Positions 1 through 64,000 of a stretch of 64,000 nt of DNA are shown here, one piece after another. Positions within the stretch are counted from its first letter, which is position 1; every line of letters starts with the position of its first letter. This DNA is from an uncultured Siphonobacter sp. Its GTDB lineage: Bacteria; Bacteroidota; Bacteroidia; Cytophagales; Spirosomataceae. The notes beneath the pieces were generated by a model. The model made no database searches. It was not told the DNA's origin and saw only the letters and a list, made by a program, of their open reading frames with translations. Position numbers and translations under genes: made by a program. The stretch spans positions 1 to 64,000 of the forward strand of contig CAJYIW010000017.1 in the NCBI GenBank assembly GCA_913775095.1, given 5' to 3'.

Positions 1-145
1 CAGAGACGGAGCCCCCCGGAGCGGAGATGGTGCCCACCAGGGAGTTATGGCTTTCGTAGGTGTACCTGCTTAAAAGCAGCTGCTGGGCCTGGGCTGAACC
101 CGACAGCAGCGATACAAGGCCTGCGAGAATGATGGTTCTGATCAT
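1..145 (-). CDS. Exported protein of unknown function, N-terminal fragment
   Basis: This is the first 48 codons of a minus-strand gene that runs off the left edge. It starts at the ATG at 143-145. The product begins with a clear signal peptide (MIRTIILAGLVSLLSGSAQA, cleavage expected after the AQA), followed by mature sequence QQLLLSRYTYESHNSLVGT. It lies 45 bp downstream of the Gfo/Idh/MocA gene with no terminator between them, so it is probably the last visible member of the SusCD operon. The visible part is too short to assign a family. Confidence 0.7.
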   Translation of the reverse strand, partial: MIRTIILAGLVSLLSGSAQAQQLLLSRYTYESHNSLVGTISAPGGSVS

Positions 146-190
146 TTAAAGGGAGTTAAAATCCTGAATCTGGCTGTATGGGCGTGATCG

Positions 191-1162
191 TTACCTGGAG
201 AAAGCCGGTAAAGCTACCCGCTTTCCTCCATTTTTGCGACTCTCATCGGCGGCCTGCATAAACGCAAAAATTTCCAGCGTTTGTGCGGCTGAAACGGGAG
301 GCTGATGCGTTTCAAAAAAGTTCAGGATGGTATCGATCAGCGGCTGATAGGTACTGAAAGGTCCCAGCGGAGCAATGCCTTTTTCCCCAAAGGCCGTACC
401 GGCAATGGACGTGGCTCCCGATCGAATTCCCCGCACGGTACCGATCCGTCCATCCGCCCAGATACCAGTGACCAGGTCACTATCTTTTTCATAGCTGCGG
501 CTGACGGTCTGGCATCCGGGGCCCATGACCGTGAAAAGCATTTCAACCCCATGAATGGCGTACCAGGCCAGATCCAGATGGTTCTTTTCCAGTTCAGCGG
601 GCGTGTAGACATCGGCCCCGAGCACCTTACCAATCGATCCCTGAACGACTTTTTCAACGTTAGGGTCATAGCGAAGGGCCGAGGAAGAGAACACGGGAGT
701 CTGGTATTGGTGGGCGGCTTTAAAAATGGCCTCGGCTCCGGCTAAACTGGCGGCAATGGGTTTATCAATAAATAAGGGTTTCCGGGCTTTCAACACGGGA
801 AGAGCCTGCTCCAGATGCGGTCGTCCGTCATTGGTTTCCAGCAAGACATAATCGACTTTACGGAGCAGAGCTTCAATGGAATCTACAATTTCAATGCCCA
901 TATCAATTACGGCCTGCGTAACGCCGGCTTTGAGCTGAAGAGCCGAGGAGATGTCTTTGCTTCCCTGAGCATAGGCCGCGACCACTTTGAAGCCGCTGTT
1001 GCCCGTATTGATGAGTTTGGAAAATACCTGACTATGCGAGGTATCGAGGCCAATGATACCGATGCGACGGTTTTCAGGGGCCACAGCCCAGGAGTCAAAT
1101 GATAAGCCAACGCCTGCCAAAGCAGTCGTTTTCAGGAAGGTGCGACGCGAAAGTTCTTTCAT
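191..1162 (-). CDS. Gfo/Idh/MocA-family oxidoreductase, Tat-exported
   Basis: Predicted NAD(P)-dependent sugar or polyol oxidoreductase of 323 residues. The start at 1162 is chosen because it begins MKELSRRTFLKTTALAGVG, a twin-arginine (Tat) signal; the open frame extends further upstream but only into the 3' end of the preceding gene. After the signal comes a Rossmann start (RRIGIIGLDTSHSQ) and a DKP motif in RKPLFIDKPIAAS, at the place where the family normally has EKP. The C-terminal half is the substrate-binding alpha/beta domain. Tat export implies that it folds with its cofactor in the cytoplasm and then acts in the periplasm. It starts 13 bp after the stop of the PQQ-type dehydrogenase, so both are probably on one transcript. 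The substrate is not evident; the family is very broad. Confidence 0.85.
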   Translation of the reverse strand: MKELSRRTFLKTTALAGVGLSFDSWAVAPENRRIGIIGLDTSHSQVFSKLINTGNSGFKVVAAYAQGSKDISSALQLKAGVTQAVIDMGIEIVDSIEALLRKVDYVLLETNDGRPHLEQALPVLKARKPLFIDKPIAASLAGAEAIFKAAHQYQTPVFSSSALRYDPNVEKVVQGSIGKVLGADVYTPAELEKNHLDLAWYAIHGVEMLFTVMGPGCQTVSRSYEKDSDLVTGIWADGRIGTVRGIRSGATSIAGTAFGEKGIAPLGPFSTYQPLIDTILNFFETHQPPVSAAQTLEIFAFMQAADESRKNGGKRVALPAFSR

Positions 1163-1175
1163 TGGTATAATAGAT

Positions 1176-3836
1176 TTATTCTTTTTCAACCTGCATCCAA
1201 TCAACGTTGAACAGATTGACCCAGCCAGCTTTGGGGTTCCGAAAGACAATGTACCAGTCGTGAAGACCCGGCTGGGGCTTAACTGGAGCCGTAAATTCCT
1301 GCCAGCCCGGCTGTTTCCCGGCTGGGATATCTACTTGTCCTACCAACAGTCCAGTAGGGCTGCCCAGCCGGATTTCAATGCTTCCACCGGGGCCATCCGG
1401 CTGTACGCGGAAGCGGATACGTTTGACCGAAGTTAGATCCAGTTCGTTAAACCGCACGTATTTTCCTTCGGAAATACTGTGGATATACGAAACAAAATTC
1501 GTCTGTAAGGTGGCCGGAACGACTCCTACATTTCCCTCCTGATACTCTTCCATCTGCAGTAAGGGATCCCGGAGCACGAGCTGGTGGTGCGAAGACAAGG
1601 GTTCAATCCCGCGAGCCCCCCGGTCCGTGTAGGACGCTCGCAAAACATAAGCTCCCTCCCGGCCTTTGCCCACGTGTTCCTGCAGGGGTATGTTTCCGCG
1701 TAAGGCCAGGCGGGGCTTTTCCTGAGCCAGCGAGAGAATGTACTCGCTTAACTGACGGGCCTGCCCGTGAGACAGATCGGCATGAGGGGGCATGGGGTAA
1801 CTGCCCCAGTTGCCACTGCCGCCGGTAATGATTTTTTGGGCAAGGGCCTGAGCGGCCCCGCTCTGCCCCCGGTACCGCTGAGAAATGGTCTTCAGGGCAG
1901 GACCGATGGATTTAGCCTCAAGAGCATGACAGGCTTTACAGTCGAGGGACTGATACAATTTTACAGCGGCGGCATCCTGCGGTGATTCCCCTGCTGATAA
2001 GACACTGGCCAGATCTTTTCCAAACGTCAGGTAATGAAAGGAGACACTGACCCGGGCCGGGTCAATGGTCTGATCTTCCCGATCCTGTACCCGTACCTGA
2101 TAATCCAGAGAGCTTTCATTCCAGTAAAAGCTTCGGTTGTGCCGGGTAACAATGCTCACGTCAGGAGGGGTGTTGCCTACTTTGATGGGCAACGTAGAAA
2201 AACTTTCTCCGCCCTTTGAGTCAGTCACAGTCAGGGTCACGGGATACACGCCGGGTTTCGTAAACGTATGGCTGAGTTCACGACCTTTGCGGATCAGGGA
2301 ACCAATTTTCCAGCTAAACTGAAGGTTGTCGCCCGGATCGTAGTCTTTCGAGCGTGCGGCCGACAAGCGAACCGTCAGGGGGAGACCTCCGTAGCGTTTG
2401 TCCACGTCAATAACCGCTATGGGTTTGCGGTTACCTTCGGCATATTCCACCCGGATCAGCCCGGCGTCCGTATTCCTGGCAAACCAGTTGGTGCCGTAGG
2501 CCAGCAGATAAATCGCTCCGTCGGGGGCCAGCTGCATATCCATCGGTGCAACGACATTCAGCTGCGGAAGAAAAGGCTCCATCTTAACGTAGTTGCCCTG
2601 TTCATCCAGGGTAACGGCCATGATCCAGCGGCGAATCCATTCGTAAATGAAAAGCTTGCCGTTGTAATATTCCGGCAGCCGGTAAGGAGCATTTTTGTAT
2701 AAATCACTGTAATACACGGGGCCCGCCATGGCACTGGCTCCTCCCTTACCGACCATCGGCCATCGTTTGGAAGGTCCTTTGCCGTACCAGATCATAGCCG
2801 GCTGGGCGGGAGGAAGCTGCTTTATACCCGTGTTGTTAGGCGATTGATTGACCGGATGAGCCGGATCCTGTCTGGGGCCTTCCTTCTTGGTAGCAAAATC
2901 ATATTTGGGAAAAGCTTCGTTGTCTCCCAGAAAATAGGGATAGCCAAAAAAGCCCGGCTGGCGGGCCTGATTAATTTCGTCGTAACTCATGGTGCCTTCC
3001 TGAGCCGGCACCTGCGTATCCGGACCCACATCTCCCCAGTAGACAAAGCTGTTTTTAGGGTCTACTGAAACGCGGAAGGGATTCCGGCAACCCATGACGT
3101 AAATCTCAGGGCGGCCCTGGGAACCATCCCTGGGAAACAGATTGCCATCGGGAATACTGTAGGTACCGTTAGCCTCGGGCCTGATTCGTAGAATTTTTCC
3201 CCGCAGGTCATTGCTGTTGGCCGACGTGCCCTGTCCATCGGCCAGCTGGCGGCCGGGGCGTTCGTCGGTCGGGTTGTGCCCCTCGATTTCTTCGGCATTG
3301 GTATTATCGCCAATGGATAAGTACAGAAGCTTATCGGGTCCAAAGGTCAGATACCCTGCCGAGTGACAGCAATACGTTCGCTGAGTCGGTACTTCCAGCA
3401 GCACTTTCTTGCTGTCTTCCAGTAATTTTTCTCCCCTGAACTCGTAGCGGACCAGCTGACTCACGTGACGATCACCGCCCAGTCCATAATAGAAATAGAT
3501 CCAGTGGTTGGTTTTAAAATCCGGGTCGGCGGCTACCCCCAGGAGGCCGTCCTCGATGCCACTGAATACGTTAAAATGAGCAATGGTTTTAAGTTGCCGC
3601 TGCTGAGCATCGTACAAACGAACGGCTCCCTTGCGTTCCACGACCAGTACGTTCAGGTTGGGTAAAATGGCCATTTGCATGGGTTCATCGAACCCTTCCG
3701 CCAGAGTGATCGGTGTAAATCGGCTGCTGTCGGGCGGACTTAACTCGTAGCGGCCTGCCGGACGCTCCGGCAGGCGGGGCCACATCGTCAAAGCTCCGAG
3801 TACGGCAAGAACTAAACTAAATTTAATAGAGGTCAT
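1176..3836 (-). CDS. PQQ-type sugar dehydrogenase with PKD, cytochrome c and carbohydrate-binding-like domains
   Basis: Large exported oxidoreductase of 886 residues. The start at 3836 (MTSIKFSLVLAVLGALTMWP) supplies an N-terminal hydrophobic export segment; an upstream in-frame start would add 22 residues without one. Domains in order: a glucose/sorbosone-dehydrogenase beta-propeller (about 40-465, with EDGLLGVAADPDF and RNPFRVSVDP), a PKD domain (about 475-555), a class I cytochrome c (about 625-705, haem site CKACH at 633-637, likely axial Met in SYPMPPH) and a C-terminal beta-sandwich resembling CBM6-like modules (about 765-886). The family oxidises sugars using PQQ, and electrons could pass directly to the attached haem. 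Relatives in Bacteroidota often also carry a ThuA domain, which is absent here. It sits in the SusCD operon between the ADP-ribosylglycohydrolase (80 bp) and the Gfo/Idh/MocA gene (13 bp). Confidence 0.87.
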   Translation of the reverse strand: MTSIKFSLVLAVLGALTMWPRLPERPAGRYELSPPDSSRFTPITLAEGFDEPMQMAILPNLNVLVVERKGAVRLYDAQQRQLKTIAHFNVFSGIEDGLLGVAADPDFKTNHWIYFYYGLGGDRHVSQLVRYEFRGEKLLEDSKKVLLEVPTQRTYCCHSAGYLTFGPDKLLYLSIGDNTNAEEIEGHNPTDERPGRQLADGQGTSANSNDLRGKILRIRPEANGTYSIPDGNLFPRDGSQGRPEIYVMGCRNPFRVSVDPKNSFVYWGDVGPDTQVPAQEGTMSYDEINQARQPGFFGYPYFLGDNEAFPKYDFATKKEGPRQDPAHPVNQSPNNTGIKQLPPAQPAMIWYGKGPSKRWPMVGKGGASAMAGPVYYSDLYKNAPYRLPEYYNGKLFIYEWIRRWIMAVTLDEQGNYVKMEPFLPQLNVVAPMDMQLAPDGAIYLLAYGTNWFARNTDAGLIRVEYAEGNRKPIAVIDVDKRYGGLPLTVRLSAARSKDYDPGDNLQFSWKIGSLIRKGRELSHTFTKPGVYPVTLTVTDSKGGESFSTLPIKVGNTPPDVSIVTRHNRSFYWNESSLDYQVRVQDREDQTIDPARVSVSFHYLTFGKDLASVLSAGESPQDAAAVKLYQSLDCKACHALEAKSIGPALKTISQRYRGQSGAAQALAQKIITGGSGNWGSYPMPPHADLSHGQARQLSEYILSLAQEKPRLALRGNIPLQEHVGKGREGAYVLRASYTDRGARGIEPLSSHHQLVLRDPLLQMEEYQEGNVGVVPATLQTNFVSYIHSISEGKYVRFNELDLTSVKRIRFRVQPDGPGGSIEIRLGSPTGLLVGQVDIPAGKQPGWQEFTAPVKPQPGLHDWYIVFRNPKAGWVNLFNVDWMQVEKE

Positions 3837-3916
3837 GGATTCGTCAATTGGTAGAATAGAGGATCCTTCTGTGTATAGAAAAATCTTCGGGAACAGACTC
3901 AAATCGTCGTGATTTT

Positions 3917-5482
3917 TTAGTCAGGACGGTGAAATCCCCGGACGGGCTGGTCCGTGTAATAGAGGTATTCGCCGGCCACCAGCTCATAAGCCGGATCAGG
4001 GTTAAGCACTTTTAGGGTAATCTGATGCGGTTTTTTAGGTAGGTGATACTGCCAGAACAGCTCGGTACGGCGTTTGCTGGGAGTCAGCGGAAAGCTGGCT
4101 TCCTCTTTCAGAAGGTCATCCACGTACAAAGCTGCCCGCAGGACATGGCCCGGATTGGAACCCGGTCTGGAGCGAACGTGCCCCCGGATGACGAAACCAA
4201 TGGACTCCGGACTGGTAAACCCGAGGCTATCCTGAAAGGCCCGGAACAAAGGCTTTTTCTCAACCGGAAAATGACCCCTGAAGTTTTCTTCCATGGGAGC
4301 CGTTTGGATGACTCCGGTTTGAATTTCTACCTGACTATTGCCCACCTTCCCGCGGTGCTGCCGGATGTTTTCCAGGGCATGTCGGTAGCTAAGCTCGTAG
4401 ACTTCCTGAAGCGACCATTTGCTATAGGGCAGGGTCAGGGCTTCTGCTTTCCGGAGAGGCTTCAGCCAGTAGGCCGGAATCCGGTCATAGCCCAGTAGGG
4501 TACCTAAAATACCCGCCGCCGTCGAAGGGTTACAGTCCGAGTCCTGTCCCGCCCGCGTGGAGATTTCCAGCGTTTGGGTAAAGTCTCCATTGCCGTAAAG
4601 CAGCCCCATCACGACGTACGCTGCATTTACTTTGGCATCGATGTTGAGGGGGTGAAATACGCCATCCGGGCAGCCCACCTCCTGAGCCCATTTCCGCTGG
4701 ACCTCAAACCAGGTTTTCTTCCAGTCATCGGGATACTGGTGGTGCCAGGTAATCACATCCTGAATGCACTGGTGAAATTTGCTCGAACGTGGAATGGCCT
4801 TCAGGGCATCCCGGACAATCTCCTGCACATTGTTACTGACGAAAGCCAGCGAGTACATCGTGGCTACGTAGAGTCCACCGTAATAGCCATCCCCCGAACT
4901 CATGAGATGACCAACCTTATCGGCTATTTCGGCGGCGGCTTCCGGCATGGCCGGGCTCATCAATCCGGCAAAATCGGCTTCAATCTGAAAATCAATGTCA
5001 TCGGCATGCGGGTTATGCAGGTAATGCCCGGATTGCGGAGCCGACAGTCCCTGCTGAAGGTTATAACGCCCGGCCTGATTGGCATGCCAGAGCTCGTAAC
5101 CCGACCGGGCGTAAGCCCGGGCAAAGGAATCGACCGGGGCACGAAGGCCGTGCTGCTCCAGGATGGATACAAAGGTTAAATCCATGTAAATGTCATCATA
5201 GAGGCCCGGAAAGGTCTTCATCGCTTTCCTCACGTAATCCTCATCCCAGGGAATTCGCTGATCATCGGCGATGAAAGTACCCTGATAAACAAATTCAGTG
5301 GGCCAGCCAAAGCTGACTCCAATGGTTTGCCCGGCCCAGCCGCCCCGGATTTTATCCCGCAGTTCCTGTAAGGAAATGGTTACCTGACCCGGGACCGGAT
5401 CATTCGGTCGGGTCGTCAGGGGCATTCCCAGCAGACCCAGACTGAACACTCCGGCCCCCAAAATTCTGCTTATGTACTTCAT
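3917..5482 (-). CDS. Exported ADP-ribosylglycohydrolase-family protein
   Basis: Protein of 521 residues starting at 5482; the ATG overlaps the stop of the upstream lipoprotein gene as ATGA (5479-5482), implying translational coupling. An N-terminal export signal (MKYISRILGAGVFSLGLLGM) is followed by an ADP-ribosylglycohydrolase (ARH) fold. Visible family marks are LRDKIRGGWAGQTIGVSFG, the acidic stretch YDDIYMDLTF and GQDSDCNPSTAAG; these Asp residues bind the two metal ions in characterised members. After about residue 380 comes an extra beta-rich domain of roughly 130 residues that is not part of the ARH fold. Classical members remove ADP-ribose from proteins inside the cell. An exported copy in a SusCD operon more likely cleaves an N- or O-glycosidic bond in an imported riboside or glycan. 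That role is inference. Confidence 0.85.
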   Translation of the reverse strand: MKYISRILGAGVFSLGLLGMPLTTRPNDPVPGQVTISLQELRDKIRGGWAGQTIGVSFGWPTEFVYQGTFIADDQRIPWDEDYVRKAMKTFPGLYDDIYMDLTFVSILEQHGLRAPVDSFARAYARSGYELWHANQAGRYNLQQGLSAPQSGHYLHNPHADDIDFQIEADFAGLMSPAMPEAAAEIADKVGHLMSSGDGYYGGLYVATMYSLAFVSNNVQEIVRDALKAIPRSSKFHQCIQDVITWHHQYPDDWKKTWFEVQRKWAQEVGCPDGVFHPLNIDAKVNAAYVVMGLLYGNGDFTQTLEISTRAGQDSDCNPSTAAGILGTLLGYDRIPAYWLKPLRKAEALTLPYSKWSLQEVYELSYRHALENIRQHRGKVGNSQVEIQTGVIQTAPMEENFRGHFPVEKKPLFRAFQDSLGFTSPESIGFVIRGHVRSRPGSNPGHVLRAALYVDDLLKEEASFPLTPSKRRTELFWQYHLPKKPHQITLKVLNPDPAYELVAGEYLYYTDQPVRGFHRPD

Positions 5483-5856
5483 TTCGTCTGCGTTACCATC
5501 ACCCGATAGGTACGGACCTTCTGCCGCCCCGATACGATTTCCAGCGAAAAAGGCTGGCTCATGTCCATCAGTCCCATGGCGGGTCTGGACTGAGCATCGG
5601 AAGGAATGGAGCCCCGGAGTTTTAATTCTTTGGGATTGATGGCCAGTCCCGCCGAAGTTTTGGCGGGTAAGGTCACGCGAACCGTATCTCCGCTGAAGAC
5701 TCCATTGTAGCGGGCACTGTTTTCGTCGGCTCCGGGTACGTTTACCCAAAGGGCCGAAAGGGTGTTGTCATCGTTGCGGGGATTCACATCGGGTGAATCA
5801 CAGGCTCCTAACAACAGCAGTAAAGCGAAAGCAACGGATGTTTTCATCAAACGCAT
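5479..5856 (-). CDS. Small surface lipoprotein in SusE/F-like position
   Basis: Lipoprotein of 125 residues (or 122 from the second ATG, MKTSVAF). The signal ends in a lipobox (LLLLLGAC), with acylated Cys at residue 19. The mature part is a single small beta-rich domain (for example VRVTLPAKTSAGLAINPKEL and VRTYRVMVTQTK), reminiscent of the small DUF5018-like domains that follow SusD in many Bacteroidota loci. I cannot assign the family firmly. It begins 12 bp after the SusD stop and overlaps the ADP-ribosylglycohydrolase start by 4 bp. Its likely role is an accessory ligand-binding lipoprotein on the outer membrane, inferred only from position and lipobox. Confidence 0.72.
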   Translation of the reverse strand: MRLMKTSVAFALLLLLGACDSPDVNPRNDDNTLSALWVNVPGADENSARYNGVFSGDTVRVTLPAKTSAGLAINPKELKLRGSIPSDAQSRPAMGLMDMSQPFSLEIVSGRQKVRTYRVMVTQTK

Positions 5857-5868
5857 CGGTCAAGAGGA

Positions 5869-7560
5869 TTACCATCCCTGGATTTGAGTCAGGGCGGGAT
5901 TATTAATAATTTCTGCCATCGGTAAAGGAATGTAGTACGTAATGGGGGCAAAGAAGCGATCCTGTTTGTCGCTGTCTACCACTTCATAACGCACACTCCC
6001 GTCTGCTTTGGGGAGGGGCCGGTGGCCGTGCACCCGCAGGTTATTCAGGACGAGGTGAGCTTTACGCCAGCGTTTTAAATCCCAGTAGCGATGACCTTCA
6101 AAGGCCAGTTCTACGATCCGCTCGTGTTCGATGGCCGCCATCAACTCCGAAGGACTGGTGGCTTTCACGCCGGGCAGGCCCGCCCGCCGGCGTAGCTTGT
6201 CGATCATCTGGCGGGCTTTTTCATACTGACCCGTCTTGGTAAGGGCCTCCGCGTGGATGAGCAGAACCTCGGCGTAGCGAAGCTCAATGGATTGCTGCTC
6301 GCTGGCGTTACGCAGCGGGTCTACGTTGGTGGAATCCAGGTATTTGCGAAGGTAATACCCCGTGACGGTTCGCTTGGGATCGGCCTGCGATCCGTAGTCA
6401 ATGTACCCGTCCGTTCCGGTAGCGGTGTTTAAAACCCGATTTTTCCAGGTAGCTCCGTGGGTCAGAATGGTTCCGTAAAAACGCGGCTCCCGGCCCTGGT
6501 AGGGGCGAGCCGCCATGGCGGGATCGGCCCAGGAAAAAGGGCGGCCATCGGCCATTTCATAAGCATCCGAAAGCTCCGCCGTGGGTACTCCCTTACCGCC
6601 CTGTCCGGGTACATCCGCCGGAGGAGCGTAATCCCGGTCAAACGTATGAGTCAGGGCCGGGCGGACGTAGTTGAAGCCCAGGATCATCTCTTTGTTATTC
6701 TTCGTGCTGAATACACTGGAAAACTGGGGCAGTAGCTGATACACCCCTTTGCTTTCCAGGTCAACAACCGCCTGAGCGGCGGCAGCGGCATTCTGGTAAT
6801 AGGAGGCAGCCTTCGTGGATGGTACGCCCGTCAGGGGATCGCTGTTGTACTGCTTTTTGTCGTATTCGGCAATGGAGGCCGCGTAAAGCCAGCTTCGGGC
6901 CAGCAGGGCATAGGCTGCTCCCCGCGTGGCTCTGCCCAGATCAGCAGCACTGCGGGTTTCGGGGAGGTGCTGGGCCGCAAAGCTGAGGTCACGGGCGATG
7001 AAATTCCAGCACTCATCTTCCGACGAACGGGGATTGTTGTTTTCGGTGATCGGCTTCTCCAGCAAAATCACACTGCCGTGCAGCTTCACCAGCCAGAAGT
7101 ACACATAGGCCCTGAGAAAACGGGCTTCGGCCTGGTAGGCATTGCGGGTCGTGGAATCGGAAAAAGTCTGATACTGGTTCGTACCACTCAGAAAATTATT
7201 GATGGCGAAAATTCGCTGATAGCCCTGAGTCCAGTACGAAAACGTAGGGTTTGCTGCCGTAATGCTGGAGGGGTTAAAGGCCACCATATTGGCCGTCCCG
7301 CTGCCGCTGGAAATGGACGTATTCTTGATGAGGTCCGTTAACGCGTCCGTATTATTGGCATATCCCAGGGGCATGGTACCAAAAGCAAAATCATTCAGAA
7401 CGGCGTACTGATCCAGCAGGTACAGTTTTGCGTTGTTTTCATTGGCCCAGACCGTGACGTCCGTGTACCGATCCCGGGGAGTTACGTCAAGTTTACAGGA
7501 CTCCAGCAGCCCTGTGAGCAGACCCAGCAGGAGGGCCAGTCGGATGAATGGTAGTTTCAT
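5869..7560 (-). CDS. SusD/RagB-family nutrient-binding outer-membrane lipoprotein
   Basis: Lipoprotein of 563 residues with lipobox LLESC (Cys22). It shows the SusD pattern: TPR-like helices in the N-terminal half (YQAEARFLRAYVYFWLVKLH) and the C-terminal signature IVELAFEGHRYWDLKRWRKA shared by the RagB/SusD family. SusD proteins form a lid over the SusC transporter and capture the ligand at the cell surface. The gene begins 18 bp after the SusC stop, the usual SusC-SusD spacing for a shared mRNA. Length is normal for the family. The ligand cannot be read from sequence; the downstream genes point to a sugar-containing compound. Confidence 0.95.
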   Translation of the reverse strand: MKLPFIRLALLLGLLTGLLESCKLDVTPRDRYTDVTVWANENNAKLYLLDQYAVLNDFAFGTMPLGYANNTDALTDLIKNTSISSGSGTANMVAFNPSSITAANPTFSYWTQGYQRIFAINNFLSGTNQYQTFSDSTTRNAYQAEARFLRAYVYFWLVKLHGSVILLEKPITENNNPRSSEDECWNFIARDLSFAAQHLPETRSAADLGRATRGAAYALLARSWLYAASIAEYDKKQYNSDPLTGVPSTKAASYYQNAAAAAQAVVDLESKGVYQLLPQFSSVFSTKNNKEMILGFNYVRPALTHTFDRDYAPPADVPGQGGKGVPTAELSDAYEMADGRPFSWADPAMAARPYQGREPRFYGTILTHGATWKNRVLNTATGTDGYIDYGSQADPKRTVTGYYLRKYLDSTNVDPLRNASEQQSIELRYAEVLLIHAEALTKTGQYEKARQMIDKLRRRAGLPGVKATSPSELMAAIEHERIVELAFEGHRYWDLKRWRKAHLVLNNLRVHGHRPLPKADGSVRYEVVDSDKQDRFFAPITYYIPLPMAEIINNPALTQIQGW

Positions 7561-7578
7561 TGGCTAGTGGTTGTTTCG

Positions 7579-10500
7579 TTAGAAAGTAAGGGTCGTTCCG
7601 ACTGAAAACACCCGTTGCTGGGGATAAAACCCGGCCTGCACGACGCTGGGGGTTTCCGGATCGGCGTATTTAATGCTATCGAAAGTGAACAGATTGGATC
7701 CCGCTGCGTAGAATCGCCACTGCTGAATTTTCAGGCGGCTCAGGAAATCCTTGGGAAGGGAATAGCCAATCTGTAAAGACTTGAGCCGCAGGTAACTGCC
7801 GTCCCGCACGAAGAAGGAGTTCTGATACCCATTCTGATTGGTCAGGCCTGCTTTATTGGCCGTCAGGCGGGGATACTTCGCATCGGGGTTATCGGGACGC
7901 CAGGAATCTTCCACCAGAAAGTAAGGACTGTTGCCATTACCAGAGAACGTTTGGGTATATACGGTGTTGCTTTGAACGCCACTGTTATACAGTCCCGCCA
8001 GAATGACGTTCGACCGGGCCGCTCCCTGTAAAAGAGCCGAGAAATCGAAGGGTCCGTATCCGGCCTGTAGATTCAGTCCATACATGATCTCGGGCGTGTT
8101 GCTGCGGCCGATTCGGGTAACATCCTGTTCAAACGATATTTTACCATCGCCATTTAAATCCACGTATTTCACATAGCCCGGTGCTCCCGGTCCGAAGGGG
8201 AAACTCGGACCGCGATCTACTTCTTCCTGGGTCTGGTAAAGGCCGTCCACTAAAAAGCCAAACTTGGTGCCTACGGGCTGGCCCACCCGCCGCTGGGCGG
8301 CTGGTGCGTTGACGGATTCGTTGAGGCGTAAAACGCGGTTGTGGGCGTACGTGAAGTTACCGATCACTTTATAGGAAAATTTCGACTGCTTTTTCCCGTA
8401 ACTGATCTGCAAATCAATGCCCCGGTTATCTACTTTTCCCGCGTTGACCGTGGAGGCAAAATTACCACCCACCGAGGGAGCGAAGATGTTGTTCTGGTTG
8501 GTAAGGATGTTAGAGGTTATTTTGTAGAAGTAATCCAGTTCCAGACTCAGGTTACTATTCCAAAGGCCCAGTTCAATCCCCGCGTTGTACATGGTCGCTT
8601 CTTCCCAGGTAATGCGTGGATTGGCAAGGGCGGTATTACTCAGCGTTGAAACTACCTGATTACCAATGGCTACGACGGGAGTGGTGCGTAGCTGGAAGGA
8701 ATTCAGGTATTGATAGATACTGGTATTATCATTGCCGAGTTTTCCCGCCGAAAGTCGAAGCTTCATGAAGTTGACCGGCGACTGAAGCGGGGTCCAGAAA
8801 TTTTCCTTGCTGATCACCCAGCCCAGCGACGCGGATGGGAAAAAGCCCCAGCGGGTTTGTTCGGGGAAGTTTACCGAGGCGTCGTAGCGGGCGGCTACTT
8901 CCAGCAGGTATTTTTCATCGTACCCATAATTAATCCGGCCCACGTAACCCCCGCGTTTGTACTGCGTGCTACTGCCGGTGGCGGCCCGTAAATCCTCCGT
9001 GGCCTTACTGCCAAAATTCAGATCTAATAATTCCGTGATGGCAAAGTTTCGAGCCTGTGCCCCGAAGCCATTTCCTCCCCAGCCTGAATATTCATAGAGA
9101 AATAAGCCATTGAAGGCATGTTTGCCGAACGTCCGGTCGTAGAGCAGCGAAGGCTGGAAGGTAACCCGGTAAGATTGTGAATAATCCTGAATGAGGTTAT
9201 TTACGCTGTAGGCACTCATGCGGGCGGGAGTCCAGATCCAGCCGGTCGTCGTCCGGTTGCGGACGGCCAGCATGGCGGGTTCGACAAACGTCTTTACTTC
9301 CGTCATCGTTTTATCATACCCCACCAGCAAACGCCCCTGAAGCCCGGATACGCCGGGGACTTTCAGATTCACCGACAGGTTCCCGTTAAACGTGGTGGCC
9401 AGGGCATTCCGATTGCCGATGTCATTTACCGCCACCAGGGGATTTCCAACCCCGGCATCCGAGTTACTCCCCACGGGCAAGCCCGCCGGATTCATCAGGG
9501 GCAGATTGGGCTGCATCCGCTGGGCCAGCAGAAAAGGATTCTGGTAGTTCTGATCCGTTGGAGCCAGAGCGGGGTTCACCCGATCTTCCATCCGTACGGT
9601 AAGGTCCAGACGGGTAGTGATAAAGTCGTTGACATCCGCATCAATGTTGGTACGAACGTTATACCGCTTGTAATTCGTGTTTTTAATCACGCCATTCTGA
9701 TCCCAGTAGCCCAGGGTGGTGAAGTACCGCATGCGGTCCGTTCCGCCGTTCACCGAAACGTTGTGATACTGACTTACGCTGGCATTATTGGTGAGCATTC
9801 CCACCCAGTCCGTATTTCCAAAAAACTCGGATTGATTCGTACCGTTGGCCAGTGAGGCAATGTCTTCATCGCTGTAGGTTAAGGCAAAAGGCGTTTTACC
9901 CTGAGAGACCAGGTACTGATTATCCAGTTCTTCGGCCCGTTTGTACCATTGCATGTAATCAGGCCCATTCAGGAATTTTGGAAAACGGGTATTGCTGTTC
10001 TGCGAGAAGTTGGTTTCATAAGTAATGCTGGGCTTACCGGTTTTTCCACGCTTGGTGGTAACCAGAATAACGCCGTTGGCCGCCCGGGCTCCGTAGACGG
10101 CCGCCGCCGAAGCATCCTTCAGCACGCTGACGGTTTCTACTTCGTTCGGGTCCAGTGAGGTGAAGGGCCGCTCGATACCGTCCACAATGACCAGCGGAGC
10201 ATTATTGCCCGTTGTACTGATGCCCCGAACATTAATGGTTGCGTTATCGGCACCGGGCTGGCCGTAGGGCTGAGTGACGATGACACCCGGCAGGCGGCCT
10301 GCCAGTACATTGGAAATGTTCAGCGGAGGAGCCTGCTTCAGCTGATCGGCCCCGATCTGGGCTACCGAGCCAGTAAGCGTCGACCTCCGCTGCTGGGAAT
10401 ATCCCACCACCACGACCTGATCGAGCTCTTTAGAAGAGGCATTCAGGGAGATGTTAATCTGGGTACGACGATTGACGGCTAATTCCTGAGTAATGTATCC

Positions 10501-11112
10501 AATAGAAGAAAACACCAGTACCGCATTATCCTCGACATTGGCCAGTGAATATTCTCCGCTCCGATTGGTCGTCACGCCCTGAGAGGTGTTTTTGACCACC
10601 ACACTGACGCCCGGCAGGGGTTCGCCGGTGCTGGCATCGCTTACTTTTCCCTTGACTGTCGAAGCCGCGACGACGGGCACCATACGGGCAATGGTCGAGG
10701 CATGGTTCCAGCTGGCGGACTGCGGAACGAGGGCGGAAAAGCTGTTCTTTAAAGGGTCTACGCTCGTAAGACTGGATTTCTTTTCTTCGGAAATGATGTA
10801 AAAGGCATCGCTGACTTTTTTAAAGGTCAATCCGTACGGTTTCAGGAGCTGTTCGAGCGTCTGTTCGAGTGAAGCGTAGCGGTTGAATTCCCTGACCCGC
10901 TTTTTATTGACCAGCTCCGGGTTATAGAGAATGGAGATCCGGAATAATTTCTCTACTTCCTGCAACTGATGCTCCAGACTTCTGCCCCCGCGGGGCGTGG
11001 CCGGAATTTGCTGCTGATCCGCCCGAACAAAACCCTGAGCCCCTGCCTCGAGCCCACTGCAAAGCCAGAAGAAGGCGGGCAGTCCGTACAAAAGCGTAAT
11101 TCGTTTTTTCAT
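7579..11112 (-). CDS. SusC/RagA-family TonB-linked outer-membrane transporter with STN signalling domain
   Basis: TonB-dependent transporter of 1177 residues. The start at 11112 (MKKRITLLYGLPAFFWLCSG) gives a signal peptide; ten further in-frame residues upstream do not. Domains: STN (about 45-110, ending FKKVSDAFYIIS), carboxypeptidase-regulatory-like domain (about 155-225, GKVSDASTGEPLPGVSVVV), TonB-box region (ELDQVVVVGYSQQRRSTLTG), plug (with VLKDASAAAVYGARAANGVI) and a long beta-barrel to the C-terminus (VFSVGTTLTF). STN domains contact FecR-type anti-sigma factors, and a FecR gene lies 97 bp upstream, so ligand binding here probably induces the locus through the ECF sigma factor. It imports the ligand captured by the adjacent SusD. 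Confidence 0.95.
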   Translation of the reverse strand: MKKRITLLYGLPAFFWLCSGLEAGAQGFVRADQQQIPATPRGGRSLEHQLQEVEKLFRISILYNPELVNKKRVREFNRYASLEQTLEQLLKPYGLTFKKVSDAFYIISEEKKSSLTSVDPLKNSFSALVPQSASWNHASTIARMVPVVAASTVKGKVSDASTGEPLPGVSVVVKNTSQGVTTNRSGEYSLANVEDNAVLVFSSIGYITQELAVNRRTQINISLNASSKELDQVVVVGYSQQRRSTLTGSVAQIGADQLKQAPPLNISNVLAGRLPGVIVTQPYGQPGADNATINVRGISTTGNNAPLVIVDGIERPFTSLDPNEVETVSVLKDASAAAVYGARAANGVILVTTKRGKTGKPSITYETNFSQNSNTRFPKFLNGPDYMQWYKRAEELDNQYLVSQGKTPFALTYSDEDIASLANGTNQSEFFGNTDWVGMLTNNASVSQYHNVSVNGGTDRMRYFTTLGYWDQNGVIKNTNYKRYNVRTNIDADVNDFITTRLDLTVRMEDRVNPALAPTDQNYQNPFLLAQRMQPNLPLMNPAGLPVGSNSDAGVGNPLVAVNDIGNRNALATTFNGNLSVNLKVPGVSGLQGRLLVGYDKTMTEVKTFVEPAMLAVRNRTTTGWIWTPARMSAYSVNNLIQDYSQSYRVTFQPSLLYDRTFGKHAFNGLFLYEYSGWGGNGFGAQARNFAITELLDLNFGSKATEDLRAATGSSTQYKRGGYVGRINYGYDEKYLLEVAARYDASVNFPEQTRWGFFPSASLGWVISKENFWTPLQSPVNFMKLRLSAGKLGNDNTSIYQYLNSFQLRTTPVVAIGNQVVSTLSNTALANPRITWEEATMYNAGIELGLWNSNLSLELDYFYKITSNILTNQNNIFAPSVGGNFASTVNAGKVDNRGIDLQISYGKKQSKFSYKVIGNFTYAHNRVLRLNESVNAPAAQRRVGQPVGTKFGFLVDGLYQTQEEVDRGPSFPFGPGAPGYVKYVDLNGDGKISFEQDVTRIGRSNTPEIMYGLNLQAGYGPFDFSALLQGAARSNVILAGLYNSGVQSNTVYTQTFSGNGNSPYFLVEDSWRPDNPDAKYPRLTANKAGLTNQNGYQNSFFVRDGSYLRLKSLQIGYSLPKDFLSRLKIQQWRFYAAGSNLFTFDSIKYADPETPSVVQAGFYPQQRVFSVGTTLTF

Positions 11113-11209
11113 TGAAGCATGAATTAGTGTGGTCTCAATCAAGACATAGAAATCCTGGGGACGCTCCTGGCGGGGAGATCCGAATGTGTACTTAGGCGAA
11201 AAGGATGAA

Positions 11210-12193
11210 TTATCGGGATTGATCCGTGAGGTAGATGCGACCTTCCTCCTGACGGATGTGAACTTTACAGGCTTCTGCGATGCCTGCTAATAATACGTGA
11301 ACATCGGTGGTGGGCAGCGAGCCCGACACGCGTCGCTCGAGTAGCGAAGCTTTTTCCACGTTGACATCGTAGCCGTAGGTATCTTCCAGTACCTGAGCCA
11401 GTTCCTTCAGCGAGGTATTTCTTAAAATGAGCTTGTGATCTTTCCAGGCGGAATACAGAGAGGCATCCACTTCTTTGAGGGTGTACTGTTCCGGTTTGCG
11501 GGAAAATTCTACCAGCTGGCCGGGTTTCAGCACAATGGAGTCAGCTTCTGCTTTTTCATTGAGGAGGCACTGCACTTTTCCTTCGTTGAGCACCACACGA
11601 GTTTGATGACTGCGGTGACTGACCGTAAACTGCGTTCCCAGAACGTTAACCCGGAAATCGTCAGCCGTAATGACGCTGAAGCGGCGGTGATCTTTCGTGT
11701 GGACTACTTTAAAATAGGCTTCACCCGTGAGCCTGACTTCCCGGTCCTTCGTCCAGGTATCCGGGTACGAAAGACTGGAATTTCCGTTCAGGGTTACTTC
11801 GGAGCCGTCGGGCAGGGTGAACGTCCGCGTTTCTCCGTAAGCCGTTTTCTGCGTTTGGGTGTGTACCGCTAACCCAGGAGTAGACTCCGGCTGAGGACGC
11901 AGGTACATCCAAAGCATCACCAGAGCCACGACCCCGGTCATCCCCGCAACCCAGCCCATCCAGCTTCTGCCCAAAGGCCGCACCGGAACCGGCTTTTCGG
12001 ATTCCATTCCCTGCTGGATCCGGTTGAACATCTTTTCTTCGAGGGCCTGCCGGGCCGGGCTGCTCAGCCCTTCCGTAAAGGCCGGTCGGTTTTCCAGCTG
12101 CTGATACCAGGCTTCCAGTTCCAGTCGTTCCGACGGACTGGCCTGTCCCCGTTGTACCTGCTCTAAAAGAAAAGTCAATCGCTGCTGAGTCAT
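11210..12193 (-). CDS. FecR-family anti-sigma factor
   Basis: Inner-membrane anti-sigma regulator of 327 residues. A cytoplasmic N-terminal region (about 1-75) precedes a single transmembrane segment (about 80-98, WVAGMTGVVALVMLWMYL). The periplasmic part holds the FecR domain (about 118-210; ETRTFTLPDGSEVTLNGNSS is its signature strand) and a C-terminal DUF4974-type domain (about 255-322, with TSLKELAQVLEDTYGYDV). It lies between the ECF sigma factor and the STN-bearing SusC, the standard order for trans-envelope signalling. It should hold the sigma factor inactive until the SusC STN domain reports ligand. Confidence 0.95.
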   Translation of the reverse strand: MTQQRLTFLLEQVQRGQASPSERLELEAWYQQLENRPAFTEGLSSPARQALEEKMFNRIQQGMESEKPVPVRPLGRSWMGWVAGMTGVVALVMLWMYLRPQPESTPGLAVHTQTQKTAYGETRTFTLPDGSEVTLNGNSSLSYPDTWTKDREVRLTGEAYFKVVHTKDHRRFSVITADDFRVNVLGTQFTVSHRSHQTRVVLNEGKVQCLLNEKAEADSIVLKPGQLVEFSRKPEQYTLKEVDASLYSAWKDHKLILRNTSLKELAQVLEDTYGYDVNVEKASLLERRVSGSLPTTDVHVLLAGIAEACKVHIRQEEGRIYLTDQSR

Positions 12194-12335
12194 GCCAGGG
12201 GGTTGGATAGAAAACCGGCGTAAATACCTGATTACCTCTGTAAGTCACGCCAGAGGAGAAGTTCCGCCAAAAAAATTAATTATTTTTTCAAAAAATTTGA
12301 TAAGTATCTGATTAACAGAATAATGAAACTAAAAA

Positions 12336-12887
12336 TCAGCTAATCAGATCTACGGCCAGCAAAAGGGTAAATAAGTGTTCTTTTAAATGAAGGCGTAATA
12401 ATTGCAGAGCCCTGGCCATGTGTTTCTCGACGGTGTCAATGGGTAAGTTCAGCAACTGGGCAATTTCCCGGTAGGTGTACTGCTGGTGGCGGCTCAACTC
12501 ATAGACCCGGCGGTATTTTTCGGGTAACTGAGCCAGACTCTCGTGTAAGTGGTGCTGAAGTTCTTCGTAGTAAAGCTGATCTTCCACCAGATTCGCCTGG
12601 GGCATACCCAGACGCGTTACGTAATCCACGTGTGCCCGTTTGGTCAGCTGGGAGCGGATGTGATTATAAATTTTGTAGCGAAGGGCCGTAAACAGATAAA
12701 CGTCCAGGGAAGTGGTAATACTGAGGTGCTGACGCTTGGTCCATAAATCCAGAAAAAGCTCCTGAATGATTTCTTCGCAATCCTCCCGCGACTGTACCCG
12801 CTTGTAAGCCGAATCATACAACCGCCGCCAGTATTTTCGGTACAATAGCTCAAAAGCCGCACGATCTCCTTCCTGCAACAAAGCCAA
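12336..12887 (-). CDS. ECF sigma factor (FecI-like)
   Basis: Sigma-70 family ECF factor of about 183 residues. Region 2 is visible (AFELLYRKYWRRLYDSAYKR, then EEIIQELFLDLW), as is region 4 (YRRVYELSRHQQYTYREIAQ and LNLPIDTVEKHMARALQLLR, the helix-turn-helix). The start is odd: the first usable codon is TTG at 12887, but the open frame continues upstream to a stop at 12936-12938, and the residues there (TDEPLLALLQEGD) look like the usual ECF N-terminus. That extension contains no ATG, GTG or TTG. The gene lies 142 bp upstream of FecR and is the likely activator of the whole locus. Confidence 0.92.
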   Translation of the reverse strand: MALLQEGDRAAFELLYRKYWRRLYDSAYKRVQSREDCEEIIQELFLDLWTKRQHLSITTSLDVYLFTALRYKIYNHIRSQLTKRAHVDYVTRLGMPQANLVEDQLYYEELQHHLHESLAQLPEKYRRVYELSRHQQYTYREIAQLLNLPIDTVEKHMARALQLLRLHLKEHLFTLLLAVDLIS

Positions 12888-13137
12888 GAGCGGCTCATCA
12901 GTATGTGTGTGTTCGGTAAGCAGAGCGTCTATTGATTAAAAATAGTTAGCAATTTAAAATCCTGATCTGATAGATGACTGATCTTCTAAGTTAACAAATC
13001 TTTAATTATAGTTACGAGTAGCAGATAAAAAATGAGCCACTCCCGTAGGAATTTTAAAATTACCAGAATCCTCAGGCCGAAGAAATGCATCAGAATGTAC
13101 CGGGAATAGGTAGTAAAAAGTAGTAAATGCGGGCTTT

Positions 13138-13668
13138 CTACCGGATGCCTCCCTTTGATCGCCGAAAGTGCATGACCTCAGTTGGAGCCTCGTCCGTCCG
13201 CTCTACGCTCTTAAAGTTCAGTTTCTCAAGCAGCTGGATGGAACGCTGGTTGTCCTGGTGCGTGAAGGCCTCAAAGGTGGTTACCCCCAGTACGTCACCG
13301 GCAAAGGCCATTACTTCTTTTACTGCTTCGGTCATAATTCCCTGTCCCTGATGATTCCGCAGAAGCTCATAGCCTATCTCGCAGGTATGGCTTTCGACAG
13401 AAAGGTTAAAAAGACAAACGGTTCCCATAAGCCTGTCTTCTGATTTTCGGGTAATGGCCCAGTACAGCATTCCATGGGTGCTGACGTTTCTGATGAATTC
13501 CAGAGCCTCTGTCAGGCTCTGACTGCGTTTTCGATCCAGGTATTGATTGATACCCGAGTCAGACCGGAGCCCAAAGATCTCCGGCCCATCGCTTTCCAGC
13601 AGAGGTCGGAGGATCAGCCGTTCGGTAATAATAAGTATTGGAAAGGGAGAAAGGCCTGGATGAGACAT
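13138..13668 (-). CDS. GNAT-family N-acetyltransferase (RimJ/RimL type)
   Basis: Acetyltransferase of 176 residues. It opens with TERLILRPLLESDGPEIFGL, the usual RimJ/RimL-type beginning, and has the acetyl-CoA pyrophosphate-binding turn in YELLRNHQGQGIMTEAVKEV (Q-x-x-G-x-G/A pattern as RNHQGQGI), then a typical C-terminal section (SIQLLEKLNFKSVERTDEAP). The family transfers acetyl groups to N-terminal or other amines of ribosomal proteins, metabolites or antibiotics; the substrate here is unknown. It stands alone: the ECF sigma gene ends its region about 200 bp away, and a strong terminator lies upstream at 13804-13843. Confidence 0.88.
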   Translation of the reverse strand: MSHPGLSPFPILIITERLILRPLLESDGPEIFGLRSDSGINQYLDRKRSQSLTEALEFIRNVSTHGMLYWAITRKSEDRLMGTVCLFNLSVESHTCEIGYELLRNHQGQGIMTEAVKEVMAFAGDVLGVTTFEAFTHQDNQRSIQLLEKLNFKSVERTDEAPTEVMHFRRSKGGIR

Positions 13669-13803
13669 GGTTTATTCATTGTACAGTTTTTCCGATCGTG
13701 AAGCCATTACTTTGTCGGCGTTCTAGGTAAAACAGAACGTCGGAATGAACCCTAAGATACGCAAATCAGGCCTAAGGGATTACTGGAGATATACTTAGGA
13801 TGC

Positions 13804-13843
13804 TAAAAAAAGTCGCCTCTGAATGGATTTCAGCAGGCGACCT
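13804..13843 (-). terminator. Rho-independent terminator after the TlpA-like gene
   Basis: On the minus strand a stem GTCGCCT/AGGCGAC (13812-13818 with 13835-13841) continues inward with CTGAA/TTCAG (one bulged base) and is followed directly by a run of six U (A run at 13805-13810 on the plus strand). It lies 25 bp past the stop of the thioredoxin-fold gene at 13868. Confidence 0.85.
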
Positions 13844-13867
13844 AAGATCCAAATAGTGACAATAACT

Positions 13868-15364
13868 TTAGGGCTTCGCCGCCAGCGTTTTGAGTAAAGC
13901 TCCCGTTTCGGTTCCTTCCACGCGGGGAGCGTTCGTATACACCAGTTGCCCCTTCTTATCGAAGATCATGTAACGGGGAATCGAGGAAACCTTTTGCTGA
14001 CGAATAAAAGCCGACGTGGCCTGATTCAGAGTCAGGTAACTATGGGCATAGCTTTTCAAATTCTCCTGCTGGGCGGCTTTGTCCCATTTACCCATGCTTT
14101 CATCGATGGACAGGTACACAAACGTGACGGGTTGACCTTTCAGCGTTTGTCGCAGCTCCCGGGAGGCGGGAAGGGAGGTCCGGCAGGGTGCACACCAGCT
14201 GGCCCAGAAGTCCACGTAGACGACCTGGCCTTTGAGGGTAGCAAGGAGGGCCGAAAGGTCCGTTCGCTTCCCTGAAGCGTCCTGAAGAATGAGTGCTTTG
14301 GCATTCAGTCGGGCGGGATCAAACTCCAGAGCGTATTCCGCCCGGATGCGATCCAGAAGGAGCGGGTCAGAAGCTATTTTCGTTAGTTTGGTATAGTAAG
14401 TCAGAAAATCCTGGCGGGAAAACTCTTCCCGAAGCGTAGCTAATTGTCGGGTCAGTAGCCAGTCCCGTTCCCGGTTCGGAAAAAGCGGGGAAGCCGCAAT
14501 CTGGTCAAACACCTGCCGGGTATCAATTTTAGGGTACGGGTTCAGCGAGGCATAGCCGACCGTAGGAATAATTCGGGATTCCACCACGGCATCGAGCAAG
14601 GTTTGATAGTAATGATCGTGCAAACCAGCGATGGGAACCGTATACCCGCGAAACCAGCCTTGCAGAGTGGAGTCGGACACCAGCCCCTGTTCAAAGTCGA
14701 TGAGGCGGCTAATCTGTAGAATCTTATTAGTATTAAACGTATAGAGCAGATCGGGCATTTGCTGGCGTTCCCGCAGAGAGTCAGTGCGGTGTTCCGCCCG
14801 GACCATCTGGGCTTTGACGCGTTCATACAGCTCCCGCCGCAACTGCTGTTTGTACTGCCGCTTGATGATTTCCTTCTTTTCGGAGGGGATGGCCGTCCAG
14901 TTGGGGTGGTCAGCTGTAATTCGCTTTCGAATCATAGTGGTATAGTTGGCATACATTCCCCAGGCCGAAAAGCCGTCGGCGGACGTGTCCCCGGCGAAAA
15001 CGTCAAAATAGGTTTCTTTGTTCTGGTTTTGGGTCAGAATACCTGTAGGCGTATACGTAAGCGTCAGTGTATCGCCACGAAACACGGGAAAGTCTACGTA
15101 ATCAAAGTGATTCATGAAATGCTTGAAAACCGCCCCCTGGCTTTCGGGTACCATCGCTATCGTCTGGGGACGGGTCTCCGATTTAGCCTCGAAATGTCGG
15201 AAGAGCGTGGAGTCCTGCCAGTAGATCAGAAAAGAGTTTTGCATGGCGGGTCTACTGTCCACGCGAAAGCTTGTATCGAAGCCATGAGCATTGGTAAACT
15301 GAATCACCGCAGGCTGAGCGGAAGCTGCCCAGGAAAGCAGCAGCAGGAAAACGAGCGTTTTCAT
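13868..15364 (-). CDS. Exported TlpA-like thioredoxin-fold protein
   Basis: Protein of 498 residues. The start at 15364 (MKTLVFLLLLSWAASAQPAV) gives a signal peptide with an AQ cleavage site; an upstream in-frame methionine does not. The first 350 residues are a helical region of the kind found before TlpA/DUF4369-type thioredoxins in Bacteroidota. The C-terminal 130 residues are a TlpA-like thioredoxin domain with the redox motif WASWCAPC (Cys391 and Cys394) and the cis-proline region SSIPRYMIFDKKG. It probably reduces or isomerises disulfides of exported proteins in the periplasm. It is a single-gene unit with its own terminator. It is unrelated in sequence to the second thioredoxin-fold gene at 16726. 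Confidence 0.88.
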   Translation of the reverse strand: MKTLVFLLLLSWAASAQPAVIQFTNAHGFDTSFRVDSRPAMQNSFLIYWQDSTLFRHFEAKSETRPQTIAMVPESQGAVFKHFMNHFDYVDFPVFRGDTLTLTYTPTGILTQNQNKETYFDVFAGDTSADGFSAWGMYANYTTMIRKRITADHPNWTAIPSEKKEIIKRQYKQQLRRELYERVKAQMVRAEHRTDSLRERQQMPDLLYTFNTNKILQISRLIDFEQGLVSDSTLQGWFRGYTVPIAGLHDHYYQTLLDAVVESRIIPTVGYASLNPYPKIDTRQVFDQIAASPLFPNRERDWLLTRQLATLREEFSRQDFLTYYTKLTKIASDPLLLDRIRAEYALEFDPARLNAKALILQDASGKRTDLSALLATLKGQVVYVDFWASWCAPCRTSLPASRELRQTLKGQPVTFVYLSIDESMGKWDKAAQQENLKSYAHSYLTLNQATSAFIRQQKVSSIPRYMIFDKKGQLVYTNAPRVEGTETGALLKTLAAKP

Positions 15365-15794
15365 TTTGAAATGAATAGGTTTAGAAGGTATCCTTAATAC
15401 TTCCAGTGAAACGCAGGAATACATATTCTGGTATGTAGGTATAAACAGTAGGTAATCGTCTGATTATAGGAATGGATTGGTAACCTTTTCTATGGGTTCA
15501 GGTATAAATAGCCTATACTTTATAAATCTGTACAACGACTCCTTGAATCGTTTTAGAATGAATACAATAATTAATCATAACAACGATAAATATACAGTGC
15601 TTAACTGGATGAAATCTGCTGATATAAAGGATGTTATGTAATTTTAATTACCTGTCTGTTATTCGTAGGAAATAAATTTTGCCACTAGCAGATCGAAGAA
15701 AATGCAGTAAATGTAAACACATCTCAGAGGAGTAATTTATACTCAGGAATAAATAGCAATGATATCGTTTATAAATAGAGTTGCTTAAAAAGAA
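15365..15794. other. Intergenic region, no gene seen
   Basis: About 430 bp of AT-rich sequence between the TlpA-like gene start and the terminator of the next minus-strand gene. It should contain the promoter of the TlpA-like gene, but I found no good TAnnTTTG box. No coding frame or RNA structure is convincing. Confidence 0.5.
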
Positions 15795-15827
15795 TAAGGT
15801 CTTTCAGAAACACTCTGAAAGACCTTA
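15795..15827 (-). terminator. 13-bp perfect hairpin terminator
   Basis: Perfect 13-bp inverted repeat TAAGGTCTTTCAG / CTGAAAGACCTTA (15795-15807 and 15815-15827) with a 7-nt loop. On the minus strand it is followed by a U-rich stretch. It lies 66 bp past the stop of the four-helix-bundle protein gene. Confidence 0.75.
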
Positions 15828-15892
15828 ACAAGAAAATATTAAAAGCACTAACCCGGTACTTCTAATTGCTTCATTCTCACCTTTTCCCGGGT

Positions 15893-16522
15893 TTAAAGCT
15901 TCCAGAATAACAGCAGAGAAATTAACAAGACCAGGCCAATCTGCAGGGCAGTTAATACATAAATATAATTCGACTGGCCATCGGACGTATTGAGTAACTC
16001 CTGACCGACGGTCAATTGCAGAGCCGATAACTCCGTCAGCGTTTGAATCACCTGGCCAAAGGCCGTATGACCCGCTCCGGCAAAGAGAACCTGCTGGGCC
16101 TTTAACCGATCACTCTGCTTCTTAATCAGATCTTCTTCGATCGTATTATAACTGCTCAGGCGTTGTTTGAGTACGTTAAACTGATCGGCCTCGCGGGGGG
16201 TCAGGCTGGTTTCATCAAATCGGGTGATCAGGGAATCGATCTGTCGATTGGAACGATCCAGAGCGAAGTCGATCTGATTCAGCTCCAGCTTCGTATTGCT
16301 TAATACATAAGACTCCAGCAGAAGGCGTTTGCTGTACACCTGAGAGGTTAACTTCGCGATGATGGCCGTCGGCACTAATCGATCTTTGTAGATGGAAGCG
16401 GATGCCTCCTGAATCTGATGAACACTGCGGCGACTGAGAAAGATACTGGTCAGAATCAGGCCTAGTAAGCTGGCGATCAGGAGCGAATTTCTTAGAATGG
16501 GTTTAGCGTGAGGTTTTTCCAT
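15893..16522 (-). CDS. Stand-alone four-helix-bundle (4HB_MCP-like) membrane sensor module
   Basis: Protein of 209 residues with one N-terminal (about 11-30, LRNSLLIASLLGLILTSIFL) and one C-terminal (about 186-207) transmembrane segment enclosing a periplasmic all-helical region of about 155 residues. This is the layout of the four-helix-bundle ligand-binding domain of chemotaxis receptors and some histidine kinases: RRSVHQIQEASASIYKDRLV, then helices with heptad-like spacing. The chain stops within two residues of the second membrane helix (LLFWKL), so there is no HAMP, kinase, cyclase or methyl-accepting domain. It is probably not truncated by mutation, since a clean terminator follows. No partner gene is adjacent; any signalling partner would have to be encoded elsewhere. 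Confidence 0.72.
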   Translation of the reverse strand: MEKPHAKPILRNSLLIASLLGLILTSIFLSRRSVHQIQEASASIYKDRLVPTAIIAKLTSQVYSKRLLLESYVLSNTKLELNQIDFALDRSNRQIDSLITRFDETSLTPREADQFNVLKQRLSSYNTIEEDLIKKQSDRLKAQQVLFAGAGHTAFGQVIQTLTELSALQLTVGQELLNTSDGQSNYIYVLTALQIGLVLLISLLLFWKL

Positions 16523-16725
16523 AGTAATAAAAAAGCTAAGTTGGTCGGTGAACCGGGCGAATGCGTCTGTAACGGATTCGCCCTTTCATCGGCACGGGAT
16601 AAAACAGGACTGGTCATTCACAAAGCCTGAGGCCCAAGATAAGAAATAGAAAACAAATTTTTAATAATTTTTTATCTAATAAATTAAGCAATATTTTTAT
16701 AAAACTATAATGAAAAACACATCTA

Positions 16726-17871
16726 TTATTTAAGGTAACTGGCTACCAATTCTGATAATTCCCTGCCTATTGATTGGGAATAACCATTAAATCCCTGTAC
16801 TATATTTCCTTCTTTGTCTATCAAGTAAAAATTAGGATATCCTTGTACATGATAATTTTTTACATCTGCTATACTATTATGACGGTTTGTAAAAGTTGGG
16901 TATTTTACTTGAAATTTATTATTCTGTTTATGAATAGAACCTTTATTATCTAATGGATAAATAGTAATAATCACAAAATCAGAACTGGAGTATTGCGTGT
17001 AAAACCTGTTTAACATTTCAATAGATTCAATACAATGGGGACATCCTACTAAAGAAAAATTTAATAAAATAATTTTTCCTTTTTGATCAATGAGTGTGAG
17101 TTCTTTTCCTGATGAATCTAAAAGCTCAAGTTCCGGAGCCTTTAATCCCTTGGTTAATAGGGGTAATTTTACTCTTGGTTTTTGCATAGAGAAGTATTTT
17201 GGAATTTCTATTGATATAGATTCAAAATATTTGGAGTTTATTATATAATCTTTAAAAAAATATTCATCATGTTGTTTGATAAAGATGCTTGTGCCGTCTA
17301 TAAAGCCCTGTGAATCATATTTATAATAGTAAGGAAGAAAATTATTCTTATCTATAAGTACAGTAATAAAAATGAATGTTCGTCGTGTCATTACGACAGA
17401 ATCTCTTTCTATTAGCTTAAAGTTGTAATAACTTGTGCCATCCATTATTGAGTCCTGATTTTGCTGAACTGCGATTCCTCTGCTTAAATTATCCTGTAGC
17501 TGATTAATGATATTAGGAATGATTTTATAGTTATAATCTATGCTACGTGTATTATTTATAATGTTATACGTACTATCCGGTATATTAAAGACAATTCGTT
17601 TATTACCATCATATATTTCTTCTTTTATATCCTCGGTATCTTTAAAAATAAATTGTCTATTTTTTGTAAAAGAGATCATAAGTCTAGAACTACTTAGATA
17701 CAGGCTATCACTCATGGGATCTTTCCTGTGAGATTCAACTGTATAGCCTAAATTTTGAATTGTATGAAATTTAGATACTACTTGTTCTAAAATTTGACCA
17801 TTTACACTTTCGTGTGATAAAAGGAATGCAAGAACAGATGAAATAGTAGCTCGAAGTAGTAATGATTTCAT
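16726..17871 (-). CDS. Exported thioredoxin-fold protein with CPHC motif
   Basis: Protein of 381 residues with a signal peptide (start MKSLLLRATISSVLAFLLSH). A beta-rich N-terminal domain of about 215 residues precedes a C-terminal TlpA/AhpC-TSA-like thioredoxin domain (about 243-381). The redox site reads NFSLVGCPHC (Cys277, Cys280), and the cis-proline region is VQGYPNFYLIDKEGN. Pro-His between the cysteines resembles DsbA rather than TlpA, which often favours oxidation, but the function is not proven. The gene is much richer in A+T than its neighbours, with many AAA, ATA and TTA codons, suggesting acquisition from another source or relaxed codon selection. Its neighbours are not functionally related. 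Confidence 0.82.
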   Translation of the reverse strand: MKSLLLRATISSVLAFLLSHESVNGQILEQVVSKFHTIQNLGYTVESHRKDPMSDSLYLSSSRLMISFTKNRQFIFKDTEDIKEEIYDGNKRIVFNIPDSTYNIINNTRSIDYNYKIIPNIINQLQDNLSRGIAVQQNQDSIMDGTSYYNFKLIERDSVVMTRRTFIFITVLIDKNNFLPYYYKYDSQGFIDGTSIFIKQHDEYFFKDYIINSKYFESISIEIPKYFSMQKPRVKLPLLTKGLKAPELELLDSSGKELTLIDQKGKIILLNFSLVGCPHCIESIEMLNRFYTQYSSSDFVIITIYPLDNKGSIHKQNNKFQVKYPTFTNRHNSIADVKNYHVQGYPNFYLIDKEGNIVQGFNGYSQSIGRELSELVASYLK

Positions 17872-18122
17872 TATCAGCTAAAGCTAAGATGTTTTAATGA
17901 GGTAAACACGCAAACGCAATGGATACCGTTCGATTTGTAAATACTGATTTATTATGTGAATATTAGTATTTATAGTTTATATTCCTACTTTCGTATGCCA
18001 TTAGTTTATTAAAGTGATATTGAATTTTATTAGGAAATACTTATTACTGCATAAATGCTCATAATTGAGCTGAATGTGATTCTTAGCTTTTGCTATAATT
18101 TTTAACTAGTAATTTTCCATTT
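17872..18122. other. AT-rich intergenic region upstream of the thioredoxin-fold gene
   Basis: This 250-bp stretch is strongly AT-rich and should hold the promoter of the thioredoxin-fold gene. I see no coding frame, no clear TAnnTTTG box and no RNA structure in it. Confidence 0.4.
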
Positions 18123-18188
18123 TTACTTCCTAAAAGCCACACTTCCATCTACATCTAAGGTAGTGACATGACCAGCTCGCTGACCAGA
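18123..18188 (-). pseudogene. Relic of a short-chain dehydrogenase C-terminus
   Basis: On the minus strand the frame ending at the TAA at 18123-18125 reads AGHVTTLDVDGSVAFRK. This resembles the C-terminus of short-chain dehydrogenases, where a glycine-histidine pair and a D-G-(G/S) turn precede the last residues. Just upstream a TGA interrupts this frame, and the preceding plausible residues (LTDLVSE) lie in another frame, so the remainder is frameshifted and gone. No start codon or upstream domain survives. It lies in the AT-rich island between the thioredoxin-fold gene and the intact SDR at 18404. It differs in sequence from the C-terminus of that SDR, so it is not a simple duplicate of its end. 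Confidence 0.42.
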
Positions 18189-18308
18189 TCAGTCAGATTA
18201 AGGAGCCCCGTTGGATTTTAATATTGTGCTATTCAGTTGTTTAAATGGTGATTTATAGGCCTGTCGCCTGAGCATTAGAAGGTTTATTTTTAGGGTCAGC
18301 TCTATACT

Positions 18309-18356
18309 AATACGAAGGCCTGAGACTGGTTTTAACCAGTCTCAGGCCTTCGTATT
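18309..18356. terminator. 48-bp near-perfect palindrome after the SDR gene
   Basis: Two perfect 23-bp arms (18309-18331 and 18334-18356) are separated by only TT. The arms include GGCCTGAGACTGGTT and its complement. The element lies 47 bp past the SDR stop. It has no U-run on the minus strand, so it may work as a factor-dependent or bidirectional terminator or an mRNA end-protecting hairpin rather than a standard intrinsic terminator. Confidence 0.6.
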
Positions 18357-18403
18357 GAAGCTCTTTAGAAATTTTGAAAAACTTCGAACGGCAATTATAG
18401 TCT

Positions 18404-19405
18404 TTAAGGATGTCCCCCTCCACCGGCGGCTCCAAAGATCTGTCCGGTCGAATAACTACCCGAGTTATCCGCTAACTGAACAAAAATAGAAGCCAGTTCC
18501 GCGGGTTGACCCGCACGGCCCAGGGGTGTATCGCCACCAAACTTAACCAGTTTATCGGGCTCCTGTCCGCCACAAACCTGCAGGGGAGTCCAGACCGGAC
18601 CCGGAGCTACACCATTAACCCGGATGCCTTTCGGACCTAGTTGTTTGGCTAAAGACTTGACATAAGCCACATTCGCCGCTTTCGTCTGAGCATAGTCAAA
18701 AAGATTTTCGGAAGGATCGTAGGCTTGTACGGATGTGGTAGCAATAACACAGGATCCTGGCTTCAGGTGCGAAAGGGCCGCTTTCGTAATCCAAAATGGA
18801 GCGTAGATGTTGGTTTTCATGGTGGCATCAAAACTTTCCTCGCTAATATCCAGAATGGACATATTGCTCTTCTGATACCCGGCATTATTCACCAGAATAT
18901 CCAGTCCGCCCAGTTGTTTGACGGCTTCATCCACTAATTTTTTGCAAAAGGCCTGATCCGTAATGTCTCCGGGTATTGCTACCGCTTTTCTTCCCTCGGC
19001 CTTAATCAGAGCGACTACTTCTTTGGCGTCACTTTCTTCCGCAGGAAGGTAATTAATGGCTACATCGGCTCCTTCCCGGGCATAGGCAATCGCCGCTGCT
19101 CTGCCAATACCCGAGTCGCCGCCCGTGACGAGTGCTTTCCGTCCCGCCAGTCTATTGCTGCCTTTGTATGATTTTTCGCCATGATCGGGGACGGGGCTCA
19201 TCTTGGAGGCTAAGCCCGGATGTGGCTGCGTTTGCTTTTGATAGGGTGGTTGAGGATATTTCCCTCTGGGATCTTCCAAAGGTTTCACTTCCAGGTTGTT
19301 TTCCATCGTATTTTTAGCACTAAGCGGTGCACTGATCGCCAGGGTTGATACCGTAGCTCCCAGTCCTTTCACCAGGTTACGTCTTGAGATATTCGTTGTT
19401 TTCAT
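18404..19405 (-). CDS. Tat-exported short-chain dehydrogenase/reductase
   Basis: SDR-family oxidoreductase of 333 residues. The start at 19405 is chosen because it begins MKTTNISRRNLVKGLGATVS, a twin-arginine signal; 28 upstream in-frame residues lack export character. The SDR core follows: cofactor loop TGGDSGIG (94-101), NNAG (173-176), catalytic Ser225 and Y238-x3-K242 (in FDYAQTKAANVAY). The conserved linker (KYPQPPYQKQTQPHPGLASK and MSPVPDHGEKSYKGSNRL) marks the YghA/YhdF-like group. A second, cytoplasmic member of this group is encoded at 59053-59955. The Tat signal implies that the protein is exported already folded with NAD(P), which is unusual for an SDR. Its substrate is unknown. 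Confidence 0.9.
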   Translation of the reverse strand: MKTTNISRRNLVKGLGATVSTLAISAPLSAKNTMENNLEVKPLEDPRGKYPQPPYQKQTQPHPGLASKMSPVPDHGEKSYKGSNRLAGRKALVTGGDSGIGRAAAIAYAREGADVAINYLPAEESDAKEVVALIKAEGRKAVAIPGDITDQAFCKKLVDEAVKQLGGLDILVNNAGYQKSNMSILDISEESFDATMKTNIYAPFWITKAALSHLKPGSCVIATTSVQAYDPSENLFDYAQTKAANVAYVKSLAKQLGPKGIRVNGVAPGPVWTPLQVCGGQEPDKLVKFGGDTPLGRAGQPAELASIFVQLADNSGSYSTGQIFGAAGGGGHP

Positions 19406-19674
19406 GACTTCAAATGGGTGTATCAGGGAACAGAATGTGAGATAAAATCCGGGGTTTTCCCGGCTGGCTTTCTCTATCCAATCCATCAATGAATAGTTGA
19501 GAACTATAGGTATTCAGTAAAAAAGCTAGCCAATGAAAAATACGATTCATGTTTTGTTGTATAATTTTGTTTATGTTAACTAACATTGGAATTAGTTACC
19601 CCATTGAATACATGTGAGAAAAATGGTAGTTTTATAAACCATCGGTACCTCTCTACTCTATACCCTATTCTGCA

Positions 19675-21324
19675 ATGACCTTGCCGCTCCAACGCAGTGT
19701 TCTGCTTGTCCTGTTCATGCTGACCAGTAGTACTATTCATGCTCAGACCCGCTCCCTGACTGTTACCAAACGGTATTTGAACCTGCCCGTCAGTCAGTCC
19801 CAGCCCCGGACGGCCCTTCAGTTGGAGACTTCCGGCCGGGCTAAGCAATCGTTTAACATTCGCTTAGCCAGGGGTAAGCCCGACTATTGGGTATTCTACG
19901 ATGTATCGGGCCTGGCTGGAAAAACACTGAAGATTCGTTCCGATAGTAACCCCGAGGGCCTGAACCAGATCTACCAGGATGACCAGATTCACGGACAGGA
20001 TTCTCTATACCGGGAGAAAAACCGTCCACAATACCACTTTACTACCCGCCGGGGCTGGATTAACGATCCTAACGGGATGATCTTTTACGAGGGAGAATAT
20101 CATCTTTTCTACCAGCATAATCCTTACGAACGCGAATGGGAAAACATGTCCTGGGGTCATGCCGTCAGTAAAGACATGGTTCACTGGGAAGAGTTACCCA
20201 CGGCCCTGCAACCCGACGAGATGGGAACCATGTTTTCAGGATCAACGGTCATCGATTATGAAAACACGGCGGGATTTAACCGGGGAAACCAACCCGCCAT
20301 GATTGCCTTCTTTACGGTGGATACGCCCGAAAAACAGGTGCAGTGTATGGCTTACAGTCTGGATAAAGGACGAACGTGGACGAAGTATGATAAAAATCCA
20401 TTAATCGACTCAAAAGTAAAATGGAACAGTAAGGACACGCGTGACCCGAGGGTATTCTGGTATAAACCGGGTCGCCACTGGGTAATGGTTCTTAATGAAC
20501 GGGACGGTCATTCGATTTATACCTCCAGCAACCTGAAACAATGGACGTTTGAGAGTCACCTGACGGGTTTCTGGGAATGTCCTGATCTGTTCGAGCTGCC
20601 CATTGATGGTGATAGGAATCGCACCAAATGGGTCATGTACGGGGCTTCAACCACGTACATGATTGGCACGTTCGACGGTAAAAAGTTTACGCCGGAATCC
20701 GGGAAGCATTCTTACACGCACGGGACCATCTACGCCGCTCAGACCTTTGCCAATATGCCCGCTGGCGACCCTCGCCGCATTCAGATCGGCTGGGGCCGGG
20801 TGCAGCAGCCCGGTATGCCCTTCAATGGCATGATGTTGCTACCCACCGAATTACAGCTGCGAACGACCAGGAATGGTCCCCGTCTGTTTAGTCTTCCGGT
20901 AAAAGAAACCCGGCAACTCTTTACCCCGGCCGGGCACTGGTCATCGCTGAATGAAATGGAGGCCACCGAAAAACTCAAGTCGATTCAATCCCTGGATCGA
21001 TTTCGGTTTACCACCACCCTCCGGTTATCGCATGCCACCAGTGCGGGCATTTCACTGGCTGGTCAGAAAATTCTGGATTATGATTTGAATTTCAACCTGT
21101 TGAATGGAGCTTTTTATTCACCTGAAGAAATGACCAGCATGGAGATCACGGCGGATATCTTCGTAGACCGGACTTCCATTGAAGTATTCGTGAATGGAGG
21201 TCATTACTCCTATTCGCTCGAACGAAAACCTGAATCAGGTAATCAGAAAGGGCTTGAATTCTGGGGAAATCGTATCGAAGTAAAGGATCTTACGCTTTAT
21301 AACGTTAAATCCATCTGGAACTAA
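19675..21324 (+). CDS. GH32 fructan hydrolase (levanase/inulinase/invertase type), exported
   Basis: Glycoside hydrolase family 32 enzyme of 549 residues that cleaves beta-fructosides such as levan, inulin or sucrose. A signal peptide (VLLVLFMLTSSTIHA, cleaved before QTRS) is followed by an extra N-terminal beta domain (about 25-115) and the five-bladed propeller. Catalytic marks are present: WINDPNG at 128-134 (nucleophile Asp131), FSGS at 187-190, RDP at 256-258 (transition-state stabiliser) and ECPD at 301-304 (acid/base Glu301). A C-terminal beta-sandwich ends the protein, with VDRTSIEVFVNGG typical of the family. The gene is divergent from the Tat-exported SDR and has no fructose transporter or SusCD pair beside it, so it seems to act alone here. 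Confidence 0.93.
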   Translation: MTLPLQRSVLLVLFMLTSSTIHAQTRSLTVTKRYLNLPVSQSQPRTALQLETSGRAKQSFNIRLARGKPDYWVFYDVSGLAGKTLKIRSDSNPEGLNQIYQDDQIHGQDSLYREKNRPQYHFTTRRGWINDPNGMIFYEGEYHLFYQHNPYEREWENMSWGHAVSKDMVHWEELPTALQPDEMGTMFSGSTVIDYENTAGFNRGNQPAMIAFFTVDTPEKQVQCMAYSLDKGRTWTKYDKNPLIDSKVKWNSKDTRDPRVFWYKPGRHWVMVLNERDGHSIYTSSNLKQWTFESHLTGFWECPDLFELPIDGDRNRTKWVMYGASTTYMIGTFDGKKFTPESGKHSYTHGTIYAAQTFANMPAGDPRRIQIGWGRVQQPGMPFNGMMLLPTELQLRTTRNGPRLFSLPVKETRQLFTPAGHWSSLNEMEATEKLKSIQSLDRFRFTTTLRLSHATSAGISLAGQKILDYDLNFNLLNGAFYSPEEMTSMEITADIFVDRTSIEVFVNGGHYSYSLERKPESGNQKGLEFWGNRIEVKDLTLYNVKSIWN

Positions 21325-21388
21325 CGCCGCAGAGCTTGTGATGGGGAAAGGGTCTCCCTTGGCTGATGGGCTTTTGACCGAGAAATTC

Positions 21389-21667
21389 TTATAGAGATCG
21401 GGTTTTTCGCAGGAAGAGAATAATCAGGATGATGCATTCAATGCCATACACACACAGCAGGGCCCGGATGTAAGGCATATCATCCGCATTCGAATAATAG
21501 TATAAACCTACCGTAACGAGAAAACAGGCAAAGACCGTCAGAGGAGCTTTCCAGGTGGGACGCTTGGGCGATTGAAGCACATTAATCGCGTATACAAAGA
21601 GTAAGGATTGAACAAGAATGAAAACGAATAAGCTAACAACTGAGCCGAGCTGGTATAAAAAATTCAT
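21389..21667 (-). CDS. Small membrane protein of unknown function
   Basis: Protein of 92 residues with three predicted transmembrane helices (about 8-30, 39-58 and 68-86) and a positively charged end (LRKTRSL). No family recognised. It lies 43 bp downstream of eutC on the same strand and could share its transcript, but nothing in the sequence ties it to ethanolamine use. It is convergent with the GH32 gene. Confidence 0.6.
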   Translation of the reverse strand: MNFLYQLGSVVSLFVFILVQSLLFVYAINVLQSPKRPTWKAPLTVFACFLVTVGLYYYSNADDMPYIRALLCVYGIECIILIILFLRKTRSL

Positions 21668-21710
21668 GCAGGAAACGTAACGACACGCGTAAAAGTAATA
21701 CAGGGAGCAT

Positions 21711-22484
21711 TTATTTCAGAGATTCGGTTCCCGGAGGGAAATCATCCTTTAGTGAAATTCCGCTGATCTCTAACCGGAATGCCTGGTCAACCAGAGCCAG
21801 TAACTGATCAATCGCCCGGGCTACGGACAGTCCCTGCGGGCGAATGTTGGAAATGCAGTTGCGACGTTCATCCGTCAACCCAGGCTTCGGAGCGTAGGTA
21901 AGATAGATGCCCATGCTGTCAGAAGCACTCAGTCCCGGACGTTCGCCAATGAGTTGGACCACCATTCGGGCCCGAAGTAAAGTCCCGATCTCATCGGACA
22001 GAGCCACCCGGGCCTGCTGAGCCAGCATCAGGGGAGCAAAGGTGTAGCCTCGGGCACGAGCCTGTTCTTGAAACGAAGCCACCATCGGCCAGGCCTGCGT
22101 ATTTACCGCCGAAGCCGATAAGCCATCGGCAATGATGATAACCAGATCGGAAGAATTTGATGCAAGGGCTTCTAAGGCCGACCGGGAATCTGCCCGGAGA
22201 CTTCGACCCAGATCGGGCCTTTTGAGGTATTCGTCGCGATCGCTGGCTTTACTATGCAGAAGGAGAAAAGGGAGGGAATTTTCCTGAAATTTTTCGATGA
22301 AAAAGGGAGTATTCAGTGAAGAATAAACGGCGTCCTTCGCGTGAGCATGAGCCAGTCTGAACGCCAGTGATTCGCGTAAAGGAACCGACACCCCCGTTCG
22401 GCCCAGAGCAATGCGGGCCTGTGTGAACGTTTTCAGTTGCTCCCATTCATCGGGCCGTATGGAATTGTGGCGAAGATCAGTCAT
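21711..22484 (-). CDS. eutC: Ethanolamine ammonia-lyase small (light) subunit
   Basis: Protein of 257 residues recognised as EutC by TQARIALGRTGVSVPLRESL and LAFRLAHAHAKDAVYSS, and by the C-terminal section with YLTYAPKPGLTDERRNCISN. With EutB it forms the adenosylcobalamin-dependent lyase that converts ethanolamine to acetaldehyde and ammonia in the cytoplasm. Its ATG overlaps the eutB stop as ATGA (22481-22484), indicating coupled translation and matched subunit levels. No eut microcompartment shell genes or EutR regulator lie nearby, so this is the minimal, non-compartmentalised type. Confidence 0.95.
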   Translation of the reverse strand: MTDLRHNSIRPDEWEQLKTFTQARIALGRTGVSVPLRESLAFRLAHAHAKDAVYSSLNTPFFIEKFQENSLPFLLLHSKASDRDEYLKRPDLGRSLRADSRSALEALASNSSDLVIIIADGLSASAVNTQAWPMVASFQEQARARGYTFAPLMLAQQARVALSDEIGTLLRARMVVQLIGERPGLSASDSMGIYLTYAPKPGLTDERRNCISNIRPQGLSVARAIDQLLALVDQAFRLEISGISLKDDFPPGTESLK

Positions 22485-23863
22485 GGCTTGAAGAATTGTC
22501 GATACAGTCGTTGAGTCGCTTCGGAAGCGAGTCGTTTTTGATCCGTTCCCATGATTCCCTGTTGCAGGAGCCAGGCTTCAAATTCGGGGGCGGGCCGCAG
22601 TCCCAGCACCCGGCGTAGATACAGGGCGTCGTGAAAGGAAGTGGACTGGTAATTCAGCATGATGTCGTCCGCTCCGGGTACACCCATGATGAAGTTGATT
22701 CCGGCTACGCCCAGCAGGGTTAATAAGGTATCCATGTCGTCCTGATCGGCCTGAGCATGGTTGGTGTAACAAATGTCCATTCCCATGGGCAGACCCAGTA
22801 ACTTGCCACAAAAGTGATCTTCCAGCCCCGCCCGGATGATCTGCTTTCCATCGAAAAGATATTCCGGTCCAATGAAACCCACGACGGAATTAACCATGAA
22901 CGGCTTAAAGTGCCGGGCCACGGCATACGCCCGTACTTCGCAGGTCTGCTGATCGACGCCGTGGTGAGCATTCGAGGACAAGGCACTCCCCTGCCCCGTT
23001 TCGAAATACATGACATTCGAACCAATCGTACCCCGTTTCAGAGATAATCCGGCTTCGTAAGCTTCCTGAAGCAGGGCAAGGGTAATGCCAAAGCTGGCAT
23101 TGGCCCGCTCAGTTCCGGCAATGGACTGAAAGATTAAATCCACCGGAACCTGCTGATTCACCAGCTGAAGTGTTGTCGTTACGTGACTCAGCACGCAGTT
23201 TTGCGTGGGAATATCGAAACGCTGACGTAATTCATCCAGCATGTGCAGTAAACGCGACACCGCCGCCGGACTATCGGTAGCGGGATTGATGCCAATGACC
23301 GCGTCTCCGCTGCCGTACATCAGGCCGTCAAGAACGCTGGCGGCAATGCCCCGGCTATCATCGGTGGGATGATTGGGTTGTAAACGAACCGACAGATGAC
23401 CTCTTAACCCCAGCGTATTTCGAAAACGCGTGATTACCTCACATTTGCGGGCCACCAGAATTAAATCCTGATTTCGCATGAGTTTCGACACGGCAGCGAC
23501 CATCTCGGGGGTCAGGCCGGAACTCATCGAGTTCAGAAGTGACGGCGTGGCTTCGTCGCTCAGCAACCAGTCCCGCAGGTCTCCAACTGTGAAGTGACGA
23601 AAGGAGGCAAAGCTCTGCTCGTCGTGCGTATCCAGAATAAGCCGGGTTACTTCATCACTTTCGTAGGGAATCACCGGTTCTGACAGAAATACGGGTAAGG
23701 GAACGTCCGCCAGAGCCATCTGAGCCGCGATGCGTTCTTGGTACGTCTCGGCCGCCAGTCCCGCCAGCCGATCTCCCGAACGAAGGGGACTCGCTTTGGC
23801 AAGCAACGTTTTCAGGTCGTTAAACCGATACGTGAACCCCCGGATGGTGCATGGATAGCTCAT
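22481..23863 (-). CDS. eutB: Ethanolamine ammonia-lyase large (heavy) subunit
   Basis: Catalytic TIM-barrel subunit of 460 residues, normal for the family. Typical stretches are KANEGDRLAG-like SPLRSGDRLAGLAAETYQER, GSGDAVIGINPATDSPAAVS, GQGSALSSNAHHGVDQQTCE and the C-terminal VAGINFIMGVPGADDIMLNY. It binds adenosylcobalamin together with EutC. It overlaps the upstream permease gene by 4 bp (ATGA at 23860-23863) and eutC by 4 bp, so the three genes form one tightly coupled operon: uptake first, then both lyase subunits. It requires AdoCbl; no cobalamin synthesis or reactivation gene (EutA) is in the window. Confidence 0.96.
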   Translation of the reverse strand: MSYPCTIRGFTYRFNDLKTLLAKASPLRSGDRLAGLAAETYQERIAAQMALADVPLPVFLSEPVIPYESDEVTRLILDTHDEQSFASFRHFTVGDLRDWLLSDEATPSLLNSMSSGLTPEMVAAVSKLMRNQDLILVARKCEVITRFRNTLGLRGHLSVRLQPNHPTDDSRGIAASVLDGLMYGSGDAVIGINPATDSPAAVSRLLHMLDELRQRFDIPTQNCVLSHVTTTLQLVNQQVPVDLIFQSIAGTERANASFGITLALLQEAYEAGLSLKRGTIGSNVMYFETGQGSALSSNAHHGVDQQTCEVRAYAVARHFKPFMVNSVVGFIGPEYLFDGKQIIRAGLEDHFCGKLLGLPMGMDICYTNHAQADQDDMDTLLTLLGVAGINFIMGVPGADDIMLNYQSTSFHDALYLRRVLGLRPAPEFEAWLLQQGIMGTDQKRLASEATQRLYRQFFKP

Positions 23864-25152
23864 AAGGACGAACGAGTCGATTTTTTCTGGAAACGATACA
23901 GGATCAGAATCAGGAATAATCCGCCGAAAAAGAGTAGCGTTAACTGAGCATAAAAATAGGCCATTGCCACCAGAGCCAGCACTGCCAGACCCAGGGCAAG
24001 GGCCGGGAAATAGGGATAGAAAGGAGCCTTAAAGGGTCGGTGCAGGCCGGGTTCCGTCTGCCGCAAGCGAAAGAGTGTCAGCATGCTGAGGACGTAAACG
24101 GTTACCGCTCCGATGGTGGACAGGATGACTAACTTGCTGGTATCTAGCAGTAACAGAGCTAGTATTCCCAGCCCAGCCCCCACTACTAAAGCTACATAAG
24201 GTACCTGACGGCTGGAGCTGACGCTGGCCAGGGAAGCCGGTAAATAGCCCTGCCGGGCCAGGGCAAACATCTGCCGGGAGTAACTGATGATGATGCCGTG
24301 GAACGAAGCAATGAGACCAAACAGACCCACACTGGCAAAGAGCTTGGTCAGGGGATTATCGGCTCCCAAAATCAGTCCAATGGATTCCGGTAAGGGATAA
24401 TCGATGGCGGAAAGATTTTCCCAGGGCGTGAGGCCTCCCACGGTAATCATGACCGCCAGGGCCAGCACGGTCAGGGTAAACAGAGCGGAGATGTAACCTT
24501 TGGCTAAGGCCCACTTCTCGTCCTTGACTTCTTCGGCTACCATGGCAATTCCTTCCAGACAGACAAAGAGCCAGATGGCGAAGGGTAATGCCGCAAATAC
24601 ACCCGACCAGCCAAAGGGAAAAGGATTATGCAGAAAGTTACTCATCTGAAAATGAGGAGCCGCTACGCCAATAAATAACAGAAGTTCGGCAATGGCCAGA
24701 ACCGTCATAATCAGCGAAAACCAGGCCGCCTCCCGGATGCCCAGCAGGTTAATCAGGGTGAACATCACATAGCCCGTAAGGGCCGCCGGAACAATCCCGA
24801 TGTTGGGATAAAGGAAATGAATGTAACTCCCCAGAGCCAGGGCAATGGCGGGCGTAGCGAAAAGAAACTCAATGAGGGTGGCGTATCCGGCAATGATGGC
24901 TCCCCAGCTTCCGAAGGCTTTGAGCACGTAGGCAAAGGGCCCGCCGGCATTCGGAATCGCCGTCGTTAGTTCGGTGAAGCTGAAGATGAAGGTAATATAG
25001 AGAACGGTGATGAGGAGCGTGGCGATTAGTAAACCGACAGTTCCGGCCACTCCCCAGCCTAAATTCCAGCCGAAGTATTCGCCCGAGATGACCAGTCCTA
25101 CGCCAATGGCCCAGACGTGCACAGGACTTAATGCTTTTTTTAATTCTGACAT
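23860..25152 (-). CDS. eat: Ethanolamine permease (APC superfamily)
   Basis: Integral membrane transporter of 430 residues with about twelve hydrophobic segments. It opens with LSPVHVWAIGVGLVISGEYF, then GWNLGWGVAGTVGLLIATLL, characteristic of the ethanolamine permease subgroup of the amino acid-polyamine-organocation superfamily. It should import ethanolamine with protons for the EutBC lyase encoded directly downstream with a 4-bp overlap. It is the first gene of the operon; a 17-bp-arm inverted repeat lies 31 bp upstream of its start. Confidence 0.92.
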   Translation of the reverse strand: MSELKKALSPVHVWAIGVGLVISGEYFGWNLGWGVAGTVGLLIATLLITVLYITFIFSFTELTTAIPNAGGPFAYVLKAFGSWGAIIAGYATLIEFLFATPAIALALGSYIHFLYPNIGIVPAALTGYVMFTLINLLGIREAAWFSLIMTVLAIAELLLFIGVAAPHFQMSNFLHNPFPFGWSGVFAALPFAIWLFVCLEGIAMVAEEVKDEKWALAKGYISALFTLTVLALAVMITVGGLTPWENLSAIDYPLPESIGLILGADNPLTKLFASVGLFGLIASFHGIIISYSRQMFALARQGYLPASLASVSSSRQVPYVALVVGAGLGILALLLLDTSKLVILSTIGAVTVYVLSMLTLFRLRQTEPGLHRPFKAPFYPYFPALALGLAVLALVAMAYFYAQLTLLFFGGLFLILILYRFQKKSTRSSL

Positions 25153-25183
25153 CGTTTCAAATGGTTAAGGGAAGGTATAAAAT

Positions 25184-25249
25184 AAACGAGAAGTATTTAT
25201 CCGAAAGTCCCAATAAAAATTAGGTCTTATGAATAAATACTTCTCGTTT
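25184..25249 (-). promoter_or_regulatory. Inverted repeat between phospholipase C and the ethanolamine operon
   Basis: Perfect 17-bp arms AAACGAGAAGTATTTAT (25184-25200) and its complement (25233-25249) enclose 32 nt. On the minus strand the second arm is followed by the U-rich ATTTTATACC, and the eat start codon is 31 nt further on. It could terminate the phospholipase transcript, act as an attenuator controlling read-through into eat-eutB-eutC, or form an operator. Confidence 0.55.
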
Positions 25250-25362
25250 GTATTAATAATTCAGGAATAATCTTTTGTTACTAATTCGTCTCGCATGACT
25301 GGTTAGTCAGGCATTGCTAACCTTCGACTAACGAACAACTAAGAACCAATAACTCTCCGTAA

Positions 25363-27810
25363 TTAACTCATCGCCGGGTCGCTAGTACTGGATTTTCCGG
25401 TTTCGACGTGACCAGCGTATCGATAGATAATACCCTGACTTTCAACACTGAAATCGTACCAGTGCTGGCTTTGTTGCAGATTCAACGTCAGTTTTACGGG
25501 CTGGGTACTGATTTTCTTAGTTTGTTTCGGCTGGCCATAGGAGTGATCAGTAAGGGTTACCGTCTGTCCGTTCTGACCGGAAAGGGATAGTACCACATTT
25601 CCCGTTAATTCATTAGCTTTCGATGGCTCGTACGTACATCGTACGTTCAGATTCCGGGCCTGAGCGTTTCCTTTAAACTCCCGGTAAAAGCCGTTTGGGC
25701 CATACACGCGGAAGTGATAGTTCCCTGCAATGGGCCAGCGATCGGTTAAGGCATCGCCCGCCGCAACGGTATACTGACGAACGCGGAAATCGTTTTCGAG
25801 GATTTCATACACCGTAAAAGGGGCACCTGCCTTCCCGATCTTACTTTTCGCAGCCTTTAACGTAAGTATGAACTCGTTTCCGTTCAGTTGTGCATCCGCG
25901 TAAAGTTCGTAAGGCAGAGCATTGGCCGGGCGGGTTCCTTTTTCCTGTCGGGGATAATGGGCAGAAGAAGCCGGATCTTTCACAATCTGCTGGATTTCCT
26001 GCTCAGAGAAGGCGTGAAAATTCGACGGTAATCCCTTGAATTGGGAGGAATGAATCTGCTCAATGAACGGGTCCCGGTCTACGGATTTGGGGAAGTCTAT
26101 CTTCTCCCCATGGAAGGGTCGGAACGCCGATGACAAATCACCACAGATGGTTCTACGCCACGGGCTGATGTTACTTTCCTGAATGGATTTGCCCTTTTTA
26201 TGACTCAGGAAATGTTCCAGAAACTGAAGTATGGAGGTATGATCGAACACTTCCGAACAGACAAAACCGCCCCGGCTCCAGGGGGATGCAATGACCAGCG
26301 GAACGCGGTAACCCAGACCGATGGGTCCAGAACGGGGCTTTTTCTCCCGGGCTTCCTGTTGGGGAGTGACGAACTCCGTAGTCGTGTCAATTCCCTGGCT
26401 GGTTTTTCCCGTTTCGGGGCGGGCGGGATGAGCGGGTGTAAAAGGCGGTACGTGATCGAAGTATCCGTCGTTTTCGTCGTAAGCCAGTACAAAAATGGTC
26501 TTTTTCCAGACTTCCGGATTCTTAGTCAGGATATCCATAACCTCCGAAATGTACCAGGCTCCATACCAGGGAGCCGTCGGATGGTCCGAGAAGTTTTCGG
26601 GGGCTACCACCCAGGAAACCGTGGGCAGCGTCCGGTTCTCTACATCCGAGCGGAACTGATGCAGAATGTCTCCTTTAGGCAGAGTCGTTTCGCGTTTGTT
26701 TCCATGGTCATCATACGTCAGCTGAGTTACCTCGTGGTAATGCGGATCGCCGACATTGGTAGTAAAGGCTTTTTTGTGAAGATTTTTCTCTCGTTCCGAA
26801 CATTTTTCGAAAGCCTCAGGAGTCCACCGGGCCAGGTCTTTTTCCGCCGTGAGGAGTCGTTCTCTGGTGTTTTTGAGCTCACGTTCCAGCTTCCGGTACG
26901 CTTCAGAGGACGGCGTCGCCTGCTGGAGTTGCTGCTCTAAGTCTGCAATTTTCCCGGGAGCTTTCTGAATAAATTGGGTCAGGTAAGCCCGATAGGCCGG
27001 ATGAAACCGGACCTGATACTGACTGAACCATTCGATGGGGTTATCAGTGAAATTCGCCAGCCAGCTTTCCTCCTCTCCTTCCAGGCCCGTAGGCAGACTG
27101 ATTTCGTTCTGATAAATTTTCCAGGAGATATTTTCGTCTTCCAGACGCTCCGGGAAGGTCGTCCAGCTGGCTTCTTTCCCATAATCCACGTCACTGTTCC
27201 AGACATTGGCCCGACTGTCCGGCTGACGGGGGTCCCGAATGGTTCCCGTCCATAAGTAAAGCCGGTTGGGGGTAGTGCCGGTTTGTGAGGAACAAAAATT
27301 CTGATCGCAAACGGTAAAAGCGTCCGCCAGAGCATAGTAAAACGGTAAGTCTTCGCGGGTGTAATACCCCAGCGTAAGAGGCATCGAAGCAAAGGCCTTA
27401 TTACCGGAAGCTTTGGCCTGAAGCCATTGATTGTATTTACCCCCATTGAAGGCATCTACCTGATCTCCCCAGCTATGGGGTAGTGAATTCATCCAGGTGG
27501 CTTTCGTGTCCTTCAAATTTAACCGAAAAGGAGCGTAGGTTTCTCCCTTAGCGTTGGTCTGCAACCAGACCGGGCGTTTGTTGGGCAGATCAATGGCCCG
27601 TGGGTCATTGAATCCCCGCACGCCTCGCAGGCTTCCGTAGGTATGATCAAAGGAGCGGTTTTCCTGCATCAGAATCACAATGTGCTCGGCGTCAAGGTAA
27701 GTAGTGCCCGCTTCGGGGTCAATCGCCAGGGCTTTTTGAATGGAGGCAGGAATGAGTCCGGCCGCAGCCAGCAAGGAAGCTTTTTTAAGAAAATCGCGTC
27801 TGGAATCCAT
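25363..27810 (-). CDS. plcN: Phosphocholine-specific phospholipase C, Tat-exported
   Basis: Protein of 815 residues beginning MDSRRDFLKKASLLAAAGLI, a twin-arginine signal. The catalytic domain belongs to the bacterial phosphoesterase family of Pseudomonas non-haemolytic PLC and acid phosphatase AcpA: HIVILMQENRSFDHTYGSLR near the N-terminus (Glu-Asn-Arg metal site), later VLAYDENDGYFDHVPPFTPA and YRVPLVIASPWSRGGFVCSE. The C-terminal 200 residues form the two beta domains typical of this group. It cleaves phosphatidylcholine, and in some members phosphatidylethanolamine, outside the cytoplasm to give diacylglycerol and the phospho-head group. Its position 210 bp upstream of the ethanolamine operon on the same strand suggests a head-group scavenging role. 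The PLC class is clear; exact substrate range is inferred. Confidence 0.9.
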   Translation of the reverse strand: MDSRRDFLKKASLLAAAGLIPASIQKALAIDPEAGTTYLDAEHIVILMQENRSFDHTYGSLRGVRGFNDPRAIDLPNKRPVWLQTNAKGETYAPFRLNLKDTKATWMNSLPHSWGDQVDAFNGGKYNQWLQAKASGNKAFASMPLTLGYYTREDLPFYYALADAFTVCDQNFCSSQTGTTPNRLYLWTGTIRDPRQPDSRANVWNSDVDYGKEASWTTFPERLEDENISWKIYQNEISLPTGLEGEEESWLANFTDNPIEWFSQYQVRFHPAYRAYLTQFIQKAPGKIADLEQQLQQATPSSEAYRKLERELKNTRERLLTAEKDLARWTPEAFEKCSEREKNLHKKAFTTNVGDPHYHEVTQLTYDDHGNKRETTLPKGDILHQFRSDVENRTLPTVSWVVAPENFSDHPTAPWYGAWYISEVMDILTKNPEVWKKTIFVLAYDENDGYFDHVPPFTPAHPARPETGKTSQGIDTTTEFVTPQQEAREKKPRSGPIGLGYRVPLVIASPWSRGGFVCSEVFDHTSILQFLEHFLSHKKGKSIQESNISPWRRTICGDLSSAFRPFHGEKIDFPKSVDRDPFIEQIHSSQFKGLPSNFHAFSEQEIQQIVKDPASSAHYPRQEKGTRPANALPYELYADAQLNGNEFILTLKAAKSKIGKAGAPFTVYEILENDFRVRQYTVAAGDALTDRWPIAGNYHFRVYGPNGFYREFKGNAQARNLNVRCTYEPSKANELTGNVVLSLSGQNGQTVTLTDHSYGQPKQTKKISTQPVKLTLNLQQSQHWYDFSVESQGIIYRYAGHVETGKSSTSDPAMS

Positions 27811-27957
27811 ACGTTGAAATGCTCAATGGGTTTTCAAACCCTTCAGAGATCTAGAGATTTTAAAATTTATCTTTAAATCAAACCGGGGATTAGGGCTTTA
27901 AATTGGAATCAGGTAAAGTAAATATCATATTTACAACGAATAAACCGTATGTAATAC

Positions 27958-28350
27958 ATGAGTCAAGGGTTCGTTTTTGTTGTGGTAGAGAATAATCAGG
28001 ATTACCAGGATATTTTAAAAATGGCTTTTAAGAGAAGTCAGGTTAATGGTCAACTGCATTTTAGTTATGATTCCCAGTCCTTATTTGAGTTACTGGAAAC
28101 TCTGAATGACGTACCGGATTTAATCGTAATGGATTACGAACTGTCTACTTCCAATGGACTGGAACTGGCTCGCCGGATCATTCAGTCAGACAAGTGGAAT
28201 GCGATTCCAATCGTTATGTTCTCCTTCATGGAAAATGCGAAAGTGAAGGAATTAGCTCAGCACATGGGCATCAAAGCCTTCCTGGCCAAACCCGAAAGCT
28301 ACGCCGGAACAATTGCCATGTGGAATGAAATGCCGGGATATTTAGTCTGA
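27958..28350 (+). CDS. Single-domain receiver protein with altered Mg-binding pocket
   Basis: A lone CheY-like receiver of 130 residues with no output domain. The phospho-acceptor Asp59 (LIVMDYEL), Ser89 (IVMFSF) and Lys111 (AFLAKP) are present. The acidic pocket reads VVVENNQDY where a normal receiver has V-E-D-D: Glu11 is kept, but the Asp that is the main Mg ligand (CheY Asp13) is Asn12. The paralogue at 33307-33723 keeps VEDDRDY at the same positions. Phosphorylation may therefore be weak or absent, making this a possible pseudo-receiver. It starts divergently from the phospholipase gene, with 147 bp between them. No histidine kinase is adjacent. Confidence 0.88.
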   Translation: MSQGFVFVVVENNQDYQDILKMAFKRSQVNGQLHFSYDSQSLFELLETLNDVPDLIVMDYELSTSNGLELARRIIQSDKWNAIPIVMFSFMENAKVKELAQHMGIKAFLAKPESYAGTIAMWNEMPGYLV

Positions 28351-28516
28351 ATGGGACTAATTTGAGTCGAACGCAAAAATAACAGCTTTCCTATAGAATG
28401 ACGTGTTAACAAATCAGTGCGTGGCAGGGGCCAATTTTTAGTAAACTCATAAAAAGTTAGTAATACTCAGGTAATACTCCGCATAGTACTTTGCTACTCC
28501 ACTGCAAAACGATACC

Positions 28517-29977
28517 ATGCAACGAGCTTTATCTGCAACCATTCTTTTAGGTGCTGCCTTATGGGCCTGTACCGATCACACCGACCCTGACAATAGCGGC
28601 GTGGTTCTTCAAAACCATTCGGCTACGCCGGCTTTTCTGAAGAAAAAATCAGGATTTGAGAATCTGGAACTTTTTTCACTGATTGGTTCGGACGACGTTC
28701 TTCCCCAATCACCAGGGTTCGTTTTCGGCGGATCTGCCGATGGGTCAGGTCTGCTCAAAAATGCGGATGGAACGTTTTCCATGCTCATTAATCACGAGGA
28801 TAACTTCGCGGTTTCCCGTATTACGCTGGACAGAACCTTCAAACCAGTGAAGGGCGAATACATCCTTAATTCCGACGGCGGCCAGTATCGGCTGTGTTCA
28901 GCCACGATGGCCACTCCGAAAGAACACGGCTTTGGCCCGGTTTACCTGACCTGCGGCGAGTCAAACGAAGATTCGCAGATTCATGCCCTGGATCCTTATT
29001 CCATGCCCGGAGCCGCCAGTACGTCCCGTACAAAATCTTCATTAGGCCGTCAGAATGCGGAGCAGGCTTTGCCTTTGCCCAAGACGGCATTTGCGGGAAA
29101 AACGGTGATTATCGTAGGTGATGATGACAGCGGAACCAATGGGGGGCAGGTATTTATGTACGTTTCGGATCAGGTAGGTGATCTGGATAACGGAGCCTAT
29201 TATACCATGCGTCGCAAAGACCTCAACCAGCGGGAAATGGACATGAAAGAAGGCCAGAAATACGCGGTTGAGTTCGTGAAAATCGACGATCAGAAAACCC
29301 TGACGGGTCGTCAGATGAATCAGAAGGTAGACGCGGAGCTGAAATCCATCAAATTTGGCCGGGTAGAAGACGTGGATTACCGTAAAGACGGCGTGGGCCG
29401 TGAGCTATACTTTAATGTGACGGGTCAGAATACTTCGGGAGCCAATTCGGATTACTCCCGCACCAAATACGGACGCACCTATCGTCTGGTACTGGATGCG
29501 AACAATCCGCTGAATGGTCAGCTGGAGGTTATTCTGGACGGCGATGATCGCACGGGTAAGGCCAAGTGGTTTCAGGACGTAGATAATATCTGCGTAACCA
29601 AAAACTACGTGTACGTGCAGGAAGATCCTAACGGGTACGGTGACGAAACGCACGACAGTTACATCTATCAGTATAACATTGCCACGGGTGAGCTGAAAGT
29701 CGTGTTCGAACTGGATCATCATCGCACGGCTGCCGATAAGGAAAAATACAATCAGAATGAGACGGCTACGCAGTACGTGGAGTCTCGTCTGGGAAGCTGG
29801 GAGTACGGATCACTGGTGGATATTTCGTCCGAAACAGGCCAGGAAGCCACATTCATGCTCATGATTCAGCCCCATACCTGGCGTTCAGGAAAATACGCCG
29901 GTGTCGATGGCGGCAGTATCCGGAAAGCTGAAAATCAGGCTAGTCAGGTAGTCATCATTCGTGGATTGCCCCGTTAA
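28517..29977 (+). CDS. PhoX/DUF839-like lipoprotein
   Basis: Lipoprotein of 486 residues with lipobox GAALWAC (Cys18). The body has the beta-propeller-like pattern of PhoX-family (DUF839) proteins: GTFSMLINHEDNFAVSRITL, YLTCGESNEDSQIH, KTVIIVGDDDSGTNGGQVFM and GRVEDVDYRKDGVGRELYF. Characterised PhoX enzymes are calcium- and iron-dependent alkaline phosphatases acting in the periplasm on phosphomonoesters. Catalytic residues cannot be checked by eye here, so family membership is more certain than phosphatase activity. It is followed by a terminator hairpin and then, 61 bp downstream, by a di-haem peroxidase gene on the same strand. Confidence 0.68.
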   Translation: MQRALSATILLGAALWACTDHTDPDNSGVVLQNHSATPAFLKKKSGFENLELFSLIGSDDVLPQSPGFVFGGSADGSGLLKNADGTFSMLINHEDNFAVSRITLDRTFKPVKGEYILNSDGGQYRLCSATMATPKEHGFGPVYLTCGESNEDSQIHALDPYSMPGAASTSRTKSSLGRQNAEQALPLPKTAFAGKTVIIVGDDDSGTNGGQVFMYVSDQVGDLDNGAYYTMRRKDLNQREMDMKEGQKYAVEFVKIDDQKTLTGRQMNQKVDAELKSIKFGRVEDVDYRKDGVGRELYFNVTGQNTSGANSDYSRTKYGRTYRLVLDANNPLNGQLEVILDGDDRTGKAKWFQDVDNICVTKNYVYVQEDPNGYGDETHDSYIYQYNIATGELKVVFELDHHRTAADKEKYNQNETATQYVESRLGSWEYGSLVDISSETGQEATFMLMIQPHTWRSGKYAGVDGGSIRKAENQASQVVIIRGLPR

Positions 29978-29996
29978 CCATTTGTAGTTGCTTTCC

Positions 29997-30029
29997 AATT
30001 CCTGCCGGTTATCCGGCAGGAATTTCTGC
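29997..30029 (+). terminator. Terminator hairpin between the PhoX-like and peroxidase genes
   Basis: Perfect 12-bp stem AATTCCTGCCGG / CCGGCAGGAATT (29997-30008 and 30013-30024) with loop TTAT, followed by TCTGCTTTTT. It ends about 10 bp before the peroxidase start at 30039, so some read-through or a hairpin in the downstream leader is also possible. Confidence 0.75.
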
Positions 30030-30038
30030 TTTTTATTC

Positions 30039-31850
30039 ATGAAAAAAAGTCTGCTTTTTTTGCTGAGTGTGGTACTGCTGACCGGGGTAATCTGGTGGGG
30101 ATGCCAGCCGAAACTCTCCCGGGCCGAACGCGTTCAGGAGCATTTTCGCCGGGATCTTGTTAAGCTGGATTCTTCGGTTGATCTGCTTTTAAAACGGGTG
30201 GAGCAACAGGCAAATCCTGCTGAAATTCAGGAACAATTTCGCAAAGCCCGGCTGGCCTACAAGCGGGTGGAATGGCTCAGTGACTATTATTTCCCCGAAA
30301 CGGCCAAAAATCTGAATGGCCCGCCGCTGGACGAATTCGAAGAGGCTGATCAGGTGGTGGTTCCGCCCGAGGGTTTTCAGGTCATTGAAGAATACCTCTT
30401 CCCGGAAATAGACCCAGGTCAGCATGAGGAATTACTTCAGCACGTCAAAGTTCTGAAAGCCAACCTGATTCGTCTGCACTTCATGGACGGTTCCAATCAA
30501 CTAACCGACCAGCACATTTTTGACGCGGTCCGGCTGGAGATTTTCCGGATCTTCACGATGGGTATTACCGGATTCGATTCACCGGCGGCTCTCCATTCCC
30601 TACCCGAAGCTCAGGCGGCTTTGCAGTCGTTACGCGAAATTATGGATCTGTATGCAGACGAGTTGCAGGAAAAAAATCCGGTACTGGCTCAGCAGTTACA
30701 AAGACAGTTTGAATTATGCGGCGAGCAACTGAAGGGGTCATTTGAGGAGTTTGACCGACTGACGTATCTGACGGAGTACCTCAACCCCCTCAGCCATCAA
30801 CTGGTTGAGGCCCAGCAGGTGCTTCATATTCAGACTTTTAAGGAATCCCGAACGTTGTCGGCTGCGGCTCGCACGCTTCAGGATTCCAATAGTTTTAACC
30901 CAGAGCATTTTCTGGCAGTGTCGCATCAGGGAAGCACTCGTCAAAAAGTCGAACTGGGAAAACGCTTGTTCTATGATCCGGTTTTGTCGGGGAATCACCA
31001 GCGGAGCTGTGCGACCTGTCATCAGCCCGATAAAGCGTTCACGGATGGGCTGACCCGCAGTGCGAATCTGAAAGGAGGTTCCATTCAGCGGAACACCCCG
31101 AGTTTGCTTAACGCGGCTTTGCAGGCTCGTTTGTTTACGGATTCCCGCGTGATCTACCTGGAAGACCAGGCTCAGGATGTGATTACGAATGCGGATGAAA
31201 TGCACGGTTCACTGGAACGGGCCGTGGAGGATCTTAAAAAAGAGGGTTCCTACGTCAAGGCCTTTCGGGAGGCGTATCCCAAAGAGGGCATTACCTCCGA
31301 ATCCATCCGTAATGCCGTAGCCGCCTACGAGCGAACGCTTATTTCCCTGAACAGCCGCTTTGACTTGTACGTGCGGGGCAATAAACAAGCTCTGACGACC
31401 AGCGAGAAAAGAGGATTCAATCTGTTTGCAGGGAAGGCGAAGTGTGCCACCTGTCATTTCCTGCCTTTAACGAATGGGACCGTTCCGCCCTTTTACGAAA
31501 AAGCCGAAAGTGAAGTGCTGGGCGTTCCTGCTCAGGCTGGATGGAAAAACCTGAGTCTGGACCCGGATTTAGGTAAATATAACTTTACTAACGCAGACCT
31601 GCATCGTCACGCCTTTAAAACCCCTGCGGTACGAAACGTGGCCTTAACTGCCCCTTACATGCACAATGGCATCTACCAAACGCTGGAGGAAGTAGTGGAG
31701 TTTTACGACCGGGGCGGTGGACAGGGCTTAGGCTTGAAAGTACCCAATCAAACCCTCGCGGCCGATCCTCTGCATCTGACTATTCAGGAGAAAACGGATC
31801 TGGTGAATTTCATGAAAGCCCTCACGGATGTATCGGCTATTCAGAAGTGA
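30039..31850 (+). CDS. Imelysin-like domain fused to di-haem cytochrome c peroxidase (MauG/CcpA family), lipoprotein
   Basis: Protein of 603 residues. The start at 30039 (MKKSLLFLLSVVLLTGVIWW) is chosen for its lipoprotein signal, with lipobox IWWGC and Cys22; earlier in-frame codons overlap the upstream terminator. The N-terminal part (about 25-280) is all helical and imelysin-like (KRVEWLSDYYFPETAKNLNG, PPEGFQVIEEYLFPE). The C-terminal part is a MauG/CcpA-type peroxidase with two c-type haem sites, CATCH at 324-328 and CATCH at 469-473, and the family end YMHNGIYQTLEEVVEFYDRG. Such enzymes reduce hydrogen peroxide or oxidise protein side chains in the periplasm. The fusion suggests a link to iron or metal handling at the envelope, which is inference. 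Confidence 0.88.
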   Translation: MKKSLLFLLSVVLLTGVIWWGCQPKLSRAERVQEHFRRDLVKLDSSVDLLLKRVEQQANPAEIQEQFRKARLAYKRVEWLSDYYFPETAKNLNGPPLDEFEEADQVVVPPEGFQVIEEYLFPEIDPGQHEELLQHVKVLKANLIRLHFMDGSNQLTDQHIFDAVRLEIFRIFTMGITGFDSPAALHSLPEAQAALQSLREIMDLYADELQEKNPVLAQQLQRQFELCGEQLKGSFEEFDRLTYLTEYLNPLSHQLVEAQQVLHIQTFKESRTLSAAARTLQDSNSFNPEHFLAVSHQGSTRQKVELGKRLFYDPVLSGNHQRSCATCHQPDKAFTDGLTRSANLKGGSIQRNTPSLLNAALQARLFTDSRVIYLEDQAQDVITNADEMHGSLERAVEDLKKEGSYVKAFREAYPKEGITSESIRNAVAAYERTLISLNSRFDLYVRGNKQALTTSEKRGFNLFAGKAKCATCHFLPLTNGTVPPFYEKAESEVLGVPAQAGWKNLSLDPDLGKYNFTNADLHRHAFKTPAVRNVALTAPYMHNGIYQTLEEVVEFYDRGGGQGLGLKVPNQTLAADPLHLTIQEKTDLVNFMKALTDVSAIQK

Positions 31851-32180
31851 AGTAATCATCTGATTAAGCTCAGGTATTGCTTCTGAATTAGAGTAGGCCA
31901 ATACGTTAAGCATGTATGATTTGATTTAAATAAAGTCAGGTTTGTTACCTGGCGAAATCACCCGTAAAATCTTTTTACGGATAATTTCATTATCTCTCAA
32001 ATGAGGCCATATATCAACTACTATAAAGCGATACAGGGAGATTTTTTAACCGTTTATTAAAGACTATGCATGGTTTTCAACAGAAATTCTGTAAATTAAA
32101 TGACTCATGTTATTTACGGATTTTGTTGGGAAATTAAATACCTTCGATAAACTTCTGCGTTCAGGAATTTATAGAAAATT
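31851..32180. other. Intergenic region, weak hairpins only
   Basis: About 330 bp between the peroxidase and the DUF3784 gene. It contains a short inverted repeat right after the peroxidase stop (TAATCA / TGATTA at 31853-31866) and a CCGTAAAA / TTTTACGG repeat at 31962-31980. Neither is a convincing terminator. No gene seen. Confidence 0.4.
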
Positions 32181-32903
32181 ATGCTCGTCATTGCTGCCCT
32201 TTTATCTCTGCTTTTCGCCGGCATTGCCTTTATTGTTACTAAAGCTAATGCTCCATATATGCTGGCTGGTTACAATTCTATGTCGGATCAGGAACGGCAG
32301 AAAGTAGATCTTCATTCCTATCTGAAATTTTTTAAGCGATTTCATCTTTTTCTGGCCTTTTCATTGGTGTCAGGCGTATATCTGCTTAGTCTGAAGAATA
32401 ACAATTGGGCCAGTGTTTTTCTAACGATTTACCCCTTGGTGGCTTACCTGTATTTTATAATCAAAGGAGCTTCTTTTCAGGGAAATTCCATTCAACAGAA
32501 AGCAGTAACTTATCTGGTCGGCATTATAATGGTTGTTGTTATTGCTTTAATACTAGTTACTGGTTTGACGGATTATCAAAGCAGTGAACTAACAACACAG
32601 AATCAAACGCTGAAAATTAAGGGAACCTATGGTCTTGTTTTACAAAGGTCGGAGATTATCCATCAGCGTGTAGTGAAGGAGATTCCTCCCATCACTTATA
32701 AGGAAAACGGTTTTGCCTCAGGGGACTACGCCAAAGGGCGTTTCAAGACGAGGAATGGGCAGACAATATGGCTTTTTGTGAACAAACAATCCAGTCCTTT
32801 CCTGTGGATCAAAAGTACAAAAGGTGATATCTATTATAATAACGATGAACTTAGCACCGAAACCCTGAGCCGGCACGTAGAGCAATGGTTAAAGAAGCAG
32901 TAA
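32181..32903 (+). CDS. DUF3784-type membrane protein with a soluble C-terminal PH-like domain
   Basis: Protein of 240 residues. The N-terminal half has four transmembrane segments (about 2-20, 54-70, 78-95 and 107-128) and the DUF3784-like motif ANAPYMLAGYNSMSDQERQK. The C-terminal half (about 140-240, beginning LTTQNQTLKIKGTYGLVLQR) is soluble and beta-rich, like small bacterial PH-type domains found behind such membrane parts. The function of the family is not known. Codon use is slightly AT-rich. No neighbouring gene suggests a role. Confidence 0.7.
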   Translation: MLVIAALLSLLFAGIAFIVTKANAPYMLAGYNSMSDQERQKVDLHSYLKFFKRFHLFLAFSLVSGVYLLSLKNNNWASVFLTIYPLVAYLYFIIKGASFQGNSIQQKAVTYLVGIIMVVVIALILVTGLTDYQSSELTTQNQTLKIKGTYGLVLQRSEIIHQRVVKEIPPITYKENGFASGDYAKGRFKTRNGQTIWLFVNKQSSPFLWIKSTKGDIYYNNDELSTETLSRHVEQWLKKQ

Positions 32904-33306
32904 TGATTTTTTAGTAAGCTTTCCCGGTAAAAGCCCTGAAACTTGGTCTCCATATCATGCCAGCACATTATAAAAGATATTTTTCCAGCGGTAGACAATT
33001 GGCAGTTCAGGCAACGAAAGACCAGTTAATCAGGGCTTTAGTTAGGTGAAATACTTTTCCAATAGCCAGCAAATGTACTGAAATTCATTAGTGAAAACGG
33101 ATTTATTACTACTCTCCAGACCACTTGCTTAGCCAGGCTGATGCTGCAATGAGTTGTTCAGAGAAAAGGGGAAAGCTTTGCCCTGAATGGATTCTGTTTG
33201 ACACAGTGAGGGACAGCTCTCGCCTGTGTGTACAGGTATGTTCGGGTTGATGGAAATCACGGAGCTATTTCCTGTGTATATTTATCTGCCTAACTATCTT
33301 TCAGGT
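32904..33306. other. Intergenic region with a spaced inverted repeat
   Basis: About 400 bp without a convincing gene. A 10-bp inverted repeat, AAAGCCCTGA (32930-32939) and TCAGGGCTTT (33030-33039), is separated by 90 nt. The open frame of the next gene extends back into this region but without family-like residues. Nothing else seen. Confidence 0.4.
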
Positions 33307-33723
33307 ATGGATTCAAGCAGTAAGCCTCAAATACTCATCGTTGAAGATGATCGTGACTATCAGCATTTACTTTCTTTTGCCCACGACAGGAATCGAATTT
33401 CCTGTGACTTTAGTTTTGCCATTACTTCTGAACAGGCTTTAAAGCACATTCATAAAAACCGGCCTCAGGTTATCCTGATAGATTATGACCTTCCGGATCG
33501 TGATGGCATTGATCTTCTTAAAGACATCCGCAGCAGTCCGGAACTTCGATACATCCCTGTGCTGATGTTTTCGATTCACGATAAGCCCTCATTAGTTAAA
33601 CAGGCCTACGATCAGGGAGTAAATGCTTTCATTGCTAAACCTAATGATTACAAAAGCCTTGTTAATCTTTGGAACAACATCTGTTCATTTTGGATGACTA
33701 TTGCAACCCTGCCCAGTGTGTAA
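33307..33723 (+). CDS. Single-domain receiver (response regulator) protein
   Basis: Lone receiver of 138 residues. The start at 33307 (MDSSSKPQILIVEDDRDYQH) fits the receiver fold, while the 27 upstream in-frame codons do not. All active-site positions are present: Glu13 and Asp14 in IVEDD, phospho-acceptor Asp59 (ILIDYDLP), Ser89 (LMFSIHD) and Lys111 (AFIAKP). It is clearly a paralogue of the receiver at 27958: same numbering for Asp59, Ser89 and Lys111, and the same L/M-W-N ending region. No output domain or adjacent kinase. It probably works as a CheY/Spo0F-like phosphate shuttle. Confidence 0.88.
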   Translation: MDSSSKPQILIVEDDRDYQHLLSFAHDRNRISCDFSFAITSEQALKHIHKNRPQVILIDYDLPDRDGIDLLKDIRSSPELRYIPVLMFSIHDKPSLVKQAYDQGVNAFIAKPNDYKSLVNLWNNICSFWMTIATLPSV

Positions 33724-33846
33724 TTAATTCTTAGTTTGTAAATCAAAGAGAAGGAACGCATCTTTTTCTGGTAGCAAATACGCTCTGATAGTAACTTATA
33801 TTTTCAATAATTTCATCTTTGAAAATAACGAGAGTTATGATTGTCT

Positions 33847-34143
33847 TTAATGATTAAGAACTAAGGTGTGGTTGTCATATCTTTCAAAAGATTTAAGCAT
33901 TTTCTTTTCTCTGAGAATTAAGTAAGCAATGGTATTTACCAAAACAGATATTGGGAATATTTCCCATCTAATGTCTGCAGGTAAGAGTTTTATATTATAG
34001 CCATAGTTATCAGAGTCTGCTATTTCCAATCGGATACTTCGGAAGAGAATCGCGATGACCGGGTTGAATACCTTCGAAAGAACTATCAATAAACCTGATT
34101 GTATATGCCTGACTATAAACTGTATTAGGCAAGCAGTAAGCAT
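33847..34143 (-). CDS. Possible small membrane protein
   Basis: Open frame of 98 residues in AT-rich sequence with two hydrophobic stretches (near the N-terminus, HIQSGLLIVLSKVFNPVIAI, and IFPISVLVNTIAYLIL) followed by a charged tail (REKKMLKSFERYDNH). It is not overlapped by another gene, which argues for it. There is no recognisable family, promoter or ribosome-binding site, and random open frames of this size are common, so I treat it as doubtful. Confidence 0.33.
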   Translation of the reverse strand: MLTACLIQFIVRHIQSGLLIVLSKVFNPVIAILFRSIRLEIADSDNYGYNIKLLPADIRWEIFPISVLVNTIAYLILREKKMLKSFERYDNHTLVLNH

Positions 34144-34352
34144 AATGAAAGTGGGTGTTCTAAAGCGGAATGGTACAGGTAAGCCATACTTATGTTTCTA
34201 ACAGCTGAGTACGATTAGCAGCTCAATTTTCAGCTATGCCCCTAAGACCAGCCCTAAGAAGGTAGAAGTGGCCAACTAGTAAACTAAGAGCCCTGAATCC
34301 ATGAATGGGGTTATGAATCTGTCAGGTACATCCCTTCCGATAGGGTGTAATT

Positions 34353-34405
34353 AAGTCATATAACATTTTACAAACGCACGTTGAGAAAATGTTATATGAC
34401 TTTTT
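34353..34405 (+). terminator. 17-bp hairpin followed by five T
   Basis: Perfect arms AAGTCATATAACATTTT (34353-34369) and its complement (34386-34402), then a T run. It has the form of a plus-strand intrinsic terminator, but the nearest plus-strand gene ends 630 bp upstream at 33723. It could end an unannotated short transcript. Confidence 0.5.
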
Positions 34406-34500
34406 AAAGCAGCATTATCAGATCTAAATTCAGGTTATTTTATACAACAGTTATTGAAATGCCCTGAAATCCTTCGCACGAGAATAGGCTGTATAAAAAA

Positions 34501-34529
34501 AATAAGACAGAGGATCGCTCTGTCTTATT
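34501..34529 (-). terminator. Terminator of the choice-of-anchor-A gene
   Basis: 12-bp stem AATAAGACAGAG / CTCTGTCTTATT (34501-34512 and 34518-34529) with a 5-nt loop, followed on the minus strand by a long U run (A run at 34495-34502 on the plus strand). It is 21 bp past the stop at 34550. Confidence 0.88.
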
Positions 34530-34549
34530 CTGAAGGACTGGTTACGCAT

Positions 34550-36139
34550 CTACAAAATCATTACCTTTTTCGTGTACACACCCGTTCGATCTTGGATGCG
34601 TAGTAAATACGTACCCGTTTGTAAGGGATGATTCGGCGTTACCCGAACGGTACGATTTTCAAGGGCCTGGGTCGAAACAGAAACTTCAATCCCCTGTGAG
34701 CTCATCATTTTTACCTGAGTATCTGCATCCTGTACGCGTACGGCAAAACTTTCGCCGCGACTAGGGTTAGGGAATACCGCATGCAGGCGATTTTCGGGGC
34801 TATCTACGATAACTGAAACCATCCGTAGACGATGGGACGTACCATCAAGGTCTACCTGAGTCAACTGATAATAGTTAACTCCGTAAGCAGGATTTGCATC
34901 CAGGATGGAATAGTGGACCGTACCACTGGATTGTCCCTGAGCGGCAACCGTACGAATGGTTTCAAAATTTTTGCCATCCGAACTGCGTTGTACCGTAAAA
35001 TGAGAGCTGTTCAATTCGCGGGCCGTAGTCCAGGTGAGCTGCGTTTGCTGCTGATCGTTCGGCTGGGCTTTGAAGGTAGTCAATTCAACGGGTAAGGATT
35101 TCGAACAGCCTCTTACTTCTGCACTAAAAATCTGGTAATGGTTTTCTCCGCCGGACTGATTGTAACTTAAGGCTACGATCTGTCCGTCAATATTACTGGC
35201 AATGCTTTTGTTAAAATCTGCATTTGGAGCCAGAATCGTGCCACGGATCGTATTATTACGACTGGTTAAAGACAGCGATTTAGTGACGGGGAAGTTGAAT
35301 AAAATATACTGGGCATCCTGATCTCCTATTCCTGAAATATCAATAGCCTTCCAGTTAATACTCTCGCCTTCGAGGATGTTGATGACAAAGGGAGTCGTCT
35401 GATTGGGCTTTACATTATCCTTAAAAACCAGTGTATTGATCTTATTAAGCTGATCGCCCGTTAAGTTTAAAAAGTTAACTTTATTAGCTTCCAGTTTGAT
35501 CTCTATCCGGCCACTGGCGGGAATTTCCTGGGACGTAATTTTTCCCTTATTGGCATTGCCTGATTTATCCGTATCATATATTCCAACGGAAGACTCGCAG
35601 TTAGCAATCAGCGTGGAATTGTCCTGAAGTTGCTGAAATATAGATTCAATATCCAGTTTGTCATTGGGGTTGATTCTAACACTGGCTATCGGCTGATTCA
35701 AGGCCAGTTCAATGCTGGGATTACGGCTACGCTCCGTGCCTGGGTCACTCGTTTCTTTAACAATCCGGGTAGTTTCAGTGCCGTGCTGACCGTTATTAAC
35801 TACCGACCCCGTTAAGTCACCGATTTTTATGTAACGGTTATTCCCGATTTTTACGGTGCCGCCCTTACTGTAATATACCCGACCATTGATGTAGAGGCCG
35901 ATTACCTTGGATTCACCACTGGTGAAGGTTCCTTTGTCGTGAATATTAACCTGGTAGCCCCCTTCGATAATAAGGTTTCCACCGACAGCAATCGGACCGT
36001 CCGTTTCGTTACTACTGATGGTTAAATCCTTTCTAACCAGAACATTAAATCCATTCGCCGGAGCCAGAGGATTTTGAGCCAAAGCAGAAAAACAGGAAAG
36101 AAATAAGATAACTATAAAGAAAGTAAAGGTTTGTTTCAT
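34550..36139 (-). CDS. Choice-of-anchor-A domain protein with T9SS sorting signal
   Basis: Exported protein of 529 residues. A signal peptide (FFIVILFLSCFSALAQ) is followed by a large domain of the choice-of-anchor-A type (about 22-345): it begins NPLAPANGFNVLVRKDLTIS, contains the repeated glycine-rich strands GPIAVGGNLIIEGGYQVNIH and ends with GTILAPNADF and IDGQIVALSYNQSGGENHY. A fibronectin-like beta domain (about 350-440, LTWTTARELNSSHFTVQRSS) and a type A T9SS C-terminal domain (VFPNPSRGESFAV to GTYLLRIQDRTGVYTKKVMI) follow. It should be exported to the cell surface or medium by type IX secretion. The domain is found in adhesin-like proteins; the ligand is unknown. Confidence 0.88.
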   Translation of the reverse strand: MKQTFTFFIVILFLSCFSALAQNPLAPANGFNVLVRKDLTISSNETDGPIAVGGNLIIEGGYQVNIHDKGTFTSGESKVIGLYINGRVYYSKGGTVKIGNNRYIKIGDLTGSVVNNGQHGTETTRIVKETSDPGTERSRNPSIELALNQPIASVRINPNDKLDIESIFQQLQDNSTLIANCESSVGIYDTDKSGNANKGKITSQEIPASGRIEIKLEANKVNFLNLTGDQLNKINTLVFKDNVKPNQTTPFVINILEGESINWKAIDISGIGDQDAQYILFNFPVTKSLSLTSRNNTIRGTILAPNADFNKSIASNIDGQIVALSYNQSGGENHYQIFSAEVRGCSKSLPVELTTFKAQPNDQQQTQLTWTTARELNSSHFTVQRSSDGKNFETIRTVAAQGQSSGTVHYSILDANPAYGVNYYQLTQVDLDGTSHRLRMVSVIVDSPENRLHAVFPNPSRGESFAVRVQDADTQVKMMSSQGIEVSVSTQALENRTVRVTPNHPLQTGTYLLRIQDRTGVYTKKVMIL

Positions 36140-36810
36140 GATGATAGCTTATTAGGAATGGGCGATATGAATCACCCCCCTCCGCTGGCGGATCGGAGAA
36201 ACAGGTAAAAAGTCACATGACCAGTTCTTTGGATAAGGACTGGGTCAAATTGATTTGACGGATGTCAGGTAGCTGTAAAGCTAAATAACGACGCTGTCTA
36301 TACGAGGAAAGAGGGCGGACCCACGCATAGCTGATACCGTTGTGTAGCGGATATGACTACTCCGTTAATCCAACGCAATGCACTTGAGATTGGGATCAGA
36401 ATGGCAGCATTTAAAAAGAATAACTATGCTGAGTATTTTTGTGAAAAGCAGAGGGCGGTGCTTAAGTAAATCGGGCGGAATTGTACCGGTTCACAAAATT
36501 CTGATTCTAGAGAAACTGGCGGGTTACTTTACCAAATACTCGTACCTTAAAGTTGAGTAGTGATAAATAATACTTACACTTTTCAACCGTAATTATAGTC
36601 CAAAACTAAGGGGTAGTGCTTAAACGACCAAACAATTTTTTAAAAAAAATTGGTATTTAAGCGAAGGATTAACTATTGTATAATTGGTATAGTAAATGTG
36701 TACATAGGTGTAATTATTCCCGTAAATTATAGTATTGACAAATTAGTTAAACGCAGGGAAGGTAACCGATTTAAACTTGTATGGAGGGAGTGATTTTGTG
36801 CTTATTAAGT
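36140..36810. other. Intergenic region upstream of the choice-of-anchor-A gene
   Basis: About 670 bp with no convincing gene. The 60-codon open frame at 36378-36560 lacks any family-like sequence. The right half is AT-rich and presumably holds regulatory sequence for the gene at 36139, but I saw no consensus promoter. Confidence 0.4.
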
Positions 36811-36861
36811 AAAAAACTACTCGTATTAACTAAAATTAATTTTGGTTAATACGAGTAGTTA
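36811..36861 (-). terminator. Long hairpin terminator of the glycine-zipper gene
   Basis: 16-bp perfect arms AACTACTCGTATTAAC (36815-36830) and its complement (36845-36860), with further pairing inside (AAAAT/ATTTT), making an almost complete palindrome. On the minus strand a run of U follows. It lies 74 bp past the stop at 36935. Confidence 0.8.
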
Positions 36862-36934
36862 AATGAATCCGGTTCTGTTAGTTATAAGGGCTACTATCTA
36901 CCGTTATCTTTCGATTTAATCCATGGTTTTTATC

Positions 36935-37489
36935 CTATTCAGCAAGCTTGGCCCGACTGTGGATTTCATGACCGCCGGATTGTGAAAGTTCCTGAGCGAT
37001 CACTTCGTATTCGGCTTCACTTCTGGGCGTTACTCCCAGAACAATGCCCCCCTCTTTGATGCTGGTTTCGTACAATTCTGCCCGTTCCTGAGGAATGCCT
37101 GAACCCACCAGAGCACCAATGATGCCGCCCGTGAGTCCGCCCGCTCCTGCTCCGGTCAACGCCGCCAGCAGAGGACCCGCTACAACCAGACCAAGACCTG
37201 GCAAAACGACTACGGTTCCTAACGCGGCAATGGCTCCGATGATGGCACCGGCTGCTCCACCAATGGCCGAACCAACGCCCGCTTTTTCCATGGCTTTGTT
37301 GCCAAGCTCGCTGGTATGATCCTGATTTTTGAATCGTTCGCGGGTTTCATCGGACATCAGAACGGAAATGTCACTGGAAGAGAACCCATGGTTGATGAGA
37401 GCGTTGTAAGCGTTCTCGGCGTCTTTCGTATTGGAAAACACCCCTGCTACGACTGCGTTAGAGGTGTTGAGTGGTTGTATATCGTTCAT
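36935..37489 (-). CDS. General-stress-type protein with glycine-zipper membrane segment
   Basis: Protein of 184 residues. The N-terminal part (about 12-60: VVAGVFSNTKDAENAYNALI, then SSSDISVLMSDETRERF) matches the general stress protein 17M/YflT-like fold. A central glycine- and alanine-rich hydrophobic region (about 70-132) has GxxxG repeats in the pattern of glycine zippers that insert into membranes. The C-terminal part (EGGIVLGVTPRSEAEYEVIA) returns to an alpha/beta pattern. Related proteins are induced by osmotic, oxidative or desiccation stress; the molecular role is not established. It is a single gene with its own terminator. Confidence 0.8.
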   Translation of the reverse strand: MNDIQPLNTSNAVVAGVFSNTKDAENAYNALINHGFSSSDISVLMSDETRERFKNQDHTSELGNKAMEKAGVGSAIGGAAGAIIGAIAALGTVVVLPGLGLVVAGPLLAALTGAGAGGLTGGIIGALVGSGIPQERAELYETSIKEGGIVLGVTPRSEAEYEVIAQELSQSGGHEIHSRAKLAE

Positions 37490-37595
37490 GAACGTTGTTT
37501 AGTTAGTTGAAATGGTAAGGTGTAATAATCGTTCCAGAGGGTCCGCTTACCGGGAAAGTGGGGATTTTATCGTCCTGATTGGGTAGGGTTGATTC

Positions 37596-38366
37596 CTACT
37601 TCGTCAAATCAAGCTCATAGATCAGGTTAAATCGGAATCCCCGGTTATTCTCGTAAACGGGACGATTAGTAGCGGCATCCAGATCAGCGTGACGGGTAAT
37701 CTGATAAAGGTAGCCTAATTCAAGTTGCAGGTCATCACTGAACTGGTAGCCCAAACCCGCCAGGATTCGATTTTGATTGTAGGCATGATCATCTTTCCCC
37801 AGATTCAGAAAGAGTTCATCAAAAGCAGTCAGATAAAACTCGCCTTCGTCGATGGTCGCTCCTTTAAGGGGATATCGTAACTCAAGCTGATACCGGATGC
37901 GATTGGCAAAATCCCAGGATCCCATGCGGCGGGATTTATTCCCGGCGGGTTCGCCCATCCAGCGTTGTTCCAGTCGAATGCGGTGCTCCAGAGCCAGTTT
38001 CGATAAACGATGCGAGCCCTGGATGTCTTCATAGATCCGGTGTTCGCGGGTAGGTACTCCCTGATCGGCGACCGGGTGTTCTCCGTACGGATAGGTAATT
38101 AAATAAGTGTAACCGCTGGAAATCTGTACGTTTGGCTTTAGTGAATACATCACTCCCAATCGAGCCAGCGACTGCTGCCAGGAGCGTATCAAATTAACCC
38201 GACGCCATTGATATTCGCTATGAAGAGCCCAACGCTTATTCACCTTAACATCACCATTGTAGGTGTACCATCCTATGGCATTGTGATCTGTGATACGGTT
38301 ATTTTGGGCATGGCTGAGGATAGAACTGGATAGAAAAAGATACGTAAGTAGTCTAGTGTATTTCAT
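37596..38366 (-). CDS. DUF2490-family outer-membrane beta-barrel protein
   Basis: Protein of 256 residues. The start at 38366 (MKYTRLLTYLFLSSSILSHA) gives a signal peptide. The mature part is a series of amphipathic beta strands with aromatic girdles (HSEYQWRRVNLIRSWQQSLA, LALEHRIRLEQRWMGEP, RIRYQLELRYPLKG, LGYQFSDDLQLELGYLYQIT) and ends in a strand suitable for BAM recognition (GFRFNLIYELDLTK). This is the DUF2490 pattern. Its function is unknown. A 13-bp-arm inverted repeat lies 64 bp upstream of the start and may regulate it. Confidence 0.83.
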   Translation of the reverse strand: MKYTRLLTYLFLSSSILSHAQNNRITDHNAIGWYTYNGDVKVNKRWALHSEYQWRRVNLIRSWQQSLARLGVMYSLKPNVQISSGYTYLITYPYGEHPVADQGVPTREHRIYEDIQGSHRLSKLALEHRIRLEQRWMGEPAGNKSRRMGSWDFANRIRYQLELRYPLKGATIDEGEFYLTAFDELFLNLGKDDHAYNQNRILAGLGYQFSDDLQLELGYLYQITRHADLDAATNRPVYENNRGFRFNLIYELDLTK

Positions 38367-38429
38367 AAAAAGCCTGATGTCATAATCAATAGTATAAAAA
38401 AGCATAGCCAGCTCAGATTGATATAATTA

Positions 38430-38462
38430 ATTATTATAACGTTTCTAATACGTTATAATAAT
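38430..38462. promoter_or_regulatory. AT-rich inverted repeat upstream of the DUF2490 gene
   Basis: Perfect 13-bp arms ATTATTATAACGT (38430-38442) and ACGTTATAATAAT (38450-38462) with a 7-nt spacer. No T run follows and it lies upstream of a gene start (64 bp), so an operator for a dimeric regulator is more likely than a terminator. Confidence 0.45.
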
Positions 38463-38729
38463 TTTACAAGCATTTTGTATTTATTACTATTTATACCATA
38501 TACATTCCGTTTAACAATTCCTGTCATTTATATATATCAATAGAAAATTATATAAACTGAATGCATGATTTAGAATATTGTATTTCGTTCGGGTTTGAAA
38601 GCAGATGTTAAAATGTGCGGATCAAATGAAGTACCATTTGACGATTGCCTGCGTTATACCGAGCCAAACTCTCTGACAAAATGATGATACGCAGTATTGC
38701 AGGTATCCTTTACCTCTTCATTCCTTCAC

Positions 38730-38766
38730 CCAGGAGCCTCCGTAATCAGTGATCACGGAGGCCTGG
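38730..38766 (-). terminator. GC-rich hairpin after the GH106-like gene
   Basis: Stem GCCTCCGT / ACGGAGGC (38736-38743 and 38755-38762), extended by CCAG/CTGG outside a small bulge, ending 11 bp past the stop of the GH106-like gene. There is no U run, so it may be a factor-dependent terminator or a stabilising 3' hairpin. Confidence 0.5.
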
Positions 38767-38776
38767 ATGCCATTCA

Positions 38777-41590
38777 TTAGTCGATGGGGCTGATACTAAT
38801 CTCCCCTTCCAGTCCGGAAGGAAACGGCTTCCAGTGTTCAGCCGTAAAAACTCCGTCTTTGCCAACATTCTCTTTCAATCGGGCCGAGAAGTTGATGTTA
38901 TAAAATTTCTTGTACGCTCCGCCGCTTTTATCCAGCGGAATAATCCGGTTCGCCATTGAATTGGCTACTTTGATGACCAGCGTATTAGTAGCCTTAAGCC
39001 AGGAATCCTGAAGCACGATTTCCTGATGATCGTTCAGCAAAGTACGGATCGATTTTCCATTCAGAACAACCTCCGCACTGCCATTGAGCCGACCCATTTT
39101 CAAAACCCAGCGTTTGGCAGTACCTGCTGGTTTAGCAAAAGTGGTTTGATACTGGGCCAATCCTGAGAATTCATTCAGATCGCTTTGGTTCAAGTCCGTC
39201 CAGGGTTTCAGACTGGTCAATTCCAGCGGCTTAGGTAAGGTTGGCCCACCGTTCAGGAAGCTAACTTTCCAGGGACCTTTCAACGTCAGAGCGGCTCCCT
39301 TCTCCTCGTAATAAGGAAATGCTGTCCCCGTTAATTTCGTTGCCGTAGTTTCCAGAATCAGCGAAGCTCCCGCCGCCAGTTGCACCCAGACCTTCCCTTC
39401 CTGAAGTCGGGCCAGGCCCTTATCACCCGTAAACGCATCGTATAAGGCCACCGACTTCGCCTGGGTAGCCAGCGGCAGCCAGCCTTTCCAGGTTTTCTTA
39501 TTCGCATTTACCAGGAAGTATAGAGTTTTGCCGTTACTTACCCGACGACTGAACTGAATACCTTCATCCGCCATGGCCTCGCGTCTTACCCGGGCTTCCT
39601 CTAGTAACTCACTCAGGTCATTGCCCAGCAGAATTCTCCCCTTGCCCAAACGGGCTTCCTGCCCCGCTTTCGTTGGGCTCCACTTCAGGTTGGCAAAAGC
39701 CTGATCGAAAGCCGCCTGCTGCGTTTCATGCTGAGCTAAACCGGGAACCTTATCCGGCTGATTTTTATAGAAAATAACCGTTGCCCCCTGCTGAACCCCC
39801 TGCCAGATGGCTTGCTGAGTGGCCAGCGGCAGGTAATGCACTGCGGGCAACACCAGCGTCTGGTAATGCCCGCCTTTGCTTTGCCATTTGTTCTGCTGCG
39901 TTTGTAAGGTCAGAATCTGTTTATCAGAAATGTAATCATACGTATATCCTTTCTGCTGCATTTCCTCCGCACTGGCTTCAAAAACGGTCCCCTTGAATCC
40001 TTTTTCCATGCCATCAAAATGCTGAAGCAACTCACGGCCCGGCTCGTTGTATTTATCAGAAAGCGGGTAATACAACAGCACATCATTATTGGCTTTTCCC
40101 TGTTGCAAAAACGATTGTGAGCGAGCGATGTATTGGTTTAACGCCGGGAAATGATGCCAGAACGGATTTGTCGGCTGAAAGTGAACCGCCGCATAAAACA
40201 ACCAGCCCGGCCAGGAATCGGTGCTGGGAGAATATTCAATACCGTGGTAAAACAGGTGATTGACCCCACCCAGGAAATACTGATCTGCCGCCTTCCTGAC
40301 ATCGCCCAGCGTCGAAACGAAGTGTTCGTGTAACCACGTAGCCGCCTCGCAGGACACCAGGGGTTTGCCGGTAACGTGAGCGGCAGAAGAAGCAAATTTG
40401 AACCGGAAGATGTCCCGGCCTTCGGTTTCAGGGATATCAGAAGTGGCGTATAAATCCAGAATATTGCCGGGAGAGCCGTGCGACTGGTTGCGGATGGGGT
40501 ACCCTCTCTGATTCGCCCACTTTCGCCAGGCGGCCGTATAACTTTCCTGCAATAATTCACTCATCGTCAGTCGGTAATCATACAGCACTCCCCGATGGTT
40601 TTTCCCCTGATCCAGTAAGTCCATCAAATGATCTTCCAGCGGGTAGCCCCGGTGTTTTCTGAATTCGCTGAATAATTCCGGAGTCCAGTTGGACTGACCG
40701 CGGGCATCGTCTACCTCGTAAGAATCATTAAACATCGCCCGCAATCCGTTCAGCGTGTGCCCGCGAAAGGCCTGGTCAAAGTGACTCAGATACCGTTCCG
40801 TCGCTGCTTTAGAGAAATGGTCAATGGCATACCCCTCTCCTGCCGGAGCCGCCCGCTCGACCAATTTTCCGTGCATGCCTTCAAACAGGGCGATTACCTT
40901 CCACCGGCCGGCCGGGGCTTTCCAGCTGAGGTTCCCAGCAGCGTCCAGCTTTGCCATTAAATCAATTGTACGGCCCTCTTCGTTCTGAGCAACGAGTTTC
41001 TCGGCTTTCAGCTGAGCCGGATACTGAATCTGATCGAGAGCTAATTCCTGAAGATTTTTATTCGCCAGCAATGGCTCTTTTACCTGCGAAAGCTCCAGGG
41101 GTTTAGGGTTAGCTGTTCGGACGAATCCTTTGACGTCATATACTATTTTTTCCGAAACGCTTTCCCCTTCCCTTAATGCATAGATTTTATAATATACCGT
41201 TTTGGCCGCGTCCTGAGCTTTCACCCAGGGGCCACCGAAAGGCCAGCCTGACCCCTGGGACATATCAATACCCATATTCAGGCGTTTGGCTTCTTTGAGG
41301 GTATATTCCAGAGCATTCATCCATCTAGGACTCAGGTACGGCAGAAAATCCTTTTCATACCCCTTTACACCGTAGATCGGAACAATCTCCAGGCCACCCA
41401 GACCCGCCTTCTGATACGTCTCCAGAGCTTTGGTTAGCTCCGTATTCTGTACGGCACTGCCTTCCCACCACCAGCGGGACCAGGGTTTATGCTGAAGGGT
41501 AATGGTGGGCCAGTTTACCTGGGCCTGAGTGGCGGCTCCGGTCAGCAGCAGCCAGGCCAGTATCCGGGCGGATGTCATTCGCTTGTTCAT
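38777..41590 (-). CDS. GH106-like glycoside hydrolase (alpha-L-rhamnosidase type), exported
   Basis: Protein of 937 residues with a signal peptide (ILAWLLLTGAATQAQ). The mature N-terminus carries the mark of GH106-like enzymes, HKPWSRWWWEGSAVQNTELT, then TYQKAGLGGLEIVPIYGVKG and MGIDMSQGSGWPFGGPWV, all part of the catalytic TIM barrel. The last 180 residues are a galactose-binding-like beta-sandwich (WVLKMGRLNGSAEVVLNGKS). Characterised members remove alpha-L-rhamnose from plant polysaccharides such as rhamnogalacturonan; the exact linkage here is inferred. It is last in a minus-strand group with a sulfatase (236 bp upstream) and a broken serine hydrolase, suggesting breakdown of a sulfated or rhamnose-containing glycan. 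Confidence 0.83.
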   Translation of the reverse strand: MNKRMTSARILAWLLLTGAATQAQVNWPTITLQHKPWSRWWWEGSAVQNTELTKALETYQKAGLGGLEIVPIYGVKGYEKDFLPYLSPRWMNALEYTLKEAKRLNMGIDMSQGSGWPFGGPWVKAQDAAKTVYYKIYALREGESVSEKIVYDVKGFVRTANPKPLELSQVKEPLLANKNLQELALDQIQYPAQLKAEKLVAQNEEGRTIDLMAKLDAAGNLSWKAPAGRWKVIALFEGMHGKLVERAAPAGEGYAIDHFSKAATERYLSHFDQAFRGHTLNGLRAMFNDSYEVDDARGQSNWTPELFSEFRKHRGYPLEDHLMDLLDQGKNHRGVLYDYRLTMSELLQESYTAAWRKWANQRGYPIRNQSHGSPGNILDLYATSDIPETEGRDIFRFKFASSAAHVTGKPLVSCEAATWLHEHFVSTLGDVRKAADQYFLGGVNHLFYHGIEYSPSTDSWPGWLFYAAVHFQPTNPFWHHFPALNQYIARSQSFLQQGKANNDVLLYYPLSDKYNEPGRELLQHFDGMEKGFKGTVFEASAEEMQQKGYTYDYISDKQILTLQTQQNKWQSKGGHYQTLVLPAVHYLPLATQQAIWQGVQQGATVIFYKNQPDKVPGLAQHETQQAAFDQAFANLKWSPTKAGQEARLGKGRILLGNDLSELLEEARVRREAMADEGIQFSRRVSNGKTLYFLVNANKKTWKGWLPLATQAKSVALYDAFTGDKGLARLQEGKVWVQLAAGASLILETTATKLTGTAFPYYEEKGAALTLKGPWKVSFLNGGPTLPKPLELTSLKPWTDLNQSDLNEFSGLAQYQTTFAKPAGTAKRWVLKMGRLNGSAEVVLNGKSIRTLLNDHQEIVLQDSWLKATNTLVIKVANSMANRIIPLDKSGGAYKKFYNINFSARLKENVGKDGVFTAEHWKPFPSGLEGEISISPID

Positions 41591-41826
41591 AGGTTGAGAT
41601 CTTGCAATAGTCCAGCACAGTGCTCTGCTAAAGTGATCTGTTTTTGGGAAGAGTTACCCCTACTAAGCCCGACCAGTAAAGTGAAAAGACAAGCGTAAGT
41701 TTAAGTGGAATCAGTTCGAACCTTGCCGTTTTTGCGGTACCGGGATAGTTCTTGAAATGCAGAGACTCCTTCTCCCGCGTGCATTCGGGAAGATGAGCCT
41801 CTGTGATCACCCTTCGCCAAAAGGGC

Positions 41827-43269
41827 TTACTTGTCCGCAGTACCGAAAGGAAATAACGCTGAAGGGACATGCGACTCCTGCATGAGTTGCCCCAGTTCCC
41901 GGGCTTTCACCGGGTATTTCGCGGCCAGATTATTCGTTTCCTTCGGATCCTTCGATAAATCATATAGCTCCACCGGGCCATCGGGTCTGGCCGCTGCATT
42001 CAGGCGAATGGCTTTCCAGTTGCCCTGACGTATGGCCTGCTTGCCGTTTTGTTCGTGAAATTCCCAGTATAAATAGCGGTGCTGCGTTTGTTGGCCCCTG
42101 CCCGTCAGCGTTGGACTGAAGGAAATTCCATCAATGGACTTAGGGGGTTCGGCTCCGGCCAATTGACTGAAGGTGGGTAACAAGTCCCAGAAAGCTCCCA
42201 GGTGCGTACTGGCAGAACCCGGTTTGATAACCCCGGGCCAGCGAGCCACGAATGGTTCCCGAATGCCCCCTTCGTATAAATCACGTTTGTACCCTCTAAA
42301 ACCACCGCCGCTGTTGAAGAAATCCGGGTCGGCCCCACCTTCCATGTGCGGACCGTTGTCACTCGTAAAAATGATGAGCGTATTCTGATCCAGTCCTTTT
42401 TCTTTCAGCCTGGCAACGACCTGGCCCACGTAAAAATCCAGTCGGCTAACCATGGCGGCAAAAGTAGCATGCGGGTATTTCTGAGACGTATATCCGCCGT
42501 TGGTGGCATTCGGTCCGTAGTCATGCCCGACGTATGGTTTTTCAGGAAATTTACCCCGGTAATACTGAAGAATGCTGTCTTCGGGAACCAGTAACTCGGC
42601 GTGCGGAAGAATGTAGGGCAGGAACAGGAAAAAAGGCTGCTCTTTCGATTGAGCATCAACAAATTCCAGTGCTTTCTGCTGAATCAGATCCGGAGCGTAC
42701 TGTTTGTTTTCCCGCAGATTTTTATTCGCTTCCAGTGTTATTTTCCGATCGTTCTCCCATAAATGGTCGGGGTAATAGCGGTGAGCCAGGGTCTGGCAAT
42801 TATAGCCATAAAAAACATCAAAGCCCTGTTTGTTGGGATCGCCTGCGGAGCCCGTGGGGCCCAGCCCCCATTTGCCAAACGCTCCCGTTTTATATCCTGC
42901 TTTCTGTAAGACTTCAGCCATGGTGACCACGGAGTCCGCAATGGGTTCCTGACCTTCGGGTGAAACGCCTTTGTTACCCCGTATGTAGGTATGCCCCGTA
43001 TGGTGGCCTGAGATCAGAGACGAACGTGAAGGAGCACATACCGACGTTCCGGCGTAAAACTGACTGAAACGCATGCCTTCCGCCGCGAGCCGATCCATGT
43101 TTGGCGTTTTGATTTTCTGCTGCCCATTGAATCCTACGTCACCGTATCCCAAATCATCCGCAATGATGAACACGATGTTCGGACGGGGAGCTTTCTGAGC
43201 CATTGCCGGAATGAACGCTGGCAGGGCCAGTAGCAGGGAAGTAATTCGAAACACAAACAATCGCATCAT
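41827..43269 (-). CDS. Exported arylsulfatase-family sulfatase
   Basis: Type I sulfatase of 480 residues (479 if the second of two tandem ATG codons is used). The start at 43269 provides a signal peptide (FRITSLLLALPAFIPAMAQ); the long open frame upstream is not export-like. The metal site is visible in PNIVFIIADDLGYGDVGFNG (Asp38-Asp39), and the formylglycine motif is C-A-P-S-R (Cys78), which needs an activating enzyme encoded elsewhere. FTSDNGPHMEGG adds further metal ligands. It hydrolyses sulfate esters, probably on a carbohydrate given the neighbouring GH106-like enzyme. The C-terminus is complete (ELGQLMQESHVPSALFPFG). Confidence 0.92.
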   Translation of the reverse strand: MMRLFVFRITSLLLALPAFIPAMAQKAPRPNIVFIIADDLGYGDVGFNGQQKIKTPNMDRLAAEGMRFSQFYAGTSVCAPSRSSLISGHHTGHTYIRGNKGVSPEGQEPIADSVVTMAEVLQKAGYKTGAFGKWGLGPTGSAGDPNKQGFDVFYGYNCQTLAHRYYPDHLWENDRKITLEANKNLRENKQYAPDLIQQKALEFVDAQSKEQPFFLFLPYILPHAELLVPEDSILQYYRGKFPEKPYVGHDYGPNATNGGYTSQKYPHATFAAMVSRLDFYVGQVVARLKEKGLDQNTLIIFTSDNGPHMEGGADPDFFNSGGGFRGYKRDLYEGGIREPFVARWPGVIKPGSASTHLGAFWDLLPTFSQLAGAEPPKSIDGISFSPTLTGRGQQTQHRYLYWEFHEQNGKQAIRQGNWKAIRLNAAARPDGPVELYDLSKDPKETNNLAAKYPVKARELGQLMQESHVPSALFPFGTADK

Positions 43270-43445
43270 AACTGGCTCGAGAATAAGATTCGTTCGGAGA
43301 AGACGCCTGATCAGGGGGTCATCCCTGACGTAAGGAAAGGGAAAAGATCCGGGCAGGCTTTCGCTCAAGGGCCTTAGCCAGTATGGATTCCGAAAGGATA
43401 TACGCCTCTGTTCGAATCCGGATTTGCAAAGAAACCCCCTCAACA

Positions 43446-44687
43446 TTACTTCGGCAGTGCTTCCAGAACCGTTTTCACCATTCCGTCAATGGCCTTCATT
43501 TCAATCCAGCGAACCACCATAACTAAATCATGATCCGGGTCGACGTAAATGATATTTGTTCCGTTACCGACGTGCGTAAAAGCCGTTTCGGGAGCACTCG
43601 GCAGATACTTCTTATCCGTGTTCAGAAACCAGTTCATGTATCCGTACGTCGGCTGAGCGGCGGTTGGCGTGCGAGCCTGACTTACCCATTTCTCGGATAA
43701 AAGCTGTTTGCCATCCCAGTTTCCTTTGTGCAGGGTTAACAATCCAAACCGGCCCATATCGTAGGCATTAATGAACATGCCGCCGCCCCAGTGACCGCCC
43801 CCACTGACAGACTGCACCGGACGACCATCCAGCACAATCCAGGCGTTGCGGTAACCCGTCCAACGCCAGGTGCTGGATGCCCCAATGGGATCCATAATTC
43901 CGGTTTTCAGTACTTCAGGTAAGGGTTTCCGCCAGACACTCGTGGCGGCCAGAGCTAAGGCATTGACCCGCACATCATTATATTCATAAGTGCTGCCAGG
44001 CTTATGCCGGGGACGCGTCCGCCATTCAGCCGCGTTGGTACTGGGGCGATCAGCCCACTCGGGTTTGCCCCAGAGGGTGCCTTCCCAGTCGCTCGTTTGT
44101 CGCAGCAGATGATCCCAGGTAATCGTACGGTTATGAGGAGTAGCGAAGGGTTGCAGTAACTCCGGTTCTCCGAGTTGATCAGCCGCACGCATCAACGGTT
44201 GTCCGTACCATTCGATGGGGGGCACATAGGGAGCCACGGTGTCATTGACACTGGTAATTAACCCCTGATCAACGGCCAGCCCCACTACGGTCGATAGAAA
44301 GCTTTTCGTCACACTGTGGGTCATGTCGCACCGCGAAGGTTCGCCCCAACTGGCTACGATGTATCCTTTGTAGATGATGAGCCCGGTGGGTTCCCCGCGT
44401 TACGCAAAGGGTCCGATGCCAAACCCATACGGTTCTTTCCCGAAGCTTTGGTAGTGAGACATTTCCATACTACGCGGGTTTTTACTCTCGTTTTGACGGG
44501 CGTATGCTACAGCGGAAGCAATCAGGTCGGCTTTTAGCCCTAATGCCTGCGGAGTCTGACGCTCCCAATGCTGAGCGGAGGGAAAATAGGAAACGGCCGT
44601 TTTCTTTTTCTGGGCCTGGCTAGCTAAACTGAGCAATACCCACAGAAAAAGTGCCAGGAATGAACGTAGAATAGAAGTAGCGGACAT
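43446..44687 (-). pseudogene. Serine hydrolase (class C beta-lactamase family) disrupted by one in-frame stop
   Basis: A single reading frame of 414 codons is interrupted by TAA at codon 96 (44400-44402). The first part, starting at ATG 44687, has a signal peptide (SFLALFLWVLLSLASQAQ) and runs to YGFGIGPFA. After the stop the same frame continues RGEPTGLIIYKGYIVASWGE, then THSVTKSFLSTVVGLAVDQG with the catalytic SxxK (Ser125-Lys128), to the normal end VKTVLEALPK. There is no frameshift, and every downstream family feature is intact. A CAA-to-TAA change is the simplest origin. A restart at ATG 44324 would lie three residues before the catalytic Ser and lose the export signal, so a functional short form is unlikely. 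The product would be a periplasmic esterase or peptidase-like hydrolase. Confidence 0.85.
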
Positions 44688-44714
44688 AAGCGATGAGAAG
44701 AATAGAGAACCTTT

Positions 44715-44722
44715 CAAAAATA
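44715..44722 (-). promoter_or_regulatory. Possible -7 box for the serine hydrolase gene
   Basis: On the minus strand TATTTTTG matches the Bacteroidota TAnnTTTG box and is 27 bp upstream of the ATG at 44687. No TTG is found at the proper -33 distance, so it is only a half-match. Confidence 0.35.
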
Positions 44723-44988
44723 AACATTTACACCCAGTAAACCGAAAGTTGGTTCATTACCCTACAGAAAACGTTTACCCTGAACCGTTCTTATTTCTGA
44801 ATACTAATTTATCAGAATAGACTCACCAGATTTTACGTATACGTATTTCAGTTATCCCTACGCCAGGTTCCACAAAAATAGAACCTCTGTTCGGTTTAAG
44901 AAGCACCAGAGGAGACACTACTCATTAAGGAAATAAAACATTCTGATTGTCAATAAATTAAATATCAATTAGAGGATAGACCTTTGGG

Positions 44989-45018
44989 TTGGATTTTACG
45001 TGAATTCCAATACATTTG
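44989..45018 (+). promoter_or_regulatory. Consensus Bacteroidota promoter
   Basis: TTG at 44989-44991, exactly 19 nt, then TACATTTG at 45011-45018: a full match to the Bacteroidota primary sigma factor consensus (TTG, N19-21, TAnnTTTG). Transcription should begin near 45022-45026, giving a leader of about 30 nt before the ATG at 45053. This supports that start over the upstream in-frame one at 44984, which lies within the promoter. Confidence 0.82.
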
Positions 45019-45052
45019 TCCTACCTCCGTGTTTACAAAATCCATCCGAACT

Positions 45053-45490
45053 ATGAAAAAAATATTAATGTTCTTTGGACTGTTCCTGATCCCAGTGCTG
45101 GGCCTCTCTCAAAGTAGTCATCGGGACACTACGGTTTTTTTAAAAGCAAACACGATTGAACTAACGTCTACGTTTCCCGAGGAAGAGCTCTATAAAATTT
45201 CGCAGGTGTATCTGATTGGCCAGGGCTATCAGCTGGAAACCAATGATACTACCCAGAAAATACTGGTGGGTATTCAGGAAAATGAAGCCATCTCCCAAAA
45301 GCATAAAGTAAGAATTCAAATCAAAAAGGCTCGTCTGCTTTTGCAGTGGGAATATCCCATGGCTCAGAGCATGGGATATTCGGCCATTGCCTATTTACCC
45401 AGTTCACCTTTATGGCCCCGATTCGAAGAATTTGCGGATGAACTAAAAGGTTATTTAACCCGATCAGACAAATACTATTTGTGCTTATAA
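45053..45490 (+). CDS. Small exported protein of unknown function
   Basis: Protein of 145 residues starting MKKILMFFGLFLIPVLGLSQ, a signal peptide cleaved before SSHRD. The mature part is about 125 residues of mixed alpha/beta pattern (TTVFLKANTIELTSTFPEEE, KVRIQIKKARLLLQWEYPM, FEEFADELKGYLTRSDKYYL). I do not recognise a family. It stands alone with a consensus promoter upstream and a strong terminator downstream, so it is a complete single-gene unit and very probably expressed. Confidence 0.78.
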   Translation: MKKILMFFGLFLIPVLGLSQSSHRDTTVFLKANTIELTSTFPEEELYKISQVYLIGQGYQLETNDTTQKILVGIQENEAISQKHKVRIQIKKARLLLQWEYPMAQSMGYSAIAYLPSSPLWPRFEEFADELKGYLTRSDKYYLCL

Positions 45491-45539
45491 GGCTTATTTA
45501 AACGGTTAAACAAAGGCGTTTATTGCTAACAAAATAAAA

Positions 45540-45574
45540 GGCCTGCTTGTCGTCACAAGCAGGCCAAATTTTTT
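45540..45574 (+). terminator. Intrinsic terminator
   Basis: 11-bp stem GGCCTGCTTGT / ACAAGCAGGCC (45540-45550 and 45555-45565), loop CGTC, then AAATTTTTT. It lies 50 bp past the stop of the small exported protein. Confidence 0.92.
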
Positions 45575-46327
45575 ACGTCACCAGTCGTCAAAGCCGCCAC
45601 TCATCTGACTGATTTGGTATTACAAATATGCTTAAAAGCTCGTCCGAACTACCGTCGTCTTCGATGTTTGGTATATATTTCTCGATAAATTGTAACTTAA
45701 AGCCGATAAACGGTAATCATTGATAAAATCATAAAAATTCAAAAAAGCATTGTTAATAATGAGTTTTACCTATTTTAATAAATACTATACATTAGTTTAT
45801 ATGTATTTATTGCCTTTACTATAAGCCCTGAAACAAACCTTAATTAGATAAGTTAATGGCCTGCATTCTACTTATCTATCCATGCGTTTAATGGCTATCT
45901 ATACAGTCTTTTAATCTTTCATCATACCTTCTTTTTTTATTTACTTAATTGCACTTATCTTTTTATGGGTGTGTAATTAAAAAAATGAATCCTCTCTACG
46001 GGAAGAGTCTGAAAAGTAACGACTGCTTTGGAAAGAACTTACCAGGTACATAGGGGCATCGGTGCGGAAAAGGCCTGTAAAGAATTATGAAGCCGTATGT
46101 ATGCTTTTGAAGTGCGGGTTAATCCGCTGAATCATGGAAAAATATAAGCAGCGTATAGGTTCAGAGGTCATCCGCCCTAAAGCCTTGTGAAAACACCGGT
46201 ACAACCGTTGAGCCGGAAGAGCAAAGGACTATTAAGAGGCATGATTTCATTCCGCTTTAAAGGATTGAAATGAACTGTTTTCTAACTCGTAGAAGGAACG
46301 CTTCAGTTACAACTCGTGAAAAAGCAA
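45575..46327. other. Long intergenic region
   Basis: About 750 bp, very AT-rich to about 45990 and more balanced after that. Two minus-strand frames near 45600-45760 read in a protein-like way but have no start codon. The balanced right part (46000-46260) has no coding frame and no structure I could match to a known RNA. A plus-strand open frame from 46270 is only the shadow of the esterase gene. Confidence 0.45.
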
Positions 46328-47056
46328 CTAAAGATAAATCTGAACCATTTTTTGCCAGGAATCCGCTTCGTGGGCCCGACCTTCCCAGACGTAAAATTCA
46401 TTGGATATGCCCTTCTGATCCAGAGCAGACCGAAGGTGCAAACTGCTATCCAGAAAGGGGTCGGTCGTACCGATGGTTAAAACAAAGTGTAATTTCTGCA
46501 GGGCTTCGAGCAAATGAACGTCGTGCAGGTTGGGCAGAAAGTGGTTTGGAGTATGGTAATAGATGGTATCGTCGTAGTATTCATCAAATAGTCCACGAAA
46601 TTCAGAAACCGGAACCGAAAGGTCGTAACGGCCGCTAAAGGCTACGACCTTCCCGAACCGTTGCGGATGCCTCAGGGCAATATTCACCGCGTGAAAAGCT
46701 CCGAAGCTGCACCCATGCACGATTAAGAAAGAGTCGGGATTCAGGGTTTCACTGTAGGGCAATACCTCGTCGAGGATGTAATGTTCGTACTGGATATGCC
46801 GGCGGATGCGTTCGGAAGGAGGAATACTCTGACTGTACAGACTTTCGGCATCGATGGAATCTACGCAAAACAATTGCAGCCAGCCCTGGTCAATTTTATC
46901 CTGAATCGCTTCGATGAGTCCCAGTCGTTCGTATTCATAAAAACGCCCGCGACGGGTCGGGAAGACCAGAACCCGGGCTCCGGCGTGTCCATACACCATC
47001 ATGTTCATCTGCTTTTGCAGAATTGGGCTAAACCAAGCGTGAGCAGTCCCCGACAT
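46328..47056 (-). CDS. Esterase of the alpha/beta-hydrolase putative esterase family
   Basis: Protein of 242 residues without an export signal. It fits the esterase D/PF00756 family: a conserved opening strand (MMVYGHAGARVLVFPTRRGR), the nucleophile elbow LIVHGCSFGAFHAVNIALRH (Ser117 in G-x-S-x-G), the strand GKVVAFSGRYDL and a C-terminal histidine in WEGRAHEADSWQ. It should hydrolyse carboxylic esters in the cytoplasm; the substrate is unknown. It is transcribed after the SGNH hydrolase gene (77 bp upstream, same strand), and the two may share an mRNA. Confidence 0.85.
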   Translation of the reverse strand: MSGTAHAWFSPILQKQMNMMVYGHAGARVLVFPTRRGRFYEYERLGLIEAIQDKIDQGWLQLFCVDSIDAESLYSQSIPPSERIRRHIQYEHYILDEVLPYSETLNPDSFLIVHGCSFGAFHAVNIALRHPQRFGKVVAFSGRYDLSVPVSEFRGLFDEYYDDTIYYHTPNHFLPNLHDVHLLEALQKLHFVLTIGTTDPFLDSSLHLRSALDQKGISNEFYVWEGRAHEADSWQKMVQIYL

Positions 47057-47133
47057 TCGTTTTTATGGTAATTAAAGCCTCGAAGGTCTATACTTTTTTA
47101 GTAGATTTTTTCCTTCAGAAGATCAAGAAATCA

Positions 47134-47721
47134 TTAAAAAATGCCTTCGTGCCTGTTCAGAACTTCCGTCCACAAGCGATACCCCTCGGGGCTTAAATGC
47201 AATCCGTCGGCCTCAAATAATTCTTTCCGGGGTCGTTTATTAGCGTCCAGCATCAACGAATGGATATCTACGTACGTAAAATGAGGGAGCTTCGTAATTT
47301 TGTGGGCAATGAGCGTATTGGTATAACGAATCCGTTCGATTAAATCCCAACGGGCCAGGCTTGGCTTGATGGAAATGAAATACAGGGGAACGCCGGGCAA
47401 ATGTTCCTGCATTTTTTCAACCAGCGTACAAAAGAAGAGGTACACCTCCTCGGGGTTACGCTGATCACCCAGGTCATTGTCTCCGGCGTAAAACACTACA
47501 GACTTCGGGTTTCGTGGTACCAGTAAATCATCAAAAAACCAGGAGCAGGCGGCGAGCGTGGATCCCCCGAAACCGATGTTAACCGTTTGTCGGCCCGGAA
47601 AATCCTGAGCCAGCGTGGACCATAAACGGATGGAGGAGCTACCGTAAAATACGGTGCTTTGTAAGGGGGCGTTGGCTACTCTTTGCTGGAGTTGCCGTAC
47701 TTCGTCTTCGTACCAATTCAT
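47134..47721 (-). CDS. SGNH/GDSL-family hydrolase
   Basis: Protein of 195 residues, cytoplasmic by sequence. SGNH blocks are visible: block I VFYGSSSIRLW (nucleophile Ser within GSSS, 27-30), block II NIGFGGSTLAAC (Gly), block III YAGDNDLGD (Asn82) and block V ADGLHLSPEGY (Asp172, His175). The family hydrolyses ester bonds of lipids or acetylated sugars. It is adjacent to another esterase gene on the same strand, so both may act on one acylated metabolite; this is inferred from position only. Confidence 0.9.
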   Translation of the reverse strand: MNWYEDEVRQLQQRVANAPLQSTVFYGSSSIRLWSTLAQDFPGRQTVNIGFGGSTLAACSWFFDDLLVPRNPKSVVFYAGDNDLGDQRNPEEVYLFFCTLVEKMQEHLPGVPLYFISIKPSLARWDLIERIRYTNTLIAHKITKLPHFTYVDIHSLMLDANKRPRKELFEADGLHLSPEGYRLWTEVLNRHEGIF

Positions 47722-47980
47722 TCAAAAAAACATTAAAGCGGGCAAATTAGCGATCCTGAGCCGGATGCGGAAGGAGTCTTCGACTTTTACTTTTCCCGGA
47801 AAGACTAAAAAGTGTTCTCAGGTTAGATCAAAATCATTAAATGGCTAACGCATCTACATCATACTTTTTGGTAATAAATAGCTCGAGAGTGTTAAAATAT
47901 TCCATTCTAATTTTTCAACTAGTATTTTAGTAAAATTCAGTACTCCACCGTCCTATAGAATACTTTATCCCGCCTGATTC
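47722..47980. other. Left part of the intergenic region before the giant T9SS gene
   Basis: Together with 48161-48338 this forms a 617-bp gap. It is AT-rich, especially 47860-47960. Apart from the doubtful short frame at 47981-48160 I see no gene, and no consensus promoter. Confidence 0.4.
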
Positions 47981-48160
47981 ATGTACCGTTTTTGTTTAAT
48001 TGTTATGCTGGCAATCAGTTGCCAGCTGTGCTCAGGTCAATCCATTATTCGTACCTATCTCGTTTGTAAAAATCTGTATCCACCTGTTCGCACAAATCTT
48101 CAGAAAATTTCAATTCCCCAAACTTCAGTTACGATATCCCGGTACATCTGTACTGGTTGA
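47981..48160 (+). CDS. Possible short exported peptide
   Basis: Open frame of 59 codons starting MYRFCLIVMLAISCQLCSGQ, which looks like a signal peptide with a cleavage site before QSIIRT. The rest (about 40 residues) has no recognisable fold, and a TGA ends it. It precedes the giant T9SS gene on the same strand by 179 bp. It may be a real small secreted protein or the damaged beginning of a longer exported protein; the sequence does not decide. Confidence 0.3.
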   Translation: MYRFCLIVMLAISCQLCSGQSIIRTYLVCKNLYPPVRTNLQKISIPQTSVTISRYICTG

Positions 48161-48338
48161 CGGGCCTTTTCAAAAAGAGGCTCAAGCATTCGTTTTCCTG
48201 TTCCTTTTACGGTAATCCTGTAAATTTTGATAGCGGAGGTAGTTCTTTGGTATCCGAAGTTTCTCCTACCCGCTAAACCTACTTCTGTTACCTGTTCCTA
48301 TCTGCTCAAAATCTTTAAAAATTAGTTTAGTCAAGCGT

Positions 48339-51300
48339 ATGAAACCGTTTATGCGTCTATTCATTACCTGTCTTTGCCTGGTAATTTCCGTAGTAAGAGG
48401 TTACTCTCAGACGATTTCTATCACCAATGCTCCCTATCGCCTGTGTCTGGGCTCGCCCATGCGACTTAATTATAGCTCTGGCTTTACTTATGCTCCAGAC
48501 AATAAGTTTTACGTGGAAGTAAGTCCGAATTCTTACGAAGAAACGCCAGGAACCCTGGTAGCGGCTACTGCACAAAATGGCTTTCTGGAAGTAACCATAC
48601 CGAGGGAAACGGTCATTATGGGTAACTATCAGAATTTCCTTTCCCTTCGAATTATCACTACGAATCCGGCCACCAAGAGCAACTGGATCTCCTCTCAGGC
48701 GGATGCTTCGCCCGACGTTCGTCTGGAATCGCAAAAACTAACTTTAGATCTCAATGATCAGGCTATTCTGAACTTTGCTGTTTCGGGTAAATCACCAGTT
48801 ACGGTGACGCTTAGAGATAGCTTAAGTAATGAAACGTTTGCTCATGAGCTGACTCATTCTGATCAGTTTTCTACTTCTTCCAAGTTTACCTCTTCGCTTT
48901 CATTGGCAGCCGATCGTTCACGATCTTACGTTATACATTCGGTCCAAAATGAATGTGGCCCCGGGAAAGGTCAGGGAAAAGCAGACCTTTCTGTTCATCC
49001 ACTGGGTTTAAAACTTATTTCGGTTAGCCCGGCCGTGGCCTGTAGCGGAAGTACCATAACCGCCAACTTCCAAACCGGCAGTGGAAGCTTTGGGCGTACC
49101 AATACGTTCAGGGTGGAACTTGTCAGCTATGATACCTACTGGCACCGCGAAGGAGAAGTCATTACTACGTTGCCCGCTCAGATGGAGGGCCATTTGGTAC
49201 GGTTTCGTCTTCCTGCCGACTTAGCTCCTAATGTGTATCGCGTTTATCTGCTTACCTCTGATCCGGTTAGCCGAAGCAGGATATCCCAACCCTATAAAGG
49301 TTATTTCACAGTAGGGTCTGCCCCTTCGGCTACGCTCATATCGGCCAACCATACTATTAATTACGGGGATGAAAGTCAGGTTCAGGTGCAGTTTACGGGC
49401 GTGGGTCCCTATGTGGCTCATTTGCACGACGGTACCCTTGTAAAATATAGCTACGATCCCTGGGCTGATCGGGCAACAGCCTCAGTCAAACCCCGTCAGA
49501 CCACGTCATATACCGTTAAAGATTACAGCAACGGTTGTGGTGCTGCGGAGCCTGGTCAGAGCAGCACTGTAATTACCGTTCGTAACGGTATACAGGCGGA
49601 TTCCATTCCTTCAAAAGTCTTTTGCGAAGGTTCGCGGGTGAGCATTGCCATTCATTCCAATTTCGATCCCACGGGTCCCGTTTCCGTTCAATTGTATAAT
49701 AATAATTACGGCCAGCCTGTACAGGCTACTGTTGCGGGAGAAATCAGGAATAACGTTTTAACATTTTCTGCTCCGACTTTCCCCGCCCGTGCCCAAGCCA
49801 GGTCTTTTGATTTAGAGATTACGGGTCAAAACTTTAAATCCTCCCTGAAGGGTCAATTAAAAGTAGGTGGGAAACCGTACATTGAAAGTTGGTATGATTC
49901 GAAAACAATAACGCTGGCCAATCCAGAGGTGATAAATCTTGCTTATTATGCCTATGGCACGGGTCCTTATGAATTAATGTTTGATGATGGTGAGAAAATA
50001 CTTTTCCCGGAAACCCATAGTTCTGCGAGCTTGTATAGAACGGTATACGCTTCTTCTTCAAAAAATTACCAGGTTACCGCCATTCGTAACTCCTGCGGAC
50101 TAAGTGTTATGAACGCTGCGGTACAGGTGATGGTTAAGAATCAGATTAACGAAGGCATTGGTTTAACTTCTGACTTTTCCAACAGGATTTTATGTAATAA
50201 CACGCCCCTTGATATCTCCTTTAAAACGTATGGAAACTTTAACCCTGCCAATCGTTTTAAAATCATGTATCAGGACCATAGTCGCCGTATAGTTCTCAAG
50301 GAACTTTCCAGTGCGGGAACCACTCAGGTTTCGCTGGCCGCTATTCCTAAAGGCAGTACGGGCTCCATCTATGTAGAATCTACTGACCCGGTTTTAAAAA
50401 GTAATGAATCCTATATTGACGTCATTTCGGTGGAAGCTCCCCCTGAAATACAGTGGGCCCTTCCGGAACGTACTGTTCTCAGGGGAGAAGCGATCACTGC
50501 CCGGGTCACCTCAGCTATGTACACGCGGGAAGCCAGATTCATTCTTTGGTCGGATGGAAAGAAAGATTATAAATCTGAGCTGGATTACAACGGTGATTTT
50601 CAATTCATCCCGGAGGCATCCATCCCTTTTATTACGAAGGGAATGGAAAATCAATGTGGGATTACCACTGTAACTCCCGTTTCCGTACCAATCGTAGTTA
50701 ACAATGCAAGCCTGCTGTTTTCATCGGAAGTTACCAATAGCCTTTCTGGCCTTTGCCGTAACTTTCCGGTTGAACTTCCCTATGGCGTTGAAGGAACTCT
50801 AGATCCCAAGGCCACTTTCGATATTCAGGTGCTTACCTATGACCGTAAAGAAGGTTTCGATGTCGCCAAGAATATCACCGGAAATCCTATTCGATTTAAC
50901 TGGCCGGAAAACCTGGATTCCAGAAAAGACTGGAGGTATTTACGTATCAGTTCCAGAACCCATCAGGTGATGCCTGTCATGATGGACCTGATCTTATATG
51001 ATAAACCAAAGGCGACCTTAACGACTCCGGATGGGAAAAACTACTTGGAGTATGGGCGGGATGAATCTAAGTCTCTTCAGGTGGACTTACAGGGGGGTAG
51101 TACTTATAACCTTATCTGGAATGACGGTGTCTGGAATCAGTTTTCCGAGAATCCCTACTTTCGGCCTGTTCATGCAAGTCGAGGCAAAGAGTACGCCTTG
51201 AGAAATGTTTTCAATGTTTGTGGTTACGGTACTGTTTCAGGAGAGGTAAGCGTTAAAGTACATCCCTCCTTAACTCTTCAGAATTCTACCGATATCATTT

Positions 51301-52652
51301 GCAGCAATAGTAGAATTCAGCTTTCTTATACTTCGTCAGGAGATTACGCTCCCCAGAATTATTTTAGACTGGTGCTGCTGGATCCCCTCGGCAAGATCAT
51401 GGCCCGATTGGATTCAAGCTCCAAGTCTAATCATCAGTTTTCCTCAGTTATTCCTTCAACCCTGCCGGCAGGTCCTTACCAGATTGAGATTCAAAGCTCT
51501 GATAATCAGGAAAAGGTTCGCTCGAACCTGTTTATCCGGAATAAACCTCAAATGACATTAGGAAGCCATGTTTCCGTTCCGGCAGGTACCGCTGCCGTTA
51601 TTCGCTTAACAAATGGATCTTCAGGCACGTCTTCCTCCGAAACGATACAATACACCTTATCCGATGGAACGACAGGAAGCATACCTGAATATCTGCAGCA
51701 CAAGGACTTCACCTTTACCCCAACGCAAACCACCACGTATCGGGTAACGTCGGTATCCAATAGTTGCGGGATCGGTACGGCCACGGGCTCAGCCACCATC
51801 ACTGTAGAAAGCCCGTCCGACAAAGAAACTCAGATTACGCAGGTACAAACGGCAGCTAAATTCACCGGACTTTGTTCGGGCGATACCGTATTTGTCACGT
51901 TTACTACTAAAGGTTCCGTGGCGGCCAATGCCAGCTATCGCGTTCAGCTCTCGGATGCCAGTGGAGACAACTTTACTTCCTTAACGACGGGTGGTGTTCT
52001 ACCTAAATTGTGGGCCTTGATTCCTCCTAATTTAGCTCGCAGTGAATATTATCGACTGAAGGTAACCAGCTCAGAAGCTGGGGTTAACGGCCGGACGTAT
52101 GCCTTACCCCTATCCTTACGCCAACCGGCTACAGCGTCTTTTATGAAAGAAAGTATGTGGCTAAGTGCAGAAAATACTGAACCGGTGCTTATTCAATTAG
52201 GGGGTGATGGGCCCTGGCAGTTTCAGATTGGTAACGAGATCAATCCTTCCCGAACCATCACCACTTCGACTAACCCCTACAGTAGTGACGGTTATTCCGG
52301 CACTCCAACGGACAAACCCGCCGTGTACAAGCTCTACAGTGTCTCCAACGTGTGCGGGGCGGGCAAAATTCTGAACCCTTCAACCCTGAGAGTCGAGATT
52401 ATTACTTCCGTTGCACCGCCGAAAGCTGAAGTCATGAAGGTATATCCTAATCCCACCAAAAACTGGATACGGGTGGAATGTGCTGCTGCTCACCAAGTTC
52501 GGCTTCTTACCCTGCAGGGCACCATCGTTCTGGAGAAGGAGAGTCAGGAGTTCTACCATCAACTGGATTTAAGTCCTTTAGCCGTTGGGACGTATCTCCT
52601 GGAAGTCACGACGAAAGATCAGCGAAATACCTATCGGATTATTAAAGAATAA
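48339..52652 (+). CDS. 1437-residue seven-repeat T9SS cell-surface protein
   Basis: Exported protein with a signal peptide (LFITCLCLVISVVRGYSQ). The body is seven consecutive units of about 190 residues. Each begins near a Cys in a C-x-x-S/T/P setting and closes near N-x-C-G: pairs Cys36/206, 235/400, 429/586, 619/773, 806/961, 988/1143 and 1179/1339. Each unit reads as two beta-sandwich (Ig/PKD-like) halves: a lattice-like segment with RVELVS-type strands, then one with an aromatic Gly-Asp turn (LHDGTLVKYSYD, LWSDGKKDYKSE, IWNDGVWNQFSE). A type A T9SS sorting domain ends the chain (VMKVYPNPTKNWIRVE to GTYLLEVTTKDQRNTYRIIK). Likely a surface-attached adhesin or stalk. The repeat family is not one I can name. 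Confidence 0.88.
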   Translation: MKPFMRLFITCLCLVISVVRGYSQTISITNAPYRLCLGSPMRLNYSSGFTYAPDNKFYVEVSPNSYEETPGTLVAATAQNGFLEVTIPRETVIMGNYQNFLSLRIITTNPATKSNWISSQADASPDVRLESQKLTLDLNDQAILNFAVSGKSPVTVTLRDSLSNETFAHELTHSDQFSTSSKFTSSLSLAADRSRSYVIHSVQNECGPGKGQGKADLSVHPLGLKLISVSPAVACSGSTITANFQTGSGSFGRTNTFRVELVSYDTYWHREGEVITTLPAQMEGHLVRFRLPADLAPNVYRVYLLTSDPVSRSRISQPYKGYFTVGSAPSATLISANHTINYGDESQVQVQFTGVGPYVAHLHDGTLVKYSYDPWADRATASVKPRQTTSYTVKDYSNGCGAAEPGQSSTVITVRNGIQADSIPSKVFCEGSRVSIAIHSNFDPTGPVSVQLYNNNYGQPVQATVAGEIRNNVLTFSAPTFPARAQARSFDLEITGQNFKSSLKGQLKVGGKPYIESWYDSKTITLANPEVINLAYYAYGTGPYELMFDDGEKILFPETHSSASLYRTVYASSSKNYQVTAIRNSCGLSVMNAAVQVMVKNQINEGIGLTSDFSNRILCNNTPLDISFKTYGNFNPANRFKIMYQDHSRRIVLKELSSAGTTQVSLAAIPKGSTGSIYVESTDPVLKSNESYIDVISVEAPPEIQWALPERTVLRGEAITARVTSAMYTREARFILWSDGKKDYKSELDYNGDFQFIPEASIPFITKGMENQCGITTVTPVSVPIVVNNASLLFSSEVTNSLSGLCRNFPVELPYGVEGTLDPKATFDIQVLTYDRKEGFDVAKNITGNPIRFNWPENLDSRKDWRYLRISSRTHQVMPVMMDLILYDKPKATLTTPDGKNYLEYGRDESKSLQVDLQGGSTYNLIWNDGVWNQFSENPYFRPVHASRGKEYALRNVFNVCGYGTVSGEVSVKVHPSLTLQNSTDIICSNSRIQLSYTSSGDYAPQNYFRLVLLDPLGKIMARLDSSSKSNHQFSSVIPSTLPAGPYQIEIQSSDNQEKVRSNLFIRNKPQMTLGSHVSVPAGTAAVIRLTNGSSGTSSSETIQYTLSDGTTGSIPEYLQHKDFTFTPTQTTTYRVTSVSNSCGIGTATGSATITVESPSDKETQITQVQTAAKFTGLCSGDTVFVTFTTKGSVAANASYRVQLSDASGDNFTSLTTGGVLPKLWALIPPNLARSEYYRLKVTSSEAGVNGRTYALPLSLRQPATASFMKESMWLSAENTEPVLIQLGGDGPWQFQIGNEINPSRTITTSTNPYSSDGYSGTPTDKPAVYKLYSVSNVCGAGKILNPSTLRVEIITSVAPPKAEVMKVYPNPTKNWIRVECAAAHQVRLLTLQGTIVLEKESQEFYHQLDLSPLAVGTYLLEVTTKDQRNTYRIIKE

Positions 52653-52670
52653 CACGGGTAACCCGGCCCC

Positions 52671-52716
52671 AAAAACAGAATCAGTGGCTACCCGTCACTG
52701 CTTCTGTTTTTTATTT
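52671..52716 (+). terminator. Intrinsic terminator of the giant T9SS gene
   Basis: Left arm AAAACAGAA-T-CAGTG (52672-52686) pairs with CACTG-C-TTCTGTTTT (52696-52710), 14 bp with one T/C mismatch and a 9-nt loop, followed by more T. It starts 20 bp past the stop. Confidence 0.85.
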
Positions 52717-52793
52717 ATAGACAGGAAAACCGACGCTTTCACACGTAATCAGCCCTGATGAAACTATTTTCGCAGGAATACAGCTAAGATTTC

Positions 52794-55700
52794 ATGCACG
52801 ATTTTGTTCTGATTCATACAACGATTCCAGCATTATCTGAAAGTCAGTTAATCCGCTATAGTCTGGATTTCAACCACTCGGATCTGGTAGATATTATCCC
52901 GCAAACCCTGGAAGTAAATGAGGGAGTTTTCAATAAAAACTCCCGGGCCCATGCATTTCCCAGTGTACGGGTTCATCAGACGGAAGACTCCGTGCAGGTA
53001 TCGTGTAGTTGTACCCGTTCGGCCAGTGGCCTCTGCGATCATGAAGTGCAGGTATTGATCGCCATTAAAAGCCGAAATGAGTTACTGGTTTTTTTTGATG
53101 CGGCCCTTCGCCGGCAGGAGATGCAACGGGTGGCCGAAGAATATGGCCTCGAAAACGAAGCAAACCTGGAGGATCATTTTGAGCTTGAATACACCGCCCG
53201 AAGCTTTGTCATCAAACCCATCCGGGCCGAGTTGTTTCCGGTTACTCCCCAGTCCACGGATGAGTTAAGATCCCTTCTCTTCCCGGAAAATTCTGGCAGC
53301 AGTAATACCAATACCCGACGAATCGTAGTTTTCTCCAAACCCCGTTTTCAGGATCGGTTTATCATTACTTTGCACGAAGCGGCCGTTACCAGACAGGGTA
53401 AACTCAAAAATCCCATAACGGGTATCAACCCGCTGGATGTCATTGATTCATCCCTGTCCGAATCGGAACTTAAGGCCTATACCAGTCTGGCAAAATTCCA
53501 GAATCCACACCGGCTGAAACGGGAGGCGGCGGATCTGGAAAGCCTGAAATTATTACTGGATCTGGACCTTGAGGTGTATTACCATGATCCCCGCGTTTCG
53601 GAGAACATCAATGCCTCGTCGCTGTTTCCGGTTCAGTTGAAAAGATTGCCGCTGAATCTGACCTTATCCGTTCATAAACAGGACGTGATGTATCAGATCA
53701 AAGCCACGCTGGACATTAACCATCAGCCTTTTTCACTGGAACATTTAAAAGTTCGTTACGACTATTTCCTGGAATTTGAGGGCAGCTTTCTGCTGATCGA
53801 CCACGTGCAGTATCTGCGGGTAATTACGGTGTTGAAGCAGAAAAATCACGCCTTGGTGATCCATCAGTCCAAATTTGAAGATTTTCGGAATAGCATTCTG
53901 ATCAGCTTGGAAAATCGGGTGAAAGTCAACTACTCTTACCTGAAACCGGCTACGCCCCGGCAACGGGAAGAAAGCGGGTTTGACCAGCCGCCTCAGCGAC
54001 TGATTTACCTGACGGACTCTGATCAGTACATTTCGCTAACGCCAGTCCTGAAATACGGCTCGCTGGAGGTGCCGGTATTGGCTCAGCGACAAATCTACGG
54101 ACTCGATCCGCTGGGAAATCCCTTTACGCTGGAGCGGGATGAAGATGCGGAAGTAACGTTCACCAGCCTGATTCGGGCTCAGCATCCGGATTTTATGCAG
54201 CACCCCGAAGAGCCTTCTTTTCAGTTAACCAAAGGAGCCTTTTTAGACGAACTCTGGATCCTGGACGCTTTTGAAGCCTGGCAATGGCATGACATTACCG
54301 TTCTTGGATTTAATACCCTGAAAAACAATCGGTTAAATCCGAATAAAGCGAAGATCAGTGTTCACGTCACCAGCGGAATCAGCTGGTTTGAAACGTCCAT
54401 TGGCGTGTCCTTCGGGAAACAGCGGGTAAGCCTTAAACACCTGCATCAGGCGGTAAAAAACCGGAGTCGTTTTGTCAGGCTGGATGATGGTACGCAGGGC
54501 TTGTTGCCGCAGGAATGGCTGGAAAAATTTGCCCGCTATTTTCTGATGGGAGAACTGGCCGGGGAAACCCTGCATACTCCAAAGGTGAATTACGCCGACC
54601 TTCGTACGCTATACGAGGAGGAAGTCCTGGATGGCGATGTCATTCGGGAAATTTCGCTGTATGAATCGAAATTTGCGAATCTTTCCAGTATTCCGGCTCC
54701 GGTCATTCCGGTCACCCTTCAGGCTTCCCTGCGGGATTACCAAAATCAGGGCCTGCACTGGCTTCAGGTGCTGGATGAACTTGGCTTTGGCGGCTGTCTG
54801 GCGGACGACATGGGCCTGGGAAAAACCCTCCAGATCATTGCCTTTCTGTTACTGCAACAAGAAAAAAGGCCCGGATCGAGTAACCTGATTGTGGTGCCGA
54901 CTTCTTTACTGGCGAACTGGCAAAACGAAGTAAATCGTTTTGCTCCATCCCTGCGGCTGAAGCTGTTGTACGGTCCGGAGCGGATTCCCAGCACCAAAGA
55001 TTTTCCGGATTATGATATGATCCTGACGACCTACGGAACGCTGGTGTCGGATGTTGTCTACCTGAAAGACTTTTCTTTCAATTACGTGATTCTGGACGAA
55101 TCCCAGGCCATTAAGAATCCGGACTCCCAGCGATATAAGGCTGCCCGGTTACTGCAATCGCGTAACAAGCTGGTGCTGACGGGGACTCCCATCGAAAACC
55201 ATACGTTCGACTTATACGGACAGTTATCCTTTGCCTGTCCGGGCCTGCTGGGCAGTTATACCCATTTCAAGGAATATTATTCCATGCCCATTGATCGCTA
55301 TCAGGATCGGAAACGGGCGGCGGAACTTCACGAAAAAATCAACCCTTTCGTGTTGCGTCGGACCAAAGCTCAGGTAGCCAGTGAGTTACCGGACAAAACG
55401 GAAATGGTTATTTTCTGTGAGATGGGCCCGGAACAACGGCGGGTGTATACTGCTTTCGAGCAGGAATTCCGGCATTTTCTGCTCACAAAAAAAGAAGGGG
55501 ACTTACCCCGCCGGAAACTCCGGGTGTTGCAGGGCCTTACCAAACTCCGGCAAATCTGCGATTCCCCCGTGCTGGTCAATGACGAAGAAGACTACGGCAA
55601 TCAGTCGGCGAAAATTGATACGCTGCTGGAGCAGATTGAAGAACGGGCTCCCGACCACAAAATTCTGGTGTTCTCGCAGTTTGTCAGTATGCTGGAGTTA

Positions 55701-56105
55701 ATCAAAACCGAACTGGATCAGCGGGGCATTGGCTACGAATACCTGACGGGCCAGACGCGAAACCGCGGGGAGCGGGTGGATCGTTTTCAGGAACATGAAG
55801 ATGTGCGGGTCTTTCTGATTAGCCTGAAAGCTGGCGGAACGGGACTGAATCTCACGCGGGCGGATTACGTGTATCTGGTCGATCCCTGGTGGAATCCGGC
55901 GGTAGAAAATCAGGCGATTGACCGCTGTTACCGCATTGGTCAAAAGAAAAATGTCGTGGCCGTACGGCTGATTTGCCCGGATACGATTGAAGAAAAAATA
56001 CTGCAACTCCAGCAAAACAAAACGTTCCTGGCTCAGGGATTAATCAAAACGCAGGACGTGGAAAGCTGGAATACGGATGAGTTGCTAAGATTATTTCAAT
56101 CGTAG
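52794..56105 (+). CDS. SWIM zinc finger - SNF2-family DNA translocase/helicase
   Basis: Protein of 1103 residues. A SWIM zinc-binding motif is near the N-terminus (Cys71-x-Cys73, Cys81-x-His83). A long central region of about 550 residues with little recognisable similarity follows, then a complete SNF2 ATPase: LRDYQNQGLHWLQVLDELGF, Walker A in ADDMGLGKT (about 671-678), DESQ box (768-771), LTGTPIENH, and the helicase C-terminal half with FSQFVSMLELI, SLKAGGTGLNLTRADYVYLV and the arginine-finger motif DRCYRIGQ. All ATPase motifs are intact. The family moves along double-stranded DNA and remodels protein-DNA or RNA polymerase complexes. It stands alone, with no nuclease or methylase beside it, so a defence role has no contextual support. 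Confidence 0.93.
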   Translation: MHDFVLIHTTIPALSESQLIRYSLDFNHSDLVDIIPQTLEVNEGVFNKNSRAHAFPSVRVHQTEDSVQVSCSCTRSASGLCDHEVQVLIAIKSRNELLVFFDAALRRQEMQRVAEEYGLENEANLEDHFELEYTARSFVIKPIRAELFPVTPQSTDELRSLLFPENSGSSNTNTRRIVVFSKPRFQDRFIITLHEAAVTRQGKLKNPITGINPLDVIDSSLSESELKAYTSLAKFQNPHRLKREAADLESLKLLLDLDLEVYYHDPRVSENINASSLFPVQLKRLPLNLTLSVHKQDVMYQIKATLDINHQPFSLEHLKVRYDYFLEFEGSFLLIDHVQYLRVITVLKQKNHALVIHQSKFEDFRNSILISLENRVKVNYSYLKPATPRQREESGFDQPPQRLIYLTDSDQYISLTPVLKYGSLEVPVLAQRQIYGLDPLGNPFTLERDEDAEVTFTSLIRAQHPDFMQHPEEPSFQLTKGAFLDELWILDAFEAWQWHDITVLGFNTLKNNRLNPNKAKISVHVTSGISWFETSIGVSFGKQRVSLKHLHQAVKNRSRFVRLDDGTQGLLPQEWLEKFARYFLMGELAGETLHTPKVNYADLRTLYEEEVLDGDVIREISLYESKFANLSSIPAPVIPVTLQASLRDYQNQGLHWLQVLDELGFGGCLADDMGLGKTLQIIAFLLLQQEKRPGSSNLIVVPTSLLANWQNEVNRFAPSLRLKLLYGPERIPSTKDFPDYDMILTTYGTLVSDVVYLKDFSFNYVILDESQAIKNPDSQRYKAARLLQSRNKLVLTGTPIENHTFDLYGQLSFACPGLLGSYTHFKEYYSMPIDRYQDRKRAAELHEKINPFVLRRTKAQVASELPDKTEMVIFCEMGPEQRRVYTAFEQEFRHFLLTKKEGDLPRRKLRVLQGLTKLRQICDSPVLVNDEEDYGNQSAKIDTLLEQIEERAPDHKILVFSQFVSMLELIKTELDQRGIGYEYLTGQTRNRGERVDRFQEHEDVRVFLISLKAGGTGLNLTRADYVYLVDPWWNPAVENQAIDRCYRIGQKKNVVAVRLICPDTIEEKILQLQQNKTFLAQGLIKTQDVESWNTDELLRLFQS

Positions 56106-56122
56106 AGACGTCGATTTATCGT

Positions 56123-56256
56123 GTCCGCGTAAGAGGCAGTTAATGATTTCATTCCTCTGTTTGTCCGCGACTGTGTCGCGGATACTGGAGAAGAGCGTTT
56201 CTAACGCTCTGGCGTCGCAGACGCTATTCCCGCAAATCCGCCTTCTAAACGCGGAC
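56123..56256. repeat. Compound element of four hairpins inside an outer stem
   Basis: An outer inverted repeat GTCCGCG (56123-56129) / CGCGGAC (56250-56256) encloses four hairpins in series: AGAGG...AATGA / TCATT-CCTCT (56132-56158), TCCGCGAC / GTCGCGGA (56164-56182), AGAGCGTT / AACGCTCT (56192-56210) and GCGTC / GACGC (56212-56224). It lies between the SNF2 stop and the shared terminator. The form suits a palindromic interspersed repeat or MITE-like element, or a structured RNA. Whether it recurs in the genome cannot be judged from this window. Confidence 0.65.
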
Positions 56257-56276
56257 TAACCGTCTGTACGTTTTTT

Positions 56277-56313
56277 AAGATAAAACCCGCTGGTTTTCAG
56301 CGGGTTTTATCTT
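56277..56313. terminator. Bidirectional terminator between convergent genes
   Basis: 16-bp perfect stem AAGATAAAACCCGCTG / CAGCGGGTTTTATCTT (56277-56292 and 56298-56313) with loop GTTTT. It lies between the SNF2 gene (plus) and the TPR-membrane gene (minus, stop at 56322) and can serve both. Confidence 0.8.
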
Positions 56314-56321
56314 GAAAGATA

Positions 56322-57566
56322 TTATCCTTTTTTCCTGAAAGCCACGAAGTTATATACCCAGCCGTAAAGGACCACTCCAATCAGGGCCCAGGTGCCGAGC
56401 AGGTAGCCTAATCCAAGGTAGAAAAATCCGGCAATAACGGCCAGCGTGCCCAGACCAATAATCGCCCAGCTGACGACTTTAAACCACACCGGCAATTCAT
56501 CGGAATCGTGAATTACCCGGGATAAAGGTATAATGACCAGAAGACTGTACATGCCCAGAATAAACAGAGGCTCATACGATTGCAGGGCGTAATACGTTCC
56601 GAAAGCCAGTGCTCCGGTCAGTAGTGCCACGCCCGTCACGATTCCCAGCCATTTCTGTCGCTTTTCCAGAGCCAGTCTGCCGTAAGAATCCAGTTGCAGG
56701 ATGAGGTAACCAATCGGCATCATCACCCAGGTTAGATACATAAACAGAAAGATCAGCACCAGCACTACGTTCAGAATGGGAAACCGTTCGGAATACTGGC
56801 GAATCAGGTTCTGCCCAATCATTACCCCGATAATGACCGTCCATTGTACGCTCGACTGGTGGCGGTTCATGAAGAACAGGTAACTCAGGTAAGCCCGGTA
56901 CAGCGGATTTTTAGCTTTTACGGCTTCTTTGATCCCACTTTGGGCGTATTCGTAATTGGGATTGATTCGCAGGGATTCCGCGAAATGCTGACGGGCTTCC
57001 TGAACGTTTCCCCGCTCGAGCTTACTCCATCCCACGTTCGCCTGGGTGTAGGCATTATGCGGGTCCGCCGCCAGCGTATCTTCGATGGTACTTTCCAGTT
57101 CTTCGAGTCGCCCGAGTTTAGTTAGGGCTTCCGTTCGGGTATTGAGACTCCGTACGTGTTCGGGATCAATCGCTAAGCCCTGATCCGCGTAGAATAACCC
57201 CTTTTCCCAGTTTTTCTGAAGGTTGTGCAACGCTCCCAGCATACTGAAATAATCAGCATCCCAGGGATCCATTTCAATGGCCCGCAATAAGGCTTCTTCC
57301 GACTCTTTATACCGTCTGTTCAGCATCAGGGTAACGCCGTAGAAGTAATGAGACAGCGAATAATCGGGCCACATGCCCAGCATATCCTCCGCGGTTTCGA
57401 GAGCCGCCTGGTGCTGATCCGTTGAGATGTACGCCTGAATGAGCAAAGACAGGGCTTCCACATCTTCGGGGTATAAGACAAGCCACTGCCGTAACTCCTG
57501 AATCGCCTCCGATGCTCGGTTGAGATTCATTAACAGTCGGGCTTTGTGGAGTGAAGAGGATTCCAA
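56322..57566 (-). CDS. TPR-repeat protein with C-terminal multi-span membrane domain
   Basis: Protein of 414 residues. The first 225 residues are six or so tetratricopeptide repeats (for example YKESEEALLRAIEMDPWDAD, ARQHFAESLRINPNYEYAQS). A linker leads to about six transmembrane helices (about 245-410, including VLVLIFLFMYLTWVMMPIGY and LGIVTGVALLTGALAFGTYY). There is no signal peptide, so the TPR part faces the cytoplasm. It starts 31 bp after the stop of the TPR-AAA+ gene, so the two form an operon. The pairing suggests that the TPR domains of the two proteins form a membrane-tethered complex with the ATPase. I do not recognise a characterised homologue. Confidence 0.8.
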   Translation of the reverse strand: MESSSLHKARLLMNLNRASEAIQELRQWLVLYPEDVEALSLLIQAYISTDQHQAALETAEDMLGMWPDYSLSHYFYGVTLMLNRRYKESEEALLRAIEMDPWDADYFSMLGALHNLQKNWEKGLFYADQGLAIDPEHVRSLNTRTEALTKLGRLEELESTIEDTLAADPHNAYTQANVGWSKLERGNVQEARQHFAESLRINPNYEYAQSGIKEAVKAKNPLYRAYLSYLFFMNRHQSSVQWTVIIGVMIGQNLIRQYSERFPILNVVLVLIFLFMYLTWVMMPIGYLILQLDSYGRLALEKRQKWLGIVTGVALLTGALAFGTYYALQSYEPLFILGMYSLLVIIPLSRVIHDSDELPVWFKVVSWAIIGLGTLAVIAGFFYLGLGYLLGTWALIGVVLYGWVYNFVAFRKKG

Positions 57567-57597
57567 ATGAAGGTAGGTTTTAAGGGATTTTATTGTA

Positions 57598-58929
57598 TTA
57601 CTTCAGCTTCAGGTAGGTCAGAATATCGTCGTACAAACCGCTTTCATTCGAATAAAGAGCGTAATTCTTCGCCGTGGCAAACCATTCCTTTGTGGTGGGG
57701 CGGTGCTTTTTCAGGGCTTCCTTGAAATCAGAGGTCGTTAGGGGTAGTACTTTCCCTAACCGCAGCGATTCCGGCAACTTCTGTTCGACGGCAATGTCTA
57801 CCAAAGCCCGCAAATCAGCCCCTGAATAGCCATCGGATTGTTTGGCAACGTAGGCGTAATCAATGCTCTCGGCTGGTTTGTCTGCCATCAGAATTTTGAG
57901 GATATCAAGCCGTGCTTCAGCATCGGGCGGCGTTACAAATACAATGCGGTCAAATCGCCCCGGACGACGGAAGGCCGTATCCAGATACCAGGGCGTGTTG
58001 GTAGCTCCCAGAATCAGAATACCTTCGTTGCTGTATTTCACGCCATCCAGTTCGTCCAGAAACTGATTAATCAGGGTACGTCCTGCCGCTTTCCGTAAAT
58101 CCGTCCGGCTGGCTCCCAGAGCGTCCACTTCGTCAAAAAACAGAACACAGGGCGTATTCATCCGGGCCTGCTGGAACAGATCGTGAAGGTTCTTTTCCGA
58201 ATTTCCCATCCACATATCCAGCACATCATTAATGCCTACCGAAATAAAATTGGCCTTGATTTCCCCGGCCGTCGCCCGGGCCAGCAAGGTTTTTCCGCAA
58301 CCCGGAGGACCGTACAGCAGGATACCCCCGCCAATTTTTTTCCCGAATGCTTTATAGATTTCCGGGTTATTCATCGGATGAATCACCTTCAAGGCAATCT
58401 CCTCTTTCACGGCTGACAGCCCCCCTACTTCGGCAAACGTGACCCGGGGCTTTTCCACCAGCCCGGAACCTTCGGCTTCAATGCGGTCAATTTCTTCCTG
58501 AAAGGAGCTGGTCTGAGCCTGGCCGGAGTCACGAATGGCCTGATTGAGCTGACTTTCAAATTCAGCCTGCGTCAGACTATGATCCTGAGCGGTGGCTTTT
58601 TTGTAGTAAGCATTGGCAGCCGGTAAGTCATTCGAAGCCAGAGCAATACGAGCCAGTAAGAAAAGGATATTGGGCGAGGGATTCGTTTCCAGCAGCTCTT
58701 CGGCAATCACGTGAGCCGTCGGGTAATTGGCCAGTTGCAGGTAACATTCGGCGAGTTTTACTTTCAAATCAGGTTCGGCACTGAGCTGAAGGGCCGCTTT
58801 ATATTCTTCCAGAGCTTCGTCATAGCGGGCTAACTGAAAGTAGGCTTCGGCCAGCATTCGCCGGAGCGGAAGGTTTTGAGGCGAAAACTGAAGGGCTTCG
58901 CGTAAGGCATCGATCTGAGACTGATTCAT
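57598..58929 (-). CDS. TPR-repeat AAA+ ATPase (Cdc48/FtsH-like module)
   Basis: Cytoplasmic protein of 443 residues, started at ATG 58929; a TTG two codons upstream overlaps the promoter -7 box and is rejected. The N-terminal 120 residues are TPR repeats (AEAYFQLARYDEALEEYKAA). After a linker comes one classical AAA+ module: FAEVGGLSAVKEEI, Walker A GPPGCGKT (207-214), pore-loop segment MWMGNSEKNLHDLFQQAR, Walker B FFDEVD (264-269), sensor TNTPWYLDTAFRRPGRFDR with the arginine pair, and a C-terminal helical lid. It should form a hexamer that remodels or unfolds protein partners. The promoter geometry predicts a leaderless mRNA. The partner is probably the TPR-membrane protein encoded directly downstream. 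Confidence 0.9.
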   Translation of the reverse strand: MNQSQIDALREALQFSPQNLPLRRMLAEAYFQLARYDEALEEYKAALQLSAEPDLKVKLAECYLQLANYPTAHVIAEELLETNPSPNILFLLARIALASNDLPAANAYYKKATAQDHSLTQAEFESQLNQAIRDSGQAQTSSFQEEIDRIEAEGSGLVEKPRVTFAEVGGLSAVKEEIALKVIHPMNNPEIYKAFGKKIGGGILLYGPPGCGKTLLARATAGEIKANFISVGINDVLDMWMGNSEKNLHDLFQQARMNTPCVLFFDEVDALGASRTDLRKAAGRTLINQFLDELDGVKYSNEGILILGATNTPWYLDTAFRRPGRFDRIVFVTPPDAEARLDILKILMADKPAESIDYAYVAKQSDGYSGADLRALVDIAVEQKLPESLRLGKVLPLTTSDFKEALKKHRPTTKEWFATAKNYALYSNESGLYDDILTYLKLK

Positions 58930-58932
58930 GCC

Positions 58933-58962
58933 CAAATTTACTCCTTACACTTATTTCTTCAA
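58933..58962 (-). promoter_or_regulatory. Consensus Bacteroidota promoter of the AAA+ operon
   Basis: On the minus strand TTG (58962-58960), exactly 19 nt, then TAAATTTG (58940-58933): a perfect match to the Bacteroidota consensus. The last base of the -7 box is only 3 nt before the ATG at 58929, so transcription should start at or next to the start codon. Confidence 0.75.
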
Positions 58963-58998
58963 GGGTTATGGCTTTTAATCGAAAAACAGGTCTCTATA

Positions 58999-59044
58999 AA
59001 AAGAGGAATCCCGCAGCCTGGTGAAGCTGCGGGATTCCTCTTTT
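58999..59044 (-). terminator. 19-bp hairpin terminator of the second SDR gene
   Basis: Perfect 19-bp stem: left arm 58999-59017 (AAAAGAGGAATCCCGCAGC), right arm 59026-59044, with an 8-nt loop. The arm ends in A/T runs, so it works on the minus strand after the SDR stop at 59053. Confidence 0.92.
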
Positions 59045-59052
59045 AGTGTTTA

Positions 59053-59955
59053 TTAAATCGTGGGTCGGCCACCCGTTACCTGAATGGTAGCTCCGTTGAT
59101 GTAGCTGGAATCTTCGGAAGCCAGCAGTACATAAGCAGGAGCTAACTCAGCGGGCTGAGCGGCCCGGCCGATGGGTGTATCCTCCCCGAAAGTCTTCACT
59201 TTTTCAGCGGGCATGGTGGATGGAATCAGCGGAGTCCAGACCGGACCCGGAGCCACGCAGTTGACCCGAATGCCCTGCTTGGCAAAGGTTTGGGCGAGGT
59301 TACTCGTGAAGTTCTGAATGGCCCCTTTGGTCGTCGTATAGGCCAGCAAATTGGGCGAGGGCGAATAAGCGTTAACCGAAGTCGTGTTCACCACCGTACT
59401 GCCCGGTTTCATGTGCGGCTCCGCGGCTTTGCAGAGGTAGAACATGGCATAAATGTTCGTTTTGAACGTGTAGTCCCACTCTTCGCTGCTGATCTCCTGA
59501 ATGGACTCATGCGACATCTGGAAAGCAGCGTTGTTGACCAGAATATCAATCTGACCGAACTCGGCCACGGCTTTCTCGATGATGGCCTTGCAGTGAGCTT
59601 CTTCACTGATATCACCGGGCACTAATACCGCCTTTCTACCAGCTTCTTTAATGTACTTAGCCGTTTCTTCCGCGTCGTCGTCCTCATTCAGGTACGAAAT
59701 CAGAACGTCGGCTCCTTCACGGGCAAAGGCAATGGCCACGGCCCGGCCAATTCCGGAATCGCCCCCGGTGATGATGGCTTTCTTGCCTTCCAGTTTTCCG
59801 TGACCTTTATAAGAGTTTTCCCCGTGGTCGGGCGTGGGCGACATCTCTGACAAACGTCCGGGCACGTCCTGCTTTGTATTATCGTAGGGCGGCGTTGGGT
59901 ATTTTTCCTTGGGATCCTGCTGCGTTAAGGCTTGTGTTTCTGATAATAGTGTCAT
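59053..59955 (-). CDS. Short-chain dehydrogenase/reductase (YghA/YhdF-like), cytoplasmic
   Basis: SDR of 300 residues. The N-terminal extension (PKEKYPTPPYDNTKQDVPGR and MSPTPDHGENSYKGHGKLEG) is the same as in the exported paralogue at 18404-19405, but no Tat signal is present, so this copy stays in the cytoplasm. Cofactor loop TGGDSGIG (63-70), catalytic Ser193 and Y206-TTTK210 are all intact, and the C-terminus ends in VTGGRPTI. NNAA replaces the usual NNAG at 141-144, a tolerated change. Enzymes of this group reduce aldehydes or ketones and are often stress-induced. It is a single gene with a strong terminator. Confidence 0.92.
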   Translation of the reverse strand: MTLLSETQALTQQDPKEKYPTPPYDNTKQDVPGRLSEMSPTPDHGENSYKGHGKLEGKKAIITGGDSGIGRAVAIAFAREGADVLISYLNEDDDAEETAKYIKEAGRKAVLVPGDISEEAHCKAIIEKAVAEFGQIDILVNNAAFQMSHESIQEISSEEWDYTFKTNIYAMFYLCKAAEPHMKPGSTVVNTTSVNAYSPSPNLLAYTTTKGAIQNFTSNLAQTFAKQGIRVNCVAPGPVWTPLIPSTMPAEKVKTFGEDTPIGRAAQPAELAPAYVLLASEDSSYINGATIQVTGGRPTI

Positions 59956-60102
59956 GTGGATTGGAATATTTAAGTGACATCGATCAAACGATCAATCTGC
60001 TCCCCTTTCCAAAAGACACGTACCACAACCGGCACTATACGTTCAGGCGAATACGATTCTAACTTTTGTTAATAACCCAGCTACCTATTCATTACCAGAT
60101 GA

Positions 60103-60777
60103 TTATAACCAGATGTCCAGCTGAGCCCGGTACGACGAACCAATGGGAATCTGCCGGCCGCGTACCTGAATGTCCGAGCGTCCCATTCGTTCCACGTGCT
60201 GCCGATTCACCACAAAGGAACGGTGTACCCGCATGAAATTCCCCGCCGGCAGTAACTCCAGCAGTTCCGGCAAGGTACTTCGGATCAGCAGGGTTTGCTG
60301 AGCCTGGCACACTTTCACGTAGTTATCCGCCGACTCCAGATATAGCACCTGATCCGGTTGAATACTGACCCATTCGTAGCCATCCTTCACAAACAGGGGC
60401 GTTGAGGAACTGCCATTCCGGGGTTGACGATGGTCCTGAATTTTCTGGCAGGCCTGCAGGAATCGGTCAAAGGCAATGGGCTTCAGCAGATAATCCGACA
60501 CTTCCAGCTCGTAACCTTTCAGGGCGTGTTCGGGGTAAGCCGTGGTGAAAACTACGGCGGTCCGGCGGCGAAGAATTTCCGCCATTTCCAGACCGTTGAT
60601 GACGGGCATATTCACATCCAGAAAAATCAGATCGACGGATTGATTCTTCAGAAAATCCAGAGCTTTACGGGGATTGGTGAACGTCGCTTTCAATTCCAGA
60701 AAAGGTATCCGATCGGCGAAGGTCTGGATGATGTCCAGGGCAATGGGTTCATCATCTACGGCAATGCAGCTTATCAT
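60103..60777 (-). CDS. LytTR-family response regulator (LytR/AlgR type)
   Basis: DNA-binding response regulator of 224 residues. The receiver domain (about 1-120) has the acidic pair in IAVDDEP, phospho-acceptor Asp in LIFLDVNMP, Thr in VVFTTAYPE and Lys in YLLKPIA. The LytTR DNA-binding domain (about 125-224) shows VLYLESADNYVKV and NFMRVHRSFVVN. It follows the histidine kinase gene by 11 bp on the same strand, so the two form a two-component pair. LytTR proteins usually bind direct repeats upstream of their targets; none was identified here. Confidence 0.95.
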   Translation of the reverse strand: MISCIAVDDEPIALDIIQTFADRIPFLELKATFTNPRKALDFLKNQSVDLIFLDVNMPVINGLEMAEILRRRTAVVFTTAYPEHALKGYELEVSDYLLKPIAFDRFLQACQKIQDHRQPRNGSSSTPLFVKDGYEWVSIQPDQVLYLESADNYVKVCQAQQTLLIRSTLPELLELLPAGNFMRVHRSFVVNRQHVERMGRSDIQVRGRQIPIGSSYRAQLDIWL

Positions 60778-60788
60778 GAATTGGCAGA

Positions 60789-62591
60789 TTAGTTCGTTTC
60801 CAGTTGAATCAGTAAATCAATCCGAAAGGTTTGTTCATCGGCAATGATTTGCAGGGTATGTTGAGCCGGATAGATTAATTCCAGCCGTTTTTGAACGTTA
60901 CGCAGCCCGATTCCTGATTTTTCCTGCAAGATGGTTTTAGGTACTACTGAATTCGCGAGGTGCATGGATAACTGATTCTCCGTCAGGTTCAGGTTCAGAT
61001 GAATCCAGCAGGGAGCATCCGTTCGAATGCCGTACTGAAACGCATTTTCAATGAATGGAATCAGGAGCATGGGAGCCATGTGCAGCGAAGGAATATACGA
61101 AGGAAATTCCGTTTGAATAGCAATGTCTGCATCGTTGGGTAGCCGTTTTCGCTGGAATTTAATGTATTCTTTGATGAATTGAATTTCTTCGTATAGAGGA
61201 ACTTTTGTTCTCGCATCAGTTTCCTCCACATACTTCATCAAACCCACAAGCTGTTGCAAACTCTCTTCGGTTAGCGTACCTTTCAACTGCGTTTCTGTCC
61301 GTACTAAATTACGTAGCTGAGTCAATAACTGACTATTTGTATCGTATTTTTTCTGTCTTTTTAATTGCCTTTCCAGGTTTTTAGTCTGATAGACCCACAG
61401 CACTGAAGTATAAACAATAGCGGAACACAAGTAAGGGAAAAAGCTCGTTATCCATATAATAGTTGTACCCTTAATAATACCTGCATAAAATTCCGCATTA
61501 AATGCTCTTTCCCATAGATGTTTTACTCCAGCTTTGTTAACTGAAAGTATGGCATAGCGGGAATGATTATTAATTAATGCGACGTTTAGTTCGTTCTGAA
61601 TGTTCATTACCATCCAGTACAGGAAGGCCATTCCATACATAATAAGTAAGTATAAAGGCAATTTATAAAACACTTCTTTAAGCTTACTGGTATTAAGCCA
61701 TAAGGGGGCAAAAACTTTTTCAAAATGTATCACGGAAAACACCGCAAGCAGTAAAGCATTCACGAATACACCATTAGGATTAAGCATCATTTTATAACAT
61801 ACCTCACTCGAATATTTACCTGAAACCGTTTCACTGAATACGAGAGATACAACAATGCTACGCAGAAAAAAAAGGAGCCCAATGATGATCGCTGTAGTAT
61901 AAATGATTCTACTTCTGGCTTCGTGCATTTGAGGTTCATTAGAAGGAAAAAGGACTTTCGTACGGGCCTGCTGGCTAATCTTTTGTATGGAATCCGCCAG
62001 CTTGGTTAAGTTATCTTTGATTGATTGTCCATAAATGGTATTCAGTGCATTGTATAAAAAGTGGGGATTGATCTGTGATTTAAGTAACGCCAGCTCAGCT
62101 TGTCGATTGGAAATCAATAACTTTTTTCGCTTTTCATACACATCCACTAATAGATACACAAACCCCGAAATCAGGAATAATAAAACATAGTGTAAGGATC
62201 CCGTCAGTATTACTTTTCGCTCGGGCTCACTTCGCATGCCTCTTTCAAAAAGTTTAATAGTTTCGTTCAAATCAACAACAGCAGCAAGATATTCAGTAAT
62301 GTCATGGGTAGCCTGATTACCTATGGACAAGTCTACTATTATGCTTATGCTTAAAACAAGAAAGAATAACAGAATCTTTACCAGGTATTTCCCCCCGTAT
62401 TCTCCCTTAAAAACCGGATTAATGAGTAATCGATAACTCACATATCCCATCGTAGAATATAATAAAGCAAACAGACTATGCTTTATATAGAAAGACCCTT
62501 CATGTTCGCCAATGATGGTTATTTGAAAAAATAGTACGATTACGCAAACCTGGGCGAAAAAGACGAGTAAATGGCGTGGGAGACTTAGCAT
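60789..62591 (-). CDS. LytS-type sensor histidine kinase with a membrane module inserted between H-box and ATPase
   Basis: Protein of 600 residues with unusual order. Module 1: four transmembrane helices (about 8-27, 37-57, 71-90, 130-150), then the phospho-acceptor box AELALLKSQINPHFLYNALN (His177). Instead of the ATPase domain, a second membrane module follows (helices about 229-251, 274-291, 311-331, 372-398). After it comes a helical stretch where a second H-box would be expected (LERQLKRQKKYDTNSQLLTQ) but no PHFL-N is present, then the usual post-H-box part (LMKYVEETDARTKVPLYEEI) and the HATPase with N-box IPFIENAFQYG and G-box GIGLRN. It looks like a fusion of two kinases, one without ATPase and one without H-box. 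It pairs with the LytTR regulator 11 bp downstream. Confidence 0.88.
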   Translation of the reverse strand: MLSLPRHLLVFFAQVCVIVLFFQITIIGEHEGSFYIKHSLFALLYSTMGYVSYRLLINPVFKGEYGGKYLVKILLFFLVLSISIIVDLSIGNQATHDITEYLAAVVDLNETIKLFERGMRSEPERKVILTGSLHYVLLFLISGFVYLLVDVYEKRKKLLISNRQAELALLKSQINPHFLYNALNTIYGQSIKDNLTKLADSIQKISQQARTKVLFPSNEPQMHEARSRIIYTTAIIIGLLFFLRSIVVSLVFSETVSGKYSSEVCYKMMLNPNGVFVNALLLAVFSVIHFEKVFAPLWLNTSKLKEVFYKLPLYLLIMYGMAFLYWMVMNIQNELNVALINNHSRYAILSVNKAGVKHLWERAFNAEFYAGIIKGTTIIWITSFFPYLCSAIVYTSVLWVYQTKNLERQLKRQKKYDTNSQLLTQLRNLVRTETQLKGTLTEESLQQLVGLMKYVEETDARTKVPLYEEIQFIKEYIKFQRKRLPNDADIAIQTEFPSYIPSLHMAPMLLIPFIENAFQYGIRTDAPCWIHLNLNLTENQLSMHLANSVVPKTILQEKSGIGLRNVQKRLELIYPAQHTLQIIADEQTFRIDLLIQLETN

Positions 62592-62827
62592 GAGTCTTTA
62601 ATTTTGTTTCGAAAGCAAAAGAAGCTGTTCACTTTCCAGGGCGAAAATAAAAGGGATGAAACCTGCTTCTGGTGGGGTAGAAAGAACATTTTCAAAAACA
62701 GACAGCCGCTTTGTCAGCTTATCGGGTATTTTCACTAATAAAATGAAATAGAAATCCGGTCACTCTCTGGTTTTTACGTATCTTAGATTCATTAATTCCA
62801 TCAGCCATCGAACATAAGAATAAACAC

Positions 62828-63865
62828 ATTGGTATCAAGGATATAGCCCGGCACGCGAATGTGTCCATTGGCCCGGTCGATCGTGTGTTGCACAATCGGG
62901 GGGGCGTATCCAAAGCGACCCGGGAGCGTATTCTCAAAGCCATTGAGGAGCTGAACTATCAGCCAAACATCCTGGCCAGCCGCCTTAAATCCAGCAAGCA
63001 ATATTCACTGGCGATTCTGGTTCCCCGGGCTACGGATGCCATTCCGTTCTGGCACGAGCATGCCGTAGGCGTGGATCAGGCCGAAAAGGAAATACGGCAG
63101 TTTGACGTTTCCACCAAACTCTTTTTCTTCGATCAGAACAGTGAAGCTTCTTTCCGGGAAAGCGTAGATGAGATCATCGCTGATAATATCGACGGGGTGT
63201 TCATGGTTCCGGTCTTTTATACCGATGCGATCCGGCTACTACACGCCTGCAGAAAGCGGCAGATTCCCTGCCTGCTTTTCGATACCAATCTTCCTGACCT
63301 TGACGACCTTAGCTTTATCGGGCAAAATGCGTTTGACAGTGGTTTCCTGGCCGGAGAGTTACTCTTTCAGTGCCTGCCCGCCGATGCCTCCATCCTGGTG
63401 GTGAACATCGTTCGGGAACACGATAACCATTTGCAGTTCAGCAAACGGGAAGAAGGCTTTCGAGCCTTTTTTCAGCAACATCAGCCTCAGGTGCTTCTGC
63501 ACAAATTTGAATCCCGCCAGGGAATGAATCCAGACGTTGAGAAAGCCTTGCTTGCTGAACTGACCCAATCGCCTTCCATTCATTCCATCTTTGCGACCAA
63601 TGGGATTCAGTACGTAGCTCAACTGTTTGAAAAACAGGGTATTCGAACCTATAAATTGCTTGGCTACGATATTATCCCCGATACCGTTGAATACTTGCAG
63701 AAAGAATACATTCAGTTTTTGATTAGTCAGCAACCCAAGACGCAGGTGTACGAGGGAATCAAATTACTGTATCAGCACATCATTCTCAAACAGAACCTGG
63801 AGCGTAACTATTTCCTGCCGATTGACATCGTGATGAAATCCAATCTGAAGTATTACGTGAAATGA
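62828..63865 (+). CDS. LacI-family transcriptional regulator
   Basis: Regulator of about 345 residues. The LacI helix-turn-helix is GIKDIARHANVSIGPVDRVL followed by HNRGGVSKATRERILKAIEE and LNYQPN; the rest is a periplasmic-binding-protein-like effector domain (SLAILVPRATDAIPFWHEHA to PIDIVMKSNLKYYV). The start is a problem: the first standard start codon in frame is GTG at 62861, inside the recognition region, which would remove half of the DNA-binding motif. Upstream in the same frame there are only ATT codons at 62828 and 62795. I place the start at 62828 provisionally. Related proteins respond to sugars; it faces, tail to tail, a probable sugar esterase gene. It is divergent from the histidine kinase gene. 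Confidence 0.87.
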   Translation: MGIKDIARHANVSIGPVDRVLHNRGGVSKATRERILKAIEELNYQPNILASRLKSSKQYSLAILVPRATDAIPFWHEHAVGVDQAEKEIRQFDVSTKLFFFDQNSEASFRESVDEIIADNIDGVFMVPVFYTDAIRLLHACRKRQIPCLLFDTNLPDLDDLSFIGQNAFDSGFLAGELLFQCLPADASILVVNIVREHDNHLQFSKREEGFRAFFQQHQPQVLLHKFESRQGMNPDVEKALLAELTQSPSIHSIFATNGIQYVAQLFEKQGIRTYKLLGYDIIPDTVEYLQKEYIQFLISQQPKTQVYEGIKLLYQHIILKQNLERNYFLPIDIVMKSNLKYYVK

Positions 63866-63883
63866 GGCATTCCTAATTTTCAT

Positions 63884-63913
63884 AAAAAAAGCCCGATTGC
63901 CCGGGCTTTTTTT
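63884..63913. terminator. Bidirectional terminator between the LacI regulator and the converging gene
   Basis: Stem AGCCCG / CGGGCT (63890-63895 and 63902-63907) flanked by A-run and T-run that also pair (63884-63889 with 63908-63913). It works for the LacI gene on the plus strand and for the minus-strand gene ending at 63912. Confidence 0.9.
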
Positions 63914-64000
63914 ATTTCTCGTATCTGGCCTGAAGGGTAACCCCCGGCCAGTCGTCGGTGCGGAACGGCGTGAGCGGAAATCCATCCGAAGTAAAGACAT
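63912..64000 (-). CDS. Probable sialate O-acetylesterase, C-terminal fragment
   Basis: The last 28 codons of a minus-strand gene entering from the right edge, ending at the TAA at 63912-63914. The residues read VFTSDGFPLTPFRTDDWPGV and end TLQARYEK. The phrase G-x-P-x-x-P-F-R-T-D-D-W-P-G is typical of the C-terminus of sialate O-acetylesterase-like (SGNH) enzymes, which remove acetyl groups from sugars. With only the tail visible, this is a tentative assignment. Another frame in the same stretch opens with ATG but shows no family-like sequence. Confidence 0.55.
   Translation of the reverse strand, partial: VFTSDGFPLTPFRTDDWPGVTLQARYEK

What the first reader, a model, noticed from the sequence alone, without database searches (positions are those of the whole stretch)
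60789..62591. Histidine kinase with H-box and ATPase separated by a second membrane domain
Seen: His177 in QINPHFLYNALN follows four membrane helices, then a second set of four helices (about 229-398) intervenes before the rest of the dimerisation region and HATPase (N-box 511-521, G-box 560-565). The expected second H-box (around 415-440) lacks the PHF motif. Known: LytS-type kinases place the H-box directly before the ATPase. Inference: this is a fusion of two kinases with complementary losses, so phosphorylation would have to occur between the two halves or between subunits. Both halves keep an ARTKV string at the equivalent place (209-213 and 460-464 approximately) but with different codons, which argues for an old rather than recent event.
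Basis: partly seen in the sequence, partly recalled or inferred. Interest (0 to 1): 0.72.

Follow-up and report, generated by a model that had tools for sequence, protein, structure and literature searches.

The report
Sensor kinase split by second membrane domain
A bacterial sensor protein carries two tandem copies of a membrane sensor: the first kept only the phosphate-accepting histidine, the second kept only the ATP-using engine, so the two halves probably have to work together, an unusual wiring seen here in two related genera.

Summary
Window 60789-62591(-) encodes a 600-aa LytS/PF06580-type kinase in which PF06580 is broken: profile 1-47, with His177, follows helices 1-4; profile 30-79 and the ATPase follow helices 5-8. 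The second H-box has no histidine. It is not an assembly error: full-length homologues occur in Siphonobacter G002 and in two genomes of a second genus (G138, G140), beside related regulators, and H177 is the only histidine invariant in the four proteins. Their ATPases form one clade. The two membrane modules are alike in G138/G140, so tandem duplication with complementary losses is likely. In a third genus (G117, G119) complementary losses sit on two adjacent overlapping genes, a separate two-protein version. Of 75 held ATPase-bearing ORFs only these two kinds lack the histidine. The ARTKV argument fails. Most likely the module-2 ATPase phosphorylates His177, within a chain or across a dimer, and the phosphate passes to the adjacent LytTR regulator; chemistry and geometry are inferred. 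Verdict: a new variant of LytS-type kinase, an in-chain split kinase, not described in the listings of the papers searched.

The parts
60789..62591 (-). Two-module LytS-type histidine kinase, 600 aa
   Evidence: ORF; PF06580 in two separated stretches; full-length homologues G002, G138, G140
62139..62567 (-). Module 1 membrane domain, TM1-TM4 (residues 9-151)
   Evidence: Hydropathy averaged over four full-length proteins
61953..62135 (-). Module 1 DHp hairpin (residues 153-213) with intact H-box; no ATPase follows
   Evidence: PF06580 profile 1-47; residues 173-190: 12 of 18 invariant in four proteins
62061..62063 (-). His177 codon, predicted phospho-acceptor
   Evidence: Only histidine column invariant in the four full-length proteins; codon CAC
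61413..61892 (-). Module 2 membrane domain, TM5-TM8 (residues 234-393)
   Evidence: Hydropathy; similar to module 1 by profile comparison
61296..61412 (-). Degenerate DHp helix 1 of module 2 (residues 394-432), no histidine; possible relict NPY in G002 and BAB-5405
61140..61295 (-). Module 2 DHp helix 2 and linker (residues 433-484)
   Evidence: PF06580 profile 30-79 at residues 437-486
60792..61139 (-). GHKL ATPase domain (residues 485-600)
   Evidence: Homology to ordinary LytS ATPase domains; HATPase_c_5 only below its cut-off; solved histidine kinase 6swj matches residues 172-195, 445-524 and 558-581 in that order
61008..61067 (-). N-box region (residues 509-528)
   Evidence: 18 of 20 residues invariant in four proteins
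60882..60917 (-). G-box region (residues 559-570)
   Evidence: 9 of 12 residues invariant in four proteins
60103..60777 (-). Probable cognate LytTR-type response regulator, 11 bp downstream of the kinase
   Evidence: Response_reg and LytTR domains; 59-61% identical to the regulators beside the G138/G140 kinases, 40-48% to five ordinary partners

Best explanation
A LytS-type (PF06580) sensor kinase that probably arose by tandem duplication of a 4-TM kinase, followed by complementary losses. Module 1 (TM1-4 plus DHp) lost its ATPase but kept the phospho-acceptor His177. Module 2 (TM5-8 plus degenerate DHp plus GHKL ATPase) lost its histidine but kept the engine. Shown: the architecture, its recurrence in two genera, one ATPase clade, and conservation of both catalytic pieces. 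Inferred: the module-2 ATPase phosphorylates His177, either within one chain (the two hairpins packing side by side like the two protomers of an ordinary dimer) or across a dimer, and the phosphate then goes to the LytTR regulator encoded 11 bp downstream. Because two separate 4-TM domains flank the two reaction partners, the output could depend on both inputs.
For: PF06580 is split with an overlap of profile 30-47, contiguous in 5 of 5 ordinary relatives. Three full-length homologues besides the window, plus in-frame pieces of a fourth. H177 is the only invariant histidine among the four full-length proteins. Conservation is concentrated in H-box 1 (12 of 18), N-box (18 of 20) and G-box (9 of 12), against 11 of 151 and 10 of 160 in the two membrane domains. 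dN/dS between G002 and BAB-5405 is about 0.15 (DHp1 piece, 43 codons), 0.16 (module 2) and 0.10 (ATPase piece), from the dN and dS. ATPase domains of the four form one clade: 100/98, 98/94 with four more rows added. Module 1 against module 2: Smith-Waterman 98 in G138 and 84 in G140, 0 of 500 shuffles as high in either; profile-profile P 3.7e-6 over 141 columns. Each full-length kinase is followed by its regulator at 11-30 bp. A two-protein counterpart in a third genus: in G117 and G119 a kinase with intact N- and G-box but NPPF in place of NPHF overlaps a kinase with intact NPHF but no N-box ENA and no G-box, followed by a response regulator. Among 75 held ORFs with ATPase motifs, the 8 rows without PH at the H-box place are these two-module proteins (6 rows, 4 proteins) and the two G117/G119 kinases. 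TM-to-His distance in module 1 (149 to 177) and TM-to-equivalent-place distance in module 2 (393 to 420) are alike, 28 and 27 residues (positions).
Against: Module 1 against module 2 similarity is weak in the window protein (11 of 500 shuffles as high) and absent in G002 (446 of 500); in those two, ordinary kinases score as high as or higher than the other module. The N-terminal tree does not make the modules sisters. The alignment of the second H-box is ambiguous: hhalign prefers a deletion rather than a changed histidine. G138/G140 have a histidine in helix 1 of module 2, aligned with Lys414 of the window. The BAB-5405 kinase is read in three frames and the G002 regulator in two, by sequencing error or decay. 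The distribution is patchy: no match at E <= 1e-30 in 2 of 6 Siphonobacter genomes and none at 1e-50 in 7 of 9 genomes of the second genus. In the G117/G119 pair the gene order is reversed (ATPase kinase first) and its ATPase falls in another clade, so it is an analogue, not an intermediate.
Confidence: 0.74

Rival explanations
1. Module 1 is a phosphotransfer or phosphatase unit charged or used by another kinase, and the module-2 ATPase serves another partner; the halves are physically joined but not reaction partners.
For: The genome has several ordinary LytS-type kinases that could phosphorylate in trans. Split kinases on separate proteins are known (PMC3591291, abstract and Discussion read).
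Against: Both pieces are retained together in all four full-length proteins, with a regulator that is conserved with the kinase.
Confidence: 0.13
2. A pseudokinase sensor, like DivL, that binds its response regulator without phosphorylating it.
For: Module 2 has Tyr (G002, BAB-5405) near the histidine place, as DivL has Tyr550 (PMC4211667, passages read).
Against: Unlike DivL the chain still has an intact H-box with invariant His177, and N- and G-boxes are strongly conserved.
Confidence: 0.08
3. A histidine in helix 1 of module 2 (present in G138 and G140, aligned with Lys414 of the window) is the real acceptor and module 1 is a relict.
For: That histidine is shared by the two genomes of the second genus.
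Against: It is Lys in both Siphonobacter full-length proteins and stands outside any NPHF-type motif, whereas the module-1 H-box is conserved in all four.
Confidence: 0.04
4. Assembly or annotation artefact joining two genes.
For: None found.
Against: Same order of parts in four genomes of two genera, full length and uninterrupted.
Confidence: 0.01

Closest known systems
LytS-type sensor kinases (Pfam PF06580 His_kinase, paired with LytTR regulators)
   Same: 4-TM domain, NPHF-type H-box, DHp and GHKL ATPase motifs, LytTR response regulator next door
   Different: H-box and ATPase separated by a second 4-TM domain; distance 337-339 instead of 91-95; second H-box lost
Two-protein complementary LytS-type pair found here in G117 and G119 (not found in print, but not searched for by name)
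   Same: One module gives the histidine, the other the ATPase; response regulator next
   Different: Two overlapping genes in the order ATPase kinase, acceptor kinase; ATPase in another clade
Split kinases CheA3/CheA4 of Rhodobacter sphaeroides (PMC3591291)
   Same: Phospho-acceptor and ATPase functions assigned to different modules
   Different: There on two proteins of the CheA kind; here on one membrane polypeptide of the LytS kind
DivL pseudokinase of Caulobacter (PMC4211667)
   Same: A DHp domain that lost its histidine (Tyr in DivL; Tyr in two of the relatives here)
   Different: Here the same chain has another, intact H-box; that DivL has none is my reading of the passages seen
Intermolecular complementation of defective EnvZ or CheA mutants (Yang and Inouye 1991; Swanson 1993; seen only as reference-list entries in PMC4734776 and PMC5956149, content recalled)
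   Same: One subunit gives the histidine and the other the ATPase
   Different: Laboratory mutants in a mixed dimer; here natural and covalently joined

Membership tests
LytS-type histidine kinase (PF06580) | PF06580 match above the gathering score | tested here: met
   65.5 bits against 25.2, in two stretches; pieces 45.1 and 28.1 bits. In G002 the second piece alone is below it, 22.2 bits
LytS-type histidine kinase (PF06580) | H-box directly followed by DHp helix 2 and ATPase | tested here: not met
   His-to-ENA distance 337-339 against 91-95 in ordinary members
LytS-type histidine kinase (PF06580) | GHKL ATPase with N-box and G-box | tested here: met
   ENAFQYG and GIGL invariant in four full-length proteins; no Pfam ATPase model passes its cut-off, nor in the five ordinary relatives
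LytS-type histidine kinase (PF06580) | Polytopic membrane sensor domain | tested here: met
   Eight hydropathy peaks, 4 plus 4; topology not measured
LytS-type histidine kinase (PF06580) | Partner LytTR response regulator | tested here: met
   Adjacent gene with Response_reg and LytTR; relatives of it beside G002, G138 and G140 kinases
LytS-type histidine kinase (PF06580) | Autophosphorylation on the H-box histidine | not testable with these tools
   Needs biochemistry
Split kinase (CheA3/CheA4 kind) | Acceptor and ATPase on separate proteins | tested here: not met
   One uninterrupted frame of 600-602 aa in four genomes
Pseudokinase (DivL kind) | No phosphorylatable H-box histidine in the chain | tested here: not met
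   H177 in an NPHF-type H-box, invariant in four

The most novel reading that the evidence does not exclude
A single-chain, asymmetric histidine-kinase 'dimer': duplication has put both protomers of a LytS-type dimer into one polypeptide and divided the labour. One half is only acceptor and the other only ATPase, each under its own 4-TM domain, so that the protein can act as a built-in two-input gate without homodimerising. The two-gene complementary pair in G117/G119 would be the heterodimeric solution to the same problem.
Probability: 0.35. Interest if true: 0.75.

Novelty: new variant of a known kind. Interest (0 to 1): 0.62.

Why it matters
Histidine kinases are normally symmetric homodimers, which makes it hard to separate the roles of acceptor and ATPase subunits or to ask whether phosphorylation runs in cis or in trans. 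Here evolution has made the two roles distinct within one chain and given each its own membrane domain; in a related genus it has done so with two separate proteins. These are natural test cases for how membrane sensors drive the DHp and ATPase domains, for how kinase dimers become asymmetric, and for two-input signalling. The case also warns that Pfam reports one His_kinase domain in two stretches where there are two incomplete ones.

Tried and rejected
Rejected: assembly artefact (independent homologues). Rejected: ARTKV as an equivalent relic (profile positions 45 and 53, not conserved). Rejected as further two-module kinases: the other rows of the family-wide profile search. One search gave 24 of 222 genomes with 25 match rows; 5 rows in 5 genomes are the two-module cases. 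The other 20 rows in 19 genomes: L111 and L113 are ordinary 392-aa kinases; I fetched the places of the other 18. Of these, 14 of 18 show distance 95; L132 shows 95 to its first ENA match though the script printed 126 from its last one; L133 is an ordinary 341-aa kinase with LNPHV, and L134 and L135 turned out to hold the complementary gene pairs of G117 and G119. Three weaker hits of a single-sequence search (G050, G177, G101; E 4e-4 to 0.0097, each with stops inside) were not read.

Led nowhere: profile comparison of modules with two and three sequences (no signal; a signal came with four and five); an N-terminal tree (modules fall into an unresolved fork); a multi-fragment alignment meant for structure prediction (MAFFT placed fragments in the wrong module). 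NCBIfam gave no family for the kinase at a meaningful score. Ten paper searches in the open-licence library: looked for this architecture, family or genus and showed no description of it in the titles and abstract starts listed (0, 2, 6, 0, 0, 2 and 0 papers); some searches looked for comparators. The claim of no description rests on these listings only. No search was left for the G117/G119 pair.

Because of that pair I raised the confidence of the best explanation from 0.70 to 0.74 and the interest from 0.57 to 0.62, and lowered the first rival from 0.15 to 0.13; other odds stand.

Full report
WHAT IS THERE. The minus-strand ORF 60789-62591 encodes 600 aa. The genome belongs to Siphonobacter: a genus-mate, G004, holds a 4318-base contig with the same ORFs as the contig that names Siphonobacter sp. 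BAB-5405. Eleven bases downstream lies a 224-aa response regulator with receiver and LytTR domains.

ANATOMY. Hydropathy averaged over four full-length proteins gives eight clear peaks, 4 + 4, separated by about 83 residues that hold the H-box. Pfam PF06580 (81 positions) is broken in two: positions 1-47 at residues 165-211 and positions 30-79 at residues 437-486. In five ordinary relatives run in the same call it is one contiguous match. The ATPase follows only the second half. Its N-box and G-box are intact by alignment; no Pfam ATPase model passes its cut-off here or in those five ordinary relatives. The distance from the H-box histidine to the N-box ENA is 338, 337, 339 and 337 in window, G002, G138 and G140. 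It is 91-95 in 42 of 49 ordinary ORFs; 7 of 49 did not fit my strict pattern (printed values corrected by one). The one solved structure with a meaningful sequence match, 6swj, aligns in three separated pieces: residues 172-195, 445-524 and 558-581.

THE SECOND H-BOX. No histidine lies in residues 394-503 of the window protein. In G002 and BAB-5405 the place reads SNPY, as if NPH had become NPY; the window has TNSQ, and G138/G140 have AQN. hhalign instead favours loss of about nine residues. Either way the H-box is gone. H177 is the only histidine column invariant in the four full-length proteins. G138 and G140 share another histidine in helix 1 of module 2, but both full-length Siphonobacter proteins have Lys there.

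RECURRENCE. Within the genus, 4 of 6 genomes match at E <= 1e-30. G000 and G002 are full length. G004 is a draft whose gene runs through three frames and was read as separate pieces. G005 is cut by a contig end, so its module 1 is unseen. A profile of the middle module found two more full-length proteins (602 and 600 aa) in a second genus of the same family, G138 and G140: 2 of 9 genomes of that genus. Of the other 20 match rows in that search of 222 family genomes, 18 are ordinary kinases and 2 belong to the gene pairs described below. A profile of TM5-8 alone matched only G000 and G002 in 390 genomes of the order; G138 and G140 were not among the matches and so were probably not drawn. It matched only G000 in 335 of the class. 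The middle-module profile matched 4 of 395 genomes of the phylum at E <= 1e-6: G000 in full and three partial matches in frames of 347-384 aa. A full-length profile matched 214 of 390 order genomes at E <= 1e-25; only G000 and G002 are full length among the rows listed, but that list is cut and only three candidates per genome were scored. The middle module diverges fast (18-28% identity to the window), so more distant or convergent cases may be missed.

ORIGIN. The ATPase domains of the four full-length proteins form one clade among 56 rows, 100/98, and among 60 rows, 98/94, so the architecture probably arose once. In G138 and G140 the two membrane modules are still alike: Smith-Waterman 98 and 84, none of 500 shuffles as high in either. 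The signal is weak in the window (11 of 500) and absent in G002 (446 of 500). Profile against profile gives P 3.7e-6 over 141 columns, colinear. Apart from their own kind, the G138/G140 modules match each other ahead of every ordinary kinase in the set; the window and G002 modules do not. An N-terminal tree keeps module 1 and module 2 as two solid clades in an unresolved fork. Tandem duplication is therefore favoured but not proven over fusion of two related kinases.

SELECTION. Between G002 and BAB-5405, dN/dS from the values is about 0.15 for the DHp1 piece (43 codons), 0.16 for module 2 and 0.10 for the ATPase piece. Window against G002: 18 of 19 H-box residues and 24 of 25 N-box residues are identical, against 44 of 152 in TM1-4 and 46 of 170 in TM5-8. 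Over all four: H-box 12 of 18, N-box 18 of 20, membrane domains 11 of 151 and 10 of 160. Both halves of the chemistry are kept while the sensors drift. The regulators are conserved with the kinases: 59-61% between window and G138/G140, 40-48% to five ordinary partners.

A TWO-PROTEIN COUNTERPART. In a third genus of the family, G117 and G119 (2 of 5 genomes searched) carry two overlapping LytS-type genes followed by a response regulator. The first protein (401 / 383 aa) has NPPF where NPHF is expected, with intact ENAFKYG and GLGL motifs. The second (366 aa in both) has intact NPHFLFN but DHAL in place of the N-box ENA and no G-box match. PF06580 is contiguous in all four proteins. Their intact ATPases group with ordinary kinases of other genera and not with the two-module clade, and the gene order is reversed, so this is a separate complementary loss. 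Among 75 distinct held ORFs with ATPase motifs, 8 rows lack PH at the H-box place: the two-module proteins (6 rows, 4 proteins) and the two first kinases of G117/G119; the other 67 keep it. In this set, then, an ATPase kinase has lost its histidine only where an intact H-box stands beside it.

MECHANISM. The simplest reading is that the ATPase of module 2 phosphorylates His177 of module 1. In both modules the histidine level lies 27-28 residues from the last membrane helix (positions), so the two hairpins could stand at equal height and pack like the two protomers of a normal dimer. This geometry is inferred, since structure prediction was off. Whether the reaction is within a chain or across a dimer is open.

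The architecture and the complementary losses are right. The ARTKV argument is wrong: by the ungapped Pfam ranges the strings stand at profile positions 45 and 53, and neither is conserved in homologues.

COMPARISON. It works like a split kinase (CheA3/CheA4, PMC3591291, abstract and Discussion read) but is not one by definition, since both parts are in one chain; the G117/G119 pair would fit that definition within the LytS kind. It is not a DivL-type pseudokinase (PMC4211667, passages read), since an intact H-box is present. It is a derived LytS-type kinase that fails one defining feature, the contiguous DHp-ATPase order. I call it a new variant of a known kind.

Noticed in passing
L141:3187-6341 (G117) and L142:2613-5588 (G119): Two overlapping LytS-type genes with complementary losses (NPPF with intact ATPase motifs; NPHF without N- and G-box), followed by a response regulator: a two-protein split kinase. 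Overlap 4 bp in G117 and 7 bp in G119.
   Followed up: partly
L102:3210-3950 (G002): The response regulator next to the G002 kinase stops at 172 aa; the rest of the LytTR domain continues in another frame. Sequencing error or decay not distinguished.
   Followed up: partly
L031:3-1271 (Siphonobacter sp. BAB-5405): The two-module kinase gene of this draft genome runs through three frames, while its regulator is intact.
   Followed up: partly
L066, L070, L072, L074, L078-L083, L123, L124, L126, L128, L131: Another LytS-type architecture in this order: about eight hydrophobic segments in a row before a normal H-box and ATPase (distance 94-95), 469-564 aa.
   Followed up: no
L105:2062-3525 and L099:1029-2483: A TlpA/thioredoxin-like protein of 487 and 484 aa is encoded between a LytS-type kinase and its regulator in G002 and G001 (family named from recall of sequence features).
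   Followed up: no
window 56322-59955 and L101: The short-chain dehydrogenase gene beside the regulator, and the two genes beyond it, are in the same order in G005.
   Followed up: partly
window 62861-63865: A LacI-type transcription factor (named from recall of sequence features) is divergent from the kinase, listed from a GTG start.
   Followed up: no
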